A stretch of DNA of 27,990 bases from a virus: the IMG/VR virus record IMGVR_UViG_3300011115_000735, positions 1 through 27,990 of that record; one strand, written 5' to 3'. How positions within the stretch are numbered: the first letter of the stretch is position 1; every line of letters starts with the position of its first letter. This document shows, piece by piece, positions 1 through 27,990 of the stretch. The translations under genes were made by a program, and so were the position numbers. The notes below the pieces were generated by a model. That model ran no database searches, was not told the origin of the DNA, and saw nothing but the letters and a program-made list of their open reading frames with translations.

Positions 1-111
1 GTCTAATGTTGCAGTATTAGGAATAACATCTCCAACATCAGTTGTTAAACTAAAGTTTGGCCCTAAACTACTTCCTTGACCTGGACTTAATGTGAGTAAT
101 ATACTATTCAT
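1..111 (-). CDS. N-terminal part of a tail/virion protein (runs off window)
   Basis: The ORF starts with ATG at 111 and stays open for 37 codons to the window edge. Its start lies 11 bases after the stop of the 1295-aa tail protein, so it is the next gene of the same minus-strand operon. The visible residues include SPGQGSSLGPNFSLTTD and end with PNTATLD. From memory, this resembles a short N-terminal module found in tail-associated proteins of Bacteroidota phages, with a G-x-GPNF-L pattern. The function cannot be decided from 37 residues; a tail or receptor-binding role is inferred from position. Confidence 0.6.
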   Translation of the reverse strand, partial: MNSILLTLSPGQGSSLGPNFSLTTDVGDVIPNTATLD

Positions 112-122
112 TTTTTATAAAT

Positions 123-3100
123 TTAAGGACTTATTGTTGTTGTCGTTGTTGTTGCTGGACACTCGCTTTCGTAAAATGGTTGTCCGCTTAATGAATAGAA
201 TCTAATTCCTGGTCCAAATCCATTCACATCCACATCAAAACAGCCTAAAACCTCTTCTGGATCTAATGAAATAGTATGCAATACACCATAACAATCATAA
301 TATTGTATTGTATTAGGATTAACACCATTCGCAATTCCCCAACTACCGCATTGAATAGGATTTGTTGTTGTAGTGGTTGTAGGAGGCATCGTTGTAGTGG
401 TCGTTGTAGTGGTAGTAGTTGTAGTGGTAGTAGATGTCGTTGTTGTGGTTGGCGGAGCTACAGTTGTAGTTGTTGTAGTGGTTGGCCCAATAGTCGTTGT
501 TGTTGCAACCCCTGCAATTGTGGCCGTTCCTGTATTGAATGTACAATCAGAATATCTATTAATTTCTTCCATTGCAATGATATACTTATTAGTATAAGCA
601 TCAAACACACCGTAAACACAAGGATTACCTGTATAAATACCTCCATCATAAGTTGCTCCATTATTTAAGTCTTGCCTATATTCATCTAATTCTGCAACAA
701 AAAATGCATTTGTAAAATAAATAATACTTATCGGAGTAATTCCATCTTGACTCAATCTACATACAACTCCACGATAGTTATCTACAAAATAATCTGCAAA
801 GTTATTCCATGCCAAACTTGTACCTGCATCTCCAATTCCGTAATCTCCTGCATAATACTGCACTTTGTTAATCAGCTTGTCGGTATTTGCTTGCAATGGA
901 TTATTTGCACTATCCTTGATAATTTGAGTTAAAATTGGAACATTACCAACCTTGAACTTTTGATAAACTTTTAAGTATCTATCTCTAACATGAAGTCTAA
1001 TTACATCTCCAAAACTTCTATCGTATTCATCAAAGTTTTCAAAATAAAAAGTATTTGTACCATTTATATTTGTTTCAGATTGATATGACTGACTAAATCT
1101 AATTAATGTTGGAAAATAAATTCTCCTAGCATTTTCATCTATTACAGACGGCCTACCATTGCTATTCATTGTAAGATAATATGAATCACTAAAACTAGTT
1201 TCAATAATATCAATTATAGAATTTTGTAAAACTGTTGTATAAAAATTAAACTCGCCAATAAAAGCCACTTCTCCTACTTCTCCGTCTATGAATCTATTAC
1301 TAATCCATACTTTAGTATTTGCAGGAACTACAATTCTTGTATCACATACAAATATTGCCCCTGCTGAACTTGTTGTTCTAACGGCACTTAATATTTCAAA
1401 TTTTTTAGTAGTTGCGTTTACATAAGTAACATAAAATTCATCTCTTACCCCTTGAGTAAGGCCATTATAAGATACTCTACACTGAAATACAATACTTAAA
1501 ATTATTTCTCCGCCTGTTTTATTCCAAAAAAATCCTGTATTAGTAAATTGAGGGTAAAGCACAGATGGATTATTATTGTCTATATCCAAACCACCTGCTT
1601 GTGCGTTTATTTCATAATTAGCATTAGCAAAAGCAAAATTACTTTGGCCAAAATAAAGCCTTAACTCTGTTGAAATCCATTCGCTAACGTGCTGAGGAAT
1701 ATCTTGATTTCCTGACTCTTGCGTGTATCTGAATCCATAAGGAACCCTTCTTTTTCTATAAAATAAATCACCATTAGTTGTACTAATTACAGCAGGAACA
1801 TTAATAGGATCTACTGAAGATTGAGTCTGCTCCAAACCTATGTGATATGCGCTAGACGTTCCTTTATTGCCAATACCAAAGCATTTGTTAAATTCGTAAA
1901 ATGTTTTTTGACTAGCATCTGAATTTGTAGAGTAGTTATACAAAAGAATTTCATAGTTCATATATCCTTGAGCGCCAAAAGCAAAGTTGTATGGATCTGC
2001 TGCGGCTGCCGCAAAGGGATATTTAATTTTTATAAAATTACCTTCTTTTTGACCTTGATATGTTTGAATCAAAGATTCTGTTCCTAGTATTTCATAGTCA
2101 ACTATATTGATTGCGACAGGCTCGCCTAAATCATTATATCTTCTTAAAAACGTAATCCTATCTCCTGGAGTAAATGCATAAGAAACAATTCCTTTAGTAG
2201 AAGTTTGCTGTTTATTGTACAAGTCTATGTTATCAATACCAATATATAAGAATGACTCTAAATCATAAGTAGTAGTCATTGTTGGAGCAGTCAATACGCT
2301 AAAATAAGTAGTATCGCTAATCCAAAAAAGCCTTTTATTATATGTAGTGTTATTAGAGCGTAAAACATTATAGTAATCTGCTTCTAATGGTGGCCTATTT
2401 TTTATTTCTAAAAAAGTCTGAATAAAAGGAGTAGTATTATTTTTTGCTGTGTTAAATGATGCGGCTAAACTTGTTTGCGCTCCAATAGTTCTTCCCTGAG
2501 CATCAAAGTATTGTAAACAATATTGATAACCAGAATCCCATGCATTTGCAAAAACTGTATTAACCGGAACCCCTGCTGTTTGATTAAATTTAAGGCCGCT
2601 AGAATACAATAAAAATCCACTTGAATAAGACATTGTTAAAATATTCCCATTCAATGTATTAAATACCCAACCTTGTGCTATAAGTAAATTTTTAATATTC
2701 GTTAAAACAGTTGAAACTAATGGGGTAATGGTTACATTATTATATGAAATACCTATACTTGTTCCACTTAAATTAACAACATTAATATTATAAGTAGCTG
2801 CTCCATTATTAAGCGTAGTTACTTCGCCTGATGTATTTGTTCCTGTTCCATAAAGATAAACCTTCATTACAGTACCAGAAGTTCCACTATCACTTCCTTT
2901 ACAAGTCGCAAAGAAAGATAATCCACATATATCGGTATAATATGTAAATAATTCTAATCCTGTTCCATTTCTAGCCAATAAATTCATTTGGGTTTTATTG
3001 TAACCCTCTGTAATACCTGCATATAAAAGAGTATTGCCATTAGCTAATTCTCCTGCATTTGCTTTTTGCGGAACATAGTCTTGTAATTGCGAAGATTGAA

Positions 3101-4010
3101 TTATATCAATAGTAGTATAAATACTATCATTATAAAACTTAAAAGTATAAATATCATTATCTAAAATACCATTATTTGCTTTAATTAATTGCTTAATTAA
3201 ATACCAATCAGAAGTAATATTATTATTATTTTCCCTAAAACTAAATTCTAATCCTTTTACATCTTTTCCGCCAGTAGTCATAGAAATTGAAATCCTACAA
3301 TTATTAGTCATTACACTTTCTGTTAAGTTAAGTGTAGGTTGCTGCGGAAGAGGAACTATACTTTTTGCACTCCAAACTGATTTCTCATTATTTGCATAAA
3401 CATACCTATATGAGAATTGATATAAAGAGTTACGAAGATTATTTACTGTTACAGTTGTATCGTTTTCAAAAACTACCTTTGGTGGCATTATTGGAGGCGC
3501 TTTTGCAATAAGCAAATATTCTACCTTCCAAGATGTACCATAATTAGCAATTATATTTATACTTTTAGGAGGATTAAATCCATCATTAAAATATAAAATA
3601 TCTCCTTCATTATCTCTATAAAAAATATTCATAGAAAGAACTTTATAAGAAGGATTGAAATTTAAAATATCAATCCCATCGCTATCTGTTTTGCTTTCTA
3701 ATACCTTTACAATTACATCGCTATTTAAACTATAATATAATATTGAATTATAGCCATTACTATTCCAAAGACAATAATATGCCCTGTTTCTTACCTTATC
3801 AGGATAAAATCCAATTATTTTATTTGTTCCAATAGGTAGTGTATATGGAATTAAAGTATTGCCAATAATATTAGAAACAACCCTATCCTGTCCACTTCCT
3901 TGTGCATCTTTTGTAATATTTAAAGCATCAATGTAATCTCCATTATCTATTCGATAATCAGCTACATCTAAGTTTAATTTACCATTAAAGGGATTATTTA
4001 TTATTGGCAT
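123..4010 (-). CDS. Large tail/stabilisation-like structural protein with poly-Thr linkers
   Basis: This is a 1295-aa protein, the largest in the window. The N-terminus (NGKLNLDVADYRIDNGDYIDALN, then a GNTLIP segment) resembles the start of the stabilisation or tail proteins of crAss-like and T7-like podoviruses, where a motif like D-R-NG-Y-DALN is followed by a conserved GN. The body is rich in aromatic residues, Asn and Thr, as expected for beta-structured tail proteins. The C-terminus is modular: two poly-Thr tracts (about residues 1160-1216 and 1287-1292) flank a roughly 70-residue segment with four Cys. It lies downstream of the connector genes, separated from them by an HNH endonuclease gene. 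A role in the virion tail or host contact is inferred from homology impression and position; the C-terminal module may be receptor-facing. Confidence 0.7.
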   Translation of the reverse strand: MPIINNPFNGKLNLDVADYRIDNGDYIDALNITKDAQGSGQDRVVSNIIGNTLIPYTLPIGTNKIIGFYPDKVRNRAYYCLWNSNGYNSILYYSLNSDVIVKVLESKTDSDGIDILNFNPSYKVLSMNIFYRDNEGDILYFNDGFNPPKSINIIANYGTSWKVEYLLIAKAPPIMPPKVVFENDTTVTVNNLRNSLYQFSYRYVYANNEKSVWSAKSIVPLPQQPTLNLTESVMTNNCRISISMTTGGKDVKGLEFSFRENNNNITSDWYLIKQLIKANNGILDNDIYTFKFYNDSIYTTIDIIQSSQLQDYVPQKANAGELANGNTLLYAGITEGYNKTQMNLLARNGTGLELFTYYTDICGLSFFATCKGSDSGTSGTVMKVYLYGTGTNTSGEVTTLNNGAATYNINVVNLSGTSIGISYNNVTITPLVSTVLTNIKNLLIAQGWVFNTLNGNILTMSYSSGFLLYSSGLKFNQTAGVPVNTVFANAWDSGYQYCLQYFDAQGRTIGAQTSLAASFNTAKNNTTPFIQTFLEIKNRPPLEADYYNVLRSNNTTYNKRLFWISDTTYFSVLTAPTMTTTYDLESFLYIGIDNIDLYNKQQTSTKGIVSYAFTPGDRITFLRRYNDLGEPVAINIVDYEILGTESLIQTYQGQKEGNFIKIKYPFAAAAADPYNFAFGAQGYMNYEILLYNYSTNSDASQKTFYEFNKCFGIGNKGTSSAYHIGLEQTQSSVDPINVPAVISTTNGDLFYRKRRVPYGFRYTQESGNQDIPQHVSEWISTELRLYFGQSNFAFANANYEINAQAGGLDIDNNNPSVLYPQFTNTGFFWNKTGGEIILSIVFQCRVSYNGLTQGVRDEFYVTYVNATTKKFEILSAVRTTSSAGAIFVCDTRIVVPANTKVWISNRFIDGEVGEVAFIGEFNFYTTVLQNSIIDIIETSFSDSYYLTMNSNGRPSVIDENARRIYFPTLIRFSQSYQSETNINGTNTFYFENFDEYDRSFGDVIRLHVRDRYLKVYQKFKVGNVPILTQIIKDSANNPLQANTDKLINKVQYYAGDYGIGDAGTSLAWNNFADYFVDNYRGVVCRLSQDGITPISIIYFTNAFFVAELDEYRQDLNNGATYDGGIYTGNPCVYGVFDAYTNKYIIAMEEINRYSDCTFNTGTATIAGVATTTTIGPTTTTTTTVAPPTTTTTSTTTTTTTTTTTTTTMPPTTTTTTNPIQCGSWGIANGVNPNTIQYYDCYGVLHTISLDPEEVLGCFDVDVNGFGPGIRFYSLSGQPFYESECPATTTTTTISP
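361..515 (-). repeat. Low-complexity poly-threonine coding repeat in the tail protein
   Basis: On the minus strand this stretch reads as degenerate ACN triplets, giving runs of up to 14 Thr broken by short VAPP, S and MPP spacers. Mixed codons (ACA, ACT, ACC, ACG) show that the amino acid, not only the DNA repeat, has been kept. It links the body of the tail protein to a small Cys-containing C-terminal module. The plus-strand and other minus-strand open frames here are shadows of this repeat. Confidence 0.85.
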
Positions 4011-4011
4011 C

Positions 4012-4545
4012 TTATATGTGTTTCCAGGTTTTTCTTTTAATAATATTTGCTATTGCAGCAGGAAATACATTATACTCCCTTGCTTTTTTAGAATAAAAAC
4101 CAAATACTCCATCGTATTCATGCCTTATTTTTACAATATCATCATTGGTTAATTTTGAGTTACTAGAATCTTGGCCTTTTTTTATTAAATTATGTTCAAC
4201 CGCATGATTCATATTTTCTTCTTTATTAACCCATTCTAAATTAGAATAATGATTATTAGATTTATTCCCGTCTTTATGATTAACCTCTTTTTTATTTTCT
4301 TTATTATCTACAAATCTTTTTGCAACTTCTCTATGACAAGAAATATTTAATATTTTTTCTTTATTCTTAGGATATAAAGCAATGCTTACATAAAATTCTC
4401 TTTTCTTATGAGGCTTATTCCATTTTATCAATTTAGATTTTAAATTTACAACTTTATTGTTTCTAATAAATTGTCTATCTATGCTTCTTAAATTTCCATA
4501 ATTTGAAATTTCATAATTATCATCTATTTTATCCCAAATTTCCAT
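4012..4545 (-). CDS. HNH homing endonuclease with NUMOD4 domain
   Basis: The 177-aa protein begins with a NUMOD4-like segment (residues about 1-22: W-x-I-x-x-x-YEISNYGNLRS), continues with an HNH nuclease core (residues about 70-105: CHR, then VNHKDGNKSN and NLEW), and ends with a helix-turn-helix-like segment (about 155-175, IANIIKRKTWKH). This is the standard plan of phage free-standing homing endonucleases. It is squeezed between the 1295-aa tail gene (1 base away) and a connector gene (14 bases away) on the same strand. It probably cuts the same locus in phages that lack it and spreads by recombination; it is not expected to have a virion role. The key H, N and H residues appear present, so it may be active. 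Confidence 0.92.
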   Translation of the reverse strand: MEIWDKIDDNYEISNYGNLRSIDRQFIRNNKVVNLKSKLIKWNKPHKKREFYVSIALYPKNKEKILNISCHREVAKRFVDNKENKKEVNHKDGNKSNNHYSNLEWVNKEENMNHAVEHNLIKKGQDSSNSKLTNDDIVKIRHEYDGVFGFYSKKAREYNVFPAAIANIIKRKTWKHI

Positions 4546-4559
4546 ATTAGATATTTTTA

Positions 4560-5333
4560 TTATGCCTTCACTGTCATTCTCTGGGCCTCTAAATTTTGTT
4601 CGTATGCTTGCATCAAATACAAAGGTTTGAATTGAGCATTTGCTAATCTTCTTTGATTGTAGAAATTTCTTTCTCTTTCTCTTTTATCTCCTAAATTACC
4701 TTTTCTTGTACTTGGTAAAGTAGCAATATCTCTCCATGATAACCAGGCAATAAGCGTTTCTCTAAATTGAATAGGAATCATATATTTTTCCTCTGGATTA
4801 GCAGAAGCTAAATATTCAATCATTATATAGTCGTAATAGAAATTTTGATTTAATAGAATTACTCCATTTGAATCATCTATATTAAATGATCCGACATTAG
4901 GTGAACCACTTGGGATACCATAAATATTAGTAAATCCATATCCATCCCAATAATTATAAAATAATGGAGAATTTTGTTGATACCAAGTAGCCAAAGTATT
5001 ATCTTCAGTCATGGCAGCTCTATTAGGCAATTGGTCTGCAAAGAATGTAAGCTTGTTGTTAAACTTTAATGGAATAATTTCTCCTTTTGAATTTAGCACA
5101 CCTATTTTAGTGTAACTGATATAATCATTTGGAAGTTGTGCCGTATAATTAGTTGTATCAATTGGTATTTTTACAGACCTAATTTTATAAAAAAAATCTA
5201 GCCCTAATTTCTCCATGCCTCTATACGCTATATTATATAGTTTGGCATATTTGCTTACTGATTGTTCACTTTCATCAATGTAATCATTAATGACTGAATC
5301 TAGGGTTATGTAATTTCTTGCTTGAGATGCCAT
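4560..5333 (-). CDS. Connector / ring / tail-tube-like virion protein
   Basis: This is a 257-aa protein starting MASQARNYITLDSVINDYID. Its opening helix pattern, the motif LGLDFFYKIRSVKIPID and the later LPNDYISYTKIGV are typical, in my memory, of ring or head-tail adaptor proteins encoded next to the tail genes in crAss-like phages. The C-terminal part has a helical stretch (FRETLIAWLSWRDI), followed by an Arg- and Asn-rich tail. No enzymatic motif is visible. It is separated from the large tail gene only by an HNH endonuclease gene and lies 2 bases from the co-chaperonin gene, so it belongs to the virion operon. The exact position in the neck is inferred, not shown. Confidence 0.65.
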   Translation of the reverse strand: MASQARNYITLDSVINDYIDESEQSVSKYAKLYNIAYRGMEKLGLDFFYKIRSVKIPIDTTNYTAQLPNDYISYTKIGVLNSKGEIIPLKFNNKLTFFADQLPNRAAMTEDNTLATWYQQNSPLFYNYWDGYGFTNIYGIPSGSPNVGSFNIDDSNGVILLNQNFYYDYIMIEYLASANPEEKYMIPIQFRETLIAWLSWRDIATLPSTRKGNLGDKRERERNFYNQRRLANAQFKPLYLMQAYEQNLEAQRMTVKA

Positions 5334-5335
5334 TT

Positions 5336-5608
5336 TTAATTATTTGAAACATAAGATAATATGTCTGCCTGACGAATTAAATAATGAGGTTCGTTATCTA
5401 CTATAAATAAATCACCTGCTCCTTTTATATGAAACACAATATCGCCTTTTTTTGCTTCCATTTTAATTTTACTTGTTCCGTTACCTGTTTCTACTACTTC
5501 TGCTTTTGAACTTCTTTCTCTTGCAGTTTCAGGAATATATAATCCTCCTTCTGTAATTTCAGGAGAAGGACATGGTTTAACTAAAACTAAATCTCTAAGT
5601 GGTTTCAT
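5336..5608 (-). CDS. Phage GroES-like co-chaperonin (Cpn10)
   Basis: This 90-aa protein has the length and motif order of the Cpn10 family. It starts MKPLRDLVLVKPCP, matching the family's first beta strand (PL-D-VLVKP). Next comes a mobile-loop-like segment with GGLYIPE at about residues 21-27; in GroES the equivalent GGI-L tripeptide docks on GroEL. Then follow VVETGNGTS, KGDIVFHIKGAGD (matching KVGD-V-F--YAG), and a C-terminal YLIRQADILSYV like the E-DIL-I end of Cpn10. It probably works with the host GroEL to fold a phage protein, as T4 gp31 does for its capsid protein. It sits inside the connector/tail operon, 5 and 2 bases from its neighbours. The client is unknown. Confidence 0.9.
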   Translation of the reverse strand: MKPLRDLVLVKPCPSPEITEGGLYIPETARERSSKAEVVETGNGTSKIKMEAKKGDIVFHIKGAGDLFIVDNEPHYLIRQADILSYVSNN

Positions 5609-5613
5609 ATATG

Positions 5614-6246
5614 TTAATTATTATTATCAACTCCGTCATTACTACCATCTATTGGTCTTGACCTTTCAAATGCAAGTTGCGCTTTAATATATTCGACTAT
5701 CATTGGAATATAATCATCCGGAATAATCAATGTTGATTGTAAATCATTTGAATCTCCACCGCTTACCATTCTCAATGTTGCTTTATATGAAGTTAATGGA
5801 ATTGTACTTTTTGCATAAATACTTTTTCCCTCAATCCAATAAAGAATTTTATTTTGAATAGGTCGTAAATTGTCTATATAAGAAACTTGATTTATGCTTA
5901 ATGGAATAGCTGTTTGAGATGTTTTTTTATCCCCAACAAACTGCAACGTAGAAACACCTTCATTTGTACCTAAAGCAATTGGAATTTGTGGCAAAGCAAT
6001 ACTATATGTTACATTATCCACAGCTTCTGCTGCTATTGTCAAATTTTTAAATGTAGTATAGAATGAGTTATTAACATAAGCCACTCCATCCATTTGAATA
6101 CTATCTGTATAATTCTTTTTAGCAGCAACACCAATGCCATCATTTAGCCATTGGTTAACTTGATTAAAAGTTATACTAGAATCATCGGTAGGTTGACCAT
6201 TATAAATCTGCCTTAAAATCCTTTCTATAAATACATATCTAGTCAT
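5614..6246 (-). CDS. Head-tail connector / ring-like protein
   Basis: This is a 210-aa protein with no enzymatic motif. The N-terminus (TRYVFIERILRQIYNGQPTD) reads as an amphipathic helix, followed by a GVAAKKNYTDS segment. The middle is beta-rich, and the C-terminus (IPDDYIPMIVEYIKAQLAFER) is helical. This helix-beta-helix layout, and the pairing with the gene just upstream (1-base overlap at 6246), is what I know of ring or adaptor proteins in crAss-like phages. The end of the protein is short and acidic (DGSNDGVDNNN). A role at the portal-tail junction is inferred from position and layout. Confidence 0.6.
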   Translation of the reverse strand: MTRYVFIERILRQIYNGQPTDDSSITFNQVNQWLNDGIGVAAKKNYTDSIQMDGVAYVNNSFYTTFKNLTIAAEAVDNVTYSIALPQIPIALGTNEGVSTLQFVGDKKTSQTAIPLSINQVSYIDNLRPIQNKILYWIEGKSIYAKSTIPLTSYKATLRMVSGGDSNDLQSTLIIPDDYIPMIVEYIKAQLAFERSRPIDGSNDGVDNNN

Positions 6247-6932
6247 TATTGGCCTGTTTGTGTTATTTGATTAGCGTATTGTTCTACTTGTGCTATTTGT
6301 AAATTAACTCCAACTAGTTTTAATATTCTAGCTATAATTTCTAACTTATCAACATCATACCAAAGTGGTTGAATACTAGCTCCAGAATTATATACAGGTC
6401 TGCCATTTACATCTAAAGTATAGGCCCATAAAATAGCAGGTGTTATAATTATATAATCTAATGTTGCACTTCCAAGATTAACTGGATAAAATTGAAATCC
6501 TCCATTTGGATAGGTTGAAGTTACACTAGCTAATAAATAAATTGGATTTGTTGCTACAGGATCAATTCCACTTTTTAAATAAGAATAAAGACTATCCTGT
6601 TGCACAAATCTAACTCTATCATTTGCGCTCGTCCTTATAGCATCTGTTTGCAAATAATTGGCAGGATAATTGCTATGCCCTGCGCCATCTACAGTTAATG
6701 TAGATTGTTTAATAAATGGAGTTAATCTTTGTCTTGTATCGCTATTTTGACTATAATTCACTCTTGCTTGAGGTCGGCCATATTGATATTGTTGGAATTC
6801 TCCTAAAAGATAATCCATATAACTTATTTGCGCCTGATTAGCTAATAAATTAAATTCATCTGGAGTAAAATAGCCATTTTGATTTTTATTTATGGCATAC
6901 TGACATATTTTATACATATCATTTATATCCAT
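6246..6932 (-). CDS. Head-tail connector / ring-like protein
   Basis: This is a 228-aa protein. It opens with MDINDMYKICQYAINKNQ and then FTPDEFNLLANQAQ, an arrangement I associate with neck or ring proteins of Bacteroidota podoviruses. The middle holds a beta-rich core (NYPANYLQTDAIR; FQFYPVNLGSATLDYI) and the C-terminus is a helix (DKLEIIARILKLVGVNLQIA). It overlaps the next connector gene by one base and the upstream GIY-YIG gene by 14 bases. No catalytic residues are evident. Adaptor function is an inference from order (portal and capsid upstream, tail downstream) and resemblance. Confidence 0.6.
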   Translation of the reverse strand: MDINDMYKICQYAINKNQNGYFTPDEFNLLANQAQISYMDYLLGEFQQYQYGRPQARVNYSQNSDTRQRLTPFIKQSTLTVDGAGHSNYPANYLQTDAIRTSANDRVRFVQQDSLYSYLKSGIDPVATNPIYLLASVTSTYPNGGFQFYPVNLGSATLDYIIITPAILWAYTLDVNGRPVYNSGASIQPLWYDVDKLEIIARILKLVGVNLQIAQVEQYANQITQTGQ

Positions 6933-7692
6933 TTTTCATCTTATTTTTAAGTTTAGACAACCTCATTTTTTCCTTTGTTTCTTCAGAAACTTTCCATCCA
7001 CTTCCACGAGTTGATTTCATTTTCAAACCATCAACTTTGTAATATGCGGTTCCATCAGAATTATATTTTATTTTAAATTTAGATAAATTTTCATTTAAAA
7101 TTATTAATTCTTTTTCAGAATATTTTTCAAATCTAAAAATAAAACCTTTTGTTTGCTTTATTTTTCCTATGCAGCATAGGCTTATTGCAGATGAAGTCAT
7201 TCCTATTGAAACAGCAGCATCTGTCATTGAATCATAATTAGAAATTAAATTTCCAACTAAATCGTATTTTAATACTTTTTTTGAATTCAATGATTTTTTA
7301 CCAAATCTATGATTACCAATTCCGGATATTTTTTTCTTAAAATCAAGTTTCTGCTCAATAGTAAAACCTTCTTTTGAATTTCCATTTCCACCTAATGCTA
7401 TATTATAATTATTTGTTTTTTTAACCCAATTAGTATCAACTAAATACCTCTCTTCCACTAAAGCTTCTTGGTATGTATCAAAAAAACACAATATATACTT
7501 TGTAAAATCATTAAATCCATATTTTTTTACAGCATGATGAAATGCATTGTTTTTATTTACAGTTGACGGTCTATTGTATATAATACCATTGCCAATATAC
7601 TTATCATTTATATTTTTTGTCTTATGGACACCAATATAGCTTTTACCGCTAGAATTACAAATAGTTTGATATGTATATATAAATTGCTCCAT
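6919..7692 (-). CDS. GIY-YIG homing endonuclease with NUMOD1/NUMOD3
   Basis: This is a 257-aa protein. The N-terminus carries a variant GIY-YIG nuclease motif (YTYQTI, then SYIGVHKT at residues about 7-25), with a downstream KYIGNG. Residues about 143-188 form a NUMOD1-like DNA-binding unit (VLKYDLVGNLISNYDSMTDAA, then GFIFRF), and the C-terminus has a NUMOD3-like segment (SGWKVSEETKEKMRLSK). This is a free-standing selfish endonuclease of the type common in phages. It sits between the 297-aa gene and the connector genes, directly after a terminator, and overlaps the following connector gene by 14 bases. A promoter-like site lies 10 bases before its start, so its promoter probably also drives the tail operon. 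Confidence 0.92.
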   Translation of the reverse strand: MEQFIYTYQTICNSSGKSYIGVHKTKNINDKYIGNGIIYNRPSTVNKNNAFHHAVKKYGFNDFTKYILCFFDTYQEALVEERYLVDTNWVKKTNNYNIALGGNGNSKEGFTIEQKLDFKKKISGIGNHRFGKKSLNSKKVLKYDLVGNLISNYDSMTDAAVSIGMTSSAISLCCIGKIKQTKGFIFRFEKYSEKELIILNENLSKFKIKYNSDGTAYYKVDGLKMKSTRGSGWKVSEETKEKMRLSKLKNKMKNGYK

Positions 7693-7702
7693 TTTAGTTC
7701 CT

Positions 7703-7710
7703 CAAATATA
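7703..7710 (-). promoter_or_regulatory. Bacteroidota-type -7 element before the GIY-YIG/tail operon
   Basis: On the minus strand the site reads TATATTTG, a perfect match to TAnnTTTG. It lies 10 bases upstream of the ATG at 7692 and just downstream of a terminator, where a new transcript would be expected. No TTTG was found at the usual -33 distance; the upstream bases are T-rich with TTTTTG runs at shorter spacing. Confidence 0.5.
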
Positions 7711-7729
7711 CGAAAAACAAAAACAAAAA

Positions 7730-7756
7730 AGCTCCGTAATTTTTAGGTACAGAGCT
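7730..7756 (-). terminator. Intrinsic terminator, probably bidirectional
   Basis: A 9-bp stem (AGCTCCGTA on the left, TACAGAGCT on the right, one G-U pair) has a 9-base loop. On the minus strand it follows the 297-aa gene by about 23 bases and is followed by T-rich sequence (TTTTTTGTTTTTG). On the plus strand it is followed by CTTCTTTTTTTTT. It probably ends the terminase-capsid transcript. Confidence 0.8.
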
Positions 7757-7779
7757 TCTTTTTTTTTAAGGGGGAAGAA

Positions 7780-8673
7780 TTAGTAATTAAGCTTCTTTAA
7801 TTGCTCTAAAAATGCTTTACATTCATCTTGAGGAAACATAGCATATTCAACTAAATAACTTGCAGCGTCTTTATCTGAAGGTATTTTACAAATAAATCCT
7901 CCATCGCCAGCCCAATAAGCAGAACCTTTTCTTACAGAAACATCAATCTTATTGTCTAAAAGAGCTTTTTTAATGGTAAACGCTATTTCCACTTCTTTGC
8001 TGCCAGCACTTAGCATAAACTTATTTGGCTGTGCTTCTGCATAAAGTTCATAGTCATTTCTCAATGCATCCATTGATTTAGGCATACCTAATTCATCATT
8101 AAATAAAATTCCCAAGTAGTTACAGTGCTTACGCATATTTTCATCACTAGCCATTGAAGCGAATTTAATAGCTTCAATTTTAGCAACCCTTTTAGAGCGT
8201 TCCACTTCCGCTTGTCTTTCTGGATTCCATTGGAAGAAGGTTATTTTTCTTGTACCTTTTTTGTTTGGATTATCCACATTAGCATTACATACTGATAAAA
8301 ACTCAAGAGCTGTACTATCGTAATCGGGTATTCTTAAAACCCTTGCGTCAAATATTAAACTCCTTCTGTTTCTTTCAACAAAAGTTTTTTCAAGCCCTTT
8401 TTGATCTTCTACCCAAATACTAGGATAACCTGTCAAAAGCCTGACACGCTCCATCCTTTTTCTTTCAGGATGCAAAACATCGTCAATACCTTCCATGTGG
8501 TATTTACCATTCTTTTTTGTATCTGTTAATTTGTAAATCTTAAATGTAGAACTAGTTGATGGTGCTTCTGACATTGCTGTCATAGACTCATCTTCTTGTC
8601 TTATCCTTCTTATTGCTTCTCCTTGATTTGCGTAATTTGCATCGGAGATTCCTACTGCCTTTAAACTAGCCAT
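7780..8673 (-). CDS. Unrecognised capsid-operon protein, 297 aa
   Basis: I do not recognise a family. The protein is mostly charged and soluble, with no signal peptide or membrane segment. Visible features are a central Lys/Arg-rich helical region (RQAEVERSKRVAKIEAIKFA), a preceding SVCNANVDNPNKKGTRKITFF segment that could be a binding loop, and a C-terminal globular part (about residues 215-297) with DVSVRKGSAYWAGDGGFICKI. It lies directly downstream of the major capsid gene across an 88-base spacer holding two hairpins, and is the last gene before the terminator. A virion or head-assembly role is inferred from that location only. The ATG start at 8673 fits the A/T-rich leader. Confidence 0.7.
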   Translation of the reverse strand: MASLKAVGISDANYANQGEAIRRIRQEDESMTAMSEAPSTSSTFKIYKLTDTKKNGKYHMEGIDDVLHPERKRMERVRLLTGYPSIWVEDQKGLEKTFVERNRRSLIFDARVLRIPDYDSTALEFLSVCNANVDNPNKKGTRKITFFQWNPERQAEVERSKRVAKIEAIKFASMASDENMRKHCNYLGILFNDELGMPKSMDALRNDYELYAEAQPNKFMLSAGSKEVEIAFTIKKALLDNKIDVSVRKGSAYWAGDGGFICKIPSDKDAASYLVEYAMFPQDECKAFLEQLKKLNY

Positions 8674-8700
8674 AAATGGTTATTTTTAATGTTTAAAATA

Positions 8701-8731
8701 GGTAGGGGCAATCAATAAAGTTACCCCTACC
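8701..8731 (-). promoter_or_regulatory. Strong RNA hairpin between capsid gene and 297-aa gene
   Basis: An 11-bp stem (8701-8711 with 8721-8731, one G-U pair, 9-base loop) is formed around TAGGGG and CCCCTA. A second small GCGC/GCGC hairpin lies at 8749-8760, close to the capsid stop codon. Only A/T-rich sequence without a clean U run follows, so this may be a leaky terminator or an mRNA 3'-end stabiliser for the capsid message rather than a full stop. Confidence 0.6.
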
Positions 8732-8762
8732 CGATTAATGTATCAACAGCGCAAATGCGCAA

Positions 8763-10172
8763 TTAGCTACCTTGAACAATAATGAATTGGTTCGCAGCAC
8801 AAACACGAGTCGCACGATATGTAATCATTGCGATTTGGTTTGTCATTGTACCATCAGTTGGGTTAGGAGAACCACCACCAAACTGCCATACACGAATACC
8901 ATTACCAACAGTTCCGCCTTTAGGTGGCTCTTGGTACATAACTGTGATATTCTTATAGGTAGTAGCAGTACGACTATCCTTTGTTTCGCCCATGGGATAG
9001 ATTAATCCGAAATTACGGAAGTAATCTACATTTGGAGTCAAACCAGTGGTTACCTCTGTATTGAATGCCGCATACTTCTTAACAGATAATAAATATCCAT
9101 CAATGAAGATTTCTTGGAATCCATAAGCAACAGAAGCCTCTTTTGATTTTTCACCTTGACCATAAACGAAAGCGCCTGCAGGGTAAGCCGCAAAGATACC
9201 ATCGCTGAAATCTTGTCTTTGGAAAATATCAGTTAACCAAGCAGATTGCTTAGCACAACCGTTAACATCCATAATACGAGTGATTTCATGCAATTTAGCA
9301 ATATCTAAAGTACCTGGAGTATATCCTACAGTTTCGCCATCAGCAACTACTTTAGGGATAATACCTTCTGTACCTAGAGAATTATTAATTGCAGTATTGT
9401 TTTGAACATTACCACGCATTAATTTTGCTTCAACATTATTTTTGAAACGAACAAGAGTTTTGTACATTCCTTTATAAGTGAAGGCACTAACACCATTGGC
9501 AGCCATATCAGCAGAAACAGGATACTCATAAAAAGTATCAGCCATTTGAGCTAAATCGGTATTGCTCCAACCATCACGAATTTGAGTAATGTTGTTATCA
9601 TATCTTTCGTCCAATTGGATCAAAGGATTGATTTGAGTAGAAGCTTCACCAGCATCCGCATCGCCACCAAACAATAAAACCTCACCTGCTAACAAATTAG
9701 TAGATCCAGCAGAAGCGAATCTTTGAGATGTTTGCTTAGGAGCAACGGTAAAAGTAAAAGCATACGGAGTAGTGCTATTAATTGACAAGATAACCCCTTC
9801 AATGTTTGAAGAAGCAACACGCAAGGTTTCATTAACTCTTAAAGGAGTTTGAGTGCCACTATTATAGTAAGCTTCAGATCCTAAAGTAAGAGTAATAGTT
9901 GCGCCAACAGCAGCAGCTACAGTTCCATTGTTAGTAACAGCAGGCATTAATTTACCTCTGTTTTCAAACCAAAAGAAATTTTGGTTTTTTACTTCTTCCA
10001 TTCCACTATGAGCAGCTAACCACCAAGTGAAATCTTCGTTTCCGTACTTCTCGGTATATTGCTTGTAATACTGAGGTGTCAATAATTGTAGGTCAACCAT
10101 AAGTTGCCTATTTTGAGTCTGCAACGAGATTGAACCTGGTTGCAAAATGTTGGAGGTAGGTATTCCAGCCAT
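8763..10172 (-). CDS. Major capsid protein
   Basis: The chosen start is the ATG at 10172, giving 469 aa beginning MAGIPTSNILQPGSISLQTQ. An upstream TTG at 10211 would add 13 residues (PLEKALKQKLNK...), but the ATG is preceded by the A-rich leader typical of these phages. The size, the DLQLLTPQYYKQYTEKYGN segment, and the order after portal and scaffold-like genes match the major capsid protein of crAss-like podoviruses, which adopts the HK97 fold. Codon use is visibly richer in GC than neighbouring genes, as expected for a very highly expressed product. The protein ends VCAANQFIIVQGS. Evidence is by resemblance and gene order; no peptide data. Confidence 0.85.
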   Translation of the reverse strand: MAGIPTSNILQPGSISLQTQNRQLMVDLQLLTPQYYKQYTEKYGNEDFTWWLAAHSGMEEVKNQNFFWFENRGKLMPAVTNNGTVAAAVGATITLTLGSEAYYNSGTQTPLRVNETLRVASSNIEGVILSINSTTPYAFTFTVAPKQTSQRFASAGSTNLLAGEVLLFGGDADAGEASTQINPLIQLDERYDNNITQIRDGWSNTDLAQMADTFYEYPVSADMAANGVSAFTYKGMYKTLVRFKNNVEAKLMRGNVQNNTAINNSLGTEGIIPKVVADGETVGYTPGTLDIAKLHEITRIMDVNGCAKQSAWLTDIFQRQDFSDGIFAAYPAGAFVYGQGEKSKEASVAYGFQEIFIDGYLLSVKKYAAFNTEVTTGLTPNVDYFRNFGLIYPMGETKDSRTATTYKNITVMYQEPPKGGTVGNGIRVWQFGGGSPNPTDGTMTNQIAMITYRATRVCAANQFIIVQGS

Positions 10173-10219
10173 TTTATTTAATTTTTGTTTTAATGCCTTC
10201 TCCAGTGGCAATATTTAAG

Positions 10220-11374
10220 TTACACACTAAATGCCCAAGCTGCTAATCTATCCCTTTCGGCATTAGCATTTGGTGTAGGTGTTCCTTGTGGAGTTGTTTG
10301 GTTTAAATTAATATTACCTGTCTTTTTTAAATGAGCCAACAATCTTTGAGATGCAGCTTCATTTGCCACTTTTTGCAAGATTTTATCACGATTCTCTAAC
10401 AGATATTTATCTGCCATTATTTGCTGAACTTTTGGTTTCCCATCTTCGGTAAACCATCTATCACCAAAATAAGTATCGCTATCGAAATCAGAAAGCGTAT
10501 TCTTCATTGCCAATCTTTCATCTTCAGCTACATTAAATGAAATCGGTATATCAACTTCCTCGTCTTTAACCGAAACATTAAATCCACTAAAGGATTGAAA
10601 TTCAGAATCTAGTGTTCTTTCATAGACTGACCTAGCTTGTTGTGCAACCGCAAATTCCTCTCGCGATTGAGCTTCTTGCTGCTCAAGTCCATAAATATCT
10701 GGTAACCTTAATTCACTTTTTAATTTTGCCAGTTCTGGTCTAATCACCTTTGCGTCAATAATCATTTTCTTGTCAACATAATCTATTTGAGATTGCCAAG
10801 TTTTTAATTTTGTTGCATAATCTTCGTCAGTTTCATCATACCCTTGTTCTGGCTTTAGAGGGGTAAAATAGTTTTCATAAAATAAAAGGTCAACTTCATC
10901 AGAAGTTAAATCTTTATATTTATTTTGAATGTTAGTTTTGATAATATCAACTGCAAGACTAGGATTCAGTTCTGCATTAGTTAATTTATCAAGTCTTTTT
11001 TGCTGATTTAAAATGTCATAAATTTCATCAGATTTACCTTCTTTAATTGCATCAAATAAGGTTTTGCTAATATCATCTTTGAAACTAAATTCAGGCTCTT
11101 TAAAGTCTTTTACTCTTTTAAATTCTTGTTCAGCCTGTTCTACACTATCAAATCCAAATTTTTCTCTTACAAATTGATTTGGATCAAATAATGGTAAAGA
11201 TTGTTGTTCCTCTTGTCTAGTTTCCTGAACAGGAGGATTAGTAGTTTGCGCTTCTTCGTTAGCAGGGGCTACTTCTGCTGTATTTACTTGCTGCACTTGT
11301 GGTGCTTCATCCGAAAAGGGATTGTAGCCTTCTGCCAATTCAATAGAATTTGGCATGTTTTTGTTTTCTTGCAT
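10220..11374 (-). CDS. Scaffold-like / head assembly protein
   Basis: This is a 384-aa protein. The first 75 residues are a disordered Pro/Gln/Glu-rich segment (EEAQTTNPPVQETRQEEQQS), followed by an acidic, helix-forming body (EQAEQEFKRVKDF; DFKEPEFSFKDDI; KQQKRLDKLTNAEL-like stretches). The C-terminus (NLNQTTPQGTPTPNANAERDR...) is again flexible. Strong charge, predicted helices and position just upstream of the major capsid gene are the usual signs of a capsid scaffolding protein, which is needed for procapsid assembly and later removed. No protease motif is visible. Function is inferred; 47 bases separate it from the capsid ATG. Confidence 0.65.
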   Translation of the reverse strand: MQENKNMPNSIELAEGYNPFSDEAPQVQQVNTAEVAPANEEAQTTNPPVQETRQEEQQSLPLFDPNQFVREKFGFDSVEQAEQEFKRVKDFKEPEFSFKDDISKTLFDAIKEGKSDEIYDILNQQKRLDKLTNAELNPSLAVDIIKTNIQNKYKDLTSDEVDLLFYENYFTPLKPEQGYDETDEDYATKLKTWQSQIDYVDKKMIIDAKVIRPELAKLKSELRLPDIYGLEQQEAQSREEFAVAQQARSVYERTLDSEFQSFSGFNVSVKDEEVDIPISFNVAEDERLAMKNTLSDFDSDTYFGDRWFTEDGKPKVQQIMADKYLLENRDKILQKVANEAASQRLLAHLKKTGNINLNQTTPQGTPTPNANAERDRLAAWAFSV

Positions 11375-11389
11375 AAATGCTTATTTTGG

Positions 11390-11656
11390 TTAATCTATAA
11401 ATATTACACCTGCGCTACTAATAGTAATTTCATATTTAATTCCTGTTCTATCTAATAACTTTATACCATACCAACTTGAGCCATCTCCATAAATTGGTTG
11501 AGTTAATCTGTTATCGGTATAAAGTATATTAGCATTAGTTAAAGTTGCAGTTGTAGTATAAACTATTCTTGTTCCTTGATTTACTGCTATATTATTCGCT
11601 TCTGCTGCTGTTGGATATGTATTTTTAGATAATACATACGCTATTGAATTTGCCAT
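11390..11656 (-). CDS. Small virion-operon protein, 88 aa
   Basis: Unrecognised as a named family. The protein starts MANSIAYVLSKNTYPTAAEA, then has ILYTDNRLTQPIYGDGSSWY and ends in alternating beta-type sequence (YEITISSAGVIFID). The pattern LYTD--L--P--GD--WY is one I have seen as a short module in tail or head-fibre proteins of Bacteroidota phages, so a small surface or fibre-like virion protein is possible. It sits between the 132-aa protein and the scaffold-like gene on the same strand, with 15-25 base gaps. Confidence 0.6.
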   Translation of the reverse strand: MANSIAYVLSKNTYPTAAEANNIAVNQGTRIVYTTTATLTNANILYTDNRLTQPIYGDGSSWYGIKLLDRTGIKYEITISSAGVIFID

Positions 11657-11681
11657 TTTTTATCTTTTTTAATTTTAATTA

Positions 11682-12080
11682 TTAGGGGGCCGCAGTAGTA
11701 GTAGTAGTAGTAGTAGTAGTAGTTGCACTAGCGGCAATTAATTGCAAATACTTTCCTATGATACCAAAACTAACAATACCCGTAGTCGCTAACGAAGATA
11801 CATCGGTTTTTGTTGTTAAATTAATCCCTAAAACTGTAGTCCAATATTCAGGCACTTCTGGTGCAGGCAATAATTGACCTGTTACAGAGCCATCATCATT
11901 GGTTGTTTTAAAAAGTATAGTAGTTCCGGGGTTTACCAATTGGACTACGGCTACATCCCATCCTGATAAATCTTGAAAAAAACTGTTTTCTGAATTGAAT
12001 TGCGCTGTGCAATCAATAACATTACTAATTTTTGAACTAAATTTAGTCAGTCTAATTAATATTTTAGTTGCATTTGCCAT
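11682..12080 (-). CDS. Virion-operon protein with poly-Thr tail, 132 aa
   Basis: The protein starts MANATKILIRLTKFSSKISN and has a beta-rich body (GWDVAVVQLVNPGTTILFKT) with one Cys. It ends with ten Thr followed by AAP. I do not recognise the body. The Thr tail resembles the longer poly-Thr linkers of the 1295-aa tail protein, which suggests exposure on the virion surface. It lies between the portal gene (11 bases away) and an 88-aa gene, where head decoration or head-fibre genes are plausible. All ten Thr use the same codon, ACT, unlike the mixed codons of the tail gene. Confidence 0.65.
   Translation of the reverse strand: MANATKILIRLTKFSSKISNVIDCTAQFNSENSFFQDLSGWDVAVVQLVNPGTTILFKTTNDDGSVTGQLLPAPEVPEYWTTVLGINLTTKTDVSSLATTGIVSFGIIGKYLQLIAASATTTTTTTTTTAAP
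11694..11723 (-). repeat. Perfect trinucleotide microsatellite (ACT)10
   Basis: Ten uninterrupted ACT units (AGT on the plus strand) encode the ten Thr near the C-terminus of the 132-aa protein. Because the unit is three bases, slippage would change tail length without breaking the frame. Confidence 0.95.
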
Positions 12081-12091
12081 TTTATTTTATT

Positions 12092-14497
12092 TTAAGCTGT
12101 TTGTAATTCTTGTTGTTCTTGCTGTTGTGGTTCTTGTTCTTCTTGTAGCCCCTGTTCTTGACCTTGTTGTTGCTGCTGTTGAGCAGCTTGTTCTTCTTGT
12201 TGTTGCTGTTGCTGAATCGCTTGCATCATTTGTTGATTTTGAACCTCTAAAGGAACTTCAATACTTTGCAATAATTCATTAACCAATGGCATTAATTCCT
12301 GTGGTAAAGGTATATTAGCTTTTGCTAAATCAAACATACCTTGAATAATTATTTCTCTTTGTTTAGCTTGTGTTTTTTTATCTTCTAGTGCAGCATCTCC
12401 TTGCGCTTTAGCTTGCATACTTGCTTGCTGAATCTGTGCGTTTTGCTGACTATTTGTTTGGGCATTTTCTTGCTCTGTTTTTATGTATTTCTTTTGAGCC
12501 TGTCTAAAGTAAAGTTCAGCCAATTCAACATTCTCTTTAGCTATTCTCATAACCTTAAACGGATCCATATAAAGAATTAATTGAGGATTAGATGTTATAG
12601 CATTGTTCATCATAGCTTCTAATTTTGCCACTTCCAAATCTGAAGGCAACATATTTATTTTTGCTACAAAATTTTTATCCTTTACATCTTCTTCTTTTAG
12701 TATTTCTCTATATTTTTTAGCTCCATGAGTAACGCTCTTATTTAATAAGCAAGCAACTTTTTTGCCTGTTTCTTCCATAACATACATATATGCATCATAC
12801 ATATATTCTGTTGCATTATTTCCTAATTGCCTTGAAGCTTCTATATTTTGAGATGTAACTCTTGGTTGAGCAGCAGCCTGCATTAAATTTGGATCTTCTC
12901 CTAATTCATCCTTCAACACCTGATAATGGAATTGATATAACTGAATTAATGCATTTAATTGTGGCGCAAAACCTGAATTTGCCAACTCTGTAATTGGAAC
13001 AGGAATTCTATTTCCTTCGGCATCTCTACCACGATAGTAAAGCTTACCAGTTTGTTCCCAAATCTTTTGAACATCTAATGGCTTTACGGAATCTCCTAGA
13101 CCTAAATCTAACTCTTGCATAGCATCTACATCAATTGAGGCTCCTGCCGGTACCATTTTAGATACCATTTGCTGAATCTTCAGACGAGCTAGAATCATTT
13201 GCTCAATTGGCTCTTCAATCTTTTCAGGGATAGCGACATTTCGCATATCATAATTCTGATACATATAAAAGCTATATGAGAATTCCACATTACCAATTTC
13301 TTTTGGATCTTGTGGTCTAATCATATTCTTTTTGATACCCCATTCAAGCATTGTCTTTGTAACAGGACAATAGACACCTTTATATATATTCCATTTTTTC
13401 TCTTCAAGGTACTGTTGGTTATCGTCTAACTTTTCAGGTTTACCTCTTTTGATAATAGTGCTTCCGTTCTTTTTTGTTTTTGTAACAGTATAGCCATCTG
13501 AATCTAATGTTCTTATTTCAAAGTTCATTAAATCAATATTCCATTCATCATAAGGTCGCAAATACGCAACATTCCAGTCTTGCATCCACTTTATCTTATC
13601 TGTTAATTGGTATTCTTTACAAGATTGAGCAAGTCTAAATATATCTTCTTCTGTTAATTTTCCACCAGCAGCAATGCTAAATCTAGCTCTCAATTCGCTT
13701 ATTTTCATCGATAAGATATGACCTCTATAAGTAGTATCTCTAAAATCAGGAAAATCAGAATAAGAATAAATTGCATTTTCAGGGCGAATCCAATTAACAT
13801 GAATTTCACCTTCTTCGTCCATCCAGGTATATGTACAAACTAATCCAACTTCTGCTGAATCGTGTAGAATTCTTTCTTTCAAAACATCATTCCAACCATT
13901 TGCCTCAAAAACATTATTACAGCCCATGCTGTACTTTATTTCTTCAGGCAGATGATTAAATTCTGTTGTCCATCTATCTAAATCATCTTTATCTTCAGCG
14001 ATAAATTGGTCTTTAGGTATAATCTGAACACCTGACTCTTGTTGTAATTGAGCTAAAACTTCTTTGTTTTGATAGACAAATTCTGCTTCATCTGCCGCAT
14101 CTTTTTTCATTTGTACAGAAGCAGAATCAACAGCAGTAACAGATATTTTTTCTCTTCTTGACATCCAAGAACTTACTATTCTAGCAACAATAGTGTTGCC
14201 AATAATAATTGATTTCCAATTAATATTAACATAGTTATTTTTGCCATTCATTTCTAATCTGTCAAGGAAAACACTCATATCAATTTTTCCATTAGCAATC
14301 TGTCTGTTTTTTCTAAAACGATTATTTCTAATCCAGAAATAAGACTGATTACCATAAATGGTTGAATAAATATTTTGTGCAACTCTCATTCCATATATAA
14401 AATCTGACTTAGATGCAATGTCAGTAGTAATTTGAAAGTCTTTCATTGACTGACCACTACTATTCCCTGCGCTTATGTATAATGGGCTATCGGACAA
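12092..14497 (-). CDS. Portal protein
   Basis: This is an 801-aa protein directly downstream of the large terminase, the usual place for the portal. The size and the N-terminal sequence (FIYGMRVAQNIYSTIYGNQSY; NINWKSIIIGNTIVARIVSSW) match, in my memory, portal proteins of crAss-like phages. The C-terminal third is helical and ends in a long Gln/Glu-rich tail (about residues 745-801), which may project into the capsid. The frame opens with a TTG start at 14497 in an A-rich context; the first ATG is codon 18, at 14446, and would give a 784-aa product. I keep the longer form because its leader looks like a normal initiation region, but the start is uncertain. Confidence 0.85.
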   Translation of the reverse strand: MSDSPLYISAGNSSGQSMKDFQITTDIASKSDFIYGMRVAQNIYSTIYGNQSYFWIRNNRFRKNRQIANGKIDMSVFLDRLEMNGKNNYVNINWKSIIIGNTIVARIVSSWMSRREKISVTAVDSASVQMKKDAADEAEFVYQNKEVLAQLQQESGVQIIPKDQFIAEDKDDLDRWTTEFNHLPEEIKYSMGCNNVFEANGWNDVLKERILHDSAEVGLVCTYTWMDEEGEIHVNWIRPENAIYSYSDFPDFRDTTYRGHILSMKISELRARFSIAAGGKLTEEDIFRLAQSCKEYQLTDKIKWMQDWNVAYLRPYDEWNIDLMNFEIRTLDSDGYTVTKTKKNGSTIIKRGKPEKLDDNQQYLEEKKWNIYKGVYCPVTKTMLEWGIKKNMIRPQDPKEIGNVEFSYSFYMYQNYDMRNVAIPEKIEEPIEQMILARLKIQQMVSKMVPAGASIDVDAMQELDLGLGDSVKPLDVQKIWEQTGKLYYRGRDAEGNRIPVPITELANSGFAPQLNALIQLYQFHYQVLKDELGEDPNLMQAAAQPRVTSQNIEASRQLGNNATEYMYDAYMYVMEETGKKVACLLNKSVTHGAKKYREILKEEDVKDKNFVAKINMLPSDLEVAKLEAMMNNAITSNPQLILYMDPFKVMRIAKENVELAELYFRQAQKKYIKTEQENAQTNSQQNAQIQQASMQAKAQGDAALEDKKTQAKQREIIIQGMFDLAKANIPLPQELMPLVNELLQSIEVPLEVQNQQMMQAIQQQQQQEEQAAQQQQQQGQEQGLQEEQEPQQQEQQELQTA

Positions 14498-14518
14498 TTT
14501 TGCTCAATTTTATTGTGT

Positions 14519-14551
14519 CAAATATAATAAATATCCTACAAATTTGTCAAA
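14519..14551 (-). promoter_or_regulatory. Promoter between terminase and portal genes
   Basis: On the minus strand TTTG (14551-14548) is followed after 21 bases by TATATTTG (14526-14519), a full match to the Bacteroidota -33/-7 pattern. It lies in the 62-base gap upstream of the portal gene and would start a transcript about 15 bases before the TTG start. It would give extra expression of portal, scaffold and capsid genes. Confidence 0.65.
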
Positions 14552-14559
14552 ATATTTAA

Positions 14560-16608
14560 TTAAGTTAAATTTGGAACATAACTTCTTACTAATGGTTCTA
14601 TTTTTTTCTTTACAGGAGTTGTTTCCATTAATAGAATTATTAACATTAAAAATGATACAGTTATATCATATTCATTTCTATCATTAGGATCAAACTTCTT
14701 TGCATCTTCCAATAGATTCTCAAAGTCTATTGAGCTACAATGGTATTCAAAATACATTATCCCTGCATCTGTTTGTTTATTTAAACTAAACGGAGTTGTT
14801 GGGAAACCCTTATGCCTTTCTGTTGTTTCAAACTTGGCAGGATCTATAACTGATTTTGGATAAACACCTAAATATAAAAGCCTTCCTCTTTCTCTAAAAT
14901 AAGCTAAATAATCATCACTATTATGCTCGAAAGTTGCTTGATAGCCATAAAACTCTGCCGCTAACATCACTTGCTCATGTAATGTTTCTTTGATTTGCGG
15001 CCTGCCATATAAATGACCTATTGGCTTTCCTGTATTTTCAGGATTTAATATATTATATCTTCTACCTATCCAAGCAGATGCCTTTGAGCCAAATTTACCT
15101 CCTTGACTATTACTATATCCATCAATGGCAATTGCTCCATCTTCTACCCTTCCTGGCTTTTTGTGTTTTTGCTCATAAGTAAATTTATTTTCTTGCCCTT
15201 TGGGTGGTAATTGTGTAATAACCCAATGAAAATCTTGCTCTTTGTCTGTCGATTCTCTCCATCTTACAGTTTGGTCAATATCTCTATAAAACCATAAATG
15301 TCTTTTGACAACAGGATTTTCCTTTAAATAAGCTTCTCTTTCTCCTATATTTATTGCATTAAATATACACTTATCCGAATCCGTACTAAAGGCTTCGTCA
15401 ATAGTTAATGGCTCTTTTCTTATACGAGCTGATAATGCTCTTGTATTATTTTTAACTGTTTCCCTATCTGCTAATATTTGGTCTAAAGTCTTATTTTCAT
15501 CCGGAAACCCAAAATCATCAAAGTTCCTAGTTCTTTTGGCCGACATAAAGAATCTATATAAACCACTTGATGTAGTTCCATTCTCTTGTCTTTTATCTTG
15601 ATTGCTTTCTTCCCACAATAGTTTAAATGCATCTTGTACACCATCTTTTTCAGTAGTAAGCTTCTCAACAGTAGTTGTATATAATGCCTTGCCAATAATT
15701 TGACCTTCATCATCTAATAAGCAATAACGAACAACCTCGTGTCTATCATATACGTTTACTTCGGTTGTTTTTCCACACTCGTCTGCTATATATCTATGTA
15801 GTTTTTGTCCATCATAGGCTACTGTATCGGCTGATTGATAGTCAATTACGGAACCAAGTTCGTCTTTATCAATATTTTCTTCTGCCTTTTTACCCCTTAC
15901 GTTTGTTTTTTGGAAACGCATCTCCGACTTAGGATTTACCCCTAAAGACATATCATATTCAGGTCTAAAAAACTTTGGAAGCCTTCTGAATGGATTGACA
16001 ATTGTTTTGGCGAAGAACTTTTTAGCATCAGAACCTGTCTTAGACTGAATACCACCATTAGTCATTTTAGTTCTAGTAGTATATTCAGTTACAAATAACC
16101 CTGCAACAAACGACTTGCCAAACCTTCTCTTTGTAACCTCTAACATACCCATACAAAGTGGATCCTGTATGCAATAGTCCATAAAATAGAATTTCTCAAG
16201 GTCTGGAATCCTAAATTTTGGATAACCAATATCTATTGACCACCATTGTAAATACAAATAATGCATGCCTGTTAAAAAAGTTGGAACATCATTATTCATA
16301 TACCAAAAACCATTTAACCTTCTATCCCACTCTTGCTTTTTGTATTCTTCTAATCTTTCATCGTAAAACTCTGGCTCTTCTTCTTTCTTTTTCTTGTCAT
16401 ATTCTTCCCACTTTTTCATAGTATCTGCATACCAGGATGGATGCGGAACTCTTTTCCAATACTGCTCTTCTTTTAATTTAGAACGCTCATATACACCCCT
16501 AAACTCTACTTGTTTAGTTAATATATTATAAACACACCCTTCTTGCGGAAGATTACAATCTAACCCTTGTACGTTTATTATTGTGCCATTCTCAAGCTTT
16601 TCGTACAT
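14560..16608 (-). CDS. Terminase large subunit
   Basis: The 682-aa protein packages DNA into the procapsid. The ATPase part shows a Walker A-like KRRFGKS at residues 161-167 (K160 precedes), a Walker B LHRYIADE at 270-277 with D276/E277, and a coupling-type TTTVEKL at 311-317. The C-terminal RNase H-like nuclease shows GAIAIDGYSN with D496, an acidic site near E561, and NEYDITVSFLM with D648. Motif order and length fit the terminases of crAss-like and related Bacteroidota phages. The N-terminal about 140 residues are an aromatic-rich, charged region typical of that group. It starts 3 bases before the end of the coiled-coil gene upstream and lies 62 bases from the portal gene. Confidence 0.93.
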   Translation of the reverse strand: MYEKLENGTIINVQGLDCNLPQEGCVYNILTKQVEFRGVYERSKLKEEQYWKRVPHPSWYADTMKKWEEYDKKKKEEEPEFYDERLEEYKKQEWDRRLNGFWYMNNDVPTFLTGMHYLYLQWWSIDIGYPKFRIPDLEKFYFMDYCIQDPLCMGMLEVTKRRFGKSFVAGLFVTEYTTRTKMTNGGIQSKTGSDAKKFFAKTIVNPFRRLPKFFRPEYDMSLGVNPKSEMRFQKTNVRGKKAEENIDKDELGSVIDYQSADTVAYDGQKLHRYIADECGKTTEVNVYDRHEVVRYCLLDDEGQIIGKALYTTTVEKLTTEKDGVQDAFKLLWEESNQDKRQENGTTSSGLYRFFMSAKRTRNFDDFGFPDENKTLDQILADRETVKNNTRALSARIRKEPLTIDEAFSTDSDKCIFNAINIGEREAYLKENPVVKRHLWFYRDIDQTVRWRESTDKEQDFHWVITQLPPKGQENKFTYEQKHKKPGRVEDGAIAIDGYSNSQGGKFGSKASAWIGRRYNILNPENTGKPIGHLYGRPQIKETLHEQVMLAAEFYGYQATFEHNSDDYLAYFRERGRLLYLGVYPKSVIDPAKFETTERHKGFPTTPFSLNKQTDAGIMYFEYHCSSIDFENLLEDAKKFDPNDRNEYDITVSFLMLIILLMETTPVKKKIEPLVRSYVPNLT

Positions 16609-16610
16609 AA

Positions 16611-17006
16611 TTATATTCTTTTACCTGCTAATTCACCAACTGCATCAGCAACACTTTCGGGAGAAAATGGCCTATTTATTACTTTTTCTTTAACAACTGT
16701 TTTACTATCTGTGGTATCTTCTTTAATTCCTGCTAATGTTTCAAGTGATTTTATAGAACTAGAAATAGTTCCTGCATCTACCCAAATCTTTTGCAGCCTT
16801 TCAAATGTTTTATTCTTTGGATCATCAATATCTACATCAGTAAGTTTTGTCTTATTTAATAGGTCGGCCATTTCATTAGCTTTTCTTTGCAGGCTATAAT
16901 ATAATTTACCTACCCCATCTTGCTCGTAATAATCTAGTTTATTAGTTAAGTATAAATTAGACTTTTCTAAATCTTTAACCCTTAATTCTAACTCTTCTAT
17001 TGACAT
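16611..17006 (-). CDS. Coiled-coil protein next to terminase; small terminase candidate
   Basis: This is a 131-aa protein. Residues 2-28 form a clear heptad pattern (IEELELRVKDLEKSNLYLTN), followed by a second helical region (YYSLQRKANEMADLLNKT) and a third around residues 65-95 (FERLQKIWVDAGTISSSIKSLE). The C-terminal 35 residues look flexible. No DNA-binding HTH is recognisable. Its place directly upstream of the large terminase and its helical, oligomer-like nature make it a candidate small terminase subunit, but this is inference. It overlaps the upstream 228-aa gene by 10 bases. Confidence 0.65.
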   Translation of the reverse strand: MSIEELELRVKDLEKSNLYLTNKLDYYEQDGVGKLYYSLQRKANEMADLLNKTKLTDVDIDDPKNKTFERLQKIWVDAGTISSSIKSLETLAGIKEDTTDSKTVVKEKVINRPFSPESVADAVGELAGKRI

Positions 17007-17683
17007 ACCTCACTTGTTAATGTTACTAATTTAGTTGCATCTGAAACTGTATATCCAACAAAAAGCTCACCACTTTCAACCATATCCGTTAAATGATGCT
17101 CAATTGCTATAATTTCATTCCTATCACTTCCATCTTCAAAATATCTTACCCTTATCATGTTTTCTTCTTTGCCATCATTTCCTTGATATATGATTTGATA
17201 GTCAGATGCCTTTAATGTAGAAACTACATTTCCTTTCAAATCTCCACTTGTTATATATAACTTATCACTAATTAAAGTTGGAGAAATGTTTTCTAAAAAA
17301 CCTGTATATGGTTTAAAAATACGAAGAGCAGTAACAAAGTTGTTTAATGCTTTCCATTCGCCATTACCCTCTCTCCACAAAAAACATTCTACTTCTGGAA
17401 TTGAATAATATTTAAATTCAGATGATGCTTCTTCAGAAAAAGACTTATAATCAAATATTCTATATGTATCGTGAGTTGAGTTGTGGTGGATTAAAACCTC
17501 TGCTCCTTCTGGCATGCCACCGCCATCAACAACAATTGCATTCACTGGCTTTACATAACGCATATTGAAGTTATCATAAACCCTTTCTAGCCTTATTTTG
17601 GTTCCGTCTTGGAAGGTATGGCTGTTTTTACTTTCAATATCTACTTTAATTATTACTTTGTTAGAAGGTGCAATTAATTTCAT
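16997..17683 (-). CDS. Unassigned 228-aa protein, possibly GroES-like fold
   Basis: This is the first gene of the minus-strand packaging/virion operon. It starts MKLIAPSNKVIIKVD and contains VNAIVVDGGGMPEGAEVLIHH followed by STHDTYRI. The order of a V-IKV strand, a VVD-GGG turn and a P-GAEVL-HH strand recalls the Cpn10 (GroES) beta-barrel; a weaker second copy may lie near SGDLKGNVVS to MIRVRYF. That reading is tentative. No catalytic motif, signal peptide or membrane helix is visible. A promoter-like site ends only 5 bases before its ATG. It overlaps the coiled-coil gene by 10 bases, so its product is likely to act in assembly or packaging. Confidence 0.6.
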   Translation of the reverse strand: MKLIAPSNKVIIKVDIESKNSHTFQDGTKIRLERVYDNFNMRYVKPVNAIVVDGGGMPEGAEVLIHHNSTHDTYRIFDYKSFSEEASSEFKYYSIPEVECFLWREGNGEWKALNNFVTALRIFKPYTGFLENISPTLISDKLYITSGDLKGNVVSTLKASDYQIIYQGNDGKEENMIRVRYFEDGSDRNEIIAIEHHLTDMVESGELFVGYTVSDATKLVTLTSEVCQ

Positions 17684-17688
17684 ATAGT

Positions 17689-17719
17689 CAAAATTAAATT
17701 AATTTTTTTAATATAACAA
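17689..17719 (-). promoter_or_regulatory. Promoter for the packaging/virion operon
   Basis: On the minus strand TTG (17719-17717) is followed after 20 bases by TAATTTTG (17696-17689), matching TTG-N20-TAnnTTTG. The last G is 5 bases before the ATG at 17683, so the transcript would have almost no leader. Confidence 0.65.
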
Positions 17720-17746
17720 TAATTTTAGAGATACATTTTTATTGAT

Positions 17747-17754
17747 TATATTTG
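17747..17754 (+). promoter_or_regulatory. -7 element for the 81-aa gene
   Basis: TATATTTG matches TAnnTTTG exactly and lies 41 bases before the ATG at 17796. It is divergent to the minus-strand promoter ending at 17719. No convincing TTTG sits at -33. The leader downstream is A-rich with almost no G. Confidence 0.5.
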
Positions 17755-17795
17755 ATATGCCAAACAAATATTAAATAACAATTAAAATCAAAAAA

Positions 17796-18041
17796 ATGGC
17801 ACAAATTTTTTCAGTAACGGTTTTACAAAGAAACCAATACACAACAGCAACATCAGGTGGTGTAGTATCTGCTATCCCATCTCAAGGAATCGTAGTTGTT
17901 CCATACACAGGTACAAATCCTGTTAATGGAGCTACAGCTAATTCTGTAATTACTCTTCCTCCAACTGGTTTGAACCAAAGAAGTGTACAATTAATTGTTA
18001 CTTCTACAGTAGCACAAGTTGTCACAGCAGCAAATGCTTAA
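17796..18041 (+). CDS. Isolated 81-aa beta-type protein, putative small virion protein
   Basis: The protein (MAQIFSVTVLQRNQYTTATS...) is rich in Val, Thr, Ser and Ala, has no Cys and no charged core, and reads as alternating beta strands (GIVVVPYTGTNPVNG; SVQLIVTSTVAQVVTAANA). There is no signal peptide. It is a single-gene plus-strand unit between two minus-strand operons, with its own promoter-like site and a strong terminator 3 bases after the stop. A short, Thr/Val-rich, separately transcribed protein beside the packaging genes would fit an abundant decoration or tail-associated protein, but I do not recognise a named family. Confidence 0.8.
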   Translation: MAQIFSVTVLQRNQYTTATSGGVVSAIPSQGIVVVPYTGTNPVNGATANSVITLPPTGLNQRSVQLIVTSTVAQVVTAANA

Positions 18042-18043
18042 AT

Positions 18044-18074
18044 AAAAGGCCCCTGTTTTAAATAGGGGCTTTTT
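18044..18074. terminator. Bidirectional intrinsic terminator
   Basis: A GCCCCT/AGGGGC stem (18049-18054 with 18064-18069), extended by A-T and G-U pairs, has a 9-base loop. It is followed by T7 on the plus strand and TTTTATTT on the minus strand. It ends both the 81-aa gene (stop at 18041) and the minus-strand replication operon, whose last stop codon (18075-18077) lies in the T run. Confidence 0.9.
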
Positions 18075-18194
18075 TTATCTTCCTTGACCAATATACTTCT
18101 TTGGTCTTGGCGAATGCTTGTTATAAGATTTTTTTGCCCTTCCAATTGTTTTTTTACCAAAAGTAACTTTGTTTGAATTAAGTAGTTTTGCCAT
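18075..18194 (-). CDS. Small basic protein, 39 aa
   Basis: This ORF starts with ATG at 18194 and encodes MAKLLNSNKVTFGKKTIG, then RAKKSYNKHSPRPKKYIGQGR. It has 12 Lys/Arg in 39 residues and only one acidic-free composition, so it is strongly basic. The ending KKYIGQGR is one I recall from tiny conserved proteins in Bacteroidota phages. It overlaps the upstream 79-aa gene by 17 bases and ends in the terminator. Its small size explains why it is easily missed. A nucleic-acid-binding role is a guess from charge alone. Confidence 0.8.
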   Translation of the reverse strand: MAKLLNSNKVTFGKKTIGRAKKSYNKHSPRPKKYIGQGR

Positions 18195-18417
18195 TTTGCT
18201 TATTTTTTAATGCATTTATATCTAATAATCCGCCATCCATTTTATTTGGGTAAACGAGTATGTCGTTGTCATAAAAGTTCCTGACCATGCCACTGTCGTA
18301 TAATATGACTTTCCAAACAGTGTTGACTTGGCTTCCGTAATCAATCCACGCAATTGCTTTTCCATATCCTAAAGGGGTTTCTACATTTATTGGGTTAATT
18401 AATTCGTGAATATACAT
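18178..18417 (-). CDS. Small conserved-looking phage protein, 79 aa
   Basis: The protein starts MYIHELINPINVETPLGYGKA and contains WKVILYDSGMVRNFYDNDI. The pattern TPLG-G-A followed by W-V-L--G----F---DI is one I associate with small proteins of unknown function near SSB genes in Bacteroidota phages. No catalytic residues are evident. Its ATG overlaps the SSB stop (TAATG at 18417-18419), a sign of translational coupling, so it is likely to be co-expressed with SSB in the replication operon. Confidence 0.75.
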   Translation of the reverse strand: MYIHELINPINVETPLGYGKAIAWIDYGSQVNTVWKVILYDSGMVRNFYDNDILVYPNKMDGGLLDINALKNKQNGKTT

Positions 18418-18767
18418 TAGAATGGAGTTTCTTCAGTTTCGCTTTTATTTGTTCCGCTTGATAAAAGTTGCAATATACTAATTCTTGCGTGTAATTGTGG
18501 TAACGTAGCGTTTGATGTATTTACATAAGTCTTTGCTTCTGGCTTTCCTTCAAGATAAACTAAAGTTCCTTTTTTAAGAAATGGTAATAAGTTTAATCTT
18601 TCAGTCCAATAAGCACAAGAAATCCATGTAGTCTTATCCACTTCGGCGCCTTGTTGATTTTTAAATTTTTCACTGTGAGCAACAGAAAAGTTAATTACAT
18701 TTTTACCATTTACGTTGTTAGAGGTAGCATCTTGACCTAATCTAGCAATTGTTTGAATTTTCAGCAT
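18417..18767 (-). CDS. ssb: Single-stranded DNA-binding protein
   Basis: The 116-aa protein (from ATG at 18767) starts MLKIQTIARLGQDAT and shows the OB-fold pattern of bacterial SSBs: IARLGQDA, a VINFSVAHSEKF strand, TTWISCAYW, LLPFLKKGTLVYLEGKPEAK. The C-terminus is short and acidic, ending ETEETPF, like the SSB tip that recruits partner proteins. A longer frame reaches to 18839, but that adds a Lys-rich stretch overlapping the upstream gene and is not SSB-like, so the ATG 16 bases after the helicase stop is preferred. It protects single-stranded DNA during replication or recombination in this operon. Confidence 0.93.
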   Translation of the reverse strand: MLKIQTIARLGQDATSNNVNGKNVINFSVAHSEKFKNQQGAEVDKTTWISCAYWTERLNLLPFLKKGTLVYLEGKPEAKTYVNTSNATLPQLHARISILQLLSSGTNKSETEETPF

Positions 18768-18783
18768 TTGTTTTGTTTTATAA

Positions 18784-20646
18784 TTAAAAAATATTTTCTT
18801 CACCATTTTCATCTTTAAAAGGAACCCATCCTTCGTCAAGAATTTGTTGTGTTGGGGCTTTTTGTTTAAAATCTATATTTTGGTCATTAAGACATTTTTG
18901 CAATGGATCTAAGCCGTTAATAAAAAATCTTCTGGTCCTAAATAGCATTTCAAATATTATAAAACCTTTTTTACCAACCACTTTTTGCCTTCTAATTTTT
19001 TTACTATGGAATTCACAAGTAGGATTTTGTGGATCTGTTTGAGCAAATGGCCTATGATAAACTAGAATATTATCCATTTTATTTGACCACATTGCACCAT
19101 CGCTTAAATCAAATACATCTGGACAAGGATAATTTCCATCAGCCCCTTTTTGCATTTTTACCGGATGCGCTACTATCCAAAAATAAACATTATTTATCTG
19201 CGCAAACCTTGAAAACAAAGTTAATACCCACTCTAAATATTTATCTCTACCTGCAAAGTTTTGATAATTGTTTGTCATTTGGTTAAAAGGATCAATATCT
19301 ACTCCATCTACATTCTCTTTAATTATCAATTCTAAAAAAACCTCCATAACATATTGCGGAGTAGGGGAAACATCCTTTGGATAAACATAAAATACATGCT
19401 TACAAACTAAATCATAAACTGATTCATATACTTGTCTTGATGGCCTATTTGGGTTAGATGGACTACAATCGCAACCAAGTATAATTTCAACGTAATCGTG
19501 GTAATATTCTTCAGGAGGATTATCTTCAGGAGCAAATGAAGCAAATTTTTCACCATATAAAAGAATTCGCATTGCTTGGTACCATTTCTTGAAAGATGAT
19601 TTACCATAGTTTCCTATCCCTGTAAGAACTGTAATCTCACCTCTTTTTGGCTTAAATTTATCATCTAAATCAGGCACTCCAATACCATCTACCTGCGCAT
19701 AACCACTATCATAAATACTTAATGCTTGTTCTTTTACATCAATTCCATAAATAACATCTTTTAACTTAATTCCTTCATCAAAAATAGCTTTATCTACCTG
19801 TAATTCTTGCCTTGTAACCTTATCAATTAACATCTCTTTATCGAAGGATGCGCTACTAAATCTTGATGCATTTATTCGGTACGCGGATTTTACCGCGCGG
19901 TCCGCCTCGTTTTTTGTGAACTCTGAATTTGATATAAACTCATTGCTAATCATTGCGTTAGCAGAAAATTCATTAATACCAAACCTACAGCAAGCGGATG
20001 CTAACTTAAAAATGAAATTATTTCTTTCACCGGTTACAAAGGCTTCATTTTTATTCGATAACCAGGTTAAAATATTCTTAAATATCTTTTGTTCATCATC
20101 AGTTCTTTCATAAGTTACAATTTTTTCAGTTTTTTTAACTTTCTTAAATACTTCAGCCTTTGTATTTACATAAATTTCAGTATCGTAACTCTCGTAACAA
20201 ACCCTACTAGGATTAATTCCACTTCTATCAATTTCGGGAAACACTTCTTGTAATGCTTGAAAATGTTCTCTATGTTTTGAACCATCAGCAATTTTAATAA
20301 GTGCTTTTAACCCTTTACCAGAAGGACTTATCCAACAAGCATAAACAATCTTATTAGAAATTATCTCTGTTTGCTTTTCCCTTAATTCAGATACATCATC
20401 AAAATCTAAAACAATGAATCCACTATGTAAAATCAATTGTTCATCTTTTCTATCTGAACCAAATTGACCACTAAAGCATACTGAAGGCAGATTGGCTTTA
20501 ATCTTATTAGCTTTTTCCTTGTCTAGTGTATTTCTTATTTCAGAAACTATTTCTTTACTCTTTCCAGTTTGAATTCTATTCAAGGCTTCCTCTACTGTTA
20601 TGTAATGCGGCTCCTTTGAAAAGATATTCTTAAAAATTGTTATCAT
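18784..20646 (-). CDS. Primase-helicase with PrimPol-like N-terminus and DnaB/RecA-like C-terminus
   Basis: This is a 620-aa protein. The N-terminal about 170 residues carry a BT4734/VirE-N type PrimPol-like region with VLDFDDV (acidic pair near 81-84) and SPSGKGLKAL at 107-116. A helical linker follows. The C-terminal half is a RecA-like helicase core with Walker A GIGNYGKS at 343-350, a Walker B-type VDGVDIDPFNQM around 440-455, and a downstream WIVAHPVKM segment as in DnaB/Twinkle helicases. It probably unwinds and primes the phage replication fork. Its ATG overlaps the stop of the DnaD/O-like gene (ATGA), and SSB follows 16 bases later. Confidence 0.88.
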   Translation of the reverse strand: MITIFKNIFSKEPHYITVEEALNRIQTGKSKEIVSEIRNTLDKEKANKIKANLPSVCFSGQFGSDRKDEQLILHSGFIVLDFDDVSELREKQTEIISNKIVYACWISPSGKGLKALIKIADGSKHREHFQALQEVFPEIDRSGINPSRVCYESYDTEIYVNTKAEVFKKVKKTEKIVTYERTDDEQKIFKNILTWLSNKNEAFVTGERNNFIFKLASACCRFGINEFSANAMISNEFISNSEFTKNEADRAVKSAYRINASRFSSASFDKEMLIDKVTRQELQVDKAIFDEGIKLKDVIYGIDVKEQALSIYDSGYAQVDGIGVPDLDDKFKPKRGEITVLTGIGNYGKSSFKKWYQAMRILLYGEKFASFAPEDNPPEEYYHDYVEIILGCDCSPSNPNRPSRQVYESVYDLVCKHVFYVYPKDVSPTPQYVMEVFLELIIKENVDGVDIDPFNQMTNNYQNFAGRDKYLEWVLTLFSRFAQINNVYFWIVAHPVKMQKGADGNYPCPDVFDLSDGAMWSNKMDNILVYHRPFAQTDPQNPTCEFHSKKIRRQKVVGKKGFIIFEMLFRTRRFFINGLDPLQKCLNDQNIDFKQKAPTQQILDEGWVPFKDENGEENIF

Positions 20647-21392
20647 TGTGGTTGCGGTTTAAATGCCTTTCTAGCGATTTCAACTTGATTTTGATATGTA
20701 TTGCCATTTTGAGAAGAAAGTGTCTTATTTTGGCTTATTTTAAGCTCAAATAGCCCTTTCCATCCGTTTGCCATTGATTGTTTGATTATTTCAATAGCAT
20801 TTTCACAACTATTATTTGATAATCTAACTAAATCATCAAACGCAATTTGCTCGCTTTGTGTTGTTTTGTATTTAAACTTGAATTGGTTTTCCTTATAGTC
20901 TTTCCATAAATTCCAATATTCAATTAGCTCAATACCCAATGATTTTATTTCAATTTTTTCAATTTCACCTTTATCTTTAACCTTATCCTTATCCATATCC
21001 ATATCCTTAACCATATCCATAGCACCTTTCAAGGGGCTTATAAGCACCTTATTCTTATTTATTAGTTTATATTTTTCAAGCAATAAGATTACACTATTAT
21101 GCGCTCTATTGTCTGAATTTAACCCTGACGGATATTGAAATTCTATAAAAGCAGGAATAAACCATTTATTACCCCCATCAAAAACAACTATCTTATCGCC
21201 AAAAGCGTTTATAGCATTTTTTAAATCTATTTTTTCACCAATTCTTATTTGTGCAACATCTAAATCTACTTGCCAAATACCAGCATGATCACAATCATCA
21301 CAAATATACAACCAAAGGAGCTTGTATGCACCTTGTAAGCTCCTTATGAAAGGCTTTTTCCACTTTTCAGTATCAGTGAATCTTTTAGACAT
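20643..21392 (-). CDS. DnaD/O-like replication initiation or helicase-loading protein
   Basis: This is a 249-aa protein. The N-terminal 120 residues form a winged-helix-like DNA-binding domain of the type in phage replisome organisers (KPFIRSLQGAYKLLWLYICD; WFIPAFIEFQYPSG). A low-complexity linker of Lys, Asp and Met follows (about residues 125-142). The C-terminal domain has AIEIIKQSMANGWKGLFEL, the pattern I know from DnaD-like helicase loaders. It lies directly upstream of the primase-helicase and overlaps it, so the pair probably initiate replication together. The linker DNA is a hexamer array that may be the origin. Confidence 0.82.
   Translation of the reverse strand: MSKRFTDTEKWKKPFIRSLQGAYKLLWLYICDDCDHAGIWQVDLDVAQIRIGEKIDLKNAINAFGDKIVVFDGGNKWFIPAFIEFQYPSGLNSDNRAHNSVILLLEKYKLINKNKVLISPLKGAMDMVKDMDMDKDKVKDKGEIEKIEIKSLGIELIEYWNLWKDYKENQFKFKYKTTQSEQIAFDDLVRLSNNSCENAIEIIKQSMANGWKGLFELKISQNKTLSSQNGNTYQNQVEIARKAFKPQPQ
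20967..21020 (-). repeat. Nine-unit hexamer array inside the replication gene; candidate origin
   Basis: On the minus strand the stretch consists of nine hexamers of the type A(T/A)(G/A)G(A/T)T, such as ATGGAT and AAGGAT. They encode alternating Met/Lys and Asp/Val in the linker of the DnaD/O-like protein. The flanking 20940-20966 is nearly pure A/T. In lambda, origin iterons lie in the linker of gene O, so an origin role here is plausible. Confidence 0.55.
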
Positions 21393-21403
21393 TTGTATTG
21401 AAA

Positions 21404-21607
21404 TTAATCGTTAATAAAATCAGTTTCCATAGTTTCATTTATCTTGTTTAAATGATCGTCTGTTAAAACCATTATTCTATGAATTAGTATAGAATAAAGG
21501 CTGCCATAAGGAATATCTGTTTTTCTTGCAAGCCAAGCCATATTTCTTTCCTCTTTTTCAAGGTGTAAAAGGATTTTATCTTTTACGTTTAATTTTTCTT
21601 TTTCCAT
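21404..21607 (-). CDS. Small helix-turn-helix DNA-binding protein
   Basis: This is a 67-aa protein. Residues about 20-45 (NMAWLARKTDIPYGSLYSIL) read as a helix-turn-helix of the Cro/C1 type: an ALA-type helix, a TDIP turn and a recognition helix. The rest (DDHLNKINETMETDF) fits the last helix of that fold. It is the first gene of the minus-strand replication operon and is divergent from the methyltransferase operon across 108 AT-rich bases, the classic position of a phage repressor or Cro. It probably binds that gap and controls both operons, including itself. The ligand sites are not identified. Confidence 0.8.
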   Translation of the reverse strand: MEKEKLNVKDKILLHLEKEERNMAWLARKTDIPYGSLYSILIHRIMVLTDDHLNKINETMETDFIND

Positions 21608-21627
21608 TATTTAATTTTTATTCATAG

Positions 21628-21658
21628 CAAAGTAATAGTTAATCTTTTATATTTCAAA
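21628..21658 (-). promoter_or_regulatory. Promoter for the HTH/replication operon
   Basis: On the minus strand TTTG (21658-21655) is followed after 19 bases by TTACTTTG (21635-21628), one base off TAnnTTTG. The site lies 20 bases before the ATG at 21607. The HTH protein may bind here. Confidence 0.55.
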
Positions 21659-21703
21659 ATATATTTTTTAAATATTTTATTTTTTTATTTAATTTTGAAT
21701 TAC

Positions 21704-21711
21704 TATCTTTG
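21704..21711 (+). promoter_or_regulatory. -7 element for the methyltransferase operon
   Basis: TATCTTTG matches TAnnTTTG exactly and ends only 4 bases before the ATG at 21716, so the message would be nearly leaderless. No clear TTTG lies 19-21 bases upstream; that part is a run of A and T. Confidence 0.55.
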
Positions 21712-21715
21712 ACAA

Positions 21716-22582
21716 ATGAAACATGGTAGTTTATTTAGCGGAATAGGTGGATTTGATTTAGCAGCAGAATGGATGGGATGGGAAAACATCTTTCATTGTG
21801 AATGGAATCCATTTGGTCAAAAAGTATTAAAACATCACTTTCCTAATTCAATCAGTTATAATGATATTACTAAAACAGACTTTACTATTCACCGAAGAAC
21901 AATCGATATTCTTACAGGCGGATTCCCTTGTCAACCCTACTCAACTGCGGGAAAGCGAAAAGGTAAAAAAGATGAGCGCCATTTGTGGCCAGAAATGTTG
22001 CGAGCAATTAGAGAAATTCAGCCACGTTTCGTTGTGGGTGAAAACGTTCTCGGCCTTGTTAATTGGGGGGGGGGATTGGTATTCCACGAAGTGCAAACTG
22101 ACTTGGAAACTGCGGGGTACGAAGTATGGCCGTATGTACTGCCATCTTGTGGCGTTAACGCACCGCACAGAAGAGATAGGGTTTGGTTTGTTGCCTACCG
22201 TAGCAATGGATTCAACGGGAGCAACGGCAAATATGAAGTCAACGCAAGTGAAAGAAGGATCAATGCACTCGGTGACATTGAGCAGATGGGCGAATATGCT
22301 ACCGACACCAAGAACATCGGACGAAAGAATGCACTGGAGAACGGAAAATTGGAAGGGGGACGATTTAGGTTCGGAGATAAACCACCTACTTGGGACTCGT
22401 TCCCATCTCAATCCCCTATTTGTGGGGGAGATGATGGGCTTCCCAAAGAACTGGACAACATTACCTTTTCAAAATGGCGAAATGAATCAATAAAAGCATA
22501 TGGTAATGCTATTGTTCCACAAGTGGCTTATCAAATATTCAAAGCAATAGAGGAATATGGAAAACAGAGAAATGGTTTATGA
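21716..22582 (+). CDS. C5 cytosine DNA methyltransferase
   Basis: This is a 288-aa protein with the motif order of C5 methyltransferases: motif I FSGIGGFDLA (7-16, binding S-adenosylmethionine), motif IV GGFPCQPYS (68-76, catalytic C72), motif VI GENVLGL (108-114), motif VIII RRDRVWF (152-158), and motif IX/X-like FSKWRNESIKAYGNAIVPQVA (251-271). It is likely to methylate phage DNA to avoid host restriction. A run of ten G codes for W-G-G-G at about residues 117-120, between motifs VI and VIII. From about 21900 to 22450 G+C rises to nearly half, against about a third elsewhere. A second frame is open through the same DNA. It is the first gene of the plus-strand operon. Confidence 0.92.
   Translation: MKHGSLFSGIGGFDLAAEWMGWENIFHCEWNPFGQKVLKHHFPNSISYNDITKTDFTIHRRTIDILTGGFPCQPYSTAGKRKGKKDERHLWPEMLRAIREIQPRFVVGENVLGLVNWGGGLVFHEVQTDLETAGYEVWPYVLPSCGVNAPHRRDRVWFVAYRSNGFNGSNGKYEVNASERRINALGDIEQMGEYATDTKNIGRKNALENGKLEGGRFRFGDKPPTWDSFPSQSPICGGDDGLPKELDNITFSKWRNESIKAYGNAIVPQVAYQIFKAIEEYGKQRNGL
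21861..22493 (+). CDS. Overlapping second reading frame inside the methyltransferase gene
   Basis: This 210-codon frame is shifted by +1 base from the methyltransferase and ends just where the methyltransferase's last motif begins. It does not read as noise: residues 41-110 (CGQKCCEQLEKF; WVKTFSALLIGGGDWYSTKC; KLTWKLRGTKYGRMYCHL), LLPTVAMDSTGA, MLPTPRTSD and LNPLFVGEMMGFPKNWT are the kind of segments I recall from phage C5 methylases and companion proteins. In single-frame phage methylases a similar LPTP...LNP--VE-MMGFP--WT stretch precedes the last motif. It could be made from its own start, or fused to the methyltransferase N-terminus if the G tract loses one G. The high local G+C also keeps a minus-strand frame open, so chance openness is possible. 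Confidence 0.5.
   Translation: MILLKQTLLFTEEQSIFLQADSLVNPTQLRESEKVKKMSAICGQKCCEQLEKFSHVSLWVKTFSALLIGGGDWYSTKCKLTWKLRGTKYGRMYCHLVALTHRTEEIGFGLLPTVAMDSTGATANMKSTQVKEGSMHSVTLSRWANMLPTPRTSDERMHWRTENWKGDDLGSEINHLLGTRSHLNPLFVGEMMGFPKNWTTLPFQNGEMNQ
22065..22074 (+). repeat. Homopolymer G10 tract in the methyltransferase gene
   Basis: Ten consecutive G, by far the longest G run noticed in this AT-rich window. It is read as TGG GGG GGG GGA in the methyltransferase frame. Loss of one G would join the upstream methyltransferase frame to the second frame; other changes would break motif VIII and beyond. Such tracts are typical of phase-variable genes. Confidence 0.95.
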
Positions 22583-22688
22583 GATGGCGAAGAAGTTAGA
22601 TATGGTAATAGAAGTGTGGAGAAATGATATTTATATTGGAAAATTCAAATTTATTAATGGCGAATTACATAAACTAACTGAAGAATGA
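22572..22688 (+). CDS. Small coupled ORF, 38 aa
   Basis: This ORF encodes MVYEMAKKLDMVIEVWRN, then DIYIGKFKFINGELHKLTEE. It overlaps the end of the methyltransferase by 11 bases and its stop overlaps the NinG-like start (ATGA at 22685-22688). This tight overlap on both sides argues for a real gene translated by coupling. The body alternates beta-type residues (IEVWRNDIYIGKF), as in short phage proteins of unknown function. An inner ATG lies at codon 5. No function can be given. Confidence 0.65.
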   Translation: MVYEMAKKLDMVIEVWRNDIYIGKFKFINGELHKLTEE

Positions 22689-23230
22689 GAAATAGTACCA
22701 TTATTGTCAAGAAAAAACGATGCGTAAATTGTGGTAATATTGATTACCATTTTTCAAAAAAGATGTGTAAACAATGTGCAACTGTATTTAGTACACACAA
22801 AAGAATGGAAGAATTTGAAGATGATGTAGAAAGTTTTCAAAATTTAGTTAGCGATTTAGACCATGTTTTTAGTCAATATATCAGATGTAAATATGCGGAT
22901 AAAGAAGGTGTGGTAGAATGTTATACATCAGGTAAGAAACTAAAATGGACCGAAATACAATGCGGTCATTTTATACCAAGAGCGAATTTAGGAACCAGGT
23001 GGTTAGAAACCAATTGCAGGCCGCAAAGTATGGATGATAACTACTTTAAAATGGGTAACCTTGACGTATTTGAAGAGAAATTACACGAAGAAAACAATGC
23101 AGTTGTTGAATATTTAAAAGAATTAGCCAGGCAAATTAATAAACCTACAAAAGACGAGCTTAAATCTTTGATTATTGAATATAGATCAAAGCTAAACTTA
23201 GTAAAAAAGAAATTTATTTTACAAAAGTAA
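22685..23230 (+). CDS. ninG: NinG-like recombination protein
   Basis: This is a 181-aa protein. It has a zinc-ribbon-like start with C13xxC16 and C28xxC31, a helical stretch (EEFEDDVESFQNLVSDLDHV), then the core CGHFIPRANLGTRWLETNCRP at about 93-112, which matches the NinG/Rap family (an HNH-like fold with the CGH...NCR pattern). In lambda, NinG (Rap) assists recombination, probably by acting on branched DNA. The C-terminus is a Lys-rich helix. Location between a methyltransferase and a YqaJ-type exonuclease fits a recombination cluster. It starts by overlap with the 38-aa ORF. Confidence 0.88.
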   Translation: MRNSTIIVKKKRCVNCGNIDYHFSKKMCKQCATVFSTHKRMEEFEDDVESFQNLVSDLDHVFSQYIRCKYADKEGVVECYTSGKKLKWTEIQCGHFIPRANLGTRWLETNCRPQSMDDNYFKMGNLDVFEEKLHEENNAVVEYLKELARQINKPTKDELKSLIIEYRSKLNLVKKKFILQK

Positions 23231-23242
23231 TCGTCTTTGTAG

Positions 23243-23278
23243 TTTTTTTAATTAAATTTATTTTTTTAATTAAATTAA
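23243..23278 (+). repeat. Tandem 18-bp repeat with TTTAATTAAA palindrome
   Basis: Two adjacent copies of TTTTTTTAATTAAATTTA (the second ends TAA instead of TTA) lie between the NinG-like gene and the next gene. Each holds the palindrome TTTAATTAAA. The pair stands just before a -7-like site, as expected for paired operators. Confidence 0.6.
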
Positions 23279-23283
23279 TTAAT

Positions 23284-23291
23284 TATCTTTG
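23284..23291 (+). promoter_or_regulatory. -7 element for the downstream recombination genes
   Basis: TATCTTTG matches TAnnTTTG and lies 20 bases before the ATG at 23312. The expected -33 position falls inside the A/T palindromic repeats and has no TTG. It could give an internal transcript covering the exonuclease and following genes. Confidence 0.5.
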
Positions 23292-23311
23292 GTTAAATAA
23301 AAAATAAAAAC

Positions 23312-23509
23312 ATGGCAAGACAATCATCTCCCGATTCAGTATCATCAAGAGTTGCTGAAATCGAAGTAAACCAAACGCTAACTTTTGATAATCCATATAC
23401 TTCAGTAATGGTTATGGTTTCTTTGTTAAAAAAGAAAAAAGATCATGCTGAAAAGATTTTTAAAATAAAATATGTTGATGGAAAAACATTTGTTAGCAGA
23501 ATAAAATAA
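23312..23509 (+). CDS. Small protein, 65 aa, unknown
   Basis: The protein starts MARQSSPDSVSSRVAEIEVN and contains DNPYTSVMVMVSLLKKKKDHA and a C-terminal FKIKYVDGKTFVSRIK. A Ser-rich start is followed by a basic helix and two beta-type strands. I do not recognise a family. It is the first gene after the internal promoter-like site and 4 bases from the next gene. Small basic proteins in this position are common in phage recombination clusters. Confidence 0.7.
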   Translation: MARQSSPDSVSSRVAEIEVNQTLTFDNPYTSVMVMVSLLKKKKDHAEKIFKIKYVDGKTFVSRIK

Positions 23510-23513
23510 CACT

Positions 23514-23888
23514 ATGCACATAGAAAAAGTTAATTACCAAAAGACTTATAATCTAGGAAACTATACTTCAGAAAAGATAGGAGTTGAATTAGTTCTTCAT
23601 CAAGGAGAATCAGCAGATAAAGCTTTAGATATTGCCAAAGAATTAGTAGAAGAGTATCATAAAAGGCATTTGGTTACCATTAATCCTGATTATGAACATT
23701 TAGTAGAATATCCAGTTTCTAATGTTATTAAAACACAATCCCCACAAACACTTGCGGAAAAAACAAAGCAGTTTATAGACGAGTGTAAGACAATAGAAGA
23801 TTTAAAAGCGTGGGAATTAATGTCTAAAAGTAGTGCTGATTTAAAAGAATATTACAATAGTAAATTGCTAAAACTTAAAAATAAATAA
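23514..23888 (+). CDS. Small protein before the exonuclease, 124 aa
   Basis: The protein begins MHIEKVNYQKTYNLGNYTSEKIG and contains LHQGESADKALDIAKELVEEYHK, a helical segment typical of short phage proteins found next to YqaJ-type exonuclease genes. The C-terminal part (KTIEDLKAWELMSKSSADL) is helical and Lys-rich. No enzyme motif is visible. It starts 4 bases after the 65-aa gene and ends 1 base before the exonuclease ATG, so it is part of the same unit. A partner role is a guess from position. Confidence 0.75.
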   Translation: MHIEKVNYQKTYNLGNYTSEKIGVELVLHQGESADKALDIAKELVEEYHKRHLVTINPDYEHLVEYPVSNVIKTQSPQTLAEKTKQFIDECKTIEDLKAWELMSKSSADLKEYYNSKLLKLKNK

Positions 23889-23889
23889 G

Positions 23890-24630
23890 ATGATTAACTT
23901 TTCTGAAACTCTAATAAGAGCTAGTTCCGTAGGTTATTTAATGACAGATCCACAATCAAAGGCCGATAAAGACGCTGGCAAATTATCTAGGACAACGCAA
24001 AGGTATCTTTTAGATGTTTATATATCAGAAAGATATGGCCGTAAAAGAGATATACAGACAAAACAAATGAAGAAAGGAATAGATGCTGAACAAGACTCAA
24101 TTGAATTGTTATCTAAGTATCTTAATAGGGATTTTCAGAAAAATGAAGAAAGGTTTTCTAATGATTATATTACCGGGCATCCAGATATTATTGAAACCAC
24201 TTCAGACGGAGTTGCTATCATAGATATTAAGTCTAGTTATGATTTGTGGACGTTTCTAGCCAATATGCCTGATAAGTTGGATAGTTTATACTATTGGCAA
24301 ATGCAGTCCTATATGTGGCTTACAGGAGCAAAGAAAGCTACTATTGCTTATTGCTTAGTTAGTACACCTGATAGTATTGTAGAACAAGAAAAATATTACC
24401 TTCTTAAAAAAATGGACGTAATATCAGAAGATAGTCCAGAGTTTTTAAAAGCGGCAATAAACATAGAGTTTAATATGAAGTTTGACGATATAGATATTTC
24501 TGAAAGAGTTTTAATGTTTCATATTTTAAGAAATGAAGATGATATATTAAGAATTCAACAAAAAGTATTGGCGGCAAGAGATTATTTGCAAGAAATAGAA
24601 TTAACACATTTAAACTTTAATAATGGTTAA
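23890..24630 (+). CDS. YqaJ-type viral exonuclease (PD-(D/E)XK)
   Basis: This is a 246-aa protein. It has RASSVGYLM at 10-18, KKGIDAEQDSIELL at 61-74, a conserved GHPDI at 96-100 (D99), IDIKSS at 111-116 (K114), and YYWQMQSYMWLTG at 134-146. This order matches the PD-(D/E)XK core of YqaJ/lambda-exonuclease proteins: the acidic residue, the D-K pair and the Q-x-Q-x-Y motif. It probably resects double-stranded DNA for recombination. No annealing protein of the RecT/Bet type was recognised nearby. It overlaps the next gene by 8 bases. Confidence 0.88.
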   Translation: MINFSETLIRASSVGYLMTDPQSKADKDAGKLSRTTQRYLLDVYISERYGRKRDIQTKQMKKGIDAEQDSIELLSKYLNRDFQKNEERFSNDYITGHPDIIETTSDGVAIIDIKSSYDLWTFLANMPDKLDSLYYWQMQSYMWLTGAKKATIAYCLVSTPDSIVEQEKYYLLKKMDVISEDSPEFLKAAINIEFNMKFDDIDISERVLMFHILRNEDDILRIQQKVLAARDYLQEIELTHLNFNNG

Positions 24631-24976
24631 GGGAGCAAATATTATTAGTGCTATTCAGAATTTAAAAATGGCTCAAGAGCAGTTCCAGGATTTTATTAGA
24701 GAATTTCCTGAATCTCAAGGATCTAAATTATTTAACGGATATAGTAAAAAAATAGATTGGATTTTTACTGACATATCCACCCATCCGTTTCTTACGCAAG
24801 AGGTTAGAGATGGCATTAAAATAGAAATTAAAAGCGATGTTTTTGCTGTTCCTGCTATCCTTGAAAAAATTGCATTATTAAAGCCAGAGCAAAGGGAAAT
24901 GATAGAACTAACAATGGATGCAATGTTAAATGGCGAAGAGGTTAAAATAGTTGATATTAGTGAAATTAAAAATTAA
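24623..24976 (+). CDS. Unknown 117-aa protein after the exonuclease
   Basis: The protein reads MVKGANIISAIQNLKMAQEQF at the start, then a DFIREFPESQGSKLFNGYSKK helical region and an acidic end (LNGEEVKIVDISEIKN). It is largely helical, with no Cys pattern or catalytic motif. It overlaps the exonuclease end by 8 bases, so it is likely to be translated with it. A link to recombination is inferred only from that overlap. I recognise no named family. Confidence 0.7.
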   Translation: MVKGANIISAIQNLKMAQEQFQDFIREFPESQGSKLFNGYSKKIDWIFTDISTHPFLTQEVRDGIKIEIKSDVFAVPAILEKIALLKPEQREMIELTMDAMLNGEEVKIVDISEIKN

Positions 24977-24981
24977 AAATT

Positions 24982-25221
24982 ATGGCAAAAGATTTTGAAG
25001 GATGTGATTTTTGTATGCAATTTGACAATGATGATGTTCATGTAATTGCAGCAACGGATAACCCAGAAGGTTTTATGGAAATTAAAGTAACACCAATTAT
25101 GGATGGCGGAGTTACGTTTCAATGCCCAACAACAGGCAAGAAAGTTAGAATATTTGCTAGACCAATATCAGATGCAGGCAGATTAATCTTAAATTCAGAA
25201 ACAAATGAACAACCAATTTAA
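24982..25221 (+). CDS. Small CxxC-containing protein, 79 aa
   Basis: The protein starts MAKDFEGCDFCMQFDNDDVH. C8 and C11 form one CxxC pair, and a third Cys lies in TFQCPTTGKKVRI near residue 48. With only three Cys a full zinc ribbon is not certain. The middle is beta-like (MEIKVTPIMDGGVTF). It sits 5 bases after the 117-aa gene and overlaps the next gene by 17 bases. A small metal-binding protein is possible, but its role is unknown. Confidence 0.7.
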   Translation: MAKDFEGCDFCMQFDNDDVHVIAATDNPEGFMEIKVTPIMDGGVTFQCPTTGKKVRIFARPISDAGRLILNSETNEQPI

Positions 25222-25474
25222 AGGTAGTAATTACATTGAGGAGAGAGATCACAACAGGTTATCAGACCAAAAAACAAAGATATTTAATTTAATGGAAGAT
25301 GGAGTTTTTAGGACTCTTGACCAAATATCTAGTCAAATAAAAGAACCGCCTGCGTCTATTTCTGCTCAACTTAGACATCTTAGAAAGCCATCATTTGGAT
25401 CACATACTGTAAACAAAAAGTATATGGGAGATGGATTATTTTCTTATCAATTAATTATAAACAAAAAATTATGA
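25205..25474 (+). CDS. Winged-helix-like DNA-binding protein, 89 aa
   Basis: Residues about 21-60 (DQKTKIFNLMEDGVFRTLDQI, then SQIKEPPASISAQLRHLRK) show the pattern of a winged helix: helix 1, a LDQI-x-x-QI helix, and a recognition helix ASISAQLRHLR with a wing (FGSHTVNKKYMGDGLFSY). Similar small proteins occur in phage genomes at this kind of place and probably bind DNA or regulate. It overlaps the previous gene by 17 bases and the next by 4 (ATGA). Its target is unknown. Confidence 0.75.
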   Translation: MNNQFKGSNYIEERDHNRLSDQKTKIFNLMEDGVFRTLDQISSQIKEPPASISAQLRHLRKPSFGSHTVNKKYMGDGLFSYQLIINKKL

Positions 25475-25845
25475 AAAAAATTATTTTTATTTTTGCTCTA
25501 TTGCTTTCATTAGCAGCACATTCCCAAGAGTTTAATTCCAACAAAACTTACACAGGTAAATGGAATAATCAAACAAATGATTGGGATTTTTCAGAATCCA
25601 AAGAAATAAATTCTATTATTTCTATAAAAGATTCTGATGTTTATATTAATGATGTAAAAAAACTTACATTAACATCTCCAATGGTAAAATGCCCATCTAA
25701 TAATTACAAAGGCACTATATGTGAATTTTCTGATGAATTAGGGCAAGAAGGTTTTGTTATTATTGCTGAATATATTTCAGGGAAAAAAACTATTACATTT
25801 TATTACGAGGGCAAATTATATGCCTATTATATTCAATCAAAATGA
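25471..25845 (+). CDS. Exported protein with signal peptide, 124 aa
   Basis: The N-terminus (MKKIIFIFALLLSLAAHSQ) is a clear signal peptide: basic start, hydrophobic core and AHSQ as cleavage region, typical of Bacteroidota. The mature part is beta-rich (YTGKWNNQTNDWDFSES; FYYEGKLYAYYIQSK) with two Cys (KCPSNN and TICEFS) that could form a disulphide. No lipobox is visible, so a periplasmic or secreted product is likely. It is the last gene of the plus-strand operon and could alter the host envelope, for example in superinfection exclusion, but the function is not shown. Confidence 0.75.
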   Translation: MKKIIFIFALLLSLAAHSQEFNSNKTYTGKWNNQTNDWDFSESKEINSIISIKDSDVYINDVKKLTLTSPMVKCPSNNYKGTICEFSDELGQEGFVIIAEYISGKKTITFYYEGKLYAYYIQSK

Positions 25846-25869
25846 AATTAATTAACAAAACATTATGAC

Positions 25870-26370
25870 TTACTTTTTGTTGTTGTAAGACTCGCTTTTT
25901 GCTTGTTTTTCAGCAGCATTAAGTATATCATATTTCTTTTGTTCTTCTTCTGTCCTTTTAACTCTTGCTTCTAATACTCCTGCAGCATACGGTTTACGAG
26001 ATGCTTCAGCACGTTTTGCATAAAGATAATCTGTTCCTCCCTCTGAATCTTTTGGAAGATTTTTTTCTTCTGAATTAATATAATCAGTAAGACCTCTTGT
26101 TTCATACCTAGCTTGCTGTTTCTTTTGCTCAAAAGTTTCTACTTTTCCCTTAACAGGTTTTGGTAATAAATTTCCATTACGGTCTTTCCATACAGTTTCA
26201 CCATTAGCACCTCTAGATATACCCTTATTACTTATATTAGGATGTGCATCATTCAGTTCTTGAATTTCTTCATTTGTTATTTTTGCTTTTGATTTATCAG
26301 GTTCGGGGCCACTTGTTTTAGTAGGTACAGTAACTGATGATTTAGACATTGATTTTAATGATACTGACAT
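25870..26370 (-). CDS. Basic, probably disordered protein, 166 aa
   Basis: The protein starts MSVSLKSMSKSSVTVPTKTS and is rich in Lys, Glu, Ser and Asn with few hydrophobic residues, so much of it is likely disordered. Near the C-terminus is a helical, charged stretch (EARVKRTEEEQKKYDILNAAEKQAK). I recognise no family. It lies downstream of the DUF6321-like gene (21 bases apart) at the end of the minus-strand accessory operon and converges with the exported-protein gene. A structural or DNA-associated role is possible, but not shown. Confidence 0.7.
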   Translation of the reverse strand: MSVSLKSMSKSSVTVPTKTSGPEPDKSKAKITNEEIQELNDAHPNISNKGISRGANGETVWKDRNGNLLPKPVKGKVETFEQKKQQARYETRGLTDYINSEEKNLPKDSEGGTDYLYAKRAEASRKPYAAGVLEARVKRTEEEQKKYDILNAAEKQAKSESYNNKK

Positions 26371-26391
26371 AATTTATTTTTTTTTAATATG

Positions 26392-26676
26392 TTAAGATTT
26401 TTTATGTGCATTTGCAAAGTTACGAGCAGCTTCAACACTTCTGAATCCCCAAGCTTTTAAAGCTAATGCTTTTCTAGTCGGCTCGCCATTAGGTTTCTTC
26501 ATAGAACCCATCATACCTGCAAATCTAGCCGCAAAAGAAACTCTACGAGGATTGACTCCGTTTTTAACAGGAGCCTTTAAATGACCACCATGAGCCTGAT
26601 TATATGAATCACGACCTTTTTGGTTTAAGCCACCTGAAGGATTTTTTCCTTCTTTTCTTTCCCAAGCTTCTGACAT
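26392..26676 (-). CDS. DUF6321-like phage protein, 94 aa
   Basis: The sequence MSEAWERKEGKNPSGGLNQKG, then SYNQAHGGHLKAPVKNG, RRVSFAARFAGMMGSMK and TRKALALKAWGF follows a pattern I know as DUF6321, found in many marine and environmental phages (W-RKEGKNP-GGLN--GR-SY ... LKAPV ... RR-SFCARM-GM ... ALRKW). The role of the family is unknown; the high Lys/Arg/Gly content suggests a nucleic-acid or virion contact. It starts 3 bases after the 51-aa gene and precedes the 166-aa gene. Confidence 0.85.
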   Translation of the reverse strand: MSEAWERKEGKNPSGGLNQKGRDSYNQAHGGHLKAPVKNGVNPRRVSFAARFAGMMGSMKKPNGEPTRKALALKAWGFRSVEAARNFANAHKKS

Positions 26677-26679
26677 GAT

Positions 26680-26835
26680 TTACATTTTTTCTTGTGCTTT
26701 AATTTTCTTTTCTTGTTTCAGCATTTCAGGAGTTGGTTTTTTACCACTTCCTTTGTTGGCACGAATATTATCCCATAATCCACGAGGAGAAGTCGAGCCA
26801 TCTGCCCTTTTCATCATTTTTAATTTACTTTTCAT
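26680..26835 (-). CDS. Small basic phage protein, 51 aa
   Basis: This ORF encodes MKSKLKMMKRADGSTSPRG, then LWDNIRANKGSGKKPTPEM and a Lys-rich end. The motif RADG-S--GLWDNIRA-K--G is one I recall from short phage proteins, often near DUF6321 genes. It starts by ATGA overlap with the 31-aa ORF upstream and ends 3 bases before the DUF6321-like gene. The plus-strand frame covering this region is a shadow. Function is unknown. Confidence 0.82.
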   Translation of the reverse strand: MKSKLKMMKRADGSTSPRGLWDNIRANKGSGKKPTPEMLKQEKKIKAQEKM

Positions 26836-26927
26836 TGCGCTAATTTACGAAAATTTTGATTATCCATACATTTTATACAAATACCTTCTGTTAATAATAA
26901 ATTATGTATCGTACAAATCTCTTTCAT
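26832..26927 (-). CDS. Tiny zinc-finger-like ORF, 31 aa
   Basis: The ORF encodes MKEICTIHNLLLTEGICIKC, then MDNQNFRKLAQ. The CTIH...CIKC arrangement (C5, H8, C17, C20) could hold one zinc ion. Its ATG overlaps the stop of the exported-protein gene (TAATG), and its stop overlaps the start of the 51-aa gene (ATGA). This double coupling supports real translation. Its size makes it easy to miss, and its role is unknown. Confidence 0.6.
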   Translation of the reverse strand: MKEICTIHNLLLTEGICIKCMDNQNFRKLAQ

Positions 26928-27490
26928 TATTTAGGAATTACAGTTCCAACAGGATAAGGAGCGCCAATAGGTGCTTGCGTTACAGATGTTTGTCCTGCAC
27001 GAACTCTTTTTGATCTACGCATTGGAAATGCAGCTTCGTTAATTGGACCGGTACATCTTGCTAAAGTTACACCATTAACTTTCTTTGGTAATACTTTGCA
27101 GGGCATACACCACATATTACTCATTCCACCGCCTGGTTGTTTTGTAACCACCAAAGTACGATTAACCGTAGGTAGCTTTTCCCACGTTGGAGCCTGCGGA
27201 ACACTATCGTAATAAGCAAAATATGACCAAACAGTTTTGTCTGTGCTATCAGGAGTTACAAAAGGATGATCAATTAATATTCCATTGACAACTGCAAAAC
27301 CTTCCATTACAGGGCAAATTGCGCTTCCTTCTAAAAACTTTTTACCCTGAACCACAACCGTTCCCCCTGTCAAGGTAGTTCCAGATGCGCCACAAAAAGC
27401 AAATTTGCCATAAAATACTTTTAAAGCCCTTTCTTGTGCAACGATATTTAAACTTAATAATGTTAATAAAACAAATAAATATTTTTTCAT
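26927..27490 (-). CDS. Exported protein with Cys-rich core, 187 aa
   Basis: The N-terminus MKKYLFVLLTLLSLNIVAQ is a signal peptide with AQ before the likely cut. The mature part contains five Cys, including WCMPCK (CxxC) near residue 128 and FAFCGASG and SAICPV earlier, so disulphides in the periplasm or outside are likely. It ends in a Pro/Gly-rich segment (GAPYPVGTVIPK). No known catalytic motif is recognised; the CxxC alone does not make it a thioredoxin. It is translated just before the 31-aa ORF and downstream of the zinc-ribbon gene. It may be a virion or envelope-active protein. Confidence 0.75.
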   Translation of the reverse strand: MKKYLFVLLTLLSLNIVAQERALKVFYGKFAFCGASGTTLTGGTVVVQGKKFLEGSAICPVMEGFAVVNGILIDHPFVTPDSTDKTVWSYFAYYDSVPQAPTWEKLPTVNRTLVVTKQPGGGMSNMWCMPCKVLPKKVNGVTLARCTGPINEAAFPMRRSKRVRAGQTSVTQAPIGAPYPVGTVIPK

Positions 27491-27520
27491 GTAATTATTT
27501 TTTTTTGCTAAGTTACAAGT

Positions 27521-27790
27521 TTATTCCCAATTCTCTGATTTCCATATAGCTAAATCAAGCCCCTTTAGATTGATTGGAGGATTTGGGCGATTTTTAGGCG
27601 ATTCTAGCACTTCTTTCTTTTTTGTTACTACTTGTTCAGGTTTTATATTATCCACTTGTTTTGGTACCTCTAATACATTCCTTTCCCTATTATAGTAAAG
27701 CCTACACTTATTAGAACAATACTTTTTTTTAGCAGTAATGCTTTCCATTTTTTCTCCGCAATAAAGACAGTTTTCGGTTTTCTTAATCAT
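27521..27790 (-). CDS. Zinc-ribbon protein, 89 aa
   Basis: The chosen start is the ATG at 27790 (MIKKTENCLYCGEKME). A longer frame to 27949 adds hydrophobic residues read from a strongly G/T-rich minus-strand region and is rejected. C8xxC11 and C25xxxC29 (YCSNKCRLYYNRER) form a zinc-ribbon pattern common in small Bacteroidota plasmid and phage proteins. The rest is charged and ends WKSENWE. It is the first gene behind the repeat-covered promoter and may bind DNA there, but that is a guess from context. Confidence 0.78.
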   Translation of the reverse strand: MIKKTENCLYCGEKMESITAKKKYCSNKCRLYYNRERNVLEVPKQVDNIKPEQVVTKKKEVLESPKNRPNPPINLKGLDLAIWKSENWE

Positions 27791-27792
27791 GT

Positions 27793-27839
27793 GATACGTT
27801 TTGATATGATTTGATACGATAAAGATACGCTTTGATACG
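27793..27839 (-). repeat. Five GATACG-type repeats at about one helical turn
   Basis: GATACG or GATATG occurs at 27793, 27803, 27813, 27824 and 27834, that is at spacings of 10, 10, 11 and 10 bases. Most copies are preceded by TTT or AAA. The array lies directly upstream of the ATG at 27790 and covers the promoter -7 element, which suggests phased binding sites of a regulator. Confidence 0.75.
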
Positions 27840-27851
27840 ATAACAACCAAA
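27820..27851 (-). promoter_or_regulatory. Promoter for the accessory operon, overlapped by repeats
   Basis: On the minus strand TTTG (27851-27848) is followed after 20 bases by TATCTTTA (27827-27820), one base off TAnnTTTG. The start would lie about 25 bases before the ATG at 27790. Three GATACG-type repeats lie downstream of or on the -7 element and two on its upstream side. Confidence 0.5.
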
Positions 27852-27948
27852 TTATCCCCCATAATCCCCTCTCTCAAAAACAATAAACAACTAAACCCAA
27901 CCAACACAAAACACAAGCAAAGGAACAAACCAAACACCAACCAAACCA
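27852..27948. other. A/C-only tract in the divergent intergenic region
   Basis: The plus strand is almost only A and C; from 27893 to 27949 there is no T apart from the start codon and only three G. On the minus strand, 27947-27930 has four GG pairs separated by 2-5 bases, a possible two-layer G-quadruplex. No gene is seen in it; it may be a leader or a replication or packaging signal. Confidence 0.6.
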
Positions 27949-27990
27949 ATGCCCGAATCCCTTCAAACCCAAGCAGCGCAACAACTACAC
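27949..27990 (+). CDS. Possible start of a plus-strand gene (runs off window)
   Basis: ATG at 27949 opens a frame of 14 codons (MPESLQTQAAQQLH) to the window edge. The context CCAAACCAATG and the frame without stop are compatible with a gene, but 14 codons cannot prove it, and no TAnnTTTG site is seen upstream. It would be divergent from the zinc-ribbon gene. Confidence 0.35.
   Translation, partial: MPESLQTQAAQQLH

Follow-up and report, generated by a model that had tools for sequence, protein, structure and literature searches.

The C5 cytosine methyltransferase locus of the window, which is the whole analysed stretch of 27,990 bases from an IMG/VR virus record, very probably encodes a heterodimeric enzyme whose small subunit (beta) is nested in the gene for the large subunit (alpha). 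The proposed mechanism has the following steps: (i) alpha, read from frame 1, would carry the SAM-binding and catalytic motifs I-VIII together with the C-terminal motif X, (ii) beta, read from frame 2, would be translated from its own internal start, the ATG at 21861, on the mRNA of alpha, (iii) beta would give motif IX and probably a part of the target-recognition region, and (iv) the two polypeptides would assemble into one enzyme similar to M.EcoHK31I. Such an enzyme may methylate the phage DNA and thereby protect it from host restriction. We infer four parts of this scheme, namely the binding of alpha to beta, the requirement of both for enzyme activity, the sequence that is recognised, and the protection of the phage.

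The window includes portal, terminase, primase/helicase, and exonuclease genes, and a NinG-like gene is located directly downstream of the methyltransferase gene, which has a G+C content of 43%. The features of frame 1 are as follows.

21716..22582, plus strand: alpha, large subunit of a C5 cytosine methyltransferase (288 aa), predicted by PF00145, phrog_363 and TIGR00675
21734..21760, plus strand: alpha motif I, FSGIGGFDL, frame 1 (sequence and alignment with canonical enzymes)
21917..21943, plus strand: alpha motif IV, GGFPCQPYS, with the catalytic Cys72, frame 1 (sequence, alignment)
22040..22048, plus strand: alpha motif VI, ENV, frame 1 (sequence, alignment)
22166..22195, plus strand: alpha motif VIII, HRRDRVWFVA, frame 1 (sequence; the aligned core ends here)
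22496..22528, plus strand: alpha motif X, AYGNAIVPQVA, frame 1 (directly 3' of the beta stop)

Judged by its profile matches, frame 1 is a C5 cytosine methyltransferase. It is matched by phrog_363 (E 3.5e-73), by TIGR00675, and by PF00145 (E 2.8e-46), the last covering only positions 1-209 of the 324 in the profile. Comparison of the frame-1 profile with canonical C5 methyltransferases (E 2.9e-41) aligns motifs I-VIII only, and no motif IX is recognisable in frame 1 by this comparison, which stops at motif VIII. The GNA of motif X (columns 263-265) is invariant in 75 frame-1 homologues. An earlier sequence-only reading had credited frame 1 with all expected motifs; this holds for the core, motifs I-VIII, and for motif X, and it overlooked that frame 1 has no recognisable motif IX and that frame 2 appears to supply it.

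From 21828 onward the +1 frame contains no stop codon up to the one at 22491-22493, and its ATG at 21861 begins a reading frame of 210 codons. The 210-codon frame through the methyltransferase gene that the same reading had described was thus recovered at 21861-22493, together with the three peptides it had listed, GDWYSTKCKLTWKLRG, MLPTPRTSD and LNPLFVGEMMGFPKNWT, and its position relative to the last frame-1 motif, since motif X (AYGNAIVPQ) comes immediately after the frame-2 stop. The features of this frame are listed below.

21861..22493, plus strand: beta, nested +1-frame protein, 210 aa (stop depletion, synonymous constraint, start-codon tests, phrog_1008)
21987..22160, plus strand: beta residues 43-100, overlapping alpha codons 91-149 (AlphaFold2 model ma6e4cbb8e4e4)
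22065..22074, plus strand: run of ten G inside the overlap, glycine in both frames (sequence)
22296..22322, plus strand: repeat-like motif of beta, MLPTPRTSD, frame 2 (column conservation)
22407..22457, plus strand: motif-IX-like segment of beta, LNPLFVGEMMGFPKNWT, frame 2 (profile alignment; actinophage counterparts)

Frame 2 matches phrog_1008, a family named 'DNA methyltransferase' (E 4.4e-17); it has no significant match in Pfam or NCBIfam and no sequence match in the PDB. Sub-threshold matches to thymidine kinase and to a hantavirus were rejected as noise. The AlphaFold2 model of beta has a low mean pLDDT of 61.8 and is confident only at residues 43-100, where block means reach 78-89. A fold search of the PDB and of a viral library with this model returned nothing significant, the mean pLDDT being too low to lean on; the best match in the viral library was a phage protein named cytosine methyltransferase (E 0.0055). 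In the LPTP columns, entropy is 0.4-0.9 in frame 2 and 1.7-2.2 in frame 1. The number of LPTPxAxD motifs (22180-22400; also loci L007, L058 and L349) varies among homologues while both frames stay open; this variation is an in-register gain and loss of modules in two frames at once.

To analyze selection on frame 2, we used two sets of homologues. Set 1 comprises 80 IMG/VR loci found via frame-2 peptides and 80 loci found via frame-1 peptides, with some contigs shared, and was reduced to 75 non-redundant genes for the shuffle tests. Set 2 is a divergent branch reached with frame 2 of phage C72C1. The loci are ranked by similarity to the query, and the counts given here are not prevalences among all phage C5 methyltransferases. 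The pairwise identity of frame 1 across the two sets has a median of 0.42 and a minimum of 0.28. The null model was within-gene shuffling of synonymous codons, which keeps the frame-1 protein and its codon usage.

Stop codons are strongly depleted in the +1 frame relative to this null. The window gene has none against 6.1 expected, and 0 of 200 shuffles reached this value; the 75 set-1 genes have 10 stops against 489 expected, and set 2 has 4 against 456. The +2 frame of the set-1 genes is near expectation (1265 stops, 1362 expected). The same test applied to the +1 frame of 17 canonical single-frame C5 methyltransferases gave 287 stops with 285 expected, and the shuffle test is therefore calibrated. 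Dual coding of this region, as proposed by the sequence-only reading, is thus borne out in both branches, and the build-up of frame-2 stops in homologues that would have spoken against it is not seen: a frame-2 homologue is present at +1 in 160 of 160 set-1 loci, 80 of which were collected with frame-1 peptides alone.

An open minus-strand frame had been raised as a caution against dual coding. It is not comparable: over both sets, the three antisense frames contain 706, 842 and 1733 stops (1016, 875 and 1442 expected), against 26 in the +1 frame (923 expected) in the same comparison. The antisense ORF was rejected as a coding candidate; of the three antisense frames, a single one is depleted of stops, and that modestly. 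The mild depletion in the first antisense frame (706 against 1016) is probably induced by the two constraints acting on the sense strand.

The distribution of synonymous constraint along the gene follows the boundaries of frame 2. In set 1, the excess over the null in the identity of codons for the same residue is about 0.05-0.16 outside the overlap; this excess climbs from frame-1 codon ~55, reaches 0.3-0.55 from codon ~103 onward, dips to 0.1-0.2 at motif IV and near motif VIII, and drops back after codon 258. Codons ~55 and 258 are the ends of frame 2, so the rise and fall expected of an overlapping gene coincide with the overlap itself. Stops in frame 2 show the same limits, with 0 against 70 expected at codons 60-85 and 1 against 155 at codons 111-165, and 188 against 83 after codon 258. 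Within the variable region (codons 166-235), mean entropy is lower in frame 2 (2.06) than in frame 1 (2.44). The W, S, L and W of the frame-2 motif WYSTxCxLTW, as well as the frame-2 segment LNPxFVxEMMGFPxxWT, are nearly invariant where frame 1 changes. Because frame 2 is conserved at positions where frame 1 varies, a shadow frame is excluded, and we regard frame 2 as a second, selected protein.

The start of frame 2 was analyzed in both branches. In set 1, an ATG follows the last +1 stop in 75 of 75 genes, at codons 44-64, whereas the shuffle null gives a mean of 18.2 and at most 28 in 100 shuffles. In set 2, a Shine-Dalgarno site with a start codon is located past the last +1 stop in 66 of 83 genes (13.7 expected, at most 20), usually as AAGGAG, about seven bases and ATG. 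In most of these Shine-Dalgarno-bearing genes, the +1 frame opens just one codon before the start, so that read-in from upstream is ruled out for set 2. No Shine-Dalgarno signal was found in the window's branch (2 of 75 set-1 genes, 1.1 expected), and initiation there rests on the conservation of the ATG. Shine-Dalgarno sites are expected to be absent in Bacteroidota. The start-codon evidence as a whole favours internal initiation of frame 2. The sequence-only reading had left the choice between a companion protein and an alternative C-terminus of the methylase; the evidence favours the former, in the form of a companion subunit that is started internally, and disfavours the latter.

Evidence that frame 2 bears the missing motif IX comes from two directions. 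The direct profile match of the frame-2 C-terminus to canonical motif IX (rlTPrEaaRLQGFPDdw) is weak, with E 0.0017 and a probability of 15.6% over 20 columns (HHalign). The main link, stronger than the direct match, runs through the enzymes of actinophages. The methyltransferase of Mycobacterium phage Rita contains in one frame and in this order motifs I-VIII, LLPTPxAxD repeats, AFSEWMMGWPAGWVT, and motif X; the frame-2 profile matches it with E 1.4e-13, and the matched part shares its frame with motifs I-VIII and X. In Mycobacterium phage Twister, gp79 contains motifs I-VIII, and gp78, in the +1 frame, contains a frame-2-like part with the motif-IX-like segment and motif X; the frame-2 profile matches gp78 with E 9.7e-11. 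In the structural model of a relative of the Rita fused enzyme, residues 1-347 fit M.HhaI with Z 20.9 and rmsd 3.5 (228 aligned).

The fused enzymes also provide a comparison for the stop counts. In 15 fused actinophage enzymes, the +1 frame beyond codon 165 has 69 stops with 75 expected, and the constraint is gone. Selection on the +1 frame is therefore seen in genes whose frame 1 lacks motif IX and is absent from those that have this motif in frame.

Two further observations concern these actinophage loci. In the fused enzymes (L339, L344-L359), the +1 frame at codons 60-165 is mildly depleted of stops (18, with 31 expected) and still resembles the N-terminal half of beta, with up to 67 bits, even though the C-terminal half is fused into frame 1; this stretch may be a remnant, or a domain that is still used. 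The methylases of Twister-type mycobacteriophages (L342 1489-2482; L361-L387) are tandem splits in which alpha ends shortly past motif VIII and an overlapping +1 ORF bears the motif-IX-like segment and motif X.

Three other explanations of frame 2 were weighed. We give almost no credence to a shadow of the conserved gene, held open by the composition of frame 1. An ORF of more than 100 codons can indeed occur at +1 over a canonical gene and be annotated as a gene, as in Streptococcus phage P0092. Against this explanation, the set-1 genes have 10 stops where about 489 are expected with the frame-1 protein and codon usage kept, the conservation of frame 2 persists at sites where that of frame 1 is lost, and the constraint stops with the frame; the canonical genes in the same test (287 and 285) show no such depletion, which also answers the worry about a shadow frame voiced by the sequence-only reading. 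In P0092 itself, gp45 (L338 1652-2071) bears the annotation DNA methyltransferase; this ORF lies at +1 over a canonical single-frame enzyme and has no match to the frame-2 profile, and its annotation is probably spurious. It is also very improbable that ribosomal or transcriptional frameshifting leads from frame 1 into frame 2 and yields an alternative C-terminus. The ten-G run inside the overlap could slip, and frame 2 bears a C-terminal motif of the enzyme; however, in set 2 the +1 frame opens one codon ahead of a conserved Shine-Dalgarno start with no feed from upstream, the ATG past the last +1 stop is kept in all 75 set-1 genes, long G runs occur in just 6 of these 75, and a frameshift product would miss motif X. 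A frameshift product was thus rejected for the Shine-Dalgarno branch and is disfavoured elsewhere. At the ten-G site itself, runs of 10-12 G are shared by five further non-redundant homologues at the same codon, and the rest have at most 6, with none at 7-9; a one-base slip could possibly join parts of alpha to beta, and the run could be a contingency tract.

The third explanation, which we consider improbable though less so than frameshifting, takes frame 2 for a separate companion, such as a regulator, chaperone or anti-restriction factor, that is overprinted on a complete methyltransferase and acts outside the enzyme. In favour of this, the N-terminal half of beta, which overlaps alpha motifs IV-VIII, is the confidently modelled part and has no known homologue. 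The methyltransferase itself speaks otherwise, as motif IX is not recognisable in frame 1, and in the actinophage enzymes the C-terminal half of frame 2 is in frame with motifs I-VIII and X. Past motif VIII, the +1 constraint is lost exactly in the fused enzymes. A separate companion is also at odds with the constant association of frame 2 with the methyltransferase in the loci searched: it is found at +1 in 160 of 160 set-1 loci, 86 of 86 set-2 loci and 79 of 80 bacterial loci, and no stand-alone frame-2 gene was found in the 326 fetched loci carrying frame 2. These observations agree better with beta as a subunit of the enzyme.

The proposed heterodimer was compared with several known systems. 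According to PMC3404938 (citing Lee, Kam and Shaw 1995), M.EcoHK31I (YGGCCR) has motifs I-VIII and X in the large subunit and motif IX in the smaller polypeptide, and its predicted target-recognition domain is in the large subunit. Compared by description, the large subunit in the window likewise has motifs I-VIII and X and lacks IX, and the smaller polypeptide has a motif-IX-like segment, for which the direct match is weak (E 0.0017) and the actinophage fusions add to it. The small-subunit gene of M.EcoHK31I is reportedly located inside the large-subunit gene in another frame, and the window and its homologues show such nesting. The two systems differ in that M.EcoHK31I is a cellular restriction-modification enzyme, whereas the gene in the window belongs to a phage, and next to it no restriction enzyme was recognised. 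They may also differ in target recognition, assigned to the large subunit of M.EcoHK31I, whereas here frame 2 is the better conserved at codons 166-235 and the fused enzymes are frame-2-like there. M.AquI (CYCGRG) is a two-polypeptide C5 methyltransferase that is split after motif VIII (PMC3404938). The alignment of the frame-1 core in the window also ends at motif VIII; however, the small subunit of M.AquI contains motifs IX and X, whereas motif X of the window is in frame 1, past the frame-2 stop. The Twister-type mycobacteriophages (gp79/gp78) look like the tandem plan of M.AquI.

Single-frame enzymes (the M.HhaI class, phi3T-like and Rita type) share motifs I-VIII and X with the window, and the Rita type also has frame-2-like LPTP repeats and the motif-IX-like segment. 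Unlike the window gene, they encode one polypeptide with motif IX in frame, and their +1 frame is unconstrained, either throughout (canonical enzymes) or beyond motif VIII (fused enzymes). Methylases of ShiLan-type actinophages contain a hidden, out-of-frame HNH gene in an inserted homing element (PMC11855218). An out-of-frame ORF within a phage methylase gene is common to both cases; in contrast to ShiLan, the overlap in the window spans core motifs IV-VIII, is fixed across the family, and gave no HNH domain match among 98 frame-2 members. The same nested gene as in the window is present in Paenibacillus larvae phages Lily (gp63) and Redbud (gp51), where it is annotated as 'g62/g50 internal gene' with no function assigned.

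The nested family spans phages and prophages of Bacteroidota, Firmicutes, Pseudomonadota and cyanobacteria. Its cultured carriers include Lc-Nu, Lacticaseibacillus R9.1, many Paenibacillus larvae phages, Bacteroides phages BKO1-TP3 and BS-TP4, and Synechococcus S-H1. In bacterial genomes, 79 of the 80 fetched loci are nested; most belong to Bacteroidota, and the others are labelled Bacillota, Burkholderiaceae, Alphaproteobacteria and Parcubacteria, these host labels being soft because several are metagenome bins. The sole non-nested bacterial locus (L307, Mucilaginibacter sp. FT3.2) has both the alpha and the beta frame broken, as if the two had decayed together. Among sampled genomes, 9 of 274 and 5 of 299 had a frame-2 match, a frequency that fits a mostly prophage gene.

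The nested two-polypeptide plan already has a precedent in one or two cellular enzymes. Within the literature searched, the apparent novelty is that in phages this plan makes up a large and old family, to which fused and tandem forms are related; nothing in that literature was found to describe the nested gene as a family that spans phages. Long same-strand overlapping genes in prokaryotes and phages are rarely proven, and the proof here is statistical and calibrated. A wider view, which we put forward tentatively and regard as somewhat less probable than its alternatives, is that this is an ancient phage-wide gene with about 200 codons that serve twice, for two obligate subunits of one enzyme, kept nested in phages of several bacterial phyla since the subunits co-evolve, and that beta residues ~43-100 form a fold of their own with an added role. 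This role of the N-terminal domain could be, for example, holding alpha or setting target specificity.

The family has nested, tandem and fused forms side by side, and it therefore lends itself to tracing, and testing, how an overprinted gene arises and is lost. Most of the records examined omit the nested gene or label it hypothetical; thus, cloning of 'the methyltransferase' alone may yield just one half of the enzyme, without activity. A likely function can be given to phrog_1008 and to the 'internal genes' annotated in Paenibacillus phages.

Follow-up and report, generated by a model that had tools for sequence, protein, structure and literature searches.

The DNA analysed here as a whole (the window), 27,990 nucleotides from the virus record IMGVR_UViG_3300011115_000735 of IMG/VR, carries a cytosine-5 DNA methyltransferase gene (alpha), inside which a second gene (beta) is encoded in the +1 frame, and the overlap of the two contains a homopolymer of ten G. 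Dual coding of alpha and beta is established. As to the tract, the best explanation, to which we assign a probability of about 0.58, is a contingency switch in the overlap, where one slip would disable both putative subunits of the enzyme.

Alpha (288 aa, 21,716..22,582, plus strand) has the motifs that define cytosine-5 methyltransferases (PF00145) in the proper order. Motif I (SGIGGF, 21,737..21,754), motif IV with the catalytic Cys of PCQ (GGFPCQPYS, 21,917..21,943) and motif VI with its ENV (GENV, 22,037..22,048) are invariant in the alignment of homologues; motif VIII (HRRDRVW, 22,166..22,186) and motif X (KAYGNAIVPQVA, 22,493..22,528), the latter beginning at the end of beta, were assigned by motif reading together with this alignment. 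The protein matches PF00145 (2.8e-46) and TIGR00675, as well as M.HhaI, both by sequence (1.2e-21) and by its AlphaFold model (Foldseek E 1.3e-14). Residues 166–246 of the model have pLDDT below 50, as would fit a stretch in which beta is the product under constraint.

Beta (210 aa, 21,861..22,493, plus strand) lies entirely within alpha, and its frame is open upstream of the tract as well. The conserved core of the protein consists of WYST.C.LTWKLK, LPT/LPTP elements and LNPxFVxEMMGFPxxWT; the segment LNPLFVGEMMGFPKNWT (22,407..22,457), found also in the +1 open reading frames of distant phages, resembles motif IX by eye, while profile searches against Pfam and PDB gave no useful match for beta, this segment included. 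All 63 aligned beta members match phrog_1008, annotated as 'DNA methyltransferase', which appears to be the family of the nested inner gene. The AlphaFold model of beta alone is poor (pLDDT 48). The start at ATG 21,861 is an inferred one: this ATG is present in 69% of the non-redundant homologues, and a minority (for example, L004, L037, L048 and L053) have Lys (AAG or AAA) in its place, so that beta must start elsewhere in them. Openness of the frame is maintained from roughly codon 53 of alpha onwards, and strong constraint at the amino-acid level sets in only from about codon 105; the N-terminal part of beta may be loosely constrained. Stops in the beta frame within the overlap were found in L067 and L070 (near codon 143) and in L046 (near codon 199); in these three, beta must have a later start, be split or have been lost.

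The evidence for dual coding comes from the homologues of the pair. Each of the 80 best IMG/VR homologues has a match to both frames. For several of the close homologues, conservation in the middle part is higher in the second frame (70–80%) than in the first (53–61%). In a set of 113 homologous genes, stops interrupt the second frame within the overlap only in rare exceptions, whereas the third frame contains 15–36 stops per gene. To obtain an expectation, synonymous codons of alpha were redrawn from its non-overlapping parts in 77 non-redundant genes. The beta frame is open over alpha codons 53–256 in 74 of these 77 genes, against 0 expected, and over codons 49–256 it has 8 stops in total, against about 1235 in the simulation. 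The deficit runs through every stretch of the overlap (observed against expected, 5 and 172 stops at codons 49–80, 0 and 152 at 81–104, 0 and 204 at 105–120, 1 and 214 at 121–162, 2 and 493 at 163–256), whereas control stretches outside beta had 148 stops against 163 expected and 178 against 146. Synonymous diversity of alpha amounts to 0.9–1.0 of the expected value both outside the overlap and across much of codons 61–100, falls to 0.38–0.76 at codons 111–162 (0.38 just before the tract and 0.5–0.75 through motif VIII) and to 0.37 at codons 163–258, with a minimum of 0.19 at codons 231–245, and returns to 0.95–0.98 after the end of beta. In the middle region, the most variable codon position shifts from the third position of alpha to the first one, that is, to the third position of beta.

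Motif IX-like text in another frame between motifs VIII and X made us consider a pseudogene or misassembly first, with two deletion-like changes of frame; this was rejected, as all homologues examined share the arrangement. Beta as an extension reached by a frameshift was rejected as well, being kept in homologues that have no tract and open far upstream of it. The preliminary description of this locus, made from the sequence alone, had suggested that the second frame might be reached by just such a frameshift; instead, this frame holds a nested gene that is conserved in its own right.

Taken together, alpha and beta are two overlapping proteins which probably form a single phage cytosine-5 methyltransferase as its two subunits. 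In this enzyme, alpha would supply motif X along with the motifs for SAM binding and catalysis, and beta the remaining recognition or motif IX-like part. The frame of beta is nested inside alpha, and the beta subunit of M.EcoHK31I is reportedly encoded in an alternative frame inside its alpha as well; M.EcoHK31I requires both of its polypeptides to methylate the site YGGCCR. It is described as two polypeptides, with motifs I–VIII and X in the large one and motif IX in the small one, and its recognition domain is placed in the large subunit (PMC3404938, citing Lee et al. 1995). Compared with this description, alpha has the motif content of the large subunit (I–VIII and X), and beta may correspond to the small one through its motif IX-like segment, a resemblance seen by eye and without a profile match. 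Unlike M.EcoHK31I, the window pair is phage-borne, has no recognised restriction enzyme among its scanned neighbours and harbors the G tract in its overlap. A split of the M.AquI type, in which the motifs of a cytosine-5 methyltransferase are likewise divided between two polypeptides but the small subunit contains both IX and X (PMC3404938), does not fit the window pair, the motif X of which is in alpha, after the stop codon of beta.

The nested pair is spread widely among phages. A +1 open reading frame with an MGFPxxW-type ending is nested in the same way in the Bacteroides phages BS-TP4 and BKO1-TP3, a Porphyromonas phage, Lactobacillus phage Lc-Nu, Paenibacillus phage Jacopo, Synechococcus phage S-H1 and a Sutcliffiella genome. 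The Paenibacillus larvae phages Jacopo and Redbud_51 share with the window the nesting, the +1 frame and the MGFP segment in the inner gene, and their proteins are far diverged from those of the window (about 28–35% identity); in the Jacopo protein, no Gly tract was seen at the corresponding place. Their annotations record the nesting: gp56/gp57 in Jacopo, gp57 being the inner gene, and 'g50 internal gene' in Redbud_51. In several public phage records (L082, L087, L161, L162, L163 and L165) the inner gene is unannotated or hypothetical. The end of a phage-type alpha/beta pair was also found on a contig binned as Candidatus Heimdallarchaeota (L088:1-381), possibly a misbinned phage fragment. 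In the literature collection searched, there was no description of nested phage methyltransferases. Thus a widespread phage methyltransferase consists of two overlapping genes, conserved from phages of Bacteroides to those of Bacillota and cyanobacteria.

The tract occupies positions 22,065..22,074 of the plus strand, within the dual-coded overlap. The preliminary description had reported ten consecutive G at this place, between motifs VI and VIII of the methyltransferase; direct counting and the motif assignment (GENV for VI, RRDRVW for VIII) bear out both. It is the only run of at least six G or C in the window, the GC content of which is 32.2%, and the first-order composition of the window predicts about 0.0004 G10 runs per strand. 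Alpha reads the region as AAT TGG GGG GGG GGA TTG (N-W-G-G-G-L), and beta reads the tract as GGG-GGG-GGG-GAT. Loss of one G connects the catalytic N-terminus of alpha with the second open frame for 138 codons, up to a stop at 22,491, and gain of one G ends the alpha reading after 8 codons; the frame arithmetic of the preliminary description, which had foreseen the fusion as well as the departure from the methyltransferase frame upon a gain, was thus correct. Since every base of the tract region is used by two proteins, dual coding also accounts for the difficulty of changing it.

Most homologues lack the tract: a G run of at least ten was found at the site in 4 of the 80 best ones. There is consequently no conserved recoding site, and the tract lies outside the core mechanism of the family; a slippery site conserved across the family, by which programmed frameshifting is recognized, was not found. 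An unbiased scan for the tract site, allowing a variable gap and drawing all its alleles from metagenome contigs, retrieved 58 methyltransferase genes with G9–G12, of which 42 are in frame, 13 at -1, two at -2 and one at +1. Among the 51 unique alleles, 12 are shifted out of frame at the site (9 at -1 and 3 at +1 or the equivalent -2), whereas about 90 homologues that lack the homopolymer are all in frame there. The latter served as controls; retrieved in the same way, they carry AAC, AAT, TCA or a Gly run with interruptions at the site. A change of frame between the flanking halves was observed in 11 of 49 tract alleles and in 1 of 91 controls (Fisher p = 4e-5), and what is left of alpha and of beta in the out-of-frame contigs reads without a stop up to the contig end. 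On a tree built from the first 345 bases, alleles with the tract cluster (9 changes), and those out of frame occur one by one among in-frame relatives (9 tips, 9 changes). In-frame tracts (G10–G12) always encode three Gly, versions with two or four being absent from the scan. GGG-GGG is used at Gly118-119 in 39 of the 59 unique alleles with three Gly, whereas GGG accounts for 6% of Gly codons outside the overlap; the beta residues at the tract vary in alleles without it, so there is no obvious demand of beta for GGG-GGG.

As for the window gene itself, the tract is absent from its nearest relatives, with identities of up to 90%, and the 38 contigs that share its flanking bases exactly all stay in frame and lack the homopolymer; the tract of the window is therefore a private gain. 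Of the hallmarks of poly-G contingency loci, a long homopolymer in a coding frame is present in the window, and length polymorphism in an otherwise intact gene was found in relatives only. The proposal of phase variation made in the preliminary description stands in part: tract alleles do go out of frame in relatives, but a single slip disables two overlapping genes, as follows from the conservation of the second frame in tract-less homologues. Retention of the Gly codons without a homopolymer, which the same description had named as evidence against a switch, is also partly observed, as the G run is interrupted in 20 of the 59 unique three-Gly alleles and the nearest relatives of the window have none.

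We consider slippage-driven switching in the tract-bearing phages more likely than not from these allele comparisons, and switching in the phage of the window itself plausible by extension from its relatives. The contest is chiefly with a passive tract in a nested two-subunit methyltransferase, having arisen by substitution and drift, whose out-of-frame alleles are sequencing or assembly errors; we regard this as less likely but quite possible. Runs of ten G are prone to miscounting, and a deletion-biased error would likewise yield mostly -1 alleles, as indeed are 9 of the 12 unique ones. The provenance of every allele from metagenome contigs, the tract-less nearest relatives of the window and the failure of the search for contigs with identical flanks differing in tract length only, which found no such pair, are in line with a passive tract too. 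Against it, seven pairs of contigs identical over about 0.85–1.05 kb agree on the tract length, four of them being out of frame, although the reads of a pair are possibly shared; furthermore, the use of GGG-GGG is far above what codon usage would give, and the tract persists in its clade. In our reading, slippage in vivo rather than assembly probably underlies the differences in tract length.

The two other explanations assign the second frame a different role. Programmed ribosomal or transcriptional slippage at the tract, with a fusion of the N-terminal part of alpha and the C-terminal part of beta as a second product, could make use of the link that the -1 shift creates between alpha codon 117 and the open 138-codon stretch of beta, and -1 is the commonest out-of-frame class. 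Nevertheless, we find it very unlikely: nearly all of the best 80 homologues keep beta without a long G run, so beta must be made by other means than slippage, the openness of the beta frame begins well upstream of the tract, and the fusion would lack motifs VIII and X. Ordinary phase variation of a single-gene methyltransferase with an accidental second frame, which was the picture of the preliminary description, would agree with the polymorphism of tract length, but we see it as hardly tenable, being contradicted by the second frame open in 74 of 77 genes against 0 expected and by the suppressed synonymous change in alpha.

Under the contingency switch that we favor, both frames continue through the tract at G10, and slippage by one G during replication would throw alpha out of frame and divert the frame of beta too. 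At -1, alpha would run into the C-terminal part of beta and be left without motifs VIII and X, and at +1 it would soon terminate as described above, so that a single slip would reversibly switch off both subunits, and the phage population would then be a mixture of methylating and non-methylating members. If the tract does switch, it would be a bet-hedging device for phage DNA methylation in the face of defences that cut either unmethylated or methylated DNA. Tentatively, we suppose that this phage family uses a dual-coded contingency switch to produce mixed methylated and unmethylated progeny against hosts restricting either state.

Hypermutable poly-G tracts have reportedly been found in Campylobacter phages (Sorensen et al. 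2021, Cell Rep 35:109214, cited in PMC10877375), where they are said to provide phenotypic diversity and evasion of bacterial resistance. Like the relatives of the window, these phages have poly-G tracts of variable length within their genes; to our knowledge, neither a methyltransferase nor a dual-coded overlap figures in that study. The bacterial type III phasevarions resemble the window locus in having a site of homopolymer slippage inside a methyltransferase frame, and differ from it in that they are host genes, belong to another methyltransferase type and switch one protein instead of two overlapping ones. Phase variation of DNA methyltransferases by poly-G or poly-C is cited for them in PMC3711429.

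The element TATCTTTG occurs at 21,704–21,711 and 23,284–23,291, just upstream of the methyltransferase and of the open reading frame at 23,312, respectively; it resembles the -7 promoter element of Bacteroidota, and the window contains no more copies of it than expected by chance. Downstream of the methyltransferase, there are NinG-like and exonuclease genes, and the minus strand of the window at 123–20,643 encodes a tailed-phage virion structural protein, portal, large terminase and primase/helicase.
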